Shown here: in pieces, positions 1-64,000 of the stretch | How the letters are laid out: every line of letters begins with the position of its first letter | Numbering within the stretch: the stretch's first letter is position 1 | Source: a candidate division KSB1 bacterium | Lineage (GTDB): Bacteria; Zhuqueibacterota; Zhuqueibacteria; Residuimicrobiales; Krinioviventaceae | Assembly: GCA_034521575.1 (NCBI GenBank) | Contig: JAXHMJ010000002.1 | Location: forward strand, 590,706 to 654,705 | Direction of reading: 5' to 3' | DNA length: 64,000 nucleotides | Translations under genes and position numbers: made by a program | The notes under the pieces: model-generated | What the model saw: only the letters and a program-made list of their open reading frames with translations | Databases searched by the model: none | What the model was told of the DNA's origin: nothing

Positions 1-3000
1 ATCCGCGGTGAAACAGCGGACGTTTGGCATTAAAAATATTGTTGATATTGAGATAGGCTTCAAAAGATAAAGATCCTATCTTTAGTCGCTTGCTGAACCT
101 GACATCCATTTCCCAGTAATTCGGCCACTGAAGATTTTTTGATGCAAACAATTCGCCGAGAGGATTCCAGGTGAAATGGCGTCCGGATTGAAACACCGGC
201 AGCATACTCATTCTTAACTGACCCAGGGGGTGAATACCGATAAGACGGGGACCAAAGTCGGAAGGAGAGTGAACTGACAGATTTGCTCTGAATCCGGGTT
301 CCGGCAGGAATGTGGATTCCGCGCCCTCGTACAGACTGAATTGTTCATTTTTGGATGGATCCTGATAAAAAGCCTGTTTCCCGGTATATCCGGATTTACG
401 AAATGTGAAATCAAAATTAGCCCAACCCGTGAACCATCGTCCCACATTTTTTGAGATACTCAATTCAAGGCCCAGGATGTCTTCATAGTTGTTATTGTAA
501 TATTTGTCGTAATCAACGGATCCGGCTGCATTTTGAATGTTTACTTGTCCCTGTTCGCCGGTTACATCTTTATAAAAGCCGCTTATCCTGATCAGGTATT
601 GTTCCGCCATTTCATATTCCACACCGGTTTCATAAGAAATCGTGCGCGGCGGGTCCATATTCGGGTCACCGACTTCAATCAGGCCGATGCGCAACGGCCT
701 GGCTTCAGTGATATACAAATTTTTCCAGGGCACCAGCTGGCGAAAATGACCATAATTGAAATAGAATTTTGATTTATCCGTGACCGGAAAAGACATGCCC
801 AGTCGCGGACTGAGAATGAATTTGGTTTCAACATCTTTGAGCACACCAAGACTGTCCCAGACATCAAATGCATTGATTTCCCTTTTGGCTTCTTCTTCCG
901 TATTTGAGCCGTGTGTACCCCACACGTCTTCATCAAACATATTCGCTTCGGGCCATCTGCCGGAAGGATCATAATAGTCCGCCCGCAGTCCGATATTGGT
1001 GACCACACCTTCAAAAGTGATTTGATCCTGAATATAAGCCCCACCGAACAGGGGATTGCGATTCCAGAATAATGTGTGATGTCCGCCGGAATGACCGTAC
1101 CAATGCGAAACCAGCTCGTTTTCAACGTTGGAATATTCCAGTTCAATACCGGTTTTAATGAAATGGTGGGGAGTCAACTGACTTGCCAGATTGAATTTTC
1201 CCCGGAATGTCTGAACATTGGAACTGTCCATCCAGGCTTGGCCGACCTGTGCAAACCGATGATGAGTGACGCCGAACGGTTGTTCATAGTTGCCGCTATA
1301 GTCAAATCCGTCCAATTCATATCTGCCGGTACTGAAATGATACGGCATTTCATTTACCTTGATGGGTCCGAATTCTGCGATGGCGCCCGGTGTTCGGTCA
1401 CTGTATTTTTCAAGAAATTCCTGACCGGTGATATCCCACCATTCGTCAATACTGATTTTATTCGCCCAGGACGGGGTTGCACGATATCGGCGGGATTCCC
1501 GGCTCAGGGTGACATCCCAGAATGTACGGGCGCTGAGTGTCTTTGTGAGTTTTGCACTCACCAGAGTGGTGTATGTTTTCATGGGACTGAAATTGACCGG
1601 TTGATACAAATACTGGGATTCACCCGCTGTATTGTCAATGATATTGTTGACGGGCTGCATTTGCCCCATTCCATCCGGCGCCTGATTGCCTTTTAATGCT
1701 TCGATCATGCCGTCCTGAAACCGGTATAATCCGTTTAACTCCAGTTTTAATGATTTGCTGAGATCGGATTTCAATGTCAACATGGTGGTCGATTCCAGCT
1801 GACTGTCTTTGGTGTTCGGAACTGTATAGTACTTTTGACTGCTGTTATGGGATAAATAAAAAGTAGCATTGCCCAGGGGGTCGCCGATAAACGGTACCGG
1901 ACCGCCGAAACCAAAGTCAATGTTCCAGTCAGAGTGTCCGCCTTCACGCGGATGTGCGTGGTCTGCGAATTTTTTCTTGATTTCGTCAGATACTTCATAG
2001 CCCTGTTCCGCCAGTTTGTCCCACGGCGGATCGATCATATGCATCCAGGCGTCCCAGAGATATAAATCAATGGGTTGAGCTTCAATATCATAAGAATTGG
2101 ATCTATTGAATAACGTGGCCAATGTGTTCCAGCCGACAAACGGCCGGTATTGACCTTTCAGGTAATCATTGTCCCCCCATGCCTCTTCATTGCCCACAAA
2201 AGCAACGTCCGGGTCCAAATCAGCGCGTAGCTCATAATTGGTATAATCATATAGGGATTTGCCAAAGCGTTTCATGTGCGGATTGTTCATCGACATATCC
2301 AGACGACCGGAATATGTCTGTCTGCTCCCGGATTTAGTGGTGATTTCCATCATACCGGAACGGAAATTCCCATATTCTGCGTTGAATCCGCCTTTGACGA
2401 CAGATACCTGTTCAATACTGCTGAGAGGGATATTTACGGTTGGAGTGCCATGGCGTTTATTAACAAATGTGATACCATTCAGGATGGTCCCGGTCTGGGC
2501 GGGATCACCACCGCGGATGCCGAGATTCTCTGCAACGCCGGCTTGTTTTGTGATAAAGTCTTTTAGTGTGCGAATGGATGCTGTTTCGATAATCTGATCA
2601 CTGGTCATGACTTCCTGGCTATAGGATACCTCTTTGTGCAATATATCACGTTCCGCAACCACCGTTACTTCTTCACCTTCTATTACACTGGGTTCAAGAT
2701 TAAAAGGAACATTGGATGTCCGGTTCACTTGTACCAGCACATTGGTCTTGGTTACGATTTTATATCCGATCATGGATGCGCGTACCTTGAACTCGCCGAC
2801 CGGGACATTGACAATGATATATCGACCCTGTAAATCCGTAGCACGCTCCTATTGAAGTCTGCGGGATGGTTACATTGGCTCCGGGCAAAGGTTCGTTGGT
2901 GGCAGCGTCTGTTACGACTCCTTCAATTTTACCGGTGGTTTGTGCGAAACCCGGAATATGCAGGATAAATATGAAAAGAATGACCCATATACCATATATT

Positions 3001-3017
3001 AAAAACTTTTTAATCAT
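1..3017 (-). CDS. TonB-dependent outer-membrane receptor (frameshift near N-terminus; 3' end outside window)
   Basis: An outer-membrane active transporter driven by TonB, probably for a carbohydrate or other large ligand. The chosen ATG has AGGAG seven bases upstream. It is followed by a signal peptide (about residues 1-26, ending FAQ), a carboxypeptidase-regulatory-like domain (EGVVTDAATNEPLPGANV), a plug domain and a long series of aromatic-rich barrel strands (for example GHFRQLVPWKNLYI). Around 2843-2852 the frame changes: the codons for PQTSIGA are in one frame and DLQGRYIIVNVPVGEF in another. From there the reading is open to the window edge. It is either a real frameshift or a sequencing indel. 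It lies downstream of the beta-helix gene on the same strand, with no SusD-like partner. The family call is firm; the substrate is unknown. Confidence 0.85.
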
Positions 3018-3208
3018 TAGAATTCTCCTATTCTTCAAGAGAAAAGAATTTTGATGTGTTTAGCCGCTGAGCGGTTTTACACTGTTGCTCATGTTTTTGC
3101 TTGACGCGATATGTGTTTTCGCGAATTTATTTATTCACTGATTAAACTCCAGGTCCGGAATAAATAACTGTCCATCCGGACCTGAAATTGAAGAGAAAAA
3201 GTTGTTAA

Positions 3209-4573
3209 TTATTTCAGAACCAGCATTTTCTTTTCAGCATGCAATGCGCCCGATGTGATGGTGTAAACATAAACACCGGATGGCAAATCGCCTGCGTCAA
3301 AAGTAATATGATGAGAACCGGCCGGAACCAGATCATGAACCAGAGTCGCCACTGTTCTGCCCATCGTATCATATACCTTTATTGTGGTCCAGTCAGCTTT
3401 AGTCAGGGTATATTCAATGGTTGTTGTCGGATTGAACGGGTTCGGATAATTCTGTTTCAGGGTAAAGCCGTTTGGTGTTGATACCGGTTTTGAATCCACA
3501 CCCGTATGGGTCGGATCCCAACGCAGATCACCAATAGCCATACCATCGTCAGCTTGCCCCAAAATCGGTGAATCTTCAGCCAGTGTAAAATCACCATTTC
3601 CGATGGGATCGACATTGGCAAAACCGGGATCAATCCATAATGTGTCCTGGAACATATCCTGATTCGCAACTTGTTCTCCCATAGCTGTCTGATCCGCCTC
3701 CCAGAAACAGCAATTTGCAACAAGTGCATTCATGCCGTCTCTAAGTTGAATAGGCTCACGAGGATTGTTTCCAAACACATAATCATCGCCATTGATCATA
3801 TAAAAAAGAGAATTCTTAATGGTAATCATATTGTTTTCCGCATGCCCCGGCCGCATTTGTATTGCTTTTTGCGCCACATAGGCAATTGTTACATGATTAA
3901 TATAGACGGTGGGATCATTGGCAATCGTAGAGTTATCATACCGAAACACTTTATCACCTATATTCCAAAAGGTAGAGTTTTTAGAATATATATAATTAAT
4001 CGTTGTAACTTTGAAACTAAAACCGGCATTATGGGTAACCAAACTGTTATTTATCCATAATGTATCCACCATCACAAACTGCCCGCTCATCCCATCTGTT
4101 CCATTAACAATAAATCTACAAAAATCATGCACATAGCAATCATCAAATTTAATAGCATCAACTGCTGCACCGGGAGCAAATGTTACCACATAATTAGCTG
4201 CACGGTATTGTGCCGTATCAGGTTCTAAGCCATCCAGGTCCAATCCTGTTAGTGTGAGATGTGCCTGGGATTCAAGCATGAAAAATGCCGGTCGATTACC
4301 GCCGCTTCCTGTTTGCACCGAATGATTTTTGATAACAGGTCGATCAGTATAATTATCTTTGGCTTTAATCGTTAATTCTTTGTCAATAGTAATGCTGTTC
4401 AAAAAAGTTTCCACATATTCTCCACCATCTTGTAATACCAATACATCGCCGTCATTCGCAGCTGCTATAGCGGCGCTCAGTGTCGCGTCACCGGGTTCGA
4501 CCTGAACCTCTGCGGAAAACAAAGCAAATGGTAGTAAACAAAACATACATCCAATAATAGCTTTTTTCAACAT
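3209..4573 (-). CDS. Secreted right-handed beta-helix protein with C-terminal sorting domain (polysaccharide-lyase-like), copy 1
   Basis: A secreted parallel beta-helix protein of about 454 residues. The signal peptide ends FALFSAEV. It is followed by VEPGDATLSAAI-type start-of-helix sequence, repeated Asn/Ile-rich coils (IKNSLFYMI, INHVTIAYV) and a C-terminal sorting domain with NYPNPFNPTTTIEYTL and ending KKMLVLK. Such folds are typical of chondroitinase B/alginate-lyase and pectate-lyase relatives, but I see no catalytic signature that fixes a substrate. AGGAGG stands only 2 bases before an upstream ATG (4579) but 8 bases before this one, so the second ATG is preferred. It is followed by the TonB receptor and is divergent from the membrane regulator at 5055. 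It was duplicated at 9302-10707, where only the ends are conserved. Confidence 0.8.
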   Translation of the reverse strand: MLKKAIIGCMFCLLPFALFSAEVQVEPGDATLSAAIAAANDGDVLVLQDGGEYVETFLNSITIDKELTIKAKDNYTDRPVIKNHSVQTGSGGNRPAFFMLESQAHLTLTGLDLDGLEPDTAQYRAANYVVTFAPGAAVDAIKFDDCYVHDFCRFIVNGTDGMSGQFVMVDTLWINNSLVTHNAGFSFKVTTINYIYSKNSTFWNIGDKVFRYDNSTIANDPTVYINHVTIAYVAQKAIQMRPGHAENNMITIKNSLFYMINGDDYVFGNNPREPIQLRDGMNALVANCCFWEADQTAMGEQVANQDMFQDTLWIDPGFANVDPIGNGDFTLAEDSPILGQADDGMAIGDLRWDPTHTGVDSKPVSTPNGFTLKQNYPNPFNPTTTIEYTLTKADWTTIKVYDTMGRTVATLVHDLVPAGSHHITFDAGDLPSGVYVYTITSGALHAEKKMLVLK

Positions 4574-5054
4574 TTTCATATCCTCCTGATTGATGAGTTA
4601 CTCTCACTTTACTTGTTAGTTTGTAACTTTACCTCCTTTGTCTGGTGAAAAAATTGATATTTATATGATTTATCTTTAATAACCATTTCGGCAGAGTATT
4701 GGATTATAAACGTTAATCATGTCTCTGATGTAGTTATGCAATATGTAAAGGCTGATGCCTATCCTATTCGAGTCGATGGCGATGAGAATATTTGATTGAT
4801 TAATGACACACCTATCATATACATAAAAGCAGAGTTAGTTTCAAGTTAATTCACGTGTAATTTAACGGTTATTAACGGTTTAATTCACTGTTAACAATTT
4901 CTTAAACAGGAAAATTTTGGTAAAACTATAATTGTCTTGCATCTTTATTGATCAAGAATTATATTTTTAAAATTATCAATGACTTTTGCTTGGATTTGAG
5001 CTAATCGATCATTGCGCTTTTAACGCATACTTTTTTATTAATTTTGGATAAAAT
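4574..5054. promoter_or_regulatory. Divergent intergenic control region with tandem TTAACGGTT repeats
   Basis: AT-rich region of about 480 bases between the leftward beta-helix gene and the rightward membrane regulator. At 4862-4882 it holds two direct copies of TTAACGGTT spaced ten bases apart, followed by TTCACTGTTAAC. A one-turn spacing is what a winged-helix regulator bound as a head-to-tail dimer would use. The same region recurs almost unchanged at 10714-11180. No experimental support; the operator role is inferred. Confidence 0.45.
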
Positions 5055-6293
5055 ATGCCCGACAATAAAACAAGAGAGGAAATCTTAAAACGTGTTCTGA
5101 AAAGTCCGGAATTTGTGCACGCCAGGAAACACAAACAGTTGTTGACTTTTCTGGTGCACGAATCTATGCAGGGAAGAACGCCCGATGAATACTCTATTGC
5201 TGTGGATGTTTTTGGCAAAAATGCTGATTATAATCCCAATGTGGATACCAATGTTCGCGTAAATGTGTTTCATTTGCGAAAGAAACTGGACAAGTATTAT
5301 CAGAAGGAAGGAAAGAATGAACCCATAAGAATCGAGATCCCGCGAGGGCATTATGCTGTCAGTTTCGTAAAAAACGACAATCAAAGCCGTATCCGGGATA
5401 AATTATTGATACCCCTTGTTATGATTCTTGTCGTGGTGCTGGGATTTTTTATCGGAGATTATTTCCTGGATCTCAAACAGGAAAATATAAAACTGAATCA
5501 AAATTTCATCAAAGCTGTACAAGCGACAAAGCACCCGGTATGGAGTGTTTTTAACCAGTCTTCGCTGCCCAATATGATAGTCCTGGGTGAAATATATTTT
5601 TTCAGAAAGTATGATCCCGATTTACAGCAGTTTGTACTTGTTCGCTATAATCAGGTGGAATCCGATGATGAACTTGAAAAATTGAAGCAGCAGTATCCTT
5701 CTCTACAATTCGAAACCGTTCAGGAAAACAGTCCGGAGTATTTTGCCATGAACAGCGTCTGGCCTATGGTGGATATTATACCGGTTTGCATGGTTTCTAA
5801 TCAGAACTATTATTTACAGCGTTCCTCTGCTGTAACGCCGCGCGAATTAAAGGACAATAATATCATTTATGTCGGTTATTATCGTTCACTGGGGCTCCTG
5901 GAATTGATGAGTCAACGATTAGATTACAAATTTGATTTTTCGCGAAAACAAATTGTCATACAAAACGGGGCTTCCGTGATAAAAAGGTATGATCCAACCG
6001 CGTCTTTTAAGCAAACTCATGTAGATTATTGTATCGTGAAAAAACTGCCCGGTACGAACCACAATACAATTTTACTGATTTCCAGTTTCAGTGCCTCCGG
6101 CTCCCGAGGCGCCGCAAAATATCTGACCCGTCCGGAATCTTTATCAGAGTTGACTGAATTGTTTGAAAAAAAATATGAACTATTTCCAGACTATTTCGAG
6201 CTTGTTTTCAAAGTGAGTGGTTATGAACGCAGCGATCTGGATACCAAAGTAATAGAGTACCGGAAGGTTGAGCGAGGAGCTGAACTCTGGTAA
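5055..6293 (+). CDS. Membrane-bound winged-helix one-component regulator, copy 1
   Basis: Protein of 412 residues. Residues 1-108 match the N-terminal winged-helix domain found in many Acidobacteria/Bacteroidota-type signalling proteins (EEILKRVLKSPEFVHARKHK, then YSIAVDVFGKNADYNPNVDT, VRVNVFHLRKKLDKYY and IRIEIPRGHYAVSF). One transmembrane helix follows (about residues 117-137, LLIPLVMILVVVLGFFIG), and then a 270-residue domain I do not recognise. The architecture is CadC/ToxR-like: cytoplasmic DNA binding and a periplasmic sensor. Its position divergent from the beta-helix/TonB genes suggests that it controls them. An intact reading frame here contrasts with the broken copy at 11181. Confidence 0.75.
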   Translation: MPDNKTREEILKRVLKSPEFVHARKHKQLLTFLVHESMQGRTPDEYSIAVDVFGKNADYNPNVDTNVRVNVFHLRKKLDKYYQKEGKNEPIRIEIPRGHYAVSFVKNDNQSRIRDKLLIPLVMILVVVLGFFIGDYFLDLKQENIKLNQNFIKAVQATKHPVWSVFNQSSLPNMIVLGEIYFFRKYDPDLQQFVLVRYNQVESDDELEKLKQQYPSLQFETVQENSPEYFAMNSVWPMVDIIPVCMVSNQNYYLQRSSAVTPRELKDNNIIYVGYYRSLGLLELMSQRLDYKFDFSRKQIVIQNGASVIKRYDPTASFKQTHVDYCIVKKLPGTNHNTILLISSFSASGSRGAAKYLTRPESLSELTELFEKKYELFPDYFELVFKVSGYERSDLDTKVIEYRKVERGAELW

Positions 6294-6464
6294 GTTATGT
6301 CACTGCAGAGCGCCTGTGCCTTTTTTTCTGTGCCAAATATTCTGGCTCTTTTGATCATAAAGGAGACAAGGCCGTAAAAATGCGGGTTTCGCAAGGGCAT
6401 TGTAATATGGAACATTTAGCTGCTGATATTTGTATTATAATCTATAAAACAAAAGGAGGCAGTT

Positions 6465-7046
6465 ATGCGACTATTACTTTTATGTGTTATACTCACGGGA
6501 GGCCTTATGGCTCAGGACAAACTATATAACGAATTGACGGATTTTGAAAAATATGTGATTCTGGAAAAGGGCACGGAACGGCCCTGGACCGGCAAATATG
6601 TCGATCATAAAGAGGACGGTACCTATACCTGCAAGCGCTGCGGGGCGGCTTTGTATCAATCCGACAGCAAATTTAATTCAAACTGCGGCTGGCCCAGTTT
6701 TGACGATGAAATTGAGGGCGCTGTCAAAAAGCAGCCGGATGCGGACGGACGCCGCACTGAAATTGTCTGCGCCAATTGCGGCGGTCATCTGGGACATGTG
6801 TTTTACGGCGAAGGGTTTACGCCCAAAGATACCCGGCACTGTGTCAATTCCGTATCGTTGAATTTCAACTCCGAGGCGGACGCTGTGAATTCGCAATCGA
6901 AACAAGCCAAAGCTGTGTTTGCAGGCGGTTGTTTCTGGGGCGTCGAGTATCATTTTGAAAAACTGGACGGCGTCAAATCCGTGGTGTCCGGCTACACCGG
7001 CGGCCATAAAGAGAATCCGACACCCATCTTTACCATAAATATTTAA
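6465..7046 (+). pseudogene. msrAB: MsrB-MsrA methionine sulfoxide reductase fusion, truncated by IS insertion (copy 1)
   Basis: Exported MsrB-MsrA fusion (signal peptide ending LMAQ). MsrB comes first, with its zinc cysteines (CKRC, CANC) and catalytic region RHCVNSVSL. MsrA begins with the catalytic [11 protein letters not shown]. The coding sequence matches the copy at 12594 up to base 7021 and then runs into the left end of the insertion sequence, adding a few foreign residues before a stop. The MsrB half is complete; MsrA lacks roughly its last two thirds. Start ATG 6465 has AAAGGAGGC upstream. Confidence 0.85.
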
Positions 7047-9091
7047 AAAAAGCGTTTTTTCATATTTTTGCGAGCTAAACATATGTTTTTTAGTTTAGGT
7101 TTAAAGTGTAGTGACCTATACATTTATTTTATTCTTGACATCAATACTTTTTTTTCATATATTGACACATGTTTATAAGAGAAATAAAAAGAAGAAATAA
7201 ACCATACGAAAAACAGTTTATTGCCCATCGACTCGTAGAATCCTACCGTACCGAAAAAGGTCCCAGACAACGAGTGATTCTCGATCTGGGGTATTTGGAC
7301 CTTCCCAAAGATCAATGGAAACTGCTGGCTGACACCATTGAAGCCAAGGTCTCAGGGCAACAAACCATGCTGCCTGTTGACAAAAAGATTGACTCACTGG
7401 CAACCTACTATGCACAAAAAATTATTAAAAAACATCTCGAAAAACAACCGGAATCTAAGACTGAAGAACAAGAAAAACATGATTTTAAATCCGTTGATGT
7501 CAATTCTCTGCAAAACTCTCAAATTAAAACCCTTGGCGCTGAATATGTCGGTCTAAAAGCCTGCAAACGATTGGGTCTGGATTCTTTGTTGGAAGAATTA
7601 GGATTTACCACCAAGCAAACACAAGTAGCCCTGTTGTCCATCATTGGCCGGTTGGTTCGTCCGGGAAGTGAGCTCAAAACAGCTGAATGGGCGCGCCATA
7701 TTAGTGGTATCGGTGAATTGCTCGGCGTTGATTTTACACATCTTTCTCACAATGCGTTGTATCGGATCAGCGACCGACTCCTTAAGCATAAAGATGAGAT
7801 CGAGGCCTATCTGGCAAAAACTGAAAAAGATCTTTTTTCTTTACCGGAAAAGATCATTCTCTATGATCTGACCAATACCTATTTTGAAGGAACTGCCAAA
7901 CACAATAAAAAGGCACAAAGAGGCCGCTCCAAAGAAAAACGCAATGATTGTCCCTTATTGACATTGGCCATGGTTATAGATGAACAAGGTTTTGTCAAAA
8001 CCAGTCGTATATTGCCGGGCAATATTTCTGAACCTCATACACTCGAAAATACGTTAAAGGCTTTAGATTCAACATATTACGATTCGAAAAAAGAAAAGAG
8101 AGAAACTTCCCAAACTATTACCGTGGTCATGGATGCCGGTATTGCGACCGATGACAATATTGGTTTACTCAAAAGTCAGGGATACGATTATATTGTGGTC
8201 TCCCGCAAAAAACCAAAATTGCCGCGCAGTCAGGAGAGCATGCCATTTACCACAGTAAAAGAGGATCATCGTAATAAAGTACAAGCCAAACTTTACGTTC
8301 AAGACGACGAAGCAATCCTGACCTGTCAGAGCAAATTGAAAGCAAGAAAAGAACAAAGCATGCGCCAGATGTTCGAAAATCGCTTGGAGCATGATCTCAA
8401 ACTTGCCTCTGCGGCTTTAAGCCAAAAAGGCGGCGTCAAAACCTATGACAAGGTCGTTAAACGCGTTAATCGTCTGATGGAAAAGCACAAACGCATTTCA
8501 CAATATTACCATATCGAGGTCAAGCAACAAGGCAATTTCGCATCGGCCATCACCTGGGTAAAAGTGAATCAGAAACGAGCAGAAGACCGCTTTTCAGGCA
8601 CCTATTATTTGTGGACCAGCCGAACCGATTTATCCGAGCAGGAAATATGGTCTTTGTATACGATGTTAACCAATCTGGAAGGTGCTTTTCGGTCATTGAA
8701 AACAGAGTCGAATTTACGTCCCATTTTTCACAGAAAAGAAGAGCATGCCGATGCCCATATTTTTATTGCGGTTTTGGCTTACCATCTCTTAAATGTCATC
8801 CAGAAAGAATTGAAAAAGAACAACATTCATATGCAGTGGCAATACATTCGGGAGCGGCTATCCTCTCATGAAAGGGTTACCACATCTTTTATGACAAAAG
8901 ATCGTCAACGTCTTTATATTAGAAAAACATCACAAGCGGATGCGTTCCATAAAATGATTTATGGTGCTCTTAATATATCTCATAGTCCTCTAAAAACGAA
9001 ACGATATGAAAGCTGAAAATCTGTAGTGATCAGATTTAAAAATGAGTGTCTGTTTTCTATATACTTATAAGCTATGATGGTAAAGATGGGT
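7022..9091 (+). mobile_element. IS1634-family insertion sequence at the joint of a tandem duplication
   Basis: A 2070-bp element bounded by 15-bp perfect terminal inverted repeats: ACCCATCTTTACCAT at 7022-7036 and its complement at 9077-9091. It contains one transposase gene. Flanking bases (TCCGAC on the left, TAAAAAC on the right) show no target-site duplication. The left flank is msrAB interior and the right flank is the first codons of the TonB receptor gene, so the element lies exactly between the two copies of the duplicated segment. Confidence 0.9.
7169..9016 (+). CDS. IS1634-family DDE transposase
   Basis: Intact 615-residue transposase. The N-terminus (FIREIKRRNKPYEKQFIAHR, then VILDLGYLDLP) and length are typical of IS1634-family enzymes. 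The conserved DDE region includes ILYDLTNTYFEG, VVMDAGIATDDN and the C-terminal NLEGAFRSLKTESNLRPIFH. It fills the element between the two inverted repeats, so the IS could still be active. No frameshift is seen, unlike many neighbours. Confidence 0.92.
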   Translation: MFIREIKRRNKPYEKQFIAHRLVESYRTEKGPRQRVILDLGYLDLPKDQWKLLADTIEAKVSGQQTMLPVDKKIDSLATYYAQKIIKKHLEKQPESKTEEQEKHDFKSVDVNSLQNSQIKTLGAEYVGLKACKRLGLDSLLEELGFTTKQTQVALLSIIGRLVRPGSELKTAEWARHISGIGELLGVDFTHLSHNALYRISDRLLKHKDEIEAYLAKTEKDLFSLPEKIILYDLTNTYFEGTAKHNKKAQRGRSKEKRNDCPLLTLAMVIDEQGFVKTSRILPGNISEPHTLENTLKALDSTYYDSKKEKRETSQTITVVMDAGIATDDNIGLLKSQGYDYIVVSRKKPKLPRSQESMPFTTVKEDHRNKVQAKLYVQDDEAILTCQSKLKARKEQSMRQMFENRLEHDLKLASAALSQKGGVKTYDKVVKRVNRLMEKHKRISQYYHIEVKQQGNFASAITWVKVNQKRAEDRFSGTYYLWTSRTDLSEQEIWSLYTMLTNLEGAFRSLKTESNLRPIFHRKEEHADAHIFIAVLAYHLLNVIQKELKKNNIHMQWQYIRERLSSHERVTTSFMTKDRQRLYIRKTSQADAFHKMIYGALNISHSPLKTKRYES

Positions 9092-9109
9092 TAAAAACTT
9101 TTTAATCAT
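9092..9109 (-). pseudogene. 5' stub of duplicated TonB receptor gene
   Basis: Only the start codon and first few codons (MIKKFL) of the TonB receptor remain here, cut by the right end of the IS. The upstream 190 bases, including the AGGAG site and the hairpin AGCCGCTGA(A)CGGTT region, are nearly identical to 3010-3208. This marks the beginning of the right-hand copy of the duplication. Confidence 0.8.
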
Positions 9110-9301
9110 TAGAATTCTCCTATTCTTCAAGAGAAAAGAATTTTGATGTGTTTAGCCGCTGAACGGTTTTACACTGTTGCTCATGTTTTTGCTTGACGCG
9201 ATATGTGTTTTCGCGAATTTATTTATTCACTGATTAAACTCCAGGTCCGGAATAAATAACTGTCCATCCCGGACCTGAAATTGAAGAGAAAAAGTTGTTA
9301 A

Positions 9302-10707
9302 TTATTTCAGAACCAGCATTTTCTTTTCAGCATGCAATGCGCCCGATGTGATGGTGTAAACATAAACACCGGATGGCAAATCGCCTGCGTCAAAAGTAAT
9401 ATGATGAGAACCGGCCGGAACCAGATCATGAACCAGAGTCGCCACTGTTCTGCCCATCGTATCATATACCTTTATTGTGGTCCAGTCAGCTTTACTCAGG
9501 GTATATTCAATGGTTGTTGTCGGATTGAACGGGTTCGGATAATTCTGTTTCAGGGTAAAGCCGTTTGGTGTTGATACCGGTTCGGATGCAACAGCCGTTG
9601 CTGTCGGGTCCCAACGTACATCACCCAGGGCTGTGCCGTCATCCGCTTCACCCAAAGCCGGTGAATCTTCCGCCAGCGTGAAATCAGCGTCCGGCCCTGG
9701 ATCCAATGCCAACGGCGCGTTGGCGAATTTCGGGTCCACATCCCACCAGTTGTTTTTGGCGTCTGTGCTGTCCGCAATATCAATGGCATCTGTCATGTAA
9801 AACAGATTGTACTCGACCATCGTGTTTTCATTATCACGGATTTGAATCGGATCTTTTGCATTATCGCCACCCGGTTCTGCGCCCAAATCACTGATGATTT
9901 TGGCAAAAATGTTATTCTTGATCGTGATGCTGTTGGGATCTTCAACCGAATAGCGTAATTGCATCGCTCTGTCACCCAGCGCATAAAAAGTATTGTGCAG
10001 AATATGAATCTCGGGATTGCTGCCATTGCCCCGATCCTCCGCACGAATCGATTTGCGCTCGCTCTGCCAAAATGTATTGTTTTCAACCCAGAGATAATTA
10101 AGAATGGCATTTTTGGTGGTCATTGCTTTGGGCGCTTTGTAAAAGAGAGAATTGGTGATGATACAAGAATCGATTCCAACAAAGGCGCTGGCGTGATCAC
10201 CGCTTTCACCATGTACAACACGACCCAGGGCCAGAACACATGATGAATAAAACAGTCATCAATGGTGAATTTATCAATCATCTGAAGCGTGGTCTCCCAA
10301 CTGATGTTAAACAATGCAGCAAGCGCTTTATATTGACTGGTATCGGCCATGCCGCAGTCAAATTCCAGACCCTGAACGGTGAAATCGCAATCAGACAATT
10401 CAAATCCAAAAGTTTCTGCCGCAATGTTACCTCCGCTTGGGAAGGCGGGAAATGAAATCACCGGACGCGTGCTGTATCCGTCTTCCGCCTTGATGGTCAA
10501 TTCAATGCCGTCGACAGCAATCGGCAGAACCGTCTGATCCGTTTCACGGTACTCGCCGCCGTCCTGCAGCACCAATACATCGCCGTCATCGCACGCCGTT
10601 ATAGCGGCGCTCAGTGTCGCGTCACCGGGTTCGACCTGAACCTCTGCGGAAAACAAAGCAAATGGTAGTAAACAAAATATACATCCAATAATAGCTTTTT
10701 TCAACAT
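9302..10707 (-). pseudogene. Secreted beta-helix protein with sorting domain, copy 2 (one frameshift)
   Basis: Paralog of the protein at 3209. The signal peptide and first helix rung (SAEVQVEPGDATLSAAI) and the last 105 residues, from PVSTPNGFTLKQNYPNPFNP to KKMLVLK, are almost identical. The core between them is only distantly similar (ITIKNNIFAKI, IHILHNTFYAL, NNWWDVDPKFA). The frame breaks near 10200-10225: upstream it reads HHVFWP and downstream ESGDHASAFVGIDSC in another frame. One indel would restore a protein of about 465 residues, so inactivity is not certain. The start is at the second ATG, as in copy 1. Confidence 0.75.
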
Positions 10708-10713
10708 TTTCAT

Positions 10714-11180
10714 ATCCTCCTGATTGATGAGTTACTCTCACTTTCTTGTTAGTTTGTAACTTTACCTCCTTTGTCTGGTGAAAATATTGATATTTATATG
10801 ATTTATCTTTAATAACCATTTCGGCAGAGTATTGGATTATAAACGTTAATCATGTCTCTGTAGTTATGCAATATGTAAAGGCTGATGCCTATTCGAGTCG
10901 ATGGCGATGAGAATATGTTGATTGATTAATGTCACACCTATCATATACATAAAAACAGAGTTAGTTTCAAGTTAATTTACGTGTAATTTAACGGTTATTA
11001 ACGGTTTAATTCACTGTTAACAATTTCTTAAACAGGAAAATTTTGGTAAAACTATAATTGTCTTGCATCTTTATTGATCAAGAATTATATTTTTAAAATT
11101 ATCAATGACTTTTGCTTGGATTTGAGCTAATCGATCATTGCGCTTTTAACGCATACTTTTTTATTAATTTTGGATAAAAT
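10714..11180. promoter_or_regulatory. Duplicated divergent control region
   Basis: Near-identical copy of 4574-5054, including the tandem TTAACGGTT repeats at 10986-11006, with a few small deletions. It separates beta-helix copy 2 from regulator copy 2. Confidence 0.45.
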
Positions 11181-12421
11181 ATGCCCGACAATAAAACAAG
11201 AGAGGAAATCTTAAAACGTGTTCTGAAAAGTCCGGAATTTGTGCACGCCAGGAAACACAAACAGTTGTTGACTTTTCTGGTGCACGAATCTATGCAGGGA
11301 AGAACGCCCGATGAATACTCTATTGCTGTGGATGTTTTTGGCAAAAATGCTGATTATAATCCCAATGTGGATACCAATGTTCGCGTAAATGTGTTTCATT
11401 TGCGAAAGAAACTGGACAAGTATTATCAGAAGGAAGGAAAGAATGAACCCATATAAGAATCGAGATCCCGCGAGGGCATTATGCTGTCAGTTTCGTAAAA
11501 ACGACAATCAAAGCCGTATCCGGGATAAATTATTGATACCCCTTGTTATGATTCTTGTCGTGGTGCTGGGATTTTTTATCGGAGATTATTTCCTGGATCT
11601 CAAACAGGAAAATATAAAACTGAATCAAAATTTCATCAAAGCTGTACAAGCGACAAAGCACCCGGTATGGAGTGTTTTTAACCAGTCTTCGCTGCCCAAT
11701 ATGATAGTCCTGGGTGAAATATATTTTTTCAGAAAGTATGATCCCGATTTACAGCAGTTTGTACTTGTTCGCTATAATCAGGTGGAATCCGATGATGAAC
11801 TTGAAAAATTGAAGCAGCAGTATCCTTCTCGACATTCGAAACCGTTCAGGAAAACAGTCCGGAGTATTTTGCCATGAACAGCGTCTGGCCTATGGTGGAT
11901 ATTATACCGGTTTGCATGGTTTCTAATCAGAACTATTATTTACAGCGTTCCTCTGCTGTAACGCCGCGCGAATTAAAGGACAATAATATCATTTATGTCG
12001 GTTATTATCGTTCACTGGGGCTCCTGGAATTGATGAGTCAACGATTAGATTACAAATTTGATTTTTCGCGAAAACAAATTGTCATACAAAACGGGGCTTC
12101 CGTGATAAAAAGGTATGATCCAACCGCGTCTTTTAAGCAAACTGCATGTAGATTATTGTATCGTGAAAAAACTGCCCGGTCCGAACCACAATACAATTTT
12201 ACTGATTTCCAGTTTCAGTGCCTCCGGCTCCCGAGGCGCCGCAAAATATTTGACCCGTCCGGAATCTTTATCAGAGTTGACTGAATTGTTTGAAAAAAAA
12301 TATGAACTATTTCCAGACTATTTCGAGCTTGTTTTCAAAGTGAGTGGTTATGAACGCAGCGATCTGGATACCAAAGTAATAGAGTACCGGAAGGTTGAGC
12401 GAGGCAGCTGAACTCTGGTAA
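11181..12421 (+). pseudogene. Membrane-bound winged-helix regulator, copy 2 (multiple indels)
   Basis: Same sequence as the regulator at 5055 with very few substitutions but at least five indels. There is a two-base insertion near 11452 (CCCATATAAG), a lost A near 11500, a loss near 11831 (CTCGACATTC), and inserted bases near 12144 (ACTGCATG) and 12405 (GAGGCAGC). The winged-helix domain is intact to about residue 90 and then the frame is lost. Either this copy is decaying while copy 1 is kept, or it is a low-quality stretch. The excess of indels over substitutions is notable. Confidence 0.8.
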
Positions 12422-12593
12422 GTTATGTCACTGCAGAGCGCCTGTGCCTTTTTTTCTGCGCCAAATATTCTGGCTCTTTTGATCATAAAGGAGACAAGGC
12501 CGTAAAAATGCGGGTTTCGCAAGGGCATTGTAATATGGAACATTTAGCTGCTGATATTTGTATTATAATCTCATAAAACAAAAGGAGGCAGTT

Positions 12594-13516
12594 ATGCGAC
12601 TATTACTTTTATGTGTTATACTCACGGGAGGCCTTATGGCTCAGGACAAACTATATAACGAATTGACGGATTTTGAAAAATATGTGATTCTGGAAAAGGG
12701 CACGGAACGGCCCTGGACCGGCAAATATGTCGATCATAAAGAGGACGGTACCTATACCTGCAAGCGCTGCGGGGCGGCTTTGTATCAATCCGACAGCAAA
12801 TTTAATTCAAACTGCGGCTGGCCCAGTTTTGACGATGAAATTGAGGGCGCTGTCAAAAAGCAGCCGGATGCGGACGGACGCCGCACTGAAATTGTCTGCG
12901 CCAATTGCGGCGGTCATCTGGGACATGTGTTTTACGGCGAAGGGTTTACGCCCAAAGATACCCGGCACTGTGTCAATTCCGTATCGTTGAATTTCAACTC
13001 CGAGGCGGACGCTGTGAATTCGCAATCGAAACAAGCCAAAGCTGTGTTTGCAGGCGGTTGTTTCTGGGGCGTCGAGTATCATTTTGAAAAACTGGACGGC
13101 GTCAAATCCGTGGTGTCCGGCTACACCGGCGGCCATAAAGAGAATCCGACGTATCAGGAGGTGTGCAGCGGCACAACCGGTCACGCGGAAGCGGTGGAAA
13201 TCACCTATGATCCGTCCAAAGTGTCGTACCGGGAACTGGCCAGGCTGTTTTTCGAAATCCATGATCCGACCCAGGTGAATCGCCAGGACCGGATGTGGGC
13301 GAACAGTACCGTTCGGCTGTGTTTGTACAGGATGAAGCACAAAAAAAGTGACACAGGAGCCTGATTAAAACGCTGAAAGAAAAAGGCTATGATGTGGCGA
13401 CGGAAATTAAACCGGCGGACACATTTTACAGTGCGGAAAACTATCATCAGGACTATTACGAGAAAAAAGGATCAACACCGTATTGCCATACGTATACCAA
13501 GCGCTTTGACGAATAA
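12594..13516 (+). pseudogene. msrAB: MsrB-MsrA fusion, full-length copy with indels in MsrA (copy 2)
   Basis: Repairs oxidised methionine in exported proteins. It has a signal peptide, a complete MsrB domain with two CxxC zinc pairs and RHCVNSVSL, and then an MsrA domain with [11 protein letters not shown] and the C-terminal [16 protein letters not shown]. The sequence runs to a natural end at TAA 13514-13516, but three single-base losses break the MsrA frame: near 13290 (expected QDPDVGEQYRSAVF), in the A-run 13341-13347, and near 13360. All would be mended by one base each, so the gene may be intact in the organism. RBS AAAGGAGGC precedes the ATG. Confidence 0.8.
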
Positions 13517-13542
13517 TCAGGTCTAATTCATTTGGTTTTATA

Positions 13543-13605
13543 AACCCTCGGTGAGCCCGGAATGATTGTCACTCAAAACATGCCGGGCCCGCAGAGGGTT
13601 TTTTT
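13543..13605. terminator. Rho-independent terminator after msrAB
   Basis: Long GC-rich hairpin with arms AACCCTCGGTGAGCCCGG (13543-13560) and CCGGGCCCGCAGAGGGTT (13583-13600), then a run of T. It lies between convergent msrAB and the transglutaminase-like gene and could serve both strands. Confidence 0.8.
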
Positions 13606-13644
13606 ATGTTTGCGCCATTATCTGTACAGGGATATCGGAGCGTT

Positions 13645-15201
13645 TTAATTGTAAGCAATCACCTCCGGTTGCACGCCGGCGAAATTGGGCATCAGCATGC
13701 CGGCGGTGGCGTTGATATAGGTCGGGTCGCATACGGTATAGCGGCTGCCGTTATATTCGACGCTGTCACCGTCCAGCTCGGTGTTCAACTGAACAGCGGT
13801 ACATATATGCCCGGGAAAGTCCAGAAGAATGACTTTATTGCCGAGCAGTTCATTCACCAGAAAAGAAAACAACAGCGACCGGTCTTCACAGTCCGAGGCC
13901 GGATAATGAATGGTCTCTTCGGGCAGCAGATATTTTTCTTTGCCGAACTGCTGGTCATCGGTTTGATATTCAAATCCGGTTTGCACAAAGTGAAGCAGCA
14001 AATTGACCGCTTCCAGTTCGGTTTTGCCTTTCAGGGCCGGACGCAGCGCCTTGATGATAGATGACTGAAACGACCGGGAGGGATGCGAGCGCACAAAAAT
14101 CCCGATTTCACTCTGAGGGTAATCGGCCAGAAACGTCACCGCATCTTTTTTATACGCAACCGTCATCTCAAACGGCTGCCCGGCGTATTCGAAGGTCAGG
14201 GATTTTTCTCCCATGTCCGGCGAAATGTCCGGCAGGGTTTCCAGCGACAAATTCAGGGTTCTGTCCGCATCCGGATAATCTTTTTTATAGCTGTACAGCG
14301 GTTTGCCGGTGTCCAGACTTTTATCCGGTGCATAAAAATAGTATTTTTGTCCGTCAATGCTGGTATAGGGCAGTTCATAGACGGTCTGCTTGAACGGCAG
14401 CAGCAGCAGGACGTCGCCGCTCTGATAGCTGATTTTAACCTTGTACCCGGATTTATTGGTGATGAACCAGTCCAGCACCAGCTGTTTGGAGGTTTGTCCG
14501 GGAAACACCACCTCGGCATAGCGTTGCGCCAGCTGCAAAAAGCCCCAGTCATTCAGCGACATGCGTTCGGAAACGCTGCTCATATAGTCGAGCGTGGGCT
14601 TGAAATTTAATCGAGCCAGCGACTCCCAGGCCTTTGCAAACGATTCATTATTGAGAGGACGTTGCAGCGTTAAATCGAGATCATCCGGAGACGGAATGCT
14701 CAGGGATGTTTGGTAAAACCGCACATTTAGCGTGGATTGATCCGGCTGCGGTTGCGGCGGCTGTATTGGTTCGGGTTCAGGCTCGGGTTCGGGCTCGGGC
14801 TCTATCGGCTGGTCCCATTCCGGCGCTTGCGGTTCGGGTTCCTGCTCCGGTTCCGGGCACGGCCTCTGCGGTTGCGCCTCTGCTTGCGGCTCTTCCGGGG
14901 CCGGCGGCACCTCTACCGGTTCGGGGGGGACTGTCTCCGGTTGCGGTTCCGGCGGTTTGATATTTGGCGCAACAGGGGTGTCCACGGGTTTCGGGGTGGT
15001 ATCCGGGTGAATCCCCTGAAAGGACTGAAACGCTTCCCAGTCGGCTTTTAAAAAATCCATAAACGCCCGGTCCTGTTCGCTCAGATAATTCTCATACGCT
15101 TGCTGATCTTTTTTCAGCCAGTCTTCATAGCTTTCCTGAGCGGTCAATGACAATGACATCAGAATGAGTAGGATAATACAGAGTGCAATGGTTGATCTCA
15201 T
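13645..15201 (-). CDS. Exported transglutaminase-like protein with Pro/Glu-rich linker
   Basis: 518 residues with a signal peptide ending LSLTAQ. There is a short helical region rich in Asp/Glu/Trp, then a long Pro-Glu linker (about residues 65-155, including runs of EP dipeptides), then a globular part ending in a transglutaminase-like fold. The likely triad is Cys438 in SDCEDRSLLF, His465 in DFPGHICTAV and Asp492 in VCDPTYINA. The linker suggests a domain reaching through periplasm or from the membrane. It is the last gene of a three-gene operon (15 bases after its neighbour). The reaction could be cross-linking or proteolysis; the target is unknown. Confidence 0.7.
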   Translation of the reverse strand: MRSTIALCIILLILMSLSLTAQESYEDWLKKDQQAYENYLSEQDRAFMDFLKADWEAFQSFQGIHPDTTPKPVDTPVAPNIKPPEPQPETVPPEPVEVPPAPEEPQAEAQPQRPCPEPEQEPEPQAPEWDQPIEPEPEPEPEPEPIQPPQPQPDQSTLNVRFYQTSLSIPSPDDLDLTLQRPLNNESFAKAWESLARLNFKPTLDYMSSVSERMSLNDWGFLQLAQRYAEVVFPGQTSKQLVLDWFITNKSGYKVKISYQSGDVLLLLPFKQTVYELPYTSIDGQKYYFYAPDKSLDTGKPLYSYKKDYPDADRTLNLSLETLPDISPDMGEKSLTFEYAGQPFEMTVAYKKDAVTFLADYPQSEIGIFVRSHPSRSFQSSIIKALRPALKGKTELEAVNLLLHFVQTGFEYQTDDQQFGKEKYLLPEETIHYPASDCEDRSLLFSFLVNELLGNKVILLDFPGHICTAVQLNTELDGDSVEYNGSRYTVCDPTYINATAGMLMPNFAGVQPEVIAYN

Positions 15202-15215
15202 GGCAAACCCCTTTC

Positions 15216-16391
15216 TTATTGAGTAACTTTTGAACTGTTCACACAGCCGGAAAATGTGTTGACCGGCACAATCTCACCGGCTGCATCAAAATCAAATACA
15301 TGCCAGGTGTTGCCTTTGCGGTTGACCGGTATGGTAACTGTGGAGTGGTGCCGGCCGTCTGCATAGACATCCACTCTGGACTGAGAGTAGGAAAGTGTTT
15401 TATGATTCGGCCGTTTTCTGCCGCTGAAATTATGAACGGCATAATGATAAATGCCTTCGGCCGGTTTATACACGGTGATGGTTTCCGGTCCGTAGGATTG
15501 GCGGTCATCGACATCTAAAAAGTTCTTACCGCCGATCAGCGCTTTGTTGTGCCACCAGATATGAAAGCGGCCGCCTGCCGGATCGGGTCCGGCCAGATGA
15601 GCATCCAGGTCGGGGGGAGCGGCGCCCCATGTCAATACAATACGCAGTTCTTTGATTCGCGGCGTCAGCGCGGCATTTATAAACACCGGCAGTTCATTCA
15701 GGTCCATTTGAAACGTGTGTTCGGACGGAATAAACTCGTCCTTTTCGAATCGTGCTGTGTAGCGGCCGTATTCCAGCTGATGTTCGAAACCGCCGTTGGC
15801 GTTTGTACGGCCGGTGACGACCTCCTGACCGGTGGCAGTGTTGATCAGGGAAACCTTGACGTCCGGCAATGGGTCTCCGTTTGCCGCGTTCAAAAGCCGG
15901 ACTTTGCAGAGCCGCTGGCGTTCGTACATTTCTGACACCTTGTAAAAGACGCCGTCAATAATGGAACCGCCGTGAAAAATCAGTCCGGATGTTTCCGCCG
16001 GGATGCTGACGGTAACCGTCTGGTTGCTGCTCTGATCCGTGACCTCAATCTTTGCTTTGGAGCGCGACAACATGAGGTAATCCTCTTTGCCGGCAAAGGA
16101 TTCATCCATCAAATTATTGGCGATCCACAGGTTGATCTGGCAATCACGGGATTCTTGGATGATAAATTCCTGAATCCCGCCTGACAGGGAAGAGGCGGCT
16201 GTAATGTTGCCGTCATTTGAAGATTCGCGCAGGTTTCCGCGGATCACTTCGGTTTCCCCGTCGTGCATATACTGCAGCACCCCTTCGGCATCGCCCATCA
16301 TGGCCATTTCATCCCAGCTGACCGTTACCTTGTAATCATAGCCAAAGCCCATTGAGACAAAGCATAACAAAACTGTAAATAATTGTTTCAT
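15216..16391 (-). CDS. Exported YfaP/DUF2135-like protein with carboxypeptidase-regulatory domain
   Basis: 391 residues with a signal peptide ending GFGYD. The middle segment (about 165-240: CKVRLLNAANGDPLPDVKVS) resembles a carboxypeptidase-regulatory-like beta-sandwich. The C-terminal part (LRIVLTWGAAPPDLDAHLAG, FHIWWHN, YHYAVHNFSG) matches the YfaP/DUF2135 type, with conserved Trp, Asp and His residues. No enzymatic role is evident. It lies 9 bases downstream of the LPP20-like gene and 14 upstream of the transglutaminase-like gene, so all three are probably made together in the envelope. Confidence 0.7.
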   Translation of the reverse strand: MKQLFTVLLCFVSMGFGYDYKVTVSWDEMAMMGDAEGVLQYMHDGETEVIRGNLRESSNDGNITAASSLSGGIQEFIIQESRDCQINLWIANNLMDESFAGKEDYLMLSRSKAKIEVTDQSSNQTVTVSIPAETSGLIFHGGSIIDGVFYKVSEMYERQRLCKVRLLNAANGDPLPDVKVSLINTATGQEVVTGRTNANGGFEHQLEYGRYTARFEKDEFIPSEHTFQMDLNELPVFINAALTPRIKELRIVLTWGAAPPDLDAHLAGPDPAGGRFHIWWHNKALIGGKNFLDVDDRQSYGPETITVYKPAEGIYHYAVHNFSGRKRPNHKTLSYSQSRVDVYADGRHHSTVTIPVNRKGNTWHVFDFDAAGEIVPVNTFSGCVNSSKVTQ

Positions 16392-16400
16392 GAGGACCCC

Positions 16401-17177
16401 TCACTGCTTGAGTAAAGGTGAATGTATATTCGATTTATGAATACGCACCAATACATAATAAAGCTGATTCTTCCAGTCCGGATAGCGTTCCAGAATATGA
16501 ATGTTTTCCAGATGGAACCTTAACTCGAGAAACGAAATCTTTGTAAACCCCTCCTGCGGTGAACTGGTTTTTTTCAGGATTACAATATTGTGGAATCTGA
16601 CAGCCACATGCGTCAGGATGGAAAATACGGCCTGTTCTTCCGCGGTTTTCCAGGCATCGTTTTCCCGTCCCTGTGACGTATACATGCCGACTCCGTAATA
16701 GTATTGATCGCTTTCAAAACAGAATTTTTCGATCCACCAGGGACGTTTTAGCGTTTGAATATCGACCAGCGGTACAGAATCGAGTTTTATGCTGTCCATT
16801 GAAAACGCCTGAATATAGTCTTTGGTGAGCAGGTCAATATCATATCGCTGTAATGGAATAATTCGGGAGCGCAGATTGTCTGCGGATTGTTCAGAAAACC
16901 AGTAATAATATTCGCTGTTTTTTAAAACGTCATCGCGTCCGGGGTATTCAAAGACCTCGAGGTGCCCGTTGACCACACAATCGGAATAGGCTGTTAGCAT
17001 GCTGACGACGTCTTCTTTGGCGGACAGGCCGTTATAGGAATAGCCGGTGGTGATGTTGGGATATTTGTAGGGATAAAGAAACCATTCGGGGTAGCTGTTG
17101 ACGCTCCAGAGCGGTTCGGGGATGAAAAGCAACATGATAAAAATACAGACATCAATCCATTTCATAGGAGCGTCCAT
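16401..17177 (-). CDS. Exported LPP20-like protein
   Basis: 258 residues with an N-terminal hydrophobic signal segment (VCIFIMLLFIPEPLWS). The region YYYGVGMYTSQGRENDAWKT followed by AEEQAVFSILTHVAV resembles the LPP20/SIMPL-type motif (Gly-x-Gly, DAW, alternating Ala), found in lipoproteins and periplasmic proteins of unknown function. First gene of the envelope operon. An in-frame ATG 12 bases further in (17165) is an alternative start. Function unknown. Confidence 0.55.
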   Translation of the reverse strand: MDAPMKWIDVCIFIMLLFIPEPLWSVNSYPEWFLYPYKYPNITTGYSYNGLSAKEDVVSMLTAYSDCVVNGHLEVFEYPGRDDVLKNSEYYYWFSEQSADNLRSRIIPLQRYDIDLLTKDYIQAFSMDSIKLDSVPLVDIQTLKRPWWIEKFCFESDQYYYGVGMYTSQGRENDAWKTAEEQAVFSILTHVAVRFHNIVILKKTSSPQEGFTKISFLELRFHLENIHILERYPDWKNQLYYVLVRIHKSNIHSPLLKQ

Positions 17178-17797
17178 GTAAAGTGATACATGCCGAAAAT
17201 GAAATTCAAAAGATACAGCCGTAAACAGCGCTAAAGGATATTTTATTGTACTTTAAATTAATCAACACGGATTACAATTACAATCATTTTTTTGAATTAA
17301 ATGTGTGTTGCATCAAGGCGCCTTTTTCTCTTTATCGGTCGATTTTTATCAGAATACTCGAAACCTATAGCTGATTTTCACGGGATAGATTAACAACGGA
17401 TACAGTGACATTCAAAAATACTCTACTTTGTGAATTCTTGTTGGAAAAAAAACATTTTCTCTTAAATTATCAAGTCAGAGCCGAAAAGAAAAAAGACACG
17501 AATACGGGCAATCCTGGATGCTGGCGGCGGCGCTGCTGGATGTTTGTCATTCAGAGTCTCAACGGGCTTTTTGAAGATAATCAGCTGAAAAAATGGTTCG
17601 GCCATGAATTCCAGAATTATAGAAAACATGTACAGCGCCGCTACTTTTCTATTTATACCCGGGCTGTACTTTTACTGCTTTTTGCGACTGCCTGGCTGGG
17701 ACTGTGGGTATGAGCAGAGACGGGCAGGTGAAAAGAGTCAGGTTCGGGATGCTGTACCATCGAGTAAAATGTCATTATTCAAGGAAAGGACAAGAAT
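17178..17797. other. 620-base intergenic region, no recognisable gene
   Basis: Holds the divergent promoters for the leftward envelope operon and the rightward sulfatase. A reading frame near 17560-17713 encodes a Trp/Arg-rich stretch ending in a hydrophobic segment (AVLLLLFATAWLGLWV) that looks like a membrane helix. Its frame is broken and I recognise no family, so it may be the tail of a lost gene. Confidence 0.35.
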
Positions 17798-19384
17798 ATG
17801 AGTTTCACATGCAATCGCAGAACCTTTTTAAAAGCCGGCGCCGGTGCGGCTGTTTTATCGAGTGCCGGATTCTCCGGCATGATATCATGCGGCGCCGAAC
17901 ACAAACCAAACATTCTTTTTATCCTGGTCGACGACATGGGCTGGTCGGATTTGGGCTGCTATGGCGCCGAGATCAAAACTCCGAATATCGACAGACTTGC
18001 TGAAAACGGTCTGCGGTTCACTCAATGTTACAACACCGCAAAGTGCTTTCCGTCGCGCGCCTGTCTGCTCACCGGAGTCTATGCCCAGCAATGCGGCATG
18101 GACGAAAAGCATGGTGAAATCAAAAATGCGGTGACGCTGGGCGAGGTTTTGAAGTCCGCCGGGTACCGCACCCTGGCTTCGGGAAAGCATCACGGCACGG
18201 AAAACCTGTATGATCGCGGATTTGACCACTATTACCGGTCTGCGTGACGGCTGCTGTAATTTCTGGAATCCGGGTGAAAAGCGACCGGGTGAACCGGAAC
18301 CGGGCCGCAAACGCACGCGTCACTGGTGTGATGATGCGGAACATTATTACCCTTATACACCTGAGGATAAAGATTTTTATACGACCGATGCATTCACAGA
18401 CAAAGCCCTGACCTGGCTGGATGAACCGGAAACCCGTGAAAAACCGTTTTTTCTCTACCTGTCTTATACGGCGCCGCATTATCCGCTGCATGCCTGGCCG
18501 GAGGATATTGCCAAATATGACGGTGTTTATGATAAAGGATATCAGGCTATCCGTCATGAACGGTATCAGAGACAGATCGAGATGGGACTGATCGAACCGG
18601 AAAAAAGCGCCGCTGCCGGAGGTCTCCGGTTCCCAAACCCTGGGAGTCCGTGCAGGGCCTGGAACGGGATAAAGAAATACTGCGAATGCAGATCTATGCG
18701 GCAATGATCGATCGTGTGGATCAAAACATCGGACGTCTTTTGGACAAACTCGAACAACAGGGTGAGCTGGACAACACGCTCATTCTGTTTGCATCCGATA
18801 ACGGCGCCTGTGCCGAAGGCGCCCCAACCCGGGTTCGCTCTGAGGATATTCAGGATTTCGGCGCTGTGGCCAGCTATGAAACAGTGGGGGAGGATTGGGC
18901 CACGGTACAAAACACGCCCCTGCGTTACTGGAAAAACTGGTCGCATGAGGGCGGTATCTGCACGCCGCTCATCGCACAGTGGACGGGATACATTGTAAAT
19001 ACCGGCGGATTTTACCGCCAACCGATCCATTTTATTGATTTTATGTCGACGTTTGTTGAAATTGCCGGCGCGTCCTATCCCCAGACCTATAACGCAGAAA
19101 AAATTACACCGATGCAGGGCGCCGCTATCGTACCCTCCTTCCGGGGCGAATCCATCAGGCGTGGAAAGCCTTTATTCTGGGAATGGAGAAAAGGCGGGGG
19201 AATGCGTGTGGATGATACAAAAGCTGTGTTTTATGAAAAAGAATGGGATCTCTATGATATTGAATCGGACCGAACCGAGACCCGGAATCTTGCCGAAGAA
19301 GAACCGGAGATGCTGAATTCCATGCAAGCGAAATGGCGGCGCTGGTACAAATCCGTCAAGGATTCGGTTGATTTGATGCCGTGA
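17798..19384 (+). pseudogene. Type I sulfatase (CxPSR), two frameshifts
   Basis: Sulfate-ester hydrolase for carbohydrates. It has a Tat-like leader (NRRTFLKAGAGAAVLSSAGF), metal-site start PNILFILVDDMGWSDLGCYG, and CFPSR in AKCFPSRACLLTGVYAQQ, whose cysteine would become formylglycine. Further along are APHYPLHAWP and DNTLILFASDNGACAEGAP. The frame changes near 18234 (DHYY to GLRDGCCNFWNPG) and again near 18610-18635. Both sides align with the family, so one or two indels separate it from a full-length protein of about 530 residues. An anaerobic-type sulfatase-maturating enzyme would be needed and is not in the window. Confidence 0.8.
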
Positions 19385-19608
19385 TCAGAGATGGCTGGAC
19401 TGAAGGGGTATCGCGAGGCATTGGAAAATGGCGCTATACGGGAATCCATCACGTTCATGCTTAAAGCTGCATCAAACGGCTTGTTGTGTCCTCTGTTTTG
19501 CCAAATCAATGGGAATCCTTTGCCATGGGTCTTTGTTAACAATAGCAACTGAACCGCCGTGCTTTTGCCGGTTTTGAACAGGTGGACTTACATGCACAGG
19601 AGGCTTGA

Positions 19609-20067
19609 ATGAATCAAAAGTTTATGCAAGTGACTATTATTGGAATGATGATGCTTGTCATGACTTTACCCGCACAGACTGCAGATTTTGGTGTCCGGGT
19701 GGGGTCATATACAGATATGGAAGAACTGTTTGTCGGAGGTGAATTGCTGACACCATTGGCCCGTCATACCTATCTCAATCCCAATATAGAATATATTCTG
19801 CTGGAAGATGCCACGTATATGACGTTTAATCTGGATGCGCACTATGATTTCTTTCACAGCCGACGCGCTTTTATGTGGGCAGGTGCCGGTCTGGCTATAC
19901 AGTATTTTGATTGGGACGGAAAAGATAACAGCAACACAGAAACAGGCTTAAATTTACTGATGGGATTAGGATTTGATACGGTGGGGGATGTGACACCCTA
20001 TATACAGGGCAAATTGATTTTGGGGGATTATGACGATTTTGTGATCGGACTCGGATTGCGGTTCTAA
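19609..20067 (+). CDS. Small outer-membrane beta-barrel protein
   Basis: 152 residues, signal peptide ending LPAQTA. Alternating hydrophobic/polar strands follow (FMWAGAGLAIQYFD, LNLLMGLGFDT, VIGLGLRF), ending in a C-terminal Phe as expected for an outer-membrane barrel. Length suits an 8-stranded OmpA/OmpX-like barrel. It is followed 21 bases later by a second barrel gene, probably in one transcript. RBS GGAGGC precedes the ATG. Function unknown. Confidence 0.65.
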   Translation: MNQKFMQVTIIGMMMLVMTLPAQTADFGVRVGSYTDMEELFVGGELLTPLARHTYLNPNIEYILLEDATYMTFNLDAHYDFFHSRRAFMWAGAGLAIQYFDWDGKDNSNTETGLNLLMGLGFDTVGDVTPYIQGKLILGDYDDFVIGLGLRF

Positions 20068-20088
20068 CTATCAAACAGGGAGTATAAA

Positions 20089-20628
20089 ATGAAAAAGCTG
20101 TTTGTAATCGTATTTATGATCGGTTTTACTGCAACACTCAATGCTCAGGGACTGGGAATCGGTCCTGTGCTGGGATATCAGAAAGCTCAGGATGCGGAAG
20201 AAGGGAGTCTGCTGGGAGGCGGCGCTGTGCGTATGAAACTGAATCAAACGTTCGGCATAGAAGGCGCGATCCTTTATCGCTCTGAAGAATATGCTGACGG
20301 CAATGTTAAAGTGACCAATTATCCGGTTATGGTAAGCGGGCTGGTTTATCCGCTGCCTCTCGTCTACGCGGCGGTCGGTGCCGGCTGGTACAATACCAAG
20401 ATTGAGTATGATTATAAAGTCGGTCTGTTTGAACCGGACGATGAGACCAGTCAGGAATTCGGCTGGCATTTCGGCGGCGGCATTGAACTGCCGGTTGGAA
20501 AAAATTTAAAGCTCACAGGCGATATCCGCTATGTGTTCATTGATTATGATTTTGAACAAACCCCGACGTCTGATAAAATTGATAATGACTTTTTCGTGAT
20601 TGATGTCGGTTTGTTGTTCGGGCTGTAA
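20089..20628 (+). CDS. Outer-membrane beta-barrel protein
   Basis: 179 residues, signal peptide ending TLNAQ. Strand-like repeats rich in Gly and aromatics follow (LVYAAVGAGWYNTKIEYDY, FGWHFGGGIELPVG, LTGDIRYVFIDYDF), with the end DVGLLFGL. Resembles the outer_membrane_beta-barrel (opacity-like) families. Paired with the barrel upstream; no clue to the ligand. Confidence 0.7.
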   Translation: MKKLFVIVFMIGFTATLNAQGLGIGPVLGYQKAQDAEEGSLLGGGAVRMKLNQTFGIEGAILYRSEEYADGNVKVTNYPVMVSGLVYPLPLVYAAVGAGWYNTKIEYDYKVGLFEPDDETSQEFGWHFGGGIELPVGKNLKLTGDIRYVFIDYDFEQTPTSDKIDNDFFVIDVGLLFGL

Positions 20629-20851
20629 TTGAAAGGATAACAGTTGTCAAGATGGGCTCTGATGCGCCGTGGTTGCGGCTTTTCGGATTCAGAGGCATTG
20701 ACGCAGTATCGGCTAAAATCGCTCAATTTTATGTATGGTGTCTTGTTTTTAATCGCACTCGTCCTTAATTCTACGGGTGCCTGATTTCATCCGGAGGCAT
20801 TCATCAGGTCTTGAATCGGCATGAATGGCCTCCACTTGGAAAGGAGAAAGC

Positions 20852-21007
20852 ATGAAGAAAAAAGGGAAAATCGGAGTTCTGTTACTGGCAATTTGGCTGA
20901 TTGTTACCGGACTTGTTACGCTGCTAAGTTTCCATATCGAGTATCTTGATGTCATCATGTCTCTGCTGGCCATTGCGGCAGGTTTATTGCTGCTGCTGGA
21001 TCGGTAA
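20852..21007 (+). CDS. Small two-helix membrane protein
   Basis: 51 residues starting MKKKGKIGVLLLAIWLIVTG. Two hydrophobic helices (about 8-28 and 34-49) are separated by FHIEYLDV. A good AAGGAG site seven bases upstream decides this start. Function unknown. Confidence 0.6.
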   Translation: MKKKGKIGVLLLAIWLIVTGLVTLLSFHIEYLDVIMSLLAIAAGLLLLLDR

Positions 21008-21561
21008 AATTGGGGGAAAAAGATACATCATGTTTATTCCCCGAATACTCTGAGTGACTGTCAACAAATGAAATCGCAACAGCAAAAAACAAATCCGTCC
21101 CGGAAGATTTACAACCGGGACGGGCTTGATTGAATCGCCTTGATTTTGCCGGCTTTGAAAACAAAACGTACTATAGTACGTTCTGTTTGCCCTGGCATTA
21201 GCCAATTAATTAATAAAGATTAAAACCCTGTTTTGAAAAAATAATCTTTCAACTTGTTCTCAAACAAAGAACAGGGATGAAATGGATTATCTGTTCATTT
21301 TACCCGTCCTATTGCCAATTTATCATGTTTAACGGTTTAAGCGTTTGTCAATTTTTCATTGTTTTCCATTCTCCATTCATTCCCTCTGCTTACTTTTCTA
21401 TTTACTGCATACGGTTCTAAAAACCCTTGACAATCCCCCCTAAATTAGCTATTATAGTATAGCATACTGCTTTTCCCCCGACCATTAACATCCGACACTG
21501 TGCATCTGTGTTCATTATGATGTAATTTATCGGTTTTAACCACCGCAAAAGGAGGGAGGTT
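21008..21561. other. Intergenic region with two strong palindromes
   Basis: A GC-rich hairpin lies at 21095-21123 (CCGTCCCGG paired with CCGGGACGG). An 18-base perfect palindrome, AACGTACTATAGTACGTT, lies at 21165-21182. No T-run follows the hairpin. The palindrome may be an operator; the rest is AT-rich leader of the large exported gene at 21562. Confidence 0.4.
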
Positions 21562-24500
21562 ATGAACAAACTCGAACTGTTTTGCGTGCGTGTATTCATG
21601 TTGCTGTTTGTTTCGTTGGTTCCGGCCCATTCGAATGTTCAAGGCGACAGCCTCGATATTCCTCTCAGTATGAGCGTAGAGGGGCAGCTGGACACCTGGT
21701 TCGGCGATATCGCCACGGACGGAAATTACCTGTTCAGTCTGCACAATCTGTCCGGCGAAACCGACAGCCTGAATGTCTTTGACTTGAACGATCCTCTCAA
21801 TCCCGAACGGCTGCATACCTACCTTCACCACAATAGCGTTTCCATCTATGTGCATGAACATGTTTATCTGACGAGCGACAGCGGAACGGTGACGGTTTAC
21901 CATGTGGGCAGCGGGGGAGAGCTGCAGCTTGTCTCTGAATATCAATCCGTGAACCGGATTACGGATATGACGTTTCATCACTCCCTGGCAATTGCGCTGC
22001 CGTATCAGTATCCGGCGAATGAACAGTCAACCCGGCTGGAACTGGTGGATACAAGTTCGCCCGAGTCGCCTGATTTAACCGGCAGCGTCATGATTCCCGG
22101 CCGCGCCAAAGCGTTGAGTCCGGTGTTCAGCGGACACTATATCGCGGCGGCCACTAGCGCAGGCTGGAAGAATAACGGTCTGGTGATCATTGATATCTCG
22201 AATCCGGCCGAACCCGTTGTTGTGGATTCATTGACCGAAACAAGGGATCCGGTGGATATCGCTGTTGACGGCAATACCTTGATCCTTGCTCTGAACGGCA
22301 GCGGTCGCGCCGAATCGCTGCTCAAATTTTACGACATTGGCGACCCGTTGGACGTCCAGACTGTTTCCGAACTGGTTTTGGACGATGACGGTTTTGTGAG
22401 CGATCTGATGATGCTGGAAGGAACGCTTTTCGCCAGTCTGTCCAGCGCCGGATTGATTACCTCACATGCCTGGAATCCGGATCAGCAGACATTGCAATCC
22501 GGACCGTCCGTGGCCACCGATTTCCCCATGCAGATGATCGCCATCAGCGACGACCGTTCCGGTCTGTACAAATCCGCACGCACCCCGGACGACGGCGTGA
22601 CCTATACTCTGTATTCCGGCGAGCAGTCCGAGGGCGTGCGCATCATCAAGATCAGAAAACCGAAAACCGGTGAAAACCAGGTGAAATTAACACTGGCGAT
22701 CACTCCGGCAAAGGCGGCTGAAGAAGGCTGCGAGATGTCGCCGCCTCCGGGGGTGTATTATTACGATCCCGCAGATGAGGAAACCGTTGAACTCTCCGCC
22801 ACGCCCGGCGACGGCTGGGCGTTCAGTCACTGGATCGGACCGGTGCCGAATACCAATCCCACCAGCATCACCGTCACCGAAGACACCGAGGTCACGGCGG
22901 TGTTTATGCCGATTCTGACGGTCACCGGCCGCGGCGAGCGCCGGGTGCTCTGCCCCGATAAAGCTCTGGAAACCGAGCAGCTCATCACCCCGGTCAACCT
23001 GATGGCCAGTCAGGCCGATGACTGGACCGCGGTCAATATCACCTTGAAATCGCGGGGCGCCGGTGATGAACAAAAGGATATTGAAAACGTGATCCTGAAA
23101 CGCGGACAGGCGGTCGTCGCCACCGGATCCTACAGCCGGGATAACGGTGACATTCAACTGGCCTTTGATCCGCCGCTGCTCATTCCCCAGGCCAGCACCA
23201 TCCGCATGAATTTGTACTATCAGTTCGATTATGACAGCGCCTACGCACAGGACAGCGTGCGCACGTTTCTCATCGAAACCACGGATCTGACGGCCATGCC
23301 CAGACCATTATTCACCGGGACAGATTCTGGGCAGCGCCGGCAACGATACGTTAATGATCGCGCGCGTTGTCAATTCGGCCGATCAGGGATTTGCCGAAAT
23401 ACAGCCGGCGCTCGATCACCAGAGTACCCGGCAGGGCGATACGGTTTGGGTGTGTCCCGGTGAGTACAATGAAAATCTGGCCATCCCGCGCCCCCTGTGT
23501 CTCAAAGGAATGAATGCGGCAAAACCGGTTATATTGCGGCACGATCCGGAACATGCACAAACAAAGCTGCCGTTAATTGACATCCGCGCAAAAGAGGGAA
23601 CGGTATCCATCTCCGGTTTTGACTTTCAATCCGGTCAAACCGCGGTGACCAGTGATTATGCTTTCGAAAGCGCCGTGCAGTTGACCGGGAATACATTTGC
23701 TGCAGGATTTGCGAACGCAATCACCTTGTATCAAAACAAACCGATTACTATCGGGGATAATCGATTCGGCTTTCCGGAGCATCACTCTATTTATGTGCAT
23801 GGTTCTGAGCATGTCAATATCAGTGACAATGAATTTGATAATATTCTGGAACTGTCCCGGGACGATCTGGGCCGGATATATTTTGAGGAAACAGCCGTTT
23901 ATTTACTCGATGTTTCAAAAGCCGACATCACGGGCAATCGATCGCAAACTGATTTCGGCATATGGGGTCTGCGTGTTAAAAATATAAAGATCCGGGACAA
24001 CCATGTGGATCAGATGCAGAGATGGGGCGGATATATTGTCCTCAATGACACTGAACTGGCGAATATTACCGATAACAGCAACTTTAGAGTGCTGCTGAAC
24101 AAGACACTCATGAGCAAAATAGAGGGTAATACTGTGAACTGGCGGCGCAGGGACGGAGATGAACTGGCTATGTTTGATCTCGCCAATGTTGTGTTTCTGG
24201 ATGTTGAACACAATAATTTGCGCTCTGCAGAGCGCGGGACTTTTATCGGGATTAAAGTCAGCTCGGGTGTCGATCTTGTCAAGCTGCGCCATAATAAAAT
24301 ATCAAACTTTAACAACGGAATCGCCTGTCTGGGCACGTTTAACATGCATAACCATAAATATGGTAATAAAATACTGGACAACAGAATTCTGAACTGCGGA
24401 TACGCTATTTACATGTATTCCTCCGATAACTGGAGTGTGGACGGCAATGTGTTGCTGGAAAACCATACGGGACTTTTACTGGAACGCAGCGATGATATCC

Positions 24501-25669
24501 GCCTGGGAATCAATATCATCCGCAACAGCAGCGGATTTCTGACCGGGGTGCATCTGGATCAATCATCCGCCCGCATTGAAAACAATCATATTGCCGGGAA
24601 TCACGGCAGCGGCATTGCCCTGAAAAACGCCTCGGATGCGCTCATCCGCGGCAACAATATCGTCGACAATAATCCCGGCGTCACCAATAGCCAGCCGGAT
24701 TCCGTCAGCGCCAACGACAACTGGTGGGGATCGGCGGGCGGTCCCGGCGCTGATGATATTTCCGGCGCTGTCCGCGTGCAAACCTGGCTGCCGCAGCCGG
24801 TGAACGCGGTCCTGTCGATTCCGCAAGACACCCTGTTTCTGCGGGATCAGCGGGATTCCGTTGCGGTTTTGGTCAACCGCTTTGACGGTCAGGCGGACGA
24901 ACTGAATCTGACGATCACCGACGCCACCGGCTGGATGAGCAGCACCGCGGATACAGCGCTGGTACTGCCCGATACCGGCGCGGCCGTGTGCCGTATCAAA
25001 TTCGACGGCCGCCAGGGGGGAAGCGGCGGCTGGATAAAGCTGAACGCGGTCATGCAGTCGGATGCATTGAGCGCACGCGACAGCCTGTACGTCATGAGCT
25101 ATACCCCGGTACCGGCATATATTACCCTCACGCCGGATACTGTGATTCTGACCCCCGGCGATTCTGTACGATTCAGCGCCCTGTGCACCGATCAGTACGG
25201 ACAGCAGCAGCGTACGCCGTTTGACTGGGAAGCGGAGGGAGGCAGTATTGATGAAACCGGACTGTTTACCGCCGGGGAGCAATCCGGTGAGTATCAGGTG
25301 CAGGTGAGCGTCCCGGACCAATCCGTGCAGCAGAGCGCAGTGGTGATCATCAGCTCGGATGTGCGGGTGGAACAACCGGATGAGATTCCGCGGGACTATT
25401 GTCTGTATCCGGCCTCCCCCAATCCGTTCAATCCGGTGACCACCTTGAGCTTTAGCGTGCCGGAACCAGCCCGGGTGACCCTGCACATTTATAACATCCG
25501 CGGACAGCGGCTCTGGTCGCATCAACCAAAAGTCGAGGCCGGCCGCCACCAGCTGCGCTGGCAGGCCCGCGACGACCAGGGCCGGCCTTTGAGCTCGGGA
25601 CTCTATATCCTCGAACTGCGCGCCGGTGATTCATTTCGCCAGGTACAGAAACTGCTATTGGTGCGGTGA
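21562..25669 (+). CDS. Giant exported protein: beta-propeller, InlB-like repeat, beta-helix, sorting domain (one frameshift)
   Basis: About 1370 residues in total. The signal peptide is followed by an N-terminal propeller-like region with LVIVD-type repeats (GLVIIDISNPAEPVVVDSLT). Next come a divergent InlB B-repeat (WAFSHWIGPVPNTNPTSITV), a right-handed beta-helix (runs such as NVLLENHTGLLLERSDDIRL and RIENNHIAGNHGSGIALKNA), an Ig-like segment, and the sorting domain ASPNPFNPVTTLSFSVPEPA ending KLLLVR. The frame switches between about 23295 and 23325 (MPRPLFTG to QILGSAGNDTLMIARVVN). Everything else is open, so a single indel probably separates the two halves. RBS GGAGGGAGGT. Likely a surface adhesin or carbohydrate-active protein. 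Confidence 0.8.
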
Positions 25670-26350
25670 GATCGATAAAGACAGCGCTTTAAATGTGTAA
25701 CAACTATTTCTGTTTTGGACACCTGTGCTTCATGTTCAATTGATATGTTTAATCGGTTAAAAGTTGAATTGTTAAAAGAAATATTGTTTTTCAGATAAAA
25801 ACAGAATCATTTTATGTTGTTTCATTATAAACCCGTTCAGGAGGGGGAGGTCTCCCCCTCGCTGCAGCCAGGCTGCCCGCCTCTTGGCAATACTGCCGGC
25901 AGTTGATAGTCTGAGCAGGGCGGGCACCGCCTCGCTAAACCGGCCTCACCATCGCGGTGCGATCGAATTACGCAGTGGATGCTACAAGTTTCAATCCCGC
26001 ACCCCCGCGGGCCGGTTTACCGTCCGTCTGAGAAACGCCGGCCGGCCGCTCGGCTGCCTGTCTTCCGCTCCCCCCTCTGTTTTCACAACGTGCCGGGTGG
26101 GATTGTCAGTGCGTCAGAATCATACCCTTGTCGTACAATTTTCAATGGTGCGACAAATGAAAGGAGCAGAGTACAGTTTTTTTTCAATTGTTGCCGATCT
26201 CAGTCATTTTTTTACCGTACCCTGTTTCAGAGCGTCCACAATAGGGGGTAAGGTCATCTTAAAACTTGAGCCCTTGATACTTTATTTCTTGCATCTATAC
26301 AAAAAAATCAATAAAACAAGTAAATCAAACTCAAAAAAGCGGGGCAGTCT
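25670..26350. other. Intergenic region at the left edge of the mobile-element block
   Basis: 681 bases without a recognisable gene. It contains a hairpin GAGGGGGA/TCCCCCTC at about 25843-25862 and a GC-rich stretch (25860-26100) unlike the AT-rich sequence after it. The stretch includes GCCCGCCT/AGGGCGGGC-type arms. It may be a remnant of an element end. Confidence 0.4.
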
Positions 26351-27269
26351 TTGGGGTTGAACACATCCACACGGCAGAACCAGCCGAAACGCCTCAATCA
26401 GGTGAGGGGAGCGCTGCGCGCGAGCCATTACAGTTTGCGGACTGTGCGAACGTATATCAGTTGGATAATAAAGTTTGTTAAATATCATAATCTTAAACAG
26501 GCTTGTAGCGCGATCAAATTTTTGTATCGCAACACGCTTGATAGGTTGATCACCCGCATTTGCACTGCCTGGTTACCGGAGGCGGATTATCCAATGACGG
26601 CTCTCGTTCAACCCGCGCAAGACGAATCAGAAATGTCATGTTTTTATACATGTGAATGTGATATCGGATTTGTTCAAAAAGAAATTTATGGCGTATCTAA
26701 ATGAGGCCTGGCAAGAGGATAGATTAGGGTTTTATGGCAAGATTCAGTACTTGAAACATGAGAACTCGTTCAAATTATTCAAGAAAAAGCTGTACAAGAA
26801 AAAGTGGATTACGTTTTGCAAAGATGTTTATCGCGATCCTGAACGAGTGATTGATTATCTGGGCCGCTATACGCACCGGGTTGCGATCAGCAATTACCGG
26901 TTTATCAACCACCATAGAGGTATAAAATAATGTTTTCGGTGTCACAATTTCAAAAAAAATAGTCGGGGGCCATTGGAGATGTACGTTTTGGCGAGTTTTA
27001 TTGAATGTGAAAAGAAAAAAAGAGAATGAAAATAGATAAATTTTTGAAAATTGTTTCTATAATCCATGAAATTGAGCAAAAGAGCAAAACTTTTAACACT
27101 ATGATACTGGATAGAGATAGGTATAGACCGCGGCATCGTTCAACCGGTATTTTATCCAGCATTGAGCTTGTTTGTTTGACCATTTATAACTTTGTAATCA
27201 ACCCTGGAAGAGCCGCAGTTATGTGCGGTTTTTTCCGGGCTCAACGCAGGATAAAATACTTGATGTTAG
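26351..27269 (+). mobile_element. Degenerate recombinase/IS91-type repeat, copy 1 (chimeric start)
   Basis: Begins with the N-terminal part of a tyrosine recombinase of integron-integrase type (PKRLNQVRGALRASHYSLRT). At about 26489 this passes directly into the sequence shared with copies 2 and 3 (LKQACSAIKFLYRNTL). Then comes IS91-type (HUH) transposase sequence: NVISDLFKKKFMAYLNEAW, KKWITFCKDVYRDPERVIDY, LGRYTHRVAISNYR. It is frameshifted at TTTTATACATGTGAATG in all copies. The right end carries the hairpin GCCGCAGTTATGTGCGG and stops at GATGTTAG (27269), immediately followed by toxin-antitoxin operon 1. Clearly inactive. Confidence 0.7.
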
Positions 27270-27287
27270 CTGTAATTAAAATAATTA

Positions 27288-27317
27288 TTGACAATGTATA
27301 CACATTAGCGTTATATT
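27288..27317 (+). promoter_or_regulatory. Promoter/operator of toxin-antitoxin operon 1
   Basis: TTGACA (27288-27293) and TATATT (27312-27317) are separated by 18 bases. The palindrome TGTATACA (27295-27302) sits in the spacer, as expected for autorepression by a ribbon-helix-helix antitoxin. Confidence 0.55.
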
Positions 27318-27322
27318 AATAC

Positions 27323-27586
27323 ATGATTATTTGGGATCAAAATAAGAGTGTTAAACTTAAACTTGAAAGGAATATTATTTTTGAACAAATAGCCGAGATG
27401 ATCCTTGAAGAAGAATATATCGATATTTTAGAACACACTAAAAGGAAGAATCAAAAAATATTTATTATTGAAATTAATAATTATATACACGCAGTACCAT
27501 TTATCATTGACGAAGAAGATAATATTGTACTAAAAACCGCATATCCAAGTAGAAAATTACAAAAAAAATACAGAGGTAAAAAATGA
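27323..27586 (+). CDS. BrnT/DUF4258-like toxin of a type II toxin-antitoxin pair
   Basis: 87 residues starting IIWDQNKSVKLKLERNIIF, with VPFIIDEEDNIVLKTAYPSR near the end. This matches the BrnT-like/DUF4258 RNase-toxin pattern (WD.NK start, R/K-rich end). It overlaps the following antitoxin by ATGA, the usual toxin-first arrangement. No clear Shine-Dalgarno; the ATG lies 5 bases after the -10, so translation may be leaderless. Confidence 0.65.
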   Translation: MIIWDQNKSVKLKLERNIIFEQIAEMILEEEYIDILEHTKRKNQKIFIIEINNYIHAVPFIIDEEDNIVLKTAYPSRKLQKKYRGKK

Positions 27587-27876
27587 AACTAGATAAATTT
27601 GAAAAAGATATTGAAGATAATATTTCTGAATATAAACCTGTATCTGCAAAAAGTAAAAAAAAGATTGATTCGATTATTAGGAAATCAAAAGAGAAAAAGA
27701 GTATAAACTTACGAATTAACAATTATGATTTAGAATTATTAAAACAAAAGGCAGAACAGGAAGGCATTCCATATCAGACATTGATTTCAAGCATCCTGCA
27801 CAAGTATCTTACCGATCAGTTAATTGAACAAAAGGATATTATAAAAAGTGTTCAAATTTTAAAATATGGCAGCTAA
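27583..27876 (+). CDS. CopG/BrnA-like ribbon-helix-helix antitoxin
   Basis: 97 residues, Lys-rich N-terminus and a ribbon-helix-helix domain in INLRINNYDLELLKQKAEQE followed by GIPYQTLISSILHKYLTDQL. It would neutralise the BrnT-like toxin and repress the shared promoter. Start ATG overlaps the toxin stop. The next recombinase repeat begins two bases after the stop codon. Confidence 0.7.
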   Translation: MKLDKFEKDIEDNISEYKPVSAKSKKKIDSIIRKSKEKKSINLRINNYDLELLKQKAEQEGIPYQTLISSILHKYLTDQLIEQKDIIKSVQILKYGS

Positions 27877-27877
27877 C

Positions 27878-28776
27878 CTGTTAATGCAATGGATTTTGCC
27901 TCGCAACCTTACAACTAAAATTGACAGTACCGTTTGAGGCAAAACCATTGATTATCATGTTTGACGAAACCGCTTCGCGGTAGCCTGTAAATAAAAAGAT
28001 TGTTCTTTGACAACTGAAGACCTGTTGTAATGATCCTGATGTTGATGTAGATTCACTTACCATTAACATTATCAAAGGAGGATCATTCACAGCTCGTTGA
28101 ACAAATGAAAATGGATTTGTCTCTGATGAGTTACAGTCCCAAAACGATACTTGCTTATACTTGTCATGTCGTTTTCTGGAGGCGATTGGAAAACCTGCTG
28201 AATCGGTAACAACCGATGATATCAGACGCTATCTGTATGATATGAAAACGGTCAGAAAATGCAGTCAGGCCAATCTTAAACAGGCTTGTAGCGCGATCAA
28301 ATTTTTGTATCGCAACACGCTTGATAGGTTGATCACCCGCATTTGCACTGCCTGGTTACCGGGGGCGGATTATCCAATGACGGCTCTCGTTCAACCCGCG
28401 CAAGACGAATCAGAAACGTCATGTTTTTATACATGTGAATGTGATATCGGATTTGTTCAAAAAGAAATTTATGGCGTGTCTAAATGAGGCCTGGCAAGAG
28501 GATAAATCAGGGTTTCATGGCAAGATTCAGTACTTGAAACATGAGAACTCGTTCAAATCATTCAATAAAATCAGTGAAAAAGAGCAAAAAGGTAATATTT
28601 TCAACACTATGATATTGGATAGAGATAGGCATAGACCGCGGCATCGTTCAACCGGTATTTTATCCAGCATTGAGCTTGTTTGTTTGACAATTTATAACTT
28701 TGTAATCAACCTGGAAGAACCGCAGTCATGTGCGGTTTTTTCCGGGCTCAACACAGGATAAAATACTTGATGTTAG
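27878..28776 (+). mobile_element. Degenerate recombinase/IS91-type repeat, copy 2
   Basis: 899 bases. Starts with an imperfect inverted repeat (CAATGGATTTTGCCTC and GAGGCAAAACCATTG), then an RBS AAAGGAGGATC. A tyrosine-recombinase N-terminus follows (MDLSLMSYSPKTILAYTCHV, then frameshifted LEAIGKPAESVTTDDIRRYL), then LKQACSAIKFLYRNTL, then IS91-type transposase fragments (NVISDLFKKKFMACLNEAWQ). It is internally deleted after ENSFKSF. It ends with the GAACCGCAGTCATGTGCGGTTTTTTCC-type hairpin and GATGTTAG, after which toxin-antitoxin operon 2 begins. Confidence 0.75.
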
Positions 28777-28812
28777 AAAGCTGATAAGATCAATCCTTAA
28801 ATAAGAAAAATA

Positions 28813-28841
28813 TTGACAAAGCGTACCAAAAGTGGTACATT
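28813..28841 (+). promoter_or_regulatory. Promoter/operator of toxin-antitoxin operon 2
   Basis: TTGACA (28813-28818), 17-base spacer, TACATT (28836-28841). The palindrome GTACCAAAAGTGGTAC (28823-28838) fills the spacer and overlaps the -10, a typical autoregulatory site. Confidence 0.6.
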
Positions 28842-28847
28842 TCAATT

Positions 28848-29195
28848 ATGACAGATTTATTCCGTTTAAAAGTAGTCTTTTATAAGACTGGATCCGGAAA
28901 TGAACCAGTAAGAGAATGGCTTCAAGATTTGACTCGTGCGGAAAAGAAAAATATCGGTGAAGATATAAAAACAATACAGTTTGGGTGGCCTTTGGGAATG
29001 CCACTAATTCGCAAATTGGATAGTGACTTGTGGGAAATTCGCAGTCATCTAAAAAACAGAACAGCCCGAGTCTTGTTTACTATTATTAATGATAACATGA
29101 TCCTCCTTCACGGATTTGTCAAAAAAACTCAAAAAACCCCAAAACAAGATATCCAATTAGCAAGGAAAAGAATTCAAGATATTAGGAGTGAATAA
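28848..29195 (+). CDS. Gp49/HigB-like toxin
   Basis: 115 residues. The pattern VVFYKTGSGNEPVREWLQDL, PLIRKLDSDLWEIRSHLKNR and a final KTQKTPKQDIQLARKR is characteristic of the phage Gp49-like/RelE-superfamily toxins that cleave mRNA. Three bases separate it from the downstream helix-turn-helix antitoxin, the usual toxin-first order of this family. Intact. Confidence 0.85.
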   Translation: MTDLFRLKVVFYKTGSGNEPVREWLQDLTRAEKKNIGEDIKTIQFGWPLGMPLIRKLDSDLWEIRSHLKNRTARVLFTIINDNMILLHGFVKKTQKTPKQDIQLARKRIQDIRSE

Positions 29196-29198
29196 CGA

Positions 29199-29501
29199 AT
29201 GGAAAACAAATATATCGGCAGCGATTTTGATGATTTTTTGGAACAAGAAGGATTATTCGCAGAGGTCGAGGCAAATGCAATAAAAAGAGCAATCGCATGT
29301 CATCTTGCAGAATTAATGCAAAAGGAGAATATTTCAAAAACGGATATGGCAAAACGAATGAATACAAGCCGTTCATCAATTGATAGATTACTTGATCCGC
29401 GTAATGAATCAGTAACCCTTCAAACTTTGGAGCGAGCTGCTTTAGCTCTAGGCAAACGGCTGGAAATTAAATTCGTCGGCGCTCAGCGGTCACTTTTCTA
29501 A
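29199..29501 (+). CDS. XRE-family helix-turn-helix antitoxin
   Basis: 100 residues. A helix-turn-helix lies in ISKTDMAKRMNTSRSSIDRL, followed by DPRNESVTLQTLERAALALG. This is the fused HTH/DNA-binding antitoxin that pairs with Gp49-like toxins. Expected to bind the toxin and the GTACC/GGTAC operator upstream. Confidence 0.85.
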   Translation: MENKYIGSDFDDFLEQEGLFAEVEANAIKRAIACHLAELMQKENISKTDMAKRMNTSRSSIDRLLDPRNESVTLQTLERAALALGKRLEIKFVGAQRSLF

Positions 29502-29641
29502 CATCGGTTTCAACCTGACAAAACCGCCGTGCTTCAATTCAAGTATAGCTGAGATTTTAAATTCTGTGCATTGTATCATTTTTAGTGTAGCGGTTTTGCA
29601 GGTTAAACCAGGGTTATCAGAATAAATAAACATATTAACGC

Positions 29642-29670
29642 TTGACATTAATAACGGGATGTGTTATTAT
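29642..29670 (+). promoter_or_regulatory. Promoter/operator of toxin-antitoxin operon 3
   Basis: TTGACA (29642-29647), 17-base spacer, TATTAT (29665-29670). Inverted repeat AATAAC...GTTATT at 29650-29668 lies between and over the -10. Confidence 0.6.
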
Positions 29671-29675
29671 ATTAT

Positions 29676-29956
29676 ATGATAAAGTCTTTCAAATGCAAAG
29701 AAACTGAAAAAATATATTATAGGCAATATTCGAAAAAATTACCAGCTGAGATTCAAAGAATAGCAATGAAAAATTATGGATGATTGATGCTTCTCCTGAT
29801 CTTAATTCATTACATAGCCCTCCATCCAAGCATCTTGAGTTATTAAAAGGTAAAAGAAAGAGACAATATAGTATCCGAATAAACCAACAGTGGAGAATAA
29901 CCTTTAGAGGGGAGAAAGGAAATGCATTTGATGTCGAAATTGTTGATTATCATTAG
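29676..29956 (+). pseudogene. higB: HigB-type toxin (single-base deletion)
   Basis: RelE-superfamily HigB: MIKSFKCKETEKIYYRQYSK, then after a break SPPSKHLELLKGKRKRQYSI and INQQWRITFRGEKGNAFDVE. The frame is lost at GCAATGAAAAATTATGG (about 29767), where one more A would give AMKKLWMIDASPDLNSL. The break is in an A-run, so a sequencing slip is as likely as real inactivation. The partner antitoxin is intact. Confidence 0.75.
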
Positions 29957-29969
29957 GAGGATATAAATA

Positions 29970-30275
29970 ATGAATACAAAAAAAATACCGCCCATACACC
30001 CCGGAGAAATATTAAAAGAAGAGTTCCTTGATCCTATGGGTATCACACAATATCGTTTAGCAAAAGATATAAATGTACCACCACGTCGAATAAATGAAAT
30101 TGTACACTGCAAACGTTCAGTAACTGCAGATACAGCTCTTAGACTTGGCAGATATTTCAGTCTGTCACCGCAATTTTGGACAAATTTACAAGCTCATTAT
30201 GATTTGGAAATTGAATCTGATAATCTAGGTAAAAGGCTTAAAGAAGAAGTGAAAGTGTATTCTAAAGCTGTCTAA
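29970..30275 (+). CDS. higA: HigA-type XRE antitoxin
   Basis: 101 residues: PIHPGEILKEEFLDPMGITQ, YRLAKDINVPPRRINEIVHC and LGRYFSLSPQFWTNLQAHYD are classic HigA features. Start ATG with AGGAGG upstream, 13 bases after the HigB stop. Repeat copy 3 begins 18 bases after the stop. Confidence 0.9.
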   Translation: MNTKKIPPIHPGEILKEEFLDPMGITQYRLAKDINVPPRRINEIVHCKRSVTADTALRLGRYFSLSPQFWTNLQAHYDLEIESDNLGKRLKEEVKVYSKAV

Positions 30276-30293
30276 ATCATCAAGTCTGATAAT

Positions 30294-31313
30294 CTGTTAA
30301 TGCAATGGATTTTGCCTCGCAACTTTACAACTAAAATTGACAGTATGGTTTGAGGCAAAACCATTGATTATCACGTTGAACGAAACCGCTTCGCGGTAGC
30401 CTGTAAATAAAAAGATTGTTCTTTGACAACTGAAGACCTGTTGTAATGATCCTGATGTTGATGTAGATTCACTTACCATTAACATTATCAAAGGAGGATC
30501 ATTCACAGCTCGTTGAACAAATGAAAATGGATTTGTCTCTGATGAGTTACAGTCCCAAAACGATACTTGCTTATACTTGTCATGTCGATTTCTGGAGGCG
30601 ATTGGAAAACCTGCTGAATCGGTAACAACCGATGATATCAGACGCTATCTGTATGATATGAAAACGGTCAGAAAATGCAGTCAGGCCAATCTTAAACAGG
30701 CTTGTAGCGCGATCAAATTTTTGTATCGCAACACGCTTTATAGGTTGATCACCCGCATTTGCACTGCCTGGTTACCGGGGGCGGATTATCCAATGACGGC
30801 TCTCGTTCAACCCGCGCAAGACGAATCAGAAACGTCATGTTTTTATACATGTGAATGTGATATCGGATTTGTTCAAAAAGAAATTTATGGCGTATCTAAA
30901 TGAGGCCTGGCAGAAGAATAAATTAGGGTTTCATGGCAAGGTTCAGTATTTAAAACACAAGAGCTCGTTCAAATCATTCAAGAAAAAACTGTGTGCCAAA
31001 AACTGGATTACGTTTTGCAAAGATGTTTATCGCGATCCTGAACGAGTGATCGATTATCTGGGCCGCTATACGCACCGGGTTGCGACCAGAAATTACCGGA
31101 TTGAATCGATAGACAATGATAAGGTCACATTTTCCTATAAGGATTATCAGGATGACAGCCGCAAGAAAAAGATGTCATTAAAGTATGATGAATTTATCCC
31201 GTGAGATAAATTTCGACAATATTATAAATGATTATCCTTGTATTATCTCACGGGATGAATCAGACGTTTTTTGCTTCATGTTCTGCCGCATGGCTATTTC
31301 AGAATCCGCTATT
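30294..31313 (+). mobile_element. Degenerate recombinase/IS91-type repeat, copy 3 (truncated by another element)
   Basis: Nearly identical to copy 2 from CTGTTAATGCAATGG to the transposase segment, with the same frameshifts. It keeps more of the transposase (LCAKNWITFCKDVYRDPERV, LGRYTHRVATRNYRIESIDN, KVTFSYKDYQDDSRKKKMSL). A 61-base palindromic insert (31196-31256) splits KYDEFI from RRFLLHVLPHGYFRIRYY. At about 31313 the sequence passes abruptly into the C-terminal part of an IS4-type transposase. Confidence 0.75.
31196..31256. repeat. 61-bp palindromic insert in the IS91-type transposase
   Basis: Perfect 14-base inverted repeats ATCCCGTGAGATAA (31196-31209) and TTATCTCACGGGAT (31243-31256) with a 33-base AT-rich loop, flanked by GATGAAT-like sequence on both sides. 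It interrupts an otherwise continuous transposase reading, so it is an insertion. Confidence 0.65.
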
Positions 31314-31613
31314 ACTAACAATTTTGCTCATGAGGCTTTGGTTATAACTAAACTGTTCAAAAGTCGATGGCAAGTTGAACTTTTCTTTAAATGGATCAAG
31401 CAACCTTTACGAATAAAAACATTTTTTGGTACTTTAGAAAATGCTGTAAAGCCCCAAATTTGGATTGCGGTTTGTGTCTATGTCTACGCCGCAATCCTGA
31501 AAGAGCGGATGAATCTAAATATTTCACTTTACACTTTTTTGGACATTCTGGGCACTTTAGCTTTTGATAAAGTTGATATTTTACAATTCGTTACAAGAAA
31601 TGATAATTTAACT

Positions 31614-32921
31614 CAGTAACGTCCGGTTAGGTTTTTGCACGTAAGTAATTTCGTCGATTTTTTCGATGAGATTTTCTACGATTTTTCTTGTCGGAATCTC
31701 GCACTTCATTTTGAATTTGAATACGGAGTTCTCGCACTCTTTCGATGTTAACTTTTTCGTTATAATTTTCATGACAATAGATTGCCAGTAGCAAATATGT
31801 AATGAGGCCGCCGAGAATTTGAACCATAAGTCCGTACTGACTTCGAGCTATGAGATGATAGACTTTGAGATGGCGTTTCCACCAAGCGAAGAAATTTTCA
31901 ATTTCCCAACGAAGTTTGTATGCCTGAGCAACATCTTCTGCAGAGAGGTCATAACGATTTGTCGCGATCCAGTATTTTACATTGCCGATTTTATAACCGA
32001 CAAGTCGTATCGACTTTTTTGTTTGATTGGTGCCCGGCGTCCCCAATAAAACTATAGCATCATAAAAAACAATGCTTTCTGGTTTTATGTCATGTGCATA
32101 AAGACATTTTTTTCGTCGATGCTTTGATGCGGCAGAAAAATTGACGACCGTCCTCCTGCCATTGGTCAAAGCGTTTATGGCATTGATAGCCCCGATCAAG
32201 AACGCCGGACTGGTCAGAAGAGAGTATTTGATCGACAAATGGTCGTTCACCGGCTAAACCGCCTGTGAGATATAGTTTTGTTGGAATGGACCGATTAATA
32301 TCAAAACCGAGATGAACTTTTGCCTTTTTAGAGCCGTTTCTATAATCAGCCCAAGTCATTGAAAGAACAGCATCAATCAAAGAACCGTCGATGGCAACAA
32401 GCTCCCCCAAATGTTCAAATTGCTTTGGGATAGTGGTCGCAGCTTTGGCTTGAAGTTCATTAAAAACAACAGCTAGTTGTTCGAGGCCGCGATTGTTGAT
32501 AGCCTCAAAAAAGCTACTTTTTTGATTCCTTCTTTCGGGGCAATATGCTCCCGAGCAAATGTATCTTCTTGAAGAACCTGGACAAGATGAGTCCCTGATT
32601 CATGCTCTTCAAGATGATAAAACACGAGGGCATTGAGTTGATCTTCAAATGTCATTTGCAGAGGTCGATCTCCTCGTGAAACTAATGGTGGTACCTTGGA
32701 CAAGATAGCCTTGATCGGTTCCATTAGTCTTTTGAATGTTTTAGATTTTTGTCGAGGCTTAAACTTTTTGAATTTACGTCGCATTTCCATAACACCTTAT
32801 ATTTATTAATGTTATGAAAATCGACTTCAAAATTTTTGACGTAATGTCAAGTGTTTTTTTGTGTTATGTCATATTTTTTTGTATAATCTGAGCGTTGCAA
32901 TTACCTAACCGGACGTTACTG
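31614..32921 (-). mobile_element. Insertion sequence with 19-bp inverted repeats and 9-bp target duplication
   Basis: Perfect terminal inverted repeats CAGTAACGTCCGGTTAGGT (31614-31632) and its complement (32903-32921). The target duplication AATTTAACT is at 31605-31613 and 32922-32930. A 1308-bp element carrying one leftward transposase gene. The clean duplication shows a simple transposition into the older IS4-type remnant. Confidence 0.92.
31627..32790 (-). pseudogene. IS4-superfamily transposase, two frameshifts
   Basis: N-terminus MRRKFKKFKPRQKSKTFKRL, then DQLNALVFYHLEEHESGTHL. After a break near 32480-32500 comes the catalytic region (LGELVAIDGSLIDAVLSMTW; SGVLDRGYQCHKRF), and after another near 32100-32150 the end (YKLRWEIENFFAWWKRHLKV). 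About 385 residues if mended. Each segment aligns in order, so the gene is recently broken or miscalled at two bases. Confidence 0.8.
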
Positions 32922-32984
32922 AATTTAACTAAATTAAATGATATTTCTAACCAATTGGAATTATTCGACTTTTAACCGGACACT

Positions 32985-33090
32985 AGTGAAATATGATATT
33001 AAACTCGCGGCTGGCGATTCTATAATACTTGTGTATTCACTCGCAAGTATCCATGACAAATACCCTGGTTTTAAGATAGATTAAAATAAC
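32985..33090 (+). pseudogene. Possible C-terminal scrap of a PIN-domain toxin
   Basis: A short open stretch reads DIKLAAGDSIILVYSLASIH followed by DKYPGFKID and a stop. The LA.GDSII pattern and final F-K/D spacing recall the third acidic motif region of VapC toxins, but it is too short to be sure. Confidence 0.25.
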
Positions 33091-33132
33091 AAAAAAAGAT
33101 ATTGTTTAACATCTAAAAAGTATATATATTTT

Positions 33133-33153
33133 GTATATTTTAATTAAATATAC
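33133..33153. promoter_or_regulatory. Palindromic operator of the MazF-type operon
   Basis: Perfect inverted repeat GTATATTTTAATTAAATATAC, 14 bases before the antitoxin start, with CGGAG as ribosome site just after it. Probably the autoregulatory site. Confidence 0.5.
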
Positions 33154-33166
33154 GGAGAAAACTACA

Positions 33167-33394
33167 ATGAAAACTATTTCACTCAAAATTGATGATGCAA
33201 TATTTGGAGATACAGAAAATATTGTATCAGATTTAAAAAAACCAAGAAACAGATATATCAATGAAGCTCTTGACCATTATAACAAATTATATAAACGAAA
33301 ATTATTAGAAGAAAAACTTGAAAAAGAATCTTCATTGATTAAAGATGAATCGCTAGCTATCCTAAAAGAGTTTGAGGATATTGATTATGAATAA
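33167..33394 (+). CDS. Antitoxin of MazF-type pair
   Basis: 75 residues starting MKTISLKIDDAIFGDTENIV, continuing KKPRNRYINEALDHYNKLYK and an acidic tail FEDIDYE. The beta-strand plus two-helix start is ribbon-helix-helix-like and the acidic tail would contact the toxin. CGGAG lies 13 bases before this ATG; longer upstream starts lack support. It overlaps mazF by 8 bases. Confidence 0.75.
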   Translation: MKTISLKIDDAIFGDTENIVSDLKKPRNRYINEALDHYNKLYKRKLLEEKLEKESSLIKDESLAILKEFEDIDYE

Positions 33395-33743
33395 TGATAT
33401 GAAGCAATATGAAATATGGATTGCTGATCTTAATCCTCAAATCGGAACTGAACCAGGAAAAACAAGACCTGTATTAATAGTACAAACTAATTTATTAAAT
33501 AATGTCGGCCATACTTCTACAATAATTTGTCCAATTACAACAAAAACGGAACAAGAATCAAATATATTGCGAGTTCATCTTCAAAAAGGTACAGCTAATG
33601 TTCTTGAAAATTGTGATATAATGATAGATCAAATACGAGCAATAGATAATAAAAGACTGATGAAAAAAATTGGAAAAATTCCGCAAAATTTAATTGATAA
33701 AGTGAAAAAGAATATAAAAATAATTTTTGACATAGATTCCTGA
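33387..33743 (+). CDS. mazF: MazF/PemK-type endoribonuclease toxin
   Basis: 118 residues: YEIWIADLNPQIGTEPGKTR, PVLIVQTNLLNNVGHTSTII, PITTKTEQESNI and DIMIDQIRAIDNKRLMKKIG are classic MazF/PemK motifs, including the catalytic GxEPGKTRPV loop. Start ATG overlaps the antitoxin stop, indicating coupled translation. Intact. Confidence 0.92.
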   Translation: MNNDMKQYEIWIADLNPQIGTEPGKTRPVLIVQTNLLNNVGHTSTIICPITTKTEQESNILRVHLQKGTANVLENCDIMIDQIRAIDNKRLMKKIGKIPQNLIDKVKKNIKIIFDIDS

Positions 33744-33957
33744 ATGAGATATAGAGTAGCATAACGAAATTTTGCACACGGATCGAACCACGTACTATTT
33801 TTTCTAATTTTGATGGTTAGTGGAATTTCTTGTTTTCTTTGAAATAGCGGTTTGTGGTTTGACCGGTGAAAATCACGTTAACTAAAAAAGAACTTGGAAT
33901 CTCGATTAAATATGATTACACTCCAATAAAATACCACTATCCTTGGAGTAATATCGA

Positions 33958-35169
33958 ATGAGAGATCATTTTAAAGCAATTTACAGAAGATTGCTTCAAA
34001 ATACTAACTACAGCACGCATCGTTATTTATACAAATCATTCAATACTGATAGCCGCTTAACGGGGCTTGTTGGACCTCGAGGTACCGGGAAGACGACGCT
34101 ACTGCTTCAGTATATCAATGATAAAATTGAGGATAAAAGCCGTTGCATCTATTTGTCCTTGGATAATATCTATTTCACACGAGTCAACCTCATTGATTTT
34201 GTAGACGATTTCTATCAAATTGAGGGGATCCGATATATATTCCTGGACGAGGTTCACAAATATCAAAATTGGGATCAAGAACTAAAGAATATCTATGATT
34301 CATATCCGGATATCAATATCGTCTTTTCCGGAAGCTCGAGTATGGACTTAATCCGAGGAACATATGATCTTTCAAGACGGGGAAGATTATTTAGGCTCAA
34401 CGGCATGTCCTTTAGAGAGTATCTTGAGTTCAGACTGGCCGCCACAATTTCAGTGATCAGCTTTGGTGATTTGCTGGAAAAGCCTGAGGCGCTAACGGAG
34501 CAGTTGTTACATTTTGAGAGAATTAAAGGGCTTTTTCTCGAATATCTCGAGAATGGATATTATCCCTTTGTGTTTGAAGATGAAGCAAATTATCATCAAA
34601 AGATATTGAATGTTATCGATAAAACGATCTATGAAGATATTTCAAATTTCTATAAACTTAAAACAGAAAATCTCGTAAATTTTCGGAAAATACTATCATA
34701 CTTGGCAACCATTCCTCCTGGACAATTGAATCGTAACAGTATATCAAAACATATTGGTTTGGATAACCGAACTGTTGAAAACTATTTGCAAATATTAAAC
34801 GAAACTGGGCTTGTCTGTCTTGTTAAAGAAAACAAAGCGGGAAGCAGTCTGCTAAAAAGCACTGAAAAAATATACCTGGATAATTCAAATATTTATAAAG
34901 CAATCATAGATGAAATTGGTTTCGATTACAATAGAGGAACAGTACGAGAGATATTTTTTATAAAAATGCTTCAGAATGCAAACGAGAATGTCTTCTACAG
35001 CAAAATAGGCGATTTTCAAGTTCGAGATTTTAACTTTGAGATTGGCGGCAAGAGCAAATCGAACAAGCAAATTAAAAACAGCTTGAAAGATTCTTTCTTG
35101 GTGAAGGATGATATTTTATTTCCGAGTGGCAATACGATACCGCTTTATTATTTTGGCTTCTTGTATTAA
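33958..35169 (+). CDS. AAA ATPase with DUF4143 (DNA-binding-type) C-terminal domain
   Basis: 403 residues. Walker A is in GLVGPRGTGKTTLLLQYIND, Walker B in IRYIFLDEVHKYQNWDQELK, and a sensor-like SGSSSMDL follows, matching the AAA_14 family. The second half, with ISKHIGLDNRTVENYLQILN (winged-helix-like) and REIFFIKML, matches DUF4143. Such proteins are common in accessory regions and their role is not settled. The C-terminal nuclease-like segment is present but short. No partner gene. Confidence 0.85.
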   Translation: MRDHFKAIYRRLLQNTNYSTHRYLYKSFNTDSRLTGLVGPRGTGKTTLLLQYINDKIEDKSRCIYLSLDNIYFTRVNLIDFVDDFYQIEGIRYIFLDEVHKYQNWDQELKNIYDSYPDINIVFSGSSSMDLIRGTYDLSRRGRLFRLNGMSFREYLEFRLAATISVISFGDLLEKPEALTEQLLHFERIKGLFLEYLENGYYPFVFEDEANYHQKILNVIDKTIYEDISNFYKLKTENLVNFRKILSYLATIPPGQLNRNSISKHIGLDNRTVENYLQILNETGLVCLVKENKAGSSLLKSTEKIYLDNSNIYKAIIDEIGFDYNRGTVREIFFIKMLQNANENVFYSKIGDFQVRDFNFEIGGKSKSNKQIKNSLKDSFLVKDDILFPSGNTIPLYYFGFLY

Positions 35170-35305
35170 ACAAATACCAATGCGCTGCACCGGATGGAAC
35201 AGCCGAGTTTTGTTTCGAGATTTAAAATGATGTTAAATTTTGTGCATTTTATCAGGTTCGTCCGATACTGCTCCAGACGGTGAGCAACGTGTTAACTGAT
35301 ATAGA

Positions 35306-35584
35306 TTACCCAAACAAGTCGGAGTGAGATCCAGTACGTTCTAAATATAAAGAATCGGAGGTTAAACGATATATTAAAAGCCACTCAGGCTCAATATGAC
35401 AATCACGGTGGTCTTTTCATTTTCCGGCAAGTTGATGGTCGTGGTATTTCTCCTCCAAGACATCACCGGAAGAAAGTAATTCGATAACAGTTTTAAGTTT
35501 TTCAAGGTTCTTGTTCTGTTTCTTTATTCGTTTGTAATCTTTTTTAAATGGCTGGTATAATAGATGGTCAACTATCCAACTCAA
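35306..35584 (-). pseudogene. YafQ-type mRNA-interferase toxin with internal TGA
   Basis: Reads LLYQPFKKDYKRIKKQNKNL, ELLSSGDVLEEKYHDHQLAG, then K-TGA-KDHRDCHIEPEWLLIY and a tail to TAA at 35306. The only fault is the in-frame TGA (35417-35419) where family members have Trp (GKW). The frame is otherwise continuous, so a single G-to-A change inactivates the toxin. The start is probably TTG overlapping the antitoxin end by 17 bases. Confidence 0.75.
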
Positions 35585-35825
35585 ATAATTCGTCAACCGA
35601 AGATACTTTATGAACCTCTTTTTCATTTTCAGATTTTAACAAGGTATCAAAAGTCAGGTCGTTGGGTATTTTAACATCAAACGGTATTCCTCGATTTAAT
35701 GTAACTTGTGTCAGGAAAATGGAAATAGCTTCGGACATCGTAATATTAAGTTTACTTGGAATGTTTTGAGCATTATTTTTAACTTCAGGCTCGATTCGAG
35801 CCTGAATAATCGCTGTTTTAGCCAT
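35568..35825 (-). CDS. RelB/DinJ-family antitoxin
   Basis: 85 residues: MAKTAIIQARIEPEVKNNAQ, NITMSEAISIFLTQVTLNRG and IPFDVKIPN are typical of RelB/DinJ antitoxins. AAGGAG precedes the chosen ATG. It pairs with the YafQ-type gene, whose inactivation would leave this antitoxin free of its selective load. Confidence 0.9.
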   Translation of the reverse strand: MAKTAIIQARIEPEVKNNAQNIPSKLNITMSEAISIFLTQVTLNRGIPFDVKIPNDLTFDTLLKSENEKEVHKVSSVDELFELDS

Positions 35826-36119
35826 GATTTTGCTCCTTTTGTAATACAATTGTCAGTACATTAAATATAAAAAAAATATAACGCAATCTGCGAGAAAAAG
35901 TTTTCATAATTCTATTAATCTTGAAAGAGAGCATTTAACCCAAAAATGCAGTGGGTTGAAAACAGATATTTTAAGATTTTAACGCTTGCTGGAATCTCTT
36001 ATTTTCAGTTGAATCTCGGTTTGTAATCAACCACTGATTTAGCCGCTATGGCTAAAAAACTTGAAAACTAAAATTTTATTGTATATATTGATGTATATAC
36101 TGGAGATGTAAAAGGATAA

Positions 36120-36347
36120 ATGCAAAAGTATTTAAATCAGGAAATAGTCAAGCTATTCGTTTGCCAAAAAGACTATCGTTTAGATGTTGATTCAGTCAAA
36201 ATAAACAAGATTAATAACTTGCTGGTATTGATACCTGAAAATGATCCATGGTTAAATTTTATCGATGGGGTTAACAAAGCTGAAGAATTCCCGAAAATAG
36301 ACGATCATGAATTAAATCTCAAGAAAATTGAAATACAAAGCGCCTGA
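36120..36347 (+). pseudogene. Orphan VapB/AbrB-type antitoxin with compensating frameshifts
   Basis: From residue 19 it reads YRLDVDSVKINKINNLLVLI and PENDPWLNFIDG, matching VapB antitoxins. The preceding bases encode the expected AKVFKSGNSQAIRLPKR only in another frame: one G is missing after the ATG and one C is extra before TATCGT. The two changes cancel, leaving an open frame with a scrambled N-terminal DNA-binding part. No VapC follows; a GH28 fragment begins instead. Confidence 0.6.
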
Positions 36348-36594
36348 TTATCCTCCAGTTCATTATGGAATCATTTATGCCCATCAGGTCGAAAACGTGT
36401 CTATTACAGGTCAAGGTGTCATTAATGGTAATGAAGAAGCTTTCTTTGTAAAACTGAAAAAGTCTCCTTTTTGGACACTCTACATTGCTGATTCGGACAG
36501 AGTTATCAGTTCGGAAATTAAAATATGGACGAGCATGAAAACCCCGAATAGCGATGGCATTAATATAACTTCCATAGATATATGTGCTGCGTAG
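36321..36594 (+). pseudogene. Fragment of a GH28 polygalacturonase-like gene
   Basis: KYKAPDYPPVHYGIIYAHQV, ENVSITGQGVINGN and TPNSDGINITS resemble GH28 beta-helix rungs, the last with the catalytic-region N-x-DGI pattern. It lacks both ends and has an internal deletion around SPFWTLYIADSDRV, so it is a relic. It suggests pectin-type degradation genes once stood here. Confidence 0.6.
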
Positions 36595-36706
36595 AACAAT
36601 TCGGCTCATGGACAAAGAATTACAAGCAGAATAGGGCGGACGGCCAATCCGATATGGAAATGGCCACCGCCGTGCGGATTCCCTTGATCAAACAACATGG
36701 AGACCC

Positions 36707-37594
36707 ATGAAGAATATCAGTACGGCGTTTGTGATACTGGCGGCGTTATGCTGGGGGGTATCGGGCGGGATCGGCGGCATTCTCATAACCAACGGCTGGG
36801 ACGCGTTCGTGGTGTCGTTCTACCGGGGCGCGATCGGGCTGTTATTTGTTCTCGTTTGGCTATTGTTGCGTCCGGGCGGCAGCGGATTGGCAAATCGCCG
36901 ATTATGGTTCTGGTCGGTGATTGCCGGCCTCGGGGTATCCGGCAACTTTGCTTTCTATTTTGTGAGTATTGCGAAAGGCAGTGTCGCGGTTGCGGTGACG
37001 CTGATGTACTGTGCACCGGTGTGGGTTTATCTCATATCCTTTATACTCAAGCTGGAAAGATCCTCTCCGTTAAAGTGGGCCGCGATCACGATGGTAATGC
37101 TTGGCATCGTGCTGCTTACACGGTTTTACGAGACAGGAGTCGACGGCGTCACACTGGTCGGCATCGGCGCCGGACTGCTTTCAGGCCTGTCCTATGCGGT
37201 ATTCATTTTCGGATTCAAGTATGCGGCGCCACACGGCAGCCCTCAGGCGATTCTCGTGATTGCGTTCGCGGTCCTGGTCACCGTACTCATCTGGCCGGGT
37301 GATGCCGGGCAGACCGTGGCAGTGCTGAACACACCGAGTTGGCCACTATTCGCAGTGCTGGGGATACTTGGCGCAGGATTGTCCTTTATTCTCTATATCG
37401 TCGGCCTGAATCATACCGCGCCGGGCGTGGCCTCAATTGTGGCAATGGTTGAGCCGGTCACTGCGTCTCTATTCAGCGTTGTGGTTTTGAATGAAAACCT
37501 GGTCGGTCTGCAAATATTCGGTATGGGATTGATTTTGTTCACAGTGACTGCACTGAGCGTATATTCAAAAACTCGATGGTCGGACTTTTTCTAA
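36707..37594 (+). CDS. EamA/DMT-family transporter
   Basis: 295 residues with ten predicted membrane helices in two EamA repeats (FVILAALCWGVSGGIGGILI at the start; GVASIVAMVEPVTASLFSVV near the end). Drug/metabolite exporters of this family move amino acids or similar metabolites; the substrate is not predictable. Higher GC than its AT-rich neighbours, marking the right edge of the mobile block. Intact. Confidence 0.9.
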   Translation: MKNISTAFVILAALCWGVSGGIGGILITNGWDAFVVSFYRGAIGLLFVLVWLLLRPGGSGLANRRLWFWSVIAGLGVSGNFAFYFVSIAKGSVAVAVTLMYCAPVWVYLISFILKLERSSPLKWAAITMVMLGIVLLTRFYETGVDGVTLVGIGAGLLSGLSYAVFIFGFKYAAPHGSPQAILVIAFAVLVTVLIWPGDAGQTVAVLNTPSWPLFAVLGILGAGLSFILYIVGLNHTAPGVASIVAMVEPVTASLFSVVVLNENLVGLQIFGMGLILFTVTALSVYSKTRWSDFF

Positions 37595-37989
37595 TCACTG
37601 GTTTTGTCTGAAATAGTACCCGGTGAAAGAGTCAATTAAAATGGACCGGTTTAAAAGCGAGTTCGGAGTGCAGATGATCATTAAAAACGACCTGACCCGA
37701 TTCCCTTTTGATTGTCACGGCTCGACATGTTTATAACTAAAAGATATCATAAAATAGAGAAATCGGGAGAAACCGAATCGCGTATCTAGTTTGATTGGCC
37801 GACAGGCACCAATTTTTGGATGAAGATCGAGATTGATGAGACGAATATTTATAGAAATGCAAGAAAAGTTATGAATTCAAATTCGAGACGATCAATAAAA
37901 TTACTTTTTATGCATAGGCCGGAACAAAAAAGTCTTGCATATATTGAAATATTTTATAGATTTCAATATGGTATTGTAAAGATGTAAAT
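37595..37989. other. 395-base intergenic region, nothing recognised
   Basis: AT-rich, with short open stretches in all frames but no conserved motif that I recognise. It precedes the broken FitA/VapC locus. Confidence 0.5.
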
Positions 37990-38300
37990 ATGAGGTTTTT
38001 TTGCCACGGCAAATATTACGGTAAAAAATATTCCGAATGATCTTTACGAGAATCTCAAAAAAGCCGCTGCGGTTAATCACCGCAGTTTGAATAACGAAAT
38101 TATCGTTTGCATTGAAAAAGCGATAAAAAACAGACGAATCGATAAAACTCAATTTCCGGACCCCCTTTAAAGACGAGGGAAAGAAATTCAACTGCCGTAT
38201 TTGACTGACGAGGAATTGCACCACATCAAAAACGAGGGCCGATTGTGATCGTCGCTGATACAAATATTATATCCTATTTTTTTATCCAGGGGAAAAAGAC
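37990..38300 (+). pseudogene. FitA-type antitoxin and start of a VapC/PIN toxin, broken
   Basis: Antitoxin: NITVKNIPNDLYENLKKAAA, VNHRSLNNEIIVCIEKAIKN and, later, LTDEELHHIKNEGRL. An ATG at 37990 is out of frame by one base because of a seven-T run (37996-38002); six T would give MRFFATANITVKN. An internal TAA follows at about 38170. The PIN toxin begins at GTG 38245 overlapping the antitoxin stop (IVADTNIISYFFIQG, first Asp motif) but loses similarity within 20 residues. Confidence 0.6.
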
Positions 38301-38419
38301 ATATCAACCTGATAAAAGCATTTCCGGAACACACTATATTTTTACAAGAAAAAATTGGCAGTGCATACACAGAAGAGATGCACATATTTTTAAATAGCAT
38401 AAAAACATCGAGGTGAAGC

Positions 38420-39667
38420 ATGGTTGAAGAAAAAGTTATGAACCGGTGGCTGGCGGTAGTCGGCGCTATTTTGATTCAATTGGCGCTTGGTGCGATTTAC
38501 GCCTGGTCTGTTTTCACAACAGCCCTGAAAGAGGCGGGATGGACCAAGGCGGAAACTCAGTATGTCTTTGCAGCGGGTCTCGCATCTTTTGCGATCGTCA
38601 TGGTGCTCGCGGGAAAGATGATGCCCAAAGTCGGTCCGAAAAAACTGGCCATTTCAGGCGGTATTGTGCTTGGATTGGGTTACGTGCTGGGCGGACTGGT
38701 CGGCGGCACGAATCCGTTGCTGCTGATCCTGTTCATCGGTATTGTGGGAGGCTCGGGGATCGGCCTGGCTTATGTCGTGCCGATCGCGGTCGGCATGCGC
38801 TGGTTTCCGGATAAAAAGGGCCTGATCACCGGACTGGCTGTGGCCGGTTTCGGGTTCGGCGCCATGTTATGGGTGAAACTGGCCGGCGAATGGGGACGGC
38901 TTCTTGCCAATGTGGGGCTAAGCCATACGTTCACCATTTACGGCATCGTTTTTCTTGTCATGGTTGTGGTCGGTGGCATTTGGATGGTCTTTCCGCCGGA
39001 AAACTGGAAGCCCAAAGGCTGGGTACCTCCTGAAGCCAAGCCCGGACAGACGGCGGCGGATGTCAACCTGACACCCAATCAAATGCTGAAAACTCCGTCT
39101 TTTTACCTGATTTTTTTCATTTTTGTGTTCAGCGGGGGCGCCGGCCTGATGACGATCGGTCTGATGAAGCTTTTTCCGCTCGAAGCTCTGCAGGCGAGCG
39201 GAAAATCCGCCGTAGAAGCAAGTGCAATCGCCGGTACGGCCATGGCTGTTTTCTTTTCTCTTGCCAACGGCATCGGTCGTATTGCCTGGGGCACGTTGTC
39301 CGACAAGCTCGGCCGCAAGCTCTCTGTGATTATTATGTGCGCCACACAGGGTATTATGATGTTTGCTTTTACAGAGATGGCCGGTACACCGGGCCTGCTC
39401 TTTATCGCTGCCACGTTGATTGGCTTTAACTTTGGCGGCAACTTTTCACTGTTCCCGACACTGACAGCCGATACATTCGGCACCAAACATATCGGACAGA
39501 ACTACCCATGGGTTTTCCTCGCTTACGGCGTGGGCGGGATTGCAGGCCCGATCATGGGTGGAAAGCTGGGCGATCTTGGCAATTTTCCGTTGGCCTTTAC
39601 GATCTGCGGGGTGTTGTGTGTGGTGGCCGCAGGTTTTGCATTTTTAGTCAAGCCTCAAAAGGCGTAA
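38420..39667 (+). CDS. OFA-family major facilitator transporter (oxalate/formate antiporter-like)
   Basis: 415 residues, 12 membrane helices. MNRWLAVVGAILIQLALGAI and YAWSVFTTALKEAGWTKAET are the signature N-terminus of OFA-family MFS proteins. GIGLAYVVPIAVGMRWFPDK and GRIAWGTLSDKLGRKLSVII are the conserved loops. Family members exchange small carboxylates; a monocarboxylate substrate is plausible but unproven. RBS GAGGTG; a strong terminator follows. Confidence 0.9.
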   Translation: MVEEKVMNRWLAVVGAILIQLALGAIYAWSVFTTALKEAGWTKAETQYVFAAGLASFAIVMVLAGKMMPKVGPKKLAISGGIVLGLGYVLGGLVGGTNPLLLILFIGIVGGSGIGLAYVVPIAVGMRWFPDKKGLITGLAVAGFGFGAMLWVKLAGEWGRLLANVGLSHTFTIYGIVFLVMVVVGGIWMVFPPENWKPKGWVPPEAKPGQTAADVNLTPNQMLKTPSFYLIFFIFVFSGGAGLMTIGLMKLFPLEALQASGKSAVEASAIAGTAMAVFFSLANGIGRIAWGTLSDKLGRKLSVIIMCATQGIMMFAFTEMAGTPGLLFIAATLIGFNFGGNFSLFPTLTADTFGTKHIGQNYPWVFLAYGVGGIAGPIMGGKLGDLGNFPLAFTICGVLCVVAAGFAFLVKPQKA

Positions 39668-39701
39668 GCTGAAAAATCGTCCTCTTTATATTTGCAAAAA
39701 A

Positions 39702-39730
39702 AAAGCCCGGATACGGGCTTTTTTTTTATT
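39702..39730 (+). terminator. Rho-independent terminator after the MFS gene
   Basis: Hairpin AAAGCCCG-GATA-CGGGCTTT followed by nine T, about 35 bases after the stop codon. Confidence 0.9.
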
Positions 39731-39780
39731 ATTCACAAATTCCTTTATCATTGATCAGCCGTTATATCATGGAGAAAAAA

Positions 39781-39993
39781 ATGATTGATCACGAAAATCG
39801 TAATTTTGCATTCTATATCGGGTTGGGCCTGGCGTTGGGTACGGGAACAGGCGTGTCCATCGGTGTTGCCGTCGGAGCAGCCCTGGGGAATATCTCAATG
39901 GGTGCGGCATACGGACCTGCTATAGGTGCGTCATTTGGACTGATGGCCGGCATCATTCTCTTTTATATGAAACATCCTGATAAAGACGGTTAA
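39781..39993 (+). CDS. Small glycine-zipper membrane protein
   Basis: 70 residues from the ATG eight bases after GGAG. Helices FYIGLGLALGTGTGVSIGVA and YGPAIGASFGLMAGIILFYM carry GxxxG-type glycine spacing, suggesting tight helix packing. Ends HPDKDG. Function unknown. Confidence 0.6.
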   Translation: MIDHENRNFAFYIGLGLALGTGTGVSIGVAVGAALGNISMGAAYGPAIGASFGLMAGIILFYMKHPDKDG

Positions 39994-40130
39994 CAATCAC
40001 GTAAACGATTAACTGACAGTCGGTTGACAGCTTTAATTCATAAAATATTGCAGGTCATTTTTTAAGCAAATCCAAACAATTTGCAGAGGTTCGTCGCGCA
40101 CAGCTCTGTAAAACCACCCGGGAATTGAAC

Positions 40131-40811
40131 ATGAAAAACATCGTCCTCATCATCTCGGTTTTATTATTGACCGGTTGTTCAGAAACATCTGACAACCACG
40201 CCATATCCAATCGTGAACATTCCATAAAATATCCCGCAAAAACAGCACTGACAATGTCGATCCTTGATACGCTGGGACCCCTGCGCGAGTACAAACGCAG
40301 TGAATATATATTATATTGCAAAAGGGACAGCTATTCAGAGAGGCATATCGAAGGTTTACTCATACAGATCGAAGAGGCTATTTTAAGAATCAAAACCTTA
40401 TTAGAAATGGATCGTCTTTCCAAAGGAGTTCATTTGATCATGCTTGATTCAAGAGAGGAAATGGGGCGGTTGTTCGGGCATAATTACAAGGGATTGTCGA
40501 TTCGAAAGGACGATCTGGCGCTGTTTGTTTATAATTCAGAGACCAGACCGTATTTCCGGCATGAATTGTTTCACCTGATGGCGTACCGCGTATGGGGAGA
40601 TTCGAAAACGAGGCTGTTGAATGAAGGCGGAGCCATGTATGCTGATAATCGCTGCCTGTCATATGAGAATCCCATTATTGTGATCAATAAATATTTACTG
40701 GAAACCCACAAATGGTTTGATTTTCAGGATCTCGTCACTGATTTTCAGGAAAAAGTATCGAAAAATGACCTGATCGCCTATTTTCAATCGTATACCTTGC
40801 ATGATGCGTAA
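40131..40811 (+). CDS. Lipoprotein with HExxH metallopeptidase motif
   Basis: About 226 residues. Lipobox in VLLLTGCSE. HELFHLMAYRVWGDSKTRLL supplies HExxH and LLNEGGAMYAD supplies the third-ligand Glu, an arrangement of the gluzincin/peptidase-MA-like group. Likely an envelope-anchored zinc protease. ATG 40131 is preferred over the TTG two codons upstream. No obvious partner. Confidence 0.65.
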   Translation: MKNIVLIISVLLLTGCSETSDNHAISNREHSIKYPAKTALTMSILDTLGPLREYKRSEYILYCKRDSYSERHIEGLLIQIEEAILRIKTLLEMDRLSKGVHLIMLDSREEMGRLFGHNYKGLSIRKDDLALFVYNSETRPYFRHELFHLMAYRVWGDSKTRLLNEGGAMYADNRCLSYENPIIVINKYLLETHKWFDFQDLVTDFQEKVSKNDLIAYFQSYTLHDA

Positions 40812-41118
40812 TGACAAGCCGAATCATTACGTATTCATTTTGACAGTTTTTTCTGATTCTACCTGTTACCCTGCGAAACCCCGCCCGTACCATCTCTGTC
40901 AGGAGGCAATAGGAGGGAGGTGAACCCGGCAAAAAAACACATAACAAAAAAAGTTACTTGATCTGCAATCCGCAAATCTCCCCTCCTTTTCCAAGGAGGG
41001 GACGTTCGTCAGATGCGGACGCCGTCCGGCTCTGGTGGACCGGGGTGGTCCGTGCACCCAAACAAACAAGACGAATCATAACAAGCAGCACGGACTCCGC
41101 CGACGAGCTGGTCAACAC
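40812..41118. other. Intergenic region with a C/G-rich hairpin
   Basis: Between two convergent genes. Hairpin CCCCTCC/GGAGGGG at 40980-41001 with an eight-base loop and no T-run. Nothing else recognised. Confidence 0.4.
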
Positions 41119-42624
41119 TCACTCAAACACTCTCTCAAACCCGTTATCCAGCCGGACCACACTGCCGTTGCCCACCAGCACATCCCGGGCAATGAATCCG
41201 CCCGTGGCCTCGCAGTGCTGGCGGATGTGCAGGAGGCCGTTCGGCGCGTAGACATTGGCTTGCACCCGGCTGCCGTTGCCGATCGTCGCGGCCGCCTGCG
41301 GATTGCCCCGGTCCTTTCCGGATCCGGCAATATAAAACAGCACTTCCGAGGCCGACACACGATCCGAGGCGATCACACAGTTGCTGCCGGTTTCAAAACT
41401 CTGTGAAATCAATACCCGGACCGGTGATTTTGCCCTGATCTCACAGTCATTGCTCAGACGCAGATTGCGCAGCCGGATATCGCCGCCGCGCAAAATCAGG
41501 GTGCAGCCGGGTTTGAGAGTAACGTCCCGGTAAGAACCGGATGACAATGTATGCGTTTTATGCGGTTTCAGATCAATATCCCGCGTGCCCGGGGTAATGT
41601 CCGGGAATGCGGGCAGACCATGATAAAGAATCGGAAATCCCAATGACCGTGATATGGCGCCGGTAATCGTTCCCCGGTTACTTAGATGATTGGTATAGAC
41701 ATTTCCATAGACCTCAGCATTTGGTCGGATTTGTATACTCGGAGCAAACACATCACAACTGTCAGCTACCCGGGCATTATTTTCAATGACCATATGTGCA
41801 TCCTGAATGTCCGAACAGGTGTCTTCCTGAATCGCGGCAAATCCGGATAATAGCTGACTGTTTTGGGACAACCGGATTGAGCGCAGCGCAAGGACCGAAT
41901 ACGTGGCAACGGTATCTATATTGGGGTGACCCATTTTTATCAAGGTTTCTTCGATTTCAGGATTACCCCAGCGTTCTGTTCCAGGATCAAAATAGTATTG
42001 CTTTAATCGGGTAATCACCTCTGGATTATCCAGGGCGACGACTCTAAAATATTCTAGAATACTGGTATCCAGACCAAATTCTATCTCCCCAAACCGCTCC
42101 AGATAGGGCTCAATATAGCGGGAGTCACGATAATACGTTGTGTTCTTGATGAAATCTGACTGCATTAGCATAATCGTTTGATACGCACAATCGGCCTGTT
42201 CGTAATCCGGATGCTGATAATCAAGCTTTCTCAATCTTTTTACCTGATGACGAATATCTCGCAATAAAGCAGACTGTAACTGATATTGTTCATACAACAG
42301 ATCCCGTGACCGTCCTGTATTAAAAAAGAACAGCAATCCAATGTGATCGCCATATTTAAGAATGGAATTTGAGCATATTTGGCTAAAATCCCGGGGGAGA
42401 TGTATCTCTTGTTCAATAATATCAATATATACATCCGGATGATTTTTCAGTTTTTGTTTCAATTGCTGATATTCCGGGTTCTGAACGCTGTAAATATAAT
42501 CATCAACATTGACCACGTCATGCATATCCTGACGAGCCTGTTCTTCACTGATTTGTGAAAATAAATTATGTGTAAATATCAATACAATGACCAACATAAT
42601 ATTTGAAAAATATTTTCTTTGCAT
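41119..42624 (-). CDS. Exported protein with C-terminal beta-solenoid-like domain
   Basis: 501 residues; signal peptide ending NLFSQ. The first half is helical and of unknown family. From about residue 280 it reads like a polymer-forming/beta-solenoid domain (HMVIENNARVADSCDVFAPS, IQIRPNAEVYGNVYTNHLSN, TIGNGSRVQANVYAPNGLLH, HCEATGGFIARDVLVGNGSV), comparable to the secreted DUF7305-like domains. Third gene of a leftward operon with the protease and sorting-domain genes. Confidence 0.6.
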   Translation of the reverse strand: MQRKYFSNIMLVIVLIFTHNLFSQISEEQARQDMHDVVNVDDYIYSVQNPEYQQLKQKLKNHPDVYIDIIEQEIHLPRDFSQICSNSILKYGDHIGLLFFFNTGRSRDLLYEQYQLQSALLRDIRHQVKRLRKLDYQHPDYEQADCAYQTIMLMQSDFIKNTTYYRDSRYIEPYLERFGEIEFGLDTSILEYFRVVALDNPEVITRLKQYYFDPGTERWGNPEIEETLIKMGHPNIDTVATYSVLALRSIRLSQNSQLLSGFAAIQEDTCSDIQDAHMVIENNARVADSCDVFAPSIQIRPNAEVYGNVYTNHLSNRGTITGAISRSLGFPILYHGLPAFPDITPGTRDIDLKPHKTHTLSSGSYRDVTLKPGCTLILRGGDIRLRNLRLSNDCEIRAKSPVRVLISQSFETGSNCVIASDRVSASEVLFYIAGSGKDRGNPQAAATIGNGSRVQANVYAPNGLLHIRQHCEATGGFIARDVLVGNGSVVRLDNGFERVFE

Positions 42625-42649
42625 GATTTATTTTCCTCTCTTTTTATCA

Positions 42650-44885
42650 TTACTTTAATAATGGACTGATCATACAATCCTGATAGGTTTCCCGGCTAAT
42701 CCTGCGAAAAGTTCGGACATCAGTATCAGGTCCGGGTATTGGTGTCTGCGGGAAAAAAATGTGACGATAATTATGTATATCGCCTTTTCGTGTGAGAGCA
42801 TGCCCGATTTCATGAGCAAGAACACGTTTAACTATTGGGTTCAATAAATGCAAAACAATCATCCCATCGCCAAAAAGGGTGCCTTGAGGTCAGACTGGGA
42901 AAGCCACAAAGTCCCAGAGTTGCTGATCGTCCCGGACTATCATCATTGATATCTTTGAATTCTGTTCCTAAAAACACCACATGAAGGATATCCGGATTCA
43001 AATCAAATTCCAGTTTATTTTCAAACACCTTACGCAATGCTTCGAAATCTTTTCCATCTCGATTTAATTGATTCAACGGCGGAAAATCAGCCCGGCCATC
43101 TTCGAATAAAGGAATAAGATTTTCATGATCAAAAACAGCTCCTTTTATTACATCCGTTTTTAAGATATAGATTCCTGCTTGTGCCCAGGCAATTTTTGCC
43201 CGTTTTATTGAAGCATCAATATATCGGTCTTTGAAAGCCGGTCCCCGGCCATCACTAAGAGTCGAGAGTTCATTTCCACTTTTAAACTCGAACCAATCTC
43301 CTGAACTAGCATCTAAAAAGGGTTCACTGGGTACACCGGGGCTGAAAGGCTCTCCCCGTTCCTTGCCTTCCCAATCAAATTCGTCATTGTCTTTGCCAAT
43401 TCTTTCCCCAGTCGCAGCTATATATCCTATATCTTTAAATGCCTCCTGCAGCACATAACAGCGCAGATACAATTTTTTAGGCTGCATCACGGAAACTGTT
43501 TGTCGCAGCACATCCGCTCCGCCCGCGGGTTGATAGTTGACAATCACTTCTCCTCCCGGATAGCACTGGTGAGTACGGTCATTGAAATCTTCGTCAGGCA
43601 CAGCCTCGGCAGAATACATTGACCCGTGTTTATAGCCGTCATCTGTTTGATTCGGCGCGACCTCATCAAGGTCCGGCGACGTTATTAACTGAGCTTCGGA
43701 TTTGAAAATACCTGTATTGGCTCCCGTTTCCTCCAGCGTTATCTCTTGAAGGTTATCAAATGAAGGAGGATCCCATAAAATTCCAAAATCTGTGCCAATC
43801 TCTACAGTGATGGTTTCCTTTTGCCCGGGATCCAGATTCCGTTCATCATCGTGAACCCGAATGTAAAAACACCGTGAATCATTGTCAATAAAATTGCTCA
43901 TAAACGTTCCCCCGGGATACGCTCCGTCCCATAATGAAATCTGAAGGTTATCTGTCGGATTTTCTGATGCATCCAAAAACTCTATTGTATTCTCGGCATC
44001 CAGATAGAGCATTGCCTCCCCGCGAATTTCCGGTTCGCCAGGAACTTCCACCACTATTTTTACCTTTTCATCTTTTTCAAATTGTTCTTTATCAGCAACA
44101 TATCCGGCGCCATTGTCTCGAGCATACTTGTAATTGATATTTAATATATTACCCGGACAAGGCATTGAAAAAATACCCAATAGTGTACCATAATTGCTGC
44201 CCGTTGAATCCATTCTCACATTGACTATATCAGAAATACCCATATCCACATTGTTGTTATCTTTATCTTTGCCCTGAATCTTTATTGTTGTCTTTTCTGC
44301 ATACTTTATTGTATCCGGTTTTAAAGTGACATCAAAGTGATCAAGTGACACGGTCGTATCAATTTCTACCTTGACAATCAAATCTTCAAATAATGGAGAA
44401 ACATATAAATCTTCAAACCATAACAAATATTCCAGATTACTTACTTTTTCCACTCTATATCCATAACACCACCAACTGCTGCCGTGATACCACCAATACA
44501 TATCAAATAGTATACGTGTAGATTTAGTATACCCCGATGAAGTCCATTGTAATCCGTGGTGAGAATTTGCATTTTGAGCTATTAGAATTTTTTCCGGTTG
44601 CCATAAATATAGATCAAGTCTTGCTGCGGCATCACCGCCTACAATAGTCACAATTAAACGACCATCGCAAGGCATATAAATATAAGGTGGTTGCTGCCCC
44701 CAGGTTTTAGATAATCCTGCTTCAGATTTAATTGATTGAAGGCTATCACCTGAGAGAGCAATATCCTCAAAGAATTCCGGTCTTGAAATCGAGATCTCAT
44801 CCTTTATGATCACCTGTCCATCAACTAAATTAAACAGACTCGGTAGAAATAACATCATTATCAAAGTAAAATATTTACCCTCCAT
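42650..44885 (-). CDS. Secreted multidomain protein ending in a HEIGH metallopeptidase motif (frameshift)
   Basis: Signal peptide ending LVDGQ, then beta-rich domains (SLDHFDVTLKPDTIKYAEKT; GFSLWD-like ISLWDGAYPGGTFMSN; ETITVEIGTDFG) resembling secreted adhesive modules. A C-terminal protease-like region follows: DILHVVFLGTEFKDINDD and, after a frame change near 42830 (FIEPNS to VKRVLAHEIGHALTRKGD), a HExxH zinc site. About 740 residues if mended. Seven bases after the sorting-domain gene. The proteolytic role is inferred from HEIGH only. Confidence 0.6.
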
Positions 44886-44892
44886 AACATCC

Positions 44893-45543
44893 TCACTTTT
44901 GTAAAATGATTTTTTTGCTTAATTGCTGTGAATGATCCTTTGATTGAATTTTCAACAAAACAATATATACTCCACTTGAAACCGAACTACCGGTGCCATC
45001 CCGACCATCCCAGATAATGTTCCGATGTCCAAAAGCCTGATGTTCATCTATCAGACGACGAACTCGTTGCCCCAAAACATTATAAATGTCAACTTGAACA
45101 TGACTTTGATGGGGAATGCAGTAAGAAATTTTTGTTGTTGGATTAGCAGGATTCGGAATTGTAGGAAGTAATTCAGCACATTCTACAGCAAGCTCTGCTT
45201 TTCAATTGAATTTATAACGATGGAACCTATGACCAAATTGATCGACTACATCCATAACTATAGATCCTGTTTGGCCTGTCATATCATTCGCAACATCAAA
45301 ATAAAATTCTGCAACTTTGCTGTTCTGAGGATCAATTTTTTCTATAAAAATACTGGAATCCTCAAAAATTACCCATTCAGGAGAATGAACGACCTTAACA
45401 GCAACATCTGTCATACTTCGATACAGATCATTATTGATGCGTAAAGAAAAAGTATTTTTTTCACTGCCAATCGGAACACTAAATTCCGCAGCAAACAAAA
45501 TAGACTTGAAAAACAAAATGAGAATTAAAATACGATAATTCAT
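44893..45543 (-). pseudogene. Small secreted protein with sorting domain, interrupted by one in-frame TGA
   Basis: Signal peptide (ILILILFFKSILFAAEFSV), a 90-residue Ig-like domain and then PTIPNPANPTTKISYCIPHQ and GQRVRRLIDEHQAFGHRNII ending KKIILQK, the C-terminal sorting/FlgD-like domain. A single TGA at 45202-45204 (YKFN-TGA-KAELAVE) lies between the domains in an otherwise continuous frame of 216 codons. It could be a nonsense mutation (TGG to TGA) or an error. First gene of the operon. Confidence 0.65.
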
Positions 45544-46543
45544 GTCTCCTCCCTTATTGTAATCAAATAATAATTTGCCTTATTGAGCATACTTTGCCCT
45601 AAAAGCATTGATGCAAAATACAGAACTGCGAAAAATTTTCACTCTACTCAACCGCTCCAAACACCGATTGAGCAACCTATTCCTCATGACCCCCGGGACA
45701 TTTAGCGACTGTTGGCCGCAGAATATTAAATGCACATATCAACAGAGCTGTGTGGATTTCAAAGATGCAATGTGCAGGTGAGATTTTTTATTGCCTTTAA
45801 AACCTAAATAAAAAACTCATCAAAGTCAAGGATTAATTGAATGAAATTCAAGAAAAATTAACGCTTTACTTAATTCTGTCAGTTTTGGGCAGAGTCCAGA
45901 CATGCAGTGTCCAGTCGTATGCGCATGACAATTAAAAATGACAAGATTGGAAATCAGCAGTGACCCGAATTCCGAATCCGGTACGGCATACAATCCGGGA
46001 TACAGAGCATCCAAATTGTATCTCTCATATACGGGAATGAGTAACACAGAGGCATTTCCCTGCCGCAACGTTCAACCGTCCACGAATGAATCAGCCTGTG
46101 GGCGGATACGGTCCGTGGGCTCAGAGACGAAAGGACGCTCAAGCGCCCGGTTCTAATCTTGAATCCAATGCTTTTGTAAAAAATATTCACTTTTGATCCT
46201 AACCTTTGCCACTAACCCTCCCGTTAGTGTCCGCCAGCTAACGGACGCTTTCTTTTCAGAGCCCGGTGTTGACGCATGGGCGGTGCGCGGACGAAGGAGG
46301 TTCGTGTTATTCAACATGGCCGCCGTTGAGAGGATGATCCATGCCCGGATTGTACGTAATCAAGAGCAGTGTTTATACGTATAAATGAATGCCGCCGAGA
46401 CACAGAGTGTCTCGACGGCATTCCCCCATAGAATGGGGGAATGAGAAGCGTAAAATCATCAAAATCAGCACAATTTGCAATGCGGACCGGGGTGGTCTGG
46501 GCGCAAAACCTGCCCGACGCTCACGGGCGACGAACTCGTCGCC
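45544..46543. other. One-kilobase intergenic region without a recognisable gene
   Basis: No conserved coding signal seen. It contains small inverted repeats (ACTAAC/GTTAGT and GTCCG/CGGAC near 46210-46250) and a very strong palindrome at 46388-46422, described separately. It may hold remains of an excised element. Confidence 0.45.
46388..46440. repeat. Pair of strong hairpins (REP-like)
   Basis: AATGCCGCCGAGACAC (46388-46403) pairs with GTGTCTCGACGGCATT (46407-46422) with one mismatch and a three-base loop. A second hairpin, CCCCCAT/ATGGGGG, follows directly. No T-run; might be a repetitive extragenic palindrome or bidirectional terminator. Confidence 0.5.
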
Positions 46544-47500
46544 CTACATTTTTATAACGTGTTTTAATATATCAAGGATGCTGTAGCGGGGGATACCGCG
46601 CAGGTGATAACGTCCGCCGCTGATAACCGCCTTTGCGGCGCGCTGGCCGCTTTCCACAGCCGGTCCGATGCCTTCGCCCATGTCCAGAGTAGCGAGGCCG
46701 GCGGCGTCTCCGATGATGAATGCATTGCCAAGACGCAGGCGGGGGACGCGGTGGCGCAGGAAATACGTATGCCCTCTGGGCGGATCGGGAAGAATATCAA
46801 TGAGATTCTCCTCCTTGATCTTGCGGGCAAACTGCTGCCAGTGATACTGGATGGACCGGTGTTCGGACAGCAGGGGAGAGGCTTTGGCGCCGATACCGAT
46901 ATTGATAATGCCGTTCTGTTTGGGCACATACCAGGCATAACCGGGCAGTCCCTGTTCAAAGAACCACAGCTGACAGCGTGTATCCTCATAGCTTGATTTG
47001 AACTCAAGTTCCAGCGTTGTAATCTGAGAGGAGCGCGGCCGCGGTGACGCGTTTCGGAAAAACGTGCGGTACACCGGACAGCCGGTTCCGCCGGCGCCAA
47101 TCAGATAGGTACAGCGAAATCTGTTGTCTATGACATATCGACCGTTTTCCTGCTTGATGTCTGCAGCGCGGTGCTTTTCGACCGTTACGCCGGCGCGGTT
47201 CAGGAGAAAATGATCAAATTCCAGTCGACGGATTGCGTACTGTCGCGTCGGTATCGGAATATAGCGTCCGTATATATGCACATGCAGATGATCGAAAAAC
47301 GTCAGACTGCCGGAATAGGACCGCGGGTTCAGGTTCAATTTTCTCCACACCCGCGGCGTGATCCATCCGGCGCAGAGTTTGGGGCGGGGAAAGGATTGTT
47401 TGTCCAGGATCAATGTATCGATGCCGGCGTGATTCAAGGCCTGTGCGCAACTGGCTCCGGCGGGTCCGCCGCCGACAATAATGGCTGTTCGGTCGATCAT
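46544..47500 (-). CDS. FAD-dependent oxidoreductase of the geranylgeranyl-reductase family
   Basis: 318 residues. FAD site GGGPAGASCAQALNHAGIDT, LCAGWITPRVWRKL, and the second FAD motif GNAFIIGDAAGLATLDMGEG IGPAVESG match the geranylgeranyl reductase/digeranylgeranylglycerophospholipid-reductase group, which saturates lipid double bonds. It begins 22 bases after the cyclopropane-synthase-like gene, so the two probably act on the same membrane lipid. Confidence 0.8.
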   Translation of the reverse strand: MIDRTAIIVGGGPAGASCAQALNHAGIDTLILDKQSFPRPKLCAGWITPRVWRKLNLNPRSYSGSLTFFDHLHVHIYGRYIPIPTRQYAIRRLEFDHFLLNRAGVTVEKHRAADIKQENGRYVIDNRFRCTYLIGAGGTGCPVYRTFFRNASPRPRSSQITTLELEFKSSYEDTRCQLWFFEQGLPGYAWYVPKQNGIINIGIGAKASPLLSEHRSIQYHWQQFARKIKEENLIDILPDPPRGHTYFLRHRVPRLRLGNAFIIGDAAGLATLDMGEGIGPAVESGQRAAKAVISGGRYHLRGIPRYSILDILKHVIKM

Positions 47501-47522
47501 TTCATATTCTCCATTCAGAATG

Positions 47523-48640
47523 TCAGCTTTTGCGGCAGTCCGGTTGATCGCGGTGCGGGCGGTTCATAACCACCTGCCAGAGTTGATTGTGCCGGCCCCG
47601 GAATCCGCCGGCGCTGCTCAACAGATAATAGCGCCACATGCGGTAAAAGCGTTCGCTGTATGTATGCTTTAGGTCCGGCCAGGCGTTTTCAAAGTTACGA
47701 TACCAGGCCATCAGCGTCGGATCGTAATCCTGTCCAATATTGTGCCAGTCCTCGACAATGAATAATCCTTCCATAGCACTTGCCAGCTGGGCAATGGACG
47801 GCAGCTGTCCGTTCGGGAATATATACGTGGTGGTCCAGGGATCGGTAATCGCCAAACTCAGATTGCCGCCGATGGTGTGAAAAAAGGCCAGACCGTCCGG
47901 TTTGAGGGTGCGGTCTATACGGTTTCCATATAGGTGCGATAATTTTTATGTCCCACATGTTCCATGACGCCGATAGAAATGACGCGGTCGAATGGACCGC
48001 TTACATTGCGGTAATCCTGCAATTGGATATCTACCGGCAGATGCGAATAATGTTCGTTGGCCCATTCGACCTGTTTTCGCGATACAGTCACCCCGGTGAC
48101 CTCGGCGCCGTATTTCTCGGCCGCATATCCGGCAAAACCGCCGAATCCGCAGCCCAGTTCCAGAACCGTCATGCCCGGTTCCAATCCGATCTTCCGGCAG
48201 ATCAGATCCAGTTTGTTCTCCTGGGCCTGGTCAAGATTTTCTGCATCCTTCCAGTAGGCGCAGGTATAGTTCATGCGTTTGTCCAGCATGGCCTCGTAAA
48301 GATCATTGCCGATATCGTAATGATGTTTACCGACGTTGAAAGCGCGGCCGCGACTTTGCAGATTGAACAGTTTGGCGCGCAGCACATGCCAGAACAGGCT
48401 CAGATTGCCCTTGATCTGTGACGGCAGATCGGCGCGGATGACTTGATTGATAAACTCGTCCAGCTGTTCACAGTCCCACCAGCCATCCATGTAGGATTCG
48501 CCAAGTCCGATTGACCCCTTGGCCAGCACACGCCGGTAGAAATCCGGATGGTTCACCCGGATATCAAACGGACGATCACCATTGACCCTGATATCCGCTT
48601 TTTCCAAAAGATTGCGAAACAGTAATTCTTCCCTAAACAT
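47523..48640 (-). CDS. cfa: Cyclopropane-fatty-acid-synthase-like methyltransferase (one frameshift)
   Basis: About 372 residues. FYRRVLAKGSIGLGESYMDG WW.C, HYDIGNDLYEAMLDKRMNYT and LELGCGFGGFAGYAAEKYGA are conserved in SAM-dependent CFA synthases. The C-terminus reads EDWHNIGQDYDPTLMAWYRN and FYRMWRYYLLSSAGGFRGRH. The frame breaks at about 47917-47922 (METV to IDRTLKPDGLAFFHTIGG), one base from continuity. Adds a methylene or methyl group to unsaturated phospholipid acyl chains. Confidence 0.85.
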
Positions 48641-48830
48641 GGTCTCCTCCTGAAAATAGGTCTCTGGCTTTAATTATTGCAACAGGTTCAGGTTTTGAAA
48701 AATTCTGTAAAATTTGAAAAAATGTCATCGATGTTTTGGCAGGGTATATCCTGAACGCCGACTGTGTTTCAGTTTATTATTTCCGGTTTGTTTTTTTATT
48801 TTAAACGTTATCAATGCTGTGAAATTTAAC

Positions 48831-49344
48831 ATGAAAAAACGCCACCTGTTGCTGCTGTGTATGGCTTTTCCTTTAACCTGTACCCGGATGCCGGATCTTT
48901 TAATTGAATCCGGCAAACAGGACGAGTTTTAATTCGACTATATATCTTTAAAATAGGATTGTCCAAATCAAAGACGGTCATGTGTTTATCGATTTCGGCA
49001 GGGACGTGTTCGGAATCCTGATCCAGGAAGGCGATTCGTTCGTTGCAAACGGGATTCAAACAGCACGCATCCAGCCGCAGCCCGGCACATTGACATCAAG
49101 TCGTATCAAAGTACCGACCATTTGCGGACCGGTTCAAGCCGATTATCAGCGTGACGGCAGGCGTCAGGTCTACCGCCTTTATATCCTGCGCGACATGAAA
49201 ACAGAATTCCATACCGCGGAGGGTTCGCAGCGCATTATGATTATCGTTGTTCCGCATGATAAAAAAGCGATCGTGCCCATGCTGGTACTCGCGGCTGTTC
49301 TCGGCAGCGGCATCGGTATAACTGGTGCATGGATGCTGGGATAG
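48831..49344 (+). pseudogene. Exported hypothetical protein, FecR-like in part, frameshifted
   Basis: A leader MKKRHLLLLCMAFPLTCTRM runs 33 codons to a stop. In another frame (from about 48955) comes VQIKDGHVFIDFGRDVFGIL, GDSFVANGIQTARIQ, and a C-terminal membrane helix MLVLAAVLGSGIGITGAWML. The second part loosely resembles FecR-type repeats. The two parts may be one gene broken by indels; I am not sure they belong together. Confidence 0.4.
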
Positions 49345-49385
49345 AACCGTCAGATTACGTTTGCGCTCGGGAAAGGATTCAAAAT

Positions 49386-49516
49386 ATGAGTATCCGTTTT
49401 GATATCATTGGTTTGTTGTTTCGAATTTGAAGGAAATGCTTCCATTCTACAGTGATATAGTGGGCATCGACATTGACTGGGACGGTTCAAATCCCTATGC
49501 GGATTTTAAGATGTAG
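49386..49516 (+). pseudogene. N-terminal remnant of a VOC/glyoxalase-family gene
   Basis: MSIRFDIIGLFVSNLKEMLP and FYSDIVGIDIDWDGSNPYAD match the first strand-helix of VOC proteins after adding one T near 49415 (GGTTTGTTGTTTCG). It stops at a TAG 44 residues in, so only one of the two betaalphabeta modules remains. Confidence 0.65.
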
Positions 49517-49659
49517 AGGAAAAAAGAACGGTTATTTAATGTCTTTATAAACCTGTTTACAGCAAATGTCTTACAGGTGTGAAACGGCCCGGATATCATT
49601 CCGGGCGACATTTAGTCTGAACCCCAAATTATTGATAACGCATGTAGCTGCGTTTAATC

Positions 49660-50544
49660 TCATAGATGCGCATTCAGAAACGGCAAAATTCTGAAAATTC
49701 CTTTATTGTTATTGGCCACATTGATCACGCCCAGCTGTACGCCGTTCAGCGTGTCTGCAACATTGACGATACCGATCGACAATCCGGTTTGTGTGCCTTT
49801 GACCAGATTGCAGGCACTGACAGCCAAGCCGTTAAACTCTGCCGGCCCTTTGTCGTCTTTAACCAAAACGGCTCCGCCTGCCATGGCAATTCCTATGACA
49901 TCGCTGCCGCCGACGAATCCGCCTGCGAAAGACAAACCTCGTATTTTCGGCGAACCCACGCCCAAACCGGAAAACGAAATGCCTCTTAGCTCGTCGCCAG
50001 CGCCGCAGCCCAGTCCGCTGATCTGTATACCGGACATTTTATCTCCGGCTCCGGCTCCGAGCATTGCCAGTGTGATGCCTTTGATATCACCGCCGGCGCC
50101 GCATCCGACTCCGCCGATATTGAGTCCGGTCATATTGTCACCGGCGCCGCATCCGACTCCGCCGATATTAATGCCCCTCAAGTCACCGCCGCTGCCGGCG
50201 CCGAGGAGTCCCATGTTAATACCATGAGCCGATTCCTGAGCCGCCACCCCCACGAGTCCCAGCTGTACACCGCGCAGCCGGGCGCCGCCGGGCATGAGGC
50301 CCAGAGACAGTCCGTTGATTTCAGAGTTTATGTTTTCCTCTGAAGGTTTCCAAAGGGTGATGTTGATACCGTTCACCTGCCGGACATTGTGGTCCTGGAA
50401 ATTAATGCGCAGCCCGTTGAATTCAGGTGTATTCCCAAAACCGATTCCCCAGTGATCCGAGGGGATTCCGAATCCCCGGGCTGATACAAGGCCGGACGAA
50501 ATAATAACAATTGAAACAATGAGCCAATTCATTCTCAAATACAT
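49660..50544 (-). CDS. Exported glycine-rich tandem-repeat protein (LA_2272-like)
   Basis: 294 residues, signal peptide ending VSARG. About ten imperfect repeats of 18-20 residues with the pattern GLNIGGVGCGAGDNM/ GINIGGVGCGAG/GIQISGLGCGAG. Each has G-[IL]-x-[IL] followed by G.GCGAG, and the ending is GVQLGVINVANNN. Similar repeats occur in LA_2272-type surface proteins. A regular beta-solenoid is likely, with Cys aligned between coils. Function unknown. Confidence 0.65.
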   Translation of the reverse strand: MYLRMNWLIVSIVIISSGLVSARGFGIPSDHWGIGFGNTPEFNGLRINFQDHNVRQVNGINITLWKPSEENINSEINGLSLGLMPGGARLRGVQLGLVGVAAQESAHGINMGLLGAGSGGDLRGINIGGVGCGAGDNMTGLNIGGVGCGAGGDIKGITLAMLGAGAGDKMSGIQISGLGCGAGDELRGISFSGLGVGSPKIRGLSFAGGFVGGSDVIGIAMAGGAVLVKDDKGPAEFNGLAVSACNLVKGTQTGLSIGIVNVADTLNGVQLGVINVANNNKGIFRILPFLNAHL

Positions 50545-50620
50545 AGCAGTCTCCCGTCATTCATGTTGATATGTTTCCATACGAAGCTGCCGAGAAATTG
50601 TTTCAAATGCCGGATGAATA

Positions 50621-51391
50621 CTATATGGTCATAGCTGTAAATCCGCCGTCTATAGGAATGATAGCGCCGGTGATAAAGGAAGAGGCTTGTTTCGAGGCCA
50701 GCCAGAGCACGGCGCCGATCAATTCTTCCGGCTCGCCAAAACGCTGCATGGGGGTATGGCGCATAATATCATTTATCCGTTTCTCGGTCAGGATCTTTCG
50801 GTTCTGCTTGGCCGGGAAAAATCCCGGTACAATGGCATTGACGCGAATTTGATCCGTTGCCCATTCTCTGGCTAAAAACCGGGTTAGATTATTGATCCCG
50901 GATTTGCTGACCCCGTAGGTAAATACTTTGGATAAAGGCGTAATGGATGTTACGGAAGAAATATTAATAATGCTGGCCGGTTTTCCGGAATTTTGAAAAT
51001 GTTTGCCGAATACCTGACAGGCCAGAAACGTGCCTTTTAGATTGACATTCATAATTTTATCATATTCTTCTTCCGTGATATCAAAAAACGGCGTGGTTGA
51101 ATTGATACCGGCTGCGTTGACCAGTATATCCGGTTCGCCCCAGGTTTCAACGATTTCATCAGCCGCGTGTTCAAGTTCCGAGCGGTTCTGCACATCACAT
51201 TGAAAGGTTTTAGTTTTCGCATCCCGTTTCTGCACGTTTGGGTCGTCTTTGGTGACAGACGGGCTGAGCAGGGCCAGTTTGCATCCGGCTTTGCCGAGGC
51301 CGTCGGCCATGGCACTGCCCAGCACGCCTTTTCCGCCGATAATGACGGCTGTTTTATCATTCAACTCGTATAGATCATTGATATAGCTCAA
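50621..51391 (-). CDS. SDR-family oxidoreductase (KduD/mannonate-oxidoreductase-like), paralog 2
   Basis: 256 residues. NAD(P) site VIIGGKGVLGSAMADGLGKA, NAAG motif (DILVNAAGINSTTPFFDITE), catalytic Ser and Tyr/Lys in INISSVTSIT and TYGVSKSGINNL, and C-terminal SFITGAIIPIDGGFTAMTI. It closely resembles the SDR at 56795 in the same operon (many identical stretches). Family members oxidise or reduce sugar acids such as 2-keto-3-deoxygluconate, gluconate or mannonate. Confidence 0.85.
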   Translation of the reverse strand: MSYINDLYELNDKTAVIIGGKGVLGSAMADGLGKAGCKLALLSPSVTKDDPNVQKRDAKTKTFQCDVQNRSELEHAADEIVETWGEPDILVNAAGINSTTPFFDITEEEYDKIMNVNLKGTFLACQVFGKHFQNSGKPASIINISSVTSITPLSKVFTYGVSKSGINNLTRFLAREWATDQIRVNAIVPGFFPAKQNRKILTEKRINDIMRHTPMQRFGEPEELIGAVLWLASKQASSFITGAIIPIDGGFTAMTI

Positions 51392-51514
51392 AATGGCACT
51401 CCGTTGTGGGGTCAGGTGATTTCTGTTTTATGATTTACATCCCGGGCACATACTTTGCTGTACCCGGTTCCGCTGCTTTCAGTCGTAAAGGACGAGTGCC
51501 GGTTTGGCTGTTCT

Positions 51515-52771
51515 TTATTGACTGTCAAGACCGAACGGATCATTTTCGAGCCGGTACAGTTTTTCACCGGCATGCGGTACGATCAAAGCCCGCTCGTCAT
51601 CTCTGCCCCAGTTGTCGACATCGATGCTGAGCGGATCGACATATCCCAGATTTACTTGTTCACAGATTTCTTTGGGGATGCCGGTGGCCAGAGACACCTG
51701 AATGCGCGGGGTCTCGATTCCGTTTTCAAATGTACCCAGTCCTTTGACATGCGTGGAATGCGCGCGGATACCGCCGGGAATGTTTTTAAACCGGTTCGAT
51801 TGTTTGGTAAAATAATCGCGCACATGATAACCGATCTGTTCGATGAGCTTGCCGTGGGTTTTCGAAATTTCTGTGATATGCGGCGCATAGATAATCAGTT
51901 CTCCGCCGTCTGCAACCACCGGTTCGAGTTTGTACATGCACTTGGCGCCGGTCCAGAGATCGTCATACATTTCCGGCGCGCAGGACAGGACACGATCAAA
52001 CGGATGCGGTTTGAACATGGTGTTCATTTTCCGTGATTGTTCAGCAGCCTCATTCCATGCATCGGTTGAATCTCCGATATACAGACCTTTCATATCCCTG
52101 CCGTCCATAACCAGGTTCAGTGTGAATTGGTCTACTTTCACAAGCTTTGCCGCTTCGTTTATCACACGACGGACAGGTGTATCTGCTTTACCGATCAGTG
52201 CGGAACTGGTGATCAGCGCACCCAGCCAGTGAAACAGATTGAGAAAATCCGGGCCGGAAATACCGGGGAACAGGTATTTGCTGCCGCCGGACATGCCCAC
52301 AACTTCATGAGGGAAAACAGGGCCGATGATGATCAGTTTGTCATAATCGCGTACCAGTTTATTCAGTGTCACGTTCACCGTCTCTTGCAGCATGCCGCCC
52401 GATAATTCGCTTACTTTAGATTCGGGCAGGGTACCGGCGGAATACAAGTGTTCCGGGGAATCCCAGTGATGGTTATAAAATCCCACATCCGGAAAATCCG
52501 ACAGCTGGATCCCGAGATGAGATTCCAGATGGGCATCAGACAGGGGCGGATGCGTGCCAAGCGCCACCAGAATATCAAACTTTTCAACTGTTTTGCCGAG
52601 GCGCTCATGCAGGGTCCTGAACAGCGTCGGCATGGGCGCCGTGCGTGTTGTATCCGGTATGATCACCAGCACCTTTTCATTATCGACAGAATAGTGTTCA
52701 AACGCCTGATGCACAACCTGTTTGATCTGCTCCTCAGTCAGGGGGGTATCAGATGTTGCTTTAAAGTTCAT
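51515..52771 (-). CDS. larA: LarA-family (nickel pincer) racemase/epimerase
   Basis: 418 residues. LarA-type signature: His74 in LVALGTHPPLSDAH, and His155/Lys165 in HEVVGMSGGSKYLFPG with the same ten-residue spacing as His174/Lys184 of the lactate racemase, where Lys binds the nickel-pincer cofactor. The substrate need not be lactate: relatives act on other 2-hydroxy acids, and the sugar-acid operon suggests such a substrate. Needs LarB/C/E for cofactor synthesis, not seen here. Confidence 0.85.
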   Translation of the reverse strand: MNFKATSDTPLTEEQIKQVVHQAFEHYSVDNEKVLVIIPDTTRTAPMPTLFRTLHERLGKTVEKFDILVALGTHPPLSDAHLESHLGIQLSDFPDVGFYNHHWDSPEHLYSAGTLPESKVSELSGGMLQETVNVTLNKLVRDYDKLIIIGPVFPHEVVGMSGGSKYLFPGISGPDFLNLFHWLGALITSSALIGKADTPVRRVINEAAKLVKVDQFTLNLVMDGRDMKGLYIGDSTDAWNEAAEQSRKMNTMFKPHPFDRVLSCAPEMYDDLWTGAKCMYKLEPVVADGGELIIYAPHITEISKTHGKLIEQIGYHVRDYFTKQSNRFKNIPGGIRAHSTHVKGLGTFENGIETPRIQVSLATGIPKEICEQVNLGYVDPLSIDVDNWGRDDERALIVPHAGEKLYRLENDPFGLDSQ

Positions 52772-52792
52772 AATTTATCCTTATTTGCTGGT

Positions 52793-53497
52793 TTATGATT
52801 GTTCCAAATACAGATATCGACTCACCGCTGAATCTGCGTGAATTTCAGCGGTATCCACCCGTGGCAGATCTGTGTCCCGGCTTTGAATAATTAACGGCAA
52901 TTCCGTGCAGCCGAGAATGACGCAATCCACATGATCCATGCGTCTGTGTTTTTCAATAATCTCGATAAAACGTTTTTTGGTTTCCGGTTTTATAATATTG
53001 AATTCAATCTCTGAAAATATTTTATCATGAATCCAGACAATGCTTTCTTCATCGGGGACAACAGGATGGATGTTCACCTGTTTTAATATTTTAGTGAAAA
53101 AATCTGATTTCATGGTAAAACCGGTACCGAGCAGAAGCGGTTTTTTGAATCGGTGCTCCTGCAGATAGGTCCGGGTGGTATCCAGAATACTCAATAACGG
53201 CAGTCGGGTTTGTGATTGAATCTGATCGAACACTTTATGCGGCGTATTTGAGGCGATCAATCCGAAATGTGCTCCGGCGTTCAGCAATGCATCGCAACGC
53301 TCCGTCAGGCCTTTTGCCAAGTCATCCCAGCGACCGTTTGAGCTTAATTCGAGACAAGTTTTGATATTCAGGCTTTCGATAATGATATGAGGAAAGCCGG
53401 TTTTATCATATGTGTTCTGAAACTGATCAATCATGCGCTGATAATAATAAATGGTCGCCTGGGGTCCCAGGCCCCCGATCATACCCATTGTTGTCAT
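52793..53497 (-). CDS. Aspartate/glutamate-racemase-family protein with Ser in place of first catalytic Cys
   Basis: 234 residues, starting MTTMGMIGGLGPQATIYYYQ. The second active-site Cys is present (VDCVILGCTELPL, Cys197), but the first motif is LIASNTPHKVF, so the usual Cys is Ser83/Asn84-Thr85. This asymmetric site is known in the L-Asp/Glu-specific group. AAAGG five bases before the ATG favours this start. Convergent in substrate logic with LarA: both invert stereocentres. Confidence 0.8.
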   Translation of the reverse strand: MTTMGMIGGLGPQATIYYYQRMIDQFQNTYDKTGFPHIIIESLNIKTCLELSSNGRWDDLAKGLTERCDALLNAGAHFGLIASNTPHKVFDQIQSQTRLPLLSILDTTRTYLQEHRFKKPLLLGTGFTMKSDFFTKILKQVNIHPVVPDEESIVWIHDKIFSEIEFNIIKPETKKRFIEIIEKHRRMDHVDCVILGCTELPLIIQSRDTDLPRVDTAEIHADSAVSRYLYLEQS

Positions 53498-53514
53498 GAT
53501 AGCCTTTCTGCCGG

Positions 53515-54270
53515 TCAAAAATGACCGTGTTGAATGAAACGCACGGCACAGTTTATCGTGCTGTCTTTTTTTGTGATAACATGATGATTGGCCGGTACAA
53601 TTATAAAATCATTCATACCTTTTTCTTTTGTGTTTTCGATCGATACCCTTCCGTCATCTTTGCCCGGAATGATCAAAGATGCAACGGGATTGATGCTTCG
53701 GCTGCCGGCAATGATACCTGTCTCGTGTTCAAGAGGAGGAAGTGAATTGACAAAACTGTCCTTCCGGCTGCCCAGCTGCATGCCGGCCGGACTGTTCAGT
53801 TTTGCGAAAAGCGGAACCCAGTTCAGACGGCTTACAAGTTCGCTTCCCTGATTGACCGGCGCGATCATCACAATCCGGTGGACCCGGCAGGGATGCGGTT
53901 TCTGCAGGGTATAGCGTATCAACGCATTGCCCATCGAGTGACCGATAAAATGTACAGTATCGCATTCGGATTTGCATTCTTCCAGTGCCACACCTATCGC
54001 AGTGTCTGCCAATGCCTGAATTTTATATTTGGACGACGGATAATCGAGGTTGAGCACATGATATCCGGAATCGACCAGCATATCTTGAAGTTTGTGCATG
54101 AACGAGCTGTTTGCCCGCAGTCCGTGTACCAGAACAACGCATTCTCTGCCGGTCGTATCCGGGTGCTGCCAATGGTATTGAAAACCGTTGGAGCACCCGG
54201 AAATTAGAGAGACGAGAATGATCAGGAAAGAACAAAATCTCAAAGCCGTAGACTGTTCGTTGTCACGCAT
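53515..54270 (-). CDS. Lipoprotein alpha/beta-hydrolase (lipase-like)
   Basis: 251 residues. Lipobox SLISGCSNG, oxyanion HG in VVLVHGLRANSSFM, nucleophile elbow FIGHSMGNALIRYTL, Asp in LIIPGKDDGRVS and His in VPANHHVITKK: a complete catalytic triad. The start ATG overlaps the gnd stop by 8 bases, so translation is coupled. An unusual partner for sugar catabolism; possibly it removes esters (acetyl/acyl) from imported sugars. Confidence 0.75.
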   Translation of the reverse strand: MRDNEQSTALRFCSFLIILVSLISGCSNGFQYHWQHPDTTGRECVVLVHGLRANSSFMHKLQDMLVDSGYHVLNLDYPSSKYKIQALADTAIGVALEECKSECDTVHFIGHSMGNALIRYTLQKPHPCRVHRIVMIAPVNQGSELVSRLNWVPLFAKLNSPAGMQLGSRKDSFVNSLPPLEHETGIIAGSRSINPVASLIIPGKDDGRVSIENTKEKGMNDFIIVPANHHVITKKDSTINCAVRFIQHGHF

Positions 54271-55714
54271 TATAAGTTGAAGCGGATGTCTGTCCGCCTT
54301 TACCGGTCCAGTTTGTATGGAAGAATTCGCCGCGGGGTTTATCGATACGCTCATACGTGTGGGCGCCGAAATAGTCGCGCTGCGCCTGAAGCAGATTCGC
54401 AGGCAGGCGTTCGCTGCGGTATCCGTCGTAAAATGCCAGCGCTGTGCTGAGAGCCGGGATGGGAATACCGATTTCGAATGCTTTGCCGACCACACGGCGC
54501 CATCCGGGCAGCGCTTCCTGTATCGCGTCTTTAAAAAACGGATCCAGCAGCAAATTCACCAGTTCCGGATTGCGTTCATACGCTTCCTTGATTTTTCCCA
54601 GAAATGCGGAACGGATGATACAGCCGCCGCGCCACATGAGGGCAATACCGCCGTAATTCAGATTCCAGTTATATTCCTGCGCAGCAGCGCGCATCAGCTG
54701 AAATCCCTGGGCATAGCTGACGATCTTGGAAGCATAGAGGGCCTGTTCCAGATCCTGTATAAACTGTTTTTTATCACCGGTGAATGGAGTGTCCGGACCT
54801 TTTAACTGTTTTGATGCTTCAACGCGTTCATCCTTTAACGCGGATAAATTTCGCGCAAACACCGCTTCACCGATCAGCGTGGTCGGCTGGCCCTGGTTCA
54901 GCGCTTCGATGGCTGTCCATTTGCCGGTGCCTTTTTGTCCCGCCGTGTCCAGAATATAGTCCAGCACATACTCGCCGTTTTCATCTTTATAGTTCAAAAT
55001 ATCCCGAGTGATCTCGATCAGATAACTGTCCAGTTTTCCGGTGTTCCATTCGGAAAAAACCTGGTGCATATCCTGATTGCTCATGCCCAGCCCGCGTTTC
55101 ATAATGGCATAGGTTTCGTTGATCATCTGCATATCACCGTATTCGATACCGTTATGGGTCATTTTGACAAAATGACCGGCGCCGTTTTCACCAACCCAGT
55201 CGCAGCAGGGTTCACCGTCATCAGTATGGGCGGCAATGGTCTGGAAAATAGTTTTTACATGCGGCCACGCGTCCGGAGAACCGCCGGGCATCATGGATGG
55301 ACCTTTTAGCGCGCCTTCTTCACCACCGGATACCCCGGTGCCGATATACAGCAATCCTTTTTCTTCCAGATATTCGGTACGGCGCATGGTATCGGGAAAA
55401 TGACTGTTGCCGCCGTCAATGATAATATCGCCTTTTTCCAGATAGGGAATTATCTTGTCTATAAATATATCCACGGGTTTGCCCGCCTTGACCATCAGCA
55501 TAACGCGCCGGGGACGCTTCAGGCTTTGTACCAGTTCCTCAATGGAATAGCAGCCTTTGATTTGTTTGCCCTTGGCCCGGCCCTCTACAAAATCAGTCAC
55601 CTTGGAGGTGGTTCGGTTATAACAGGCAACCTTAAACCCTTTGCTTTCCATGTTTAAAATCAGGTTTTCTCCCATCACCGCAAGACCGATGATGCCGATA
55701 TCATGTTCTGCCAT
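54263..55714 (-). CDS. gnd: 6-phosphogluconate dehydrogenase, decarboxylating
   Basis: 483 residues, full length. NADP site GIIGLAVMGENLILNMESKG, substrate/catalytic region GNSHFPDTMRRTEYLEEKGL, IGTGVSGGEEGALKGPSMMP, and catalytic Lys184 in HFVKMTHNGIEYGDMQMINE, with a C-terminal GGQTSASTYNA. It makes ribulose-5-phosphate from 6-phosphogluconate, linking gluconate-type sugar acids to the pentose-phosphate pathway. Intact, in operon between the thioredoxin-TPR and lipase genes. Confidence 0.97.
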   Translation of the reverse strand: MAEHDIGIIGLAVMGENLILNMESKGFKVACYNRTTSKVTDFVEGRAKGKQIKGCYSIEELVQSLKRPRRVMLMVKAGKPVDIFIDKIIPYLEKGDIIIDGGNSHFPDTMRRTEYLEEKGLLYIGTGVSGGEEGALKGPSMMPGGSPDAWPHVKTIFQTIAAHTDDGEPCCDWVGENGAGHFVKMTHNGIEYGDMQMINETYAIMKRGLGMSNQDMHQVFSEWNTGKLDSYLIEITRDILNYKDENGEYVLDYILDTAGQKGTGKWTAIEALNQGQPTTLIGEAVFARNLSALKDERVEASKQLKGPDTPFTGDKKQFIQDLEQALYASKIVSYAQGFQLMRAAAQEYNWNLNYGGIALMWRGGCIIRSAFLGKIKEAYERNPELVNLLLDPFFKDAIQEALPGWRRVVGKAFEIGIPIPALSTALAFYDGYRSERLPANLLQAQRDYFGAHTYERIDKPRGEFFHTNWTGKGGQTSASTYNA

Positions 55715-55726
55715 TTTATTACTCCT

Positions 55727-56761
55727 TTATTGTTTTTTAAATGTCTGCAAATTATCTCGATAGTATTCATTGTCCGGATCCAGGTCGAATGCTTGCTGCA
55801 TGGCCCTGATGGCCTCAGTCGTATCGCCGTTGGCATAATACAGCCATCCCAGGGTATCCCAAATGGAAGAATTGTCAGGGTCCAGTTTGACCGCTTTTTC
55901 CGCTACCTGGATGGCCCGGTCGTATTTTTTATGATATTTGTATTCAAATACGGTCCAGGCATAGGCATTCATCAATCCCGCATCCCGGGGCAGCTCTTTT
56001 AGGGCTTTTTCATAATAATAGAACGTCTTTTGTGTGTCCGCCTGAGCATTATGGGAACGGGCCAAAGTAACGTACGCATCGCTTTTCTTTTCCCGGTCAA
56101 GTTGCGGAATCAGTTCAAGCAAGGGGGCATCATTCTGATGGTTCCGGGCCTGATACGTGGCGATCTGGTAACACGCCTGCTGTGCATATTTGTCACCGGG
56201 ATCATCTGTGAGCTTTATCACGCGTCTGAAATAGGGTTGTGCGTTTTTCGCTTCAAACCGATCCATGTATTTTTCAGCGAGTTTAAACGTGATTTCGACA
56301 TCCATGGAATCTTGCCGATACTTTTTCTGCAGCATTGACAATGTGTTCCGGTTGTGTGCATAGTCTGTCAGTTTCTGCATATACTTGTCCGGATTGTTTG
56401 CAAATCCCACGATACGGTCGCGTTCCGATCCGTCCGGGGCCAGCACAATGACGGTCGGAAATCCCCGCATATGGTACAATTCCCGGAGCTCTTTATAATT
56501 TCCTTTATTTTTAACAATTTTTACAGCGACAAACAGCTCGTTAATCTTTTGTGCGTGTTCTTTATCCTGGAAAACCAACTGGTCCAGCTTTTTGCAGGGG
56601 CCTCAGGTCGGCGAATAAAAATCAACCAGCACCGGTTTGTTTTTTGCACCTGCCAGCTCAAGCGCTGTTTTATGAGAATCGACAAATGACACAGTTGACT
56701 TGCCGCAGGCCGCAAACAGAGCGAAAAGAGAACCGAACAGTATCACCAATAATTGCTTCAT
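55727..56761 (-). CDS. Thioredoxin-like TPR lipoprotein, candidate selenoprotein (U-G-P-C active site)
   Basis: Continuous frame of 344 codons from ATG 56761 if TGA at 56603-56605 is read through. Lipobox FALFAACGKS; thioredoxin start KNKPVLVDFYSPT; then TGA-GPCKKLDQLVFQD, where TGA holds exactly the first Cys of CGPC; YHMRGFPTVIVLAPDGSERD supplies the cis-Pro region. Four or five TPR-like repeats follow (YYYEKALKELPRDAGLMNAY; SIWDTLGWLYYANGDTTEAI). A hairpin fitting the bacterial SECIS consensus lies just after the TGA. Without selenocysteine the protein would stop after 52 residues. Envelope disulfide-type redox role likely. Confidence 0.7.
56567..56587 (-). promoter_or_regulatory. Candidate bacterial SECIS hairpin
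   Basis: Beginning 15 bases after the TGA, CTGGACC-AGTT-GGTTTTCCAG can pair as CUGGA/UCCAG plus CC/GG with a UUU bulge, giving a four-base apical loop AGUU with G among the first two positions. The loop starts 22 bases after the UGA, within the published 16-37 base range. Not folded computationally. Confidence 0.5.
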
Positions 56762-56794
56762 AGAGCATTCCTTTTGCTGTTTTCGATTAACGGG

Positions 56795-57574
56795 TTAAAT
56801 GGTCATGGCTGAAAAACCGCCGTCCACTCGGATAATGGAACCGGTAACAAAAGAGGAAGCCTTTTCCGATGCCAGCCAGATGACAGCCCCGATAAGCTCT
56901 TTGGGATCACCAAAGCGGTTCATCGGCGTGTGTCCCATAATGTCTTTAACACGCTCCTCGGTCAAAATCTTTCGGTTTTGTTCCGCCGGAAAAAAGCCGG
57001 GCGCCAGGGCGTTGACGCGTATCTTTTTTTGTGCCCATTCGCGGGCCAGAAACTGGGTCAGATTATTGATACCGGCCTTGCTGATACTGTAAGAACAGAC
57101 ACGGGACAGCGGAGGACCGGACGAAGCCGAAGAAATATTGATGATGCTGGCCGGCTTGTCCGCATTTATGATACGCTGCCCGAAAACCTGACAGGCGAAA
57201 AATGTGCCTTTTAGGTTGACGCCCATAATTTTATCATACTCTGCTTCAGTGATATCGAAAAAGGGGGTGGAGGAATTGACACCGGCCGCATTGATGAGAA
57301 TATCCGGCTCACCCCGGGTTGTAGCGATATGCTGCGCGCATTCTTCAATGTTGTCGCGGTTCAGAACATTGCAGACAAGCGCTTCAACCTCAATATCCAT
57401 ATTTCGCAGACGCTCAACCTCGGCGTCACAATTCTGCGCATTGATATCCAGTAACACCAGGCGGCAACCCGCCTTTCCAAGTCCTTCAGCCATCGCCTGG
57501 GACAGCACTCCCGTGCCACCGGTGATCACTGCGGTTTTTCCGTTTAGCTGATACAATTCTTGAATATAACTCAA
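56795..57574 (-). CDS. SDR-family oxidoreductase (KduD/mannonate-oxidoreductase-like), paralog 1
   Basis: 259 residues. NAD(P) motif VITGGTGVLSQAMAEGLGKA, NAAGVNSSTPFFDITEAEYD, catalytic Ser in INISSASSG, YSISKAGINNLTQFLAREWA, and C-terminal VTGSIIRVDGGFSAMTI. Very similar to the SDR at 50621, so probably a duplication within the operon with diverged specificity. It would oxidise or reduce a sugar acid delivered by the TRAP system. Eleven bases after the LacI stop. Confidence 0.85.
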   Translation of the reverse strand: MSYIQELYQLNGKTAVITGGTGVLSQAMAEGLGKAGCRLVLLDINAQNCDAEVERLRNMDIEVEALVCNVLNRDNIEECAQHIATTRGEPDILINAAGVNSSTPFFDITEAEYDKIMGVNLKGTFFACQVFGQRIINADKPASIINISSASSGPPLSRVCSYSISKAGINNLTQFLAREWAQKKIRVNALAPGFFPAEQNRKILTEERVKDIMGHTPMNRFGDPKELIGAVIWLASEKASSFVTGSIIRVDGGFSAMTI

Positions 57575-57585
57575 AATAACTCCTT

Positions 57586-58668
57586 TCAGGTTTGATCCAA
57601 TTCTTGATTACATCCCATCGCCATGTATTTTCGGCCATTATTTCGATATGATCCGCAGGTTTCACGAATCATCAGGGTCGTATTTAGGAGCGTGGTTTCG
57701 GTATTAGGGGGATTGTCATTTTTAATACAATCGATGAGTATCTCCGCCGCCCGATAGCCGATATCGAAAGCCGGCTGCGCCACTGTGGTGAGTCCGGGAG
57801 TGATATAATTCCCGAATTCAGAGTCGTCAAAGCCGATCACTCCGATTTCTTCAGGTATCCGGATACCTTTTTCCAGCATCGCCCGGATCAAACCGATGGC
57901 GATTGTGTCGTTGTAACAGAAAACAGCATCAAAACGGCTTTTGATTTGCTCAAAATATTCAGTCCCGGTGCAGTAGCCGTCCTGCATCCGCCAGCCGCAC
58001 ACCCTGATTTGGTCTTTATCAACCGGCATACCGAAATCCTGATGCGCCTTGACAAAGCCCTGCCTGCGTCGGTCGCTGGCCATAAACTCTTTTGGGCCGG
58101 ACAGGTACAAAAGACGGCGATAGCCATTTTTCAACAAATGAGAGGCGGCATTGTAGGCGCCCGTGATATCGTCTGCACGCACAAGCGGGGCCTGTACACC
58201 TTCCAGATCACCTAACAGCACAAACGGGAGTTTGCGCTGTTCGAGTTCGTGGAACATTTCGAGATCGCTTTCCTTCTGAAGCGGGAGGATAATGATACCA
58301 TCCACACGCCTGCGTTTTAAAAGCTTTAGATATTCAACTTCCTGTTCCGGCTTTGTATGCGTATTACCGATCACAACATTATATTTGCTCTTTGAGCAAG
58401 CCGCTTCCACACCGAGTGAGATGCTGGAATAGAGCGGGTTGGAAATATCCTTGACCACCAATCCAATCATGCCGGTATGCTGACGGGCCAGAGCCCGGGC
58501 TGTTTCATTGGGACTGTAATTATGCTTTGCGATAATTTTTAAAATACGTTCGCGTGTTTTATAAGCCACAGCCGGATTGTTATTCAAAACACCCGAGACC
58601 GTAGCCCTGGACACACCGGCTTCTCTGGCAATATCGCTGATCGTAATATGTCGATGGGATCGTTTCAT
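57586..58668 (-). CDS. LacI-family transcriptional regulator
   Basis: 360 residues. HTH at the N-terminus (ITISDIAREAGVSRATVSGV, hinge NYSPNETARALARQHT) and a sugar-binding core with IGLVVKDISNPLYSSISLGV, FDAVFCYNDTIAIGLIRAML and IGVIGFDDSEFGNYITPGLT. It probably represses the catabolic operon in which it lies, through the palindrome at 61477-61492, and is released by a sugar acid. Only two bases separate it from dctM. Confidence 0.93.
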   Translation of the reverse strand: MKRSHRHITISDIAREAGVSRATVSGVLNNNPAVAYKTRERILKIIAKHNYSPNETARALARQHTGMIGLVVKDISNPLYSSISLGVEAACSKSKYNVVIGNTHTKPEQEVEYLKLLKRRRVDGIIILPLQKESDLEMFHELEQRKLPFVLLGDLEGVQAPLVRADDITGAYNAASHLLKNGYRRLLYLSGPKEFMASDRRRQGFVKAHQDFGMPVDKDQIRVCGWRMQDGYCTGTEYFEQIKSRFDAVFCYNDTIAIGLIRAMLEKGIRIPEEIGVIGFDDSEFGNYITPGLTTVAQPAFDIGYRAAEILIDCIKNDNPPNTETTLLNTTLMIRETCGSYRNNGRKYMAMGCNQELDQT

Positions 58669-58670
58669 AA

Positions 58671-59975
58671 TTATAAATTAAACAAGTTGGGCAGCCACAG
58701 TGAAATAATCGGTAAATAGGTTGTGATCAACAGTACAATGATCATGGCCAGGAAAAACGGCAGAATGTGCCGAAGAATGCGGGTGATCGATGTGTTGGCA
58801 ATTCCGCAGCCCACGAACAGACACGTCCCGACCGGAGGGGTACAGATACCGATACACAGGTTCATAATCAGGATAATACCGAAATGAATGGGATGTACGC
58901 CCAGATTGGTGACGATCGGCAAAAAGATGGGAGTGAAAATGAGAATCGCCGGTGTCATATCCATGAACGTGCCGACCAGCAGCATCATGATATTGATGAT
59001 CAAAAGAATCATATACTTGTCGTTGGTCAGGCCCAGAAGCGCATCACTGATTTTCTGCGGAATATTTTCCAGAGTCATCACCTGCGACATGGCTGTGGAT
59101 GTACCGATCAGCAGCATCACCACCGCTGTGGTAATACCGCACTGGAGAAGGATATCCGGTATATCTTTCCATTTGACTTCTTTGTACACAAACACAGATA
59201 AAAAGAAAGCATAGAGCACAGCAATCGCGGATGCCTCAGTGGCAGTAAAAATTCCGCTCAGAATACCGCCCAGAACCAGGAAAATGAGAAACAGCGGCGG
59301 AATAGCGGCCAGGAATTTGAACACACCTTCGCGGAGTCCGAATTTCACGCCGCGTCCATAATCATTTATGATGGAAATGATGCCGGCGACAATCATGAGC
59401 GCCAGGCCCATCAGGATGCCGGGCAGAATTCCGGCCATAAATATGGCCGCAATCGAGACCATCCCGCCGGTGGCGAGAGAATAGACAATCATCACGTTGC
59501 TGGGCGGTATTAAAAGTCCCGTAGTTGCAGCAGTGATGGTGACGGATGCATTAAAGTCATTGTCATATCCTTCTTTGTTCATCAACGGGATCATGAATCC
59601 GCCGACACTGGAAACCGCAGCCACAGACGACCCGGAGATGGCGCCGAACATCATACAGGTGACCACATTGACATAGGACAAACCGCCGCGGTACCGGCCT
59701 ACCAGAACATTGGCAAAATCAATCAAACGTCTGGCAATTCCGCCCCGGCTCATGAATAAACCGGCGAGTATAAAAAACGGAATCGCCAGCAGTGCAAAAC
59801 TGTCAATGCCGGTTGCAGTTGTATGCGCGATCATTGAAAGTATGGCTGCACCGTCCATGGTGCCGATGGCAATCAGGGTGAAAAAAGAGGCCAGGCCCAT
59901 GGCAAAGGCAATGGGAACATTGAGCAAAAGAAATATGACAAAGCTCACTATGAGAACAATGATTGGAATACTCAT
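58671..59975 (-). CDS. dctM: TRAP transporter large permease (DctM)
   Basis: 434 residues, about 12 membrane helices; begins MSIPIIVLIVSFVIFLLLNV. SRGGIARRLIDFANVLVGRY and AATTGLLIPPSNVMIVYSLA are conserved DctM segments; the end is GVHPIHFGIILIMNLCIGIC. Na+-driven uptake with DctQ and DctP. Intact. Confidence 0.96.
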   Translation of the reverse strand: MSIPIIVLIVSFVIFLLLNVPIAFAMGLASFFTLIAIGTMDGAAILSMIAHTTATGIDSFALLAIPFFILAGLFMSRGGIARRLIDFANVLVGRYRGGLSYVNVVTCMMFGAISGSSVAAVSSVGGFMIPLMNKEGYDNDFNASVTITAATTGLLIPPSNVMIVYSLATGGMVSIAAIFMAGILPGILMGLALMIVAGIISIINDYGRGVKFGLREGVFKFLAAIPPLFLIFLVLGGILSGIFTATEASAIAVLYAFFLSVFVYKEVKWKDIPDILLQCGITTAVVMLLIGTSTAMSQVMTLENIPQKISDALLGLTNDKYMILLIINIMMLLVGTFMDMTPAILIFTPIFLPIVTNLGVHPIHFGIILIMNLCIGICTPPVGTCLFVGCGIANTSITRILRHILPFFLAMIIVLLITTYLPIISLWLPNLFNL

Positions 59976-60006
59976 CGAAAACCTCGATCAACGGGTTATG
60001 CAAGTG

Positions 60007-60492
60007 TCAGTTCGATTTAAATTGGTGTATCGTTTCTAGCAGATATTCAATGCTGTACAGGGTCAAAAAGAACCCGGACACCGGGACGCACAGATAAACA
60101 AATCCCAGCGGCAGTCCCAGGGCAGGGGATGCCTGTCCCAGGGAAAATGTCCTGACCACCAGCTGTATGCCACCGTAAAACAATACGGATACGGAAAAAA
60201 ACAGAACCATAAAGTTAACAATTCCTTCTGCTATTAAACGGTTCCTTGGATTGAATTTGGCAACAAAATAGTCAATGCCCAGGTGAGCCTTGCGGTTGTA
60301 TGCAACTGCAGCGCCCAGCAATCCAACCCAGATCATGAGAAAAGTAGCCAGTTCTTCTGTAAAATCACTGGGAGCTTTTAGAATAAACCGGGTGATCACC
60401 TGCCAGGAGACATCGATGACAAGAATTCCCATGGATGCGGCTGTAAAAAATTCAAGGACACGAGACAATTTGTTCAAAAAGCGTTTTAGCAT
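60007..60492 (-). CDS. dctQ: TRAP transporter small permease (DctQ)
   Basis: 161 residues, four helices. FLMIWVGLLGAAVAYNRKAH and LGIDYFVAKF are typical of DctQ. Start ATG overlaps the dctP stop by one base (TAATG), so the two are translationally coupled. Couples DctP to DctM. Confidence 0.95.
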   Translation of the reverse strand: MLKRFLNKLSRVLEFFTAASMGILVIDVSWQVITRFILKAPSDFTEELATFLMIWVGLLGAAVAYNRKAHLGIDYFVAKFNPRNRLIAEGIVNFMVLFFSVSVLFYGGIQLVVRTFSLGQASPALGLPLGFVYLCVPVSGFFLTLYSIEYLLETIHQFKSN

Positions 60493-61462
60493 TATTCCAC
60501 CTCTTGTATAGCCTGAGCCAGTTCCCCGATACGGGTTCCGTCAAATTTATCATACATGGACCGGGTGCGTTCCTGAAACGGGGCTTTGTCCGGCTGATAC
60601 ACTTGCAAGCCTTCTTTTTCATTTTTTGCATGGCATTTTCGACAAATTCATCCCACATTTCACGCTGATAGGACACAGACGCCTCTGCAGCCTGCTGCAG
60701 TACTTGTTTGTGTTCTTCGGACAGCCGTTCGTATGCGGTCGTATTGATGACAACCACATCCGGAACAACCGTGTGCTGATCAAGACTGTAATGTTTACAG
60801 ACTTCATAATGATTGGACGTATACAGACTGGGAACATTATTTTCGGCGCCGTCTACCACACCGGCCTGCAGTGATGTGTAAAGTTCGCCCCAGCTGATGG
60901 GGGTGGCGGATCCGCCCATGCTGCGGATCATATCCATGGCCATCGGGCTCTGCTGGGTTCTGATTTTCAGGCCCTTTAGGTCATCCGGATGCAGAATCGG
61001 TTTTTCGCGTGTGTAAAAGCTGCGCGCGCCCGCATCATAATAGACCAGTCCTTTGAGCTTTTTACTCTCGCCTGCGGTCAGAATTTCTTTCCCCAGGTCG
61101 CCGTTTAACACCTTCCATACGTGCTCTTCATTGTTGAACAGATAGGGCAGGGCAAACACTTTGTATTCTTCGACAAAACGTTCCAGCATGGAACTTGAGA
61201 CTTTGCACATGGCGATGGCGCCCATTTGAAGTTTTTCCAGGGTTTCTTTTTCGTTGCCCAGCTGCTCACTCGGATAAATTTGAATAACAAGTGTCGAATC
61301 AGATAGCTCAAGCGCCTTTTCAGCCATGTACTCCATACCCTGATGCACGGGATGACTGGTGGCCAGCCCGTGTGCAAGTTTCAGATTGGTTACACCGCTA
61401 TTGTTTCCGCAGCCGCTGATAATCAGCGCCACTGCTGCCAAAAATAAACTTATACGTCTCAT
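60492..61462 (-). CDS. dctP: TRAP transporter substrate-binding lipoprotein (DctP), one frameshift near C-terminus
   Basis: About 322 residues if mended. Lipobox LIISGCGNN; binding region GLKIRTQQSPMAMDMIRSMG, WGELYTSLQAGVVDGAENNV, SLYTSNHYEVCKHYSLDQHT. The Arg in KIRTQ and the GAENN/YEV pattern are those of uronate/sugar-acid TRAP receptors, supporting such a substrate. In the A/G run at 60611-60619 one A is missing (expected KMKKEGLQVYQPDKAPFQER), after which the natural end AIQEVE precedes DctQ. Confidence 0.9.
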
Positions 61463-61476
61463 TGGATTCTCCTGTA

Positions 61477-61492
61477 TTTGAACCGGTTCAAA
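61477..61492. promoter_or_regulatory. LacI-type operator upstream of dctP
   Basis: Perfect 16-base palindrome TTTGAACCGGTTCAAA, 14 bases before the dctP start, with the central CG typical of LacI-family operators. It overlaps the leader of the operon that encodes a LacI regulator. Confidence 0.75.
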
Positions 61493-61626
61493 ATGTTGTT
61501 TAATATAATTATTCAGGGTTTCTTTGTCAAGAGTTGTTTTGTGATTTATTGAAAAAAAGCAAAGTCAAGCGGATTTTGCAGCCAAATCCGCTTATAAATC
61601 AGGAAAATTCAGCAGGAGGGAGAATA

Positions 61627-61651
61627 AAAGGCCGGTTAAAAACCGGCCTTT
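61627..61651 (-). terminator. Terminator after the ferredoxin gene
   Basis: On the minus strand AAAGGCCGGTT-TTT-AACCGGCCTTT followed by TATTCT: an 11-base stem with a short T-rich tail, about 20 bases after the ferredoxin stop. Confidence 0.8.
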
Positions 61652-61667
61652 CCTATCAAAACATGTT

Positions 61668-61856
61668 TTATTCTTTAATACTGATGCATTCGGCGGGACA
61701 AGAGTCGGCTGCATCTCGGACGTCATCTTCGAATTCAGCAGGGACTGTATCTACTTTAACCTGCGCGACATCATCTCCCATTTCAAAAACATCGGGGCAC
61801 GTATCTACACAGAGCTCACATGCTGTGCACAGACTTTCATCAATTGAAGCTTTCAT
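61668..61856 (-). CDS. [4Fe-4S] ferredoxin
   Basis: 62 residues. Cluster motif CTACELCVDTCPDVFE with a distal Cys-Pro in DAADSCPAECISI, the pattern of small single-cluster ferredoxins of Desulfovibrio type; strongly acidic. An electron carrier for anaerobic redox enzymes. RBS GGAGGATAAACA before the ATG. Monocistronic, with its own terminator. Confidence 0.95.
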   Translation of the reverse strand: MKASIDESLCTACELCVDTCPDVFEMGDDVAQVKVDTVPAEFEDDVRDAADSCPAECISIKE

Positions 61857-62008
61857 TGTTTATCCTCCAGTTAAATGGACATTTTTTAATGATTTCAGCA
61901 GTTGAATATACAAAAGAGTTTTTTTTTACACAAGTATTTTTACTTGTACATTAAAAAATGACCCGCTGCAGACTGTCATCCACCAGCTGTCTGTGTGTCT
62001 GTGCATTT

Positions 62009-62428
62009 TCAGGGAAAACGCAGCAAGGCGCCCATATGTTCCTGGTTGGGCATCTGCTGCGGATCAACCGTGTAAACCGTGCCGCCGTAATGCAACGTGT
62101 TTACAATAATCATTTCAACCAGATCCCGGTTTTCCGGATCATTCGGCTCATCAAGAACCACATTGCCGTCTGCTGCATTATATTTTCCCAACACTTTATA
62201 GTCCGGATTTAAAAACTGTTCTCCCGGCTCCAGCATGGCCAGAGCTGTGACCTCATCATAGCCGTCATTTTTTAATTGTGCTTTTAGATCCTGGAGCCTG
62301 TTTTTAAACCGGATTTTATCATTCTGTATTTTGTCCCATTGCGGATGGGTCGGAATATAAATCGAAAAACAAATTTCATTGCGCGGAGTGGTTAACTGTT
62401 TCAATGTTTGACTCTGAAACAATTGCAT
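62009..62428 (-). CDS. Internally deleted baeRF-like protein
   Basis: 139 residues from ATG after AAGGAGAATTT. The N-terminus (LTTPRNEICFSIYIPTHPQW, IRFKNRLQDLKAQLKN) and C-terminus (VLGKYNAADGNVV, MIIVNTLHYGGTVYTVDPQQ) match the two ends of bacterial archaeo-eukaryotic release-factor-like (baeRF) proteins, which are about 370 residues. The middle, roughly 200 residues, is absent with the frame preserved. Either a deletion mutant or a short natural variant. Confidence 0.55.
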   Translation of the reverse strand: MQLFQSQTLKQLTTPRNEICFSIYIPTHPQWDKIQNDKIRFKNRLQDLKAQLKNDGYDEVTALAMLEPGEQFLNPDYKVLGKYNAADGNVVLDEPNDPENRDLVEMIIVNTLHYGGTVYTVDPQQMPNQEHMGALLRFP

Positions 62429-62647
62429 AAATTCTCCTTTCGTATAATTTTTCAAATAAAGAACCAGAGTCCTGTCAGGTTCCTGCATTATACCAAACTT
62501 TGACCCCTCAGAGCATCCTGAAAATATTGTACGGATCACAGTGAGACTGGAAAAAATATAAACTTGATGGGCATTTCATTTGTTTATTCATTAATTTTTG
62601 GTATTTTAGATCTTGAAATTCAACCGCACCAAATAAAGGAAATCATT

Positions 62648-64000
62648 ATGCAAACCACACGACGTCAATTCCTGAAATCAACAGGCGCCGCTGCTGCTGT
62701 GTCTGCTCTGGGTTCTTTTCGCTGTTCCGGTGAAAAACCGCCGAATATCGTCCTGTTTTTTTCAGATGAGCTGGCCTATGATTTTATCAGCTGTTACGGA
62801 GGCGGAGTTCAAACGCCGAATATTGACAAGTTGGCCAGAGAAGGTCTTCGGTTTACACATGCTTACTGTGCTGCGCCCATGTGCACACCCAGCCGCTTTG
62901 GCGTGCTGACCGGTCAGTATCCGGGACGCTGCAAGCATCCCGCCTTTATCCAGGAGTATCCCGATGATCAGATGTATTCGGTGGCCTGGAATACTTACCT
63001 GGATCAATCGCATGTTACATTGCCCGGATTGCTGTCCCGATCCGGTTATCTCACCGGGATGAGCGGAAAATGGCATATCGGACCGGAGACTTTGGGGTTT
63101 CCTGAAATAGATGCTGATGCAGATTTAAAGAACGAAAAAACCGACAAACTGCTTCAGGAACGTCACAGAATTGCCGCTGAACAGGTAAAGCAGGATGCCG
63201 GATTTGATCTGGCCAAAAGCGTGTCCTGGGGCAATCTGGACGAACATCCGGTCAGGGCCCTGCGTCATCATAATTTTCCCTGGATCACCAAGGGAACCGT
63301 AGAGTTGATTCAGGATTGTAGGCAAAAGAACAAGCCGTTTTTTGTTTATGCAGCCACCACCGCGGTTCATGGCCCCTATCATCCTGATCAGTTCAAGCAT
63401 GATCTGAATTATACGCCGCAGGGCAAGCTTGAAGATGTTGAACAGTATCAGCTCTCTCAGGATGCTCTGAATAAACGCTTAAAGCTCGCACCGGAATGGA
63501 TGCACCACAAGATCGCCGGTATGGCCTGCCTGGATCACCATGTGGGACAAGTCATGCAAACTCTAACGGATCTGGGAATTGAAGACAATACGATTGTCAT
63601 ATTTATGGGCGACCACAACATTGAACCCGGAAAAGCCACGTGCTATGAAAAAGGCAACCGCGTTCCGTTTATTATCAAATGGCCTGGACATGTCAAACCG
63701 GGACAGGTGAGTCCTGCGCTGGTCCAGAGTGTGGATATACTGCCGACCCTGCTGAATGCAGCCGGTATTACCTTGCCTGCAGATCATCAATTCGACGGAG
63801 TTGATATGACCCCGCTGTTTAAAGGTTCAGATCAGGTGCGTGACTCTGTGTACCTCGAGTCGGGATATTCCCGCGCTCTTGTAGACGGACAATACAAATA
63901 CATTGCAGTGCGTTATCCGCAACCGATTGTTGACGCCATGAAAAACGGTGAAACGCAGTATGCGCCGAATCATCTCGATACGTTCAAACAGGCACATTCC
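62648..64000 (+). CDS. Type I sulfatase (CTPSR), 3' end outside window
   Basis: At least 451 residues, open to the end of the window. Tat leader TTRRQFLKSTGAAAAVSALG. Metal site start PPNIVLFFSDELAYDFISCY, formylglycine motif CTPSRFGVLTGQYPGR, GKWHIGPETLGF, and DNTIVIFMGDHNIEPGKATC with the second metal site. Hydrolyses sulfate esters of polysaccharides. It starts a new rightward unit; RBS AAAGGAAATCATT. Confidence 0.95.
   Translation, partial: MQTTRRQFLKSTGAAAAVSALGSFRCSGEKPPNIVLFFSDELAYDFISCYGGGVQTPNIDKLAREGLRFTHAYCAAPMCTPSRFGVLTGQYPGRCKHPAFIQEYPDDQMYSVAWNTYLDQSHVTLPGLLSRSGYLTGMSGKWHIGPETLGFPEIDADADLKNEKTDKLLQERHRIAAEQVKQDAGFDLAKSVSWGNLDEHPVRALRHHNFPWITKGTVELIQDCRQKNKPFFVYAATTAVHGPYHPDQFKHDLNYTPQGKLEDVEQYQLSQDALNKRLKLAPEWMHHKIAGMACLDHHVGQVMQTLTDLGIEDNTIVIFMGDHNIEPGKATCYEKGNRVPFIIKWPGHVKPGQVSPALVQSVDILPTLLNAAGITLPADHQFDGVDMTPLFKGSDQVRDSVYLESGYSRALVDGQYKYIAVRYPQPIVDAMKNGETQYAPNHLDTFKQAHS

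Follow-up and report, generated by a model that had tools for sequence, protein, structure and literature searches.

A candidate selenocysteine-containing thioredoxin-TPR lipoprotein family in candidate division KSB1

A gene on the minus strand of a candidate division KSB1 genome carries an in-frame TGA at exactly the position where a thioredoxin would have the first cysteine of its active site, which raises the question of whether this codon ends the gene, reflects an error or specifies selenocysteine (Sec). Here we describe this gene, which lies in a 64,000 nt stretch of genomic DNA (the window), together with its relatives across the phylum. We conclude that the window gene very probably encodes a genuine selenoprotein (probability roughly 0.95), with Sec predicted from sequence comparison at residue 53, and that the selenoprotein family is real, since the same feature recurs in distant relatives.

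Gene, domains and predicted chemistry

The reading frame runs from an ATG at 56761 to a TAA at 55729-55727 on the minus strand, and the TGA at 56605-56603 is its single interruption (Table 1). Translation around this codon (...LVDFYSPT-U-GPCKKLDQLVF...) places it where a CGPC thioredoxin motif has its first Cys, so that both the Cys replacement and the otherwise open frame proposed in a preliminary description of this DNA were borne out. The same is true of the thioredoxin and TPR features that it had reported: Pfam thioredoxin domains span the TGA with scores above cut-off (PF13098, 47.5 bits; PF13899, 43.3 bits), PF00085 matches at 40.0 bits, and TPR repeats follow the thioredoxin domain (PF07719, 61.3 bits). 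An AlphaFold model of the protein using 14 sequences (pLDDT 93.4, pTM 0.83) sets residue 53 immediately before the active-site helix at 54-64, where the nucleophile of a thioredoxin usually sits, and has a TPR-type helical array at residues 141-343. The lipobox signal peptide that had been described stands in part, as the LFAAC motif offers Cys19 for lipid attachment but has an atypical Phe at -3, the orthologs in genomes G007 and G002 having LAAC.

Table 1. Features of the locus, in window coordinates.
Feature	Position	Strand	Description or basis
Proposed selenoprotein gene, thioredoxin-TPR	55727..56761	minus	Signal peptide/lipobox, thioredoxin_2/7 with UGPC, TPR repeats at the C-terminus; 344 residues, ending in TAA
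In-frame UGA, proposed Sec codon, residue 53	56603..56605	minus	Aligned codon is TGA at 10 other loci and encodes Cys at three
TGC, resolving Cys56 of the UGPC motif	56594..56596	minus	Sequence, alignment with homologs
Signal peptide with lipobox-like LFAAC	56705..56761	minus	Sequence; putative lipid-attachment Cys19; low-confidence N-terminus in model
Putative bacterial SECIS core AGCUG-GAC-CAGUU	56577..56589	minus	Loop starts with G 18 nt after UGA
Extended putative SECIS, outer stem interrupted by bulges	56566..56598	minus	-7.1 kcal/mol
Upstream short-chain dehydrogenase (SDR)	56795..57574	minus	Same neighbour in G002, G007, G009
Downstream 6-phosphogluconate dehydrogenase-like gene	54263..55714	minus	Same neighbour in G002, G009

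Read with Sec, the gene would specify an exported protein, probably with a lipid anchor, whose thioredoxin_2/7 domain is a relative of the C-terminal domain of DsbD and leads into a TPR superhelix. In the mechanism that we propose, the Sec53 selenolate would attack a client disulfide, Cys56 would resolve the selenenylsulfide, a membrane thiol-reducing system of the DsbD/CcdA type would recharge the protein, and the TPR superhelix would serve to bind the client or a partner. The protein is most likely an envelope thiol-disulfide oxidoreductase, its partner and client being conjectural, and we lean towards the reductase direction of electron flow. It is possible, though we hold it somewhat doubtful, that the selenoprotein is instead mainly a disulfide oxidase or isomerase, or a peroxide or stress reductase, given that the closest PDB entry to the thioredoxin part by sequence is the putative disulfide isomerase 2kuc and that sequence cannot tell the direction of a CxxC-type site; against this, the next matches are PDI, the DsbD C-terminal domain and thioredoxins, and the redox residues are separated by a GP dipeptide, as is typical of reducing thioredoxins.

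Recurrence of the codon and the Sec machinery

Searches covering the host's family, class and phylum yielded 14 loci whose sequence covers the active site, including the window gene and the G024 locus, which was counted although a frameshift directly follows the motif in its assembly. TGA occupies exactly the same codon at 11 of these loci, in 10 genomes (10 loci in nine genomes besides the window gene), a recurrence far above what chance would give, with UGPC in the host genome (G000), G007, G009 and G047, UGGC in G024, G040, G042, G043 and G079, and UGSC and UGSQAC in the two genes of G078. Three homologs with uninterrupted frames have Cys at the Sec position (CTVC in G002, CSPC in G026 and CMPC in G066), and the alignment that the preliminary description had proposed as a check accordingly found Sec or Cys in every relative at the position of 56603-56605. 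All belong to the same phylum and share only 24-49% identity with the window protein, which argues that the TGA has persisted while the sequences drifted far apart. A scan of genome contigs with the single window protein gave no match; alignment of closer sequences did find matches. The tree has few rows and long branches; in it the Cys forms are dispersed, and G002 is nested within the Sec clade of its family (support 99/99), a position that suggests a Sec-to-Cys change.

The host genome (5.26 Mb in five contigs, 96% complete) contains a tRNA-Sec with anticodon TCA, or UCA in RNA (72.2 bits), selA (535 bits), selB (362 bits) and selD, the last in two adjacent frames (G000:C2:1204-2132) split at about profile position 95, presumably by an assembly indel, the alternative being a real lesion. 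All the components for which a search had been suggested at the outset are thus present, including the tRNA-Sec; for KSB1, a 2022 survey had reported the three genes selA, selB and selD and no selC (PMC9012183). Across the 13 genomes with a homolog, selA was found in 12 (the genome without it is 56% complete), selB in 11 and selD-like matches in 12. As selA is common in the phylum (63 of 82 genomes), its co-occurrence with the homolog is weak evidence, compatible with a Sec-dependent role but not diagnostic of one. SelB would deliver Sec-tRNA(UCA) to the UGA, aided by the downstream stem-loop, to place Sec53 in the UGPC active site. The machinery, the Sec and Cys homologs and the conserved hairpin described below together support the initial interpretation of the gene as encoding a Sec-containing thioredoxin.

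Of the other ways to read the codon, the one that fares best, although we consider it very unlikely, is that UGA terminates translation, so that the gene yields a short peptide from its N-terminal end and, from a start of its own (for example a TTG at 56578), a TPR protein, neither of them with Sec. An ORF at 55727-56578 does exist in a mechanical ORF listing, and the window gene's own hairpin is weak; termination would, however, break a conserved thioredoxin fold at the active site of 11 genes, and it is at odds with the three uninterrupted homologs with Cys at the site and with the presence of the Sec machinery. We give hardly any weight to an error of sequencing or assembly, or to a recent nonsense mutation that has made a pseudogene of a Cys gene. 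This assembly does have frame problems elsewhere, in the split selD, a peroxiredoxin-like gene with off-site TGAs and a seemingly split gene at 47.5-48.7 kb, but the rest of the frame is intact and precisely this codon is TGA at ten further loci, spread over nine further genomes; the preliminary description had cautioned that a TGC might have been miscalled, a concern answered by these independent assemblies of other species. Decoding as another amino acid (Trp, or by near-cognate readthrough) is just as improbable, for nothing specific favours it beyond the compatibility of single-site readthrough with the sequence, whereas UGA apparently ends other genes in the ordinary way (e.g. at 16401-16403, immediately ahead of the ATG of the next gene) and hence is not globally reassigned, the aligned residue in homologs is Cys and not Trp, and tRNA-Sec and SelB are present.

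Two further loci of the host genome deserve mention. The peroxiredoxin-like gene (L078, G000:C3:730251-730559), with two in-frame TGAs, was considered as a second selenoprotein candidate and rejected, as the TGAs lie off the active site and look like part of a frameshifted stretch. At 47526-48673 of the window, two adjoining and slightly overlapping ORFs are seemingly parts of one gene, possibly split by an assembly frameshift.

A putative SECIS stem-loop

The bacterial SECIS model has a loop of 3-9 nt with G in its first two positions, a stem of 4-16 bp, a spacing of 16-37 nt and a minimum free energy of at most -7.5 kcal/mol (PMC13188914). Nominally the window gene agrees with this model (loop GAC at +18, 5-bp core, -8.6 kcal/mol over 51 nt from the UGA), but its hairpin taken alone is no better than shuffles (p 0.22; RNA-fold z +0.3 to +1.2), so that support for a SECIS, for which the preliminary description had proposed folding this stretch, comes from comparison across the family and not from the window stretch by itself.

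Most of the TGA genes have, 17-24 nt downstream of the UGA, a stem-loop whose loop opens with G, examples being AUUGCUG-GGU-CAGCAAU in G079, ACUGCUG-GGU-CAGCAGU in G078b and AACAAGCUG-GAU-CAGCUUGUU in G007. Because Leu-Asp-Gln codons make CUG-GAY-CAG palindromic by themselves, synonymous-codon shuffles were used for comparison. The combined p against these shuffles was about 2e-6 over 11 loci, some being significant alone and others not, and in seven genes chosen for sharing one register (GCUG-GAC-CAGU in the window gene) 92.9% of cells pair, three pairs are changed on both sides, and the covariation score was reached by 0 of 500 shuffles and lost in slid registers; the combined p and the shuffle counts alike make the evidence look stronger than it is, since the rows are related and the seven genes were picked for their shared register. 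The putative second Sec paralog in G078 (L047, G078:C29:85882-86751) has the unusual spacing U-G-S-Q-A-C, with two extra residues, and its hairpin is displaced by the same six bases.

The hairpin originally drawn for the window gene, CTGGACC-AGTT-GGTTTTCCAG, is present in its letters with a loop that begins 22 nt after the UGA. Across ten genes, however, this register (CUGGACC-AGUU-GGU..., loop AGUU at +22) has no covariation, and the loop that does covary lies at +18. Perfect 5-bp stems with the loop at +22 occur in G042, G043 and G047, and the register may therefore differ between clades. Rfam SECIS_1 (RF00031) had no match in the genome, nor in any control, so that its silence is uninformative. 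Two of the three Cys genes are without such a hairpin, and G002 has one (p 0.04). In this Cys ortholog (L003 1501-2508), which lies in the same operon, the hairpin CGCUUUUUGGAAAAGAGCG stands at the SECIS position and is perhaps a remnant left after a Sec-to-Cys change.

Neighbourhood, known relatives and significance

Within the host's family, a TRAP transporter, the SDR, the thioredoxin-TPR gene and 6-phosphogluconate dehydrogenase form a conserved run. Further downstream, a lactate racemase-like (Lar_N) gene is shared by G000, G002 and G009, and the neighbourhoods of G000 and G007 include a LacI-type regulator; that of the window gene also holds an alpha/beta hydrolase-like gene and an Asp/Glu racemase. 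Outside the family the thioredoxin-TPR gene has different neighbours, and the job of the protein is therefore probably not specific to the sugar-acid pathway. The linkage to a sugar-acid operon noted in the preliminary description thus holds for the host's own family but not for other parts of the phylum. Elsewhere in the window, the segment 26489-30987 holds direct repeats that are each roughly 300 nt or longer and 95-97% identical, three in number, at 26489, 28272 and 30688, and further repeats at 27874/30290 and 27027/28535 mark a repeated gene cluster.

Sec in UxxC thioredoxins is already known. A 2026 review of 119 selenoprotein families (PMC13188914) includes a Sec-thioredoxin and a PF13098 UxxC "thiol:disulfide interchange protein". 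The latter, a predicted selenofamily (PMC13188914 Table 1; representative WP_011366075.1), shares with the window protein both UxxC and PF13098 (47.5 bits, cut-off 27), but the table gives it no TPR part, and it is by this table description that the window protein is set apart. Selenocysteine thioredoxin (PF00085, UxxC), which has been experimentally verified (PMC13188914), likewise has Sec as the first residue of the thioredoxin motif, whereas the window protein is a predicted exported, two-domain protein that scores better with Thioredoxin_2/7. The best NCBIfam match is TsoB, a rhodanese/DsbD fusion-like selenoprotein (NF045694), at 64.7 bits against a cut-off of 805; the match is confined to the DsbD-like C-terminal domain (profile positions 448-569), and the window protein continues with TPR. 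The Trx7/PDZ selenoprotein (NF041199; 30.3 bits, cut-off 300) also fuses a Sec-containing Thioredoxin_7-type domain to another domain, but combines CxxU with PDZ where the window protein combines UxxC with TPR. YbbN (3qou) shares the order of a thioredoxin domain followed by helical, TPR-like repeats (Foldseek E 8.9e-7), although it superposes weakly (TMq 0.27, rmsd 21.9 A) and the window protein differs in its export signal and proposed Sec active site.

The family and its thioredoxin-TPR architecture appear to be new while the chemical kind, a UxxC Sec protein, is known, because this architecture is absent from the 119 families of the review (PMC13188914) and no NCBIfam model reaches its cut-off for the window protein. 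A text search of the literature for selenoproteins with TPR or tetratricopeptide repeats, which covered neither subscription papers nor unlisted database records, returned nothing relevant.

On balance we favour the broader view that these genes represent a new family of envelope lipoprotein thioredoxin-TPR selenoproteins across KSB1, with Sec and Cys having replaced each other on more than one occasion, and that selenium may here tie envelope redox control to the sugar-acid operons of one bacterial family. The KSB1 Sec machinery, now with a tRNA-Sec found in the host, would thereby gain a specific client, and the inventory of 119 selenoprotein families (PMC13188914) an architecture that it lacked. 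On a practical level, annotation that treats TGA solely as a stop would cut all eleven genes short. The natural Sec/Cys swap within one conserved operon (G002 versus G000, G007 and G009) would offer a clean comparison of the benefit of selenium in an exported thioredoxin.
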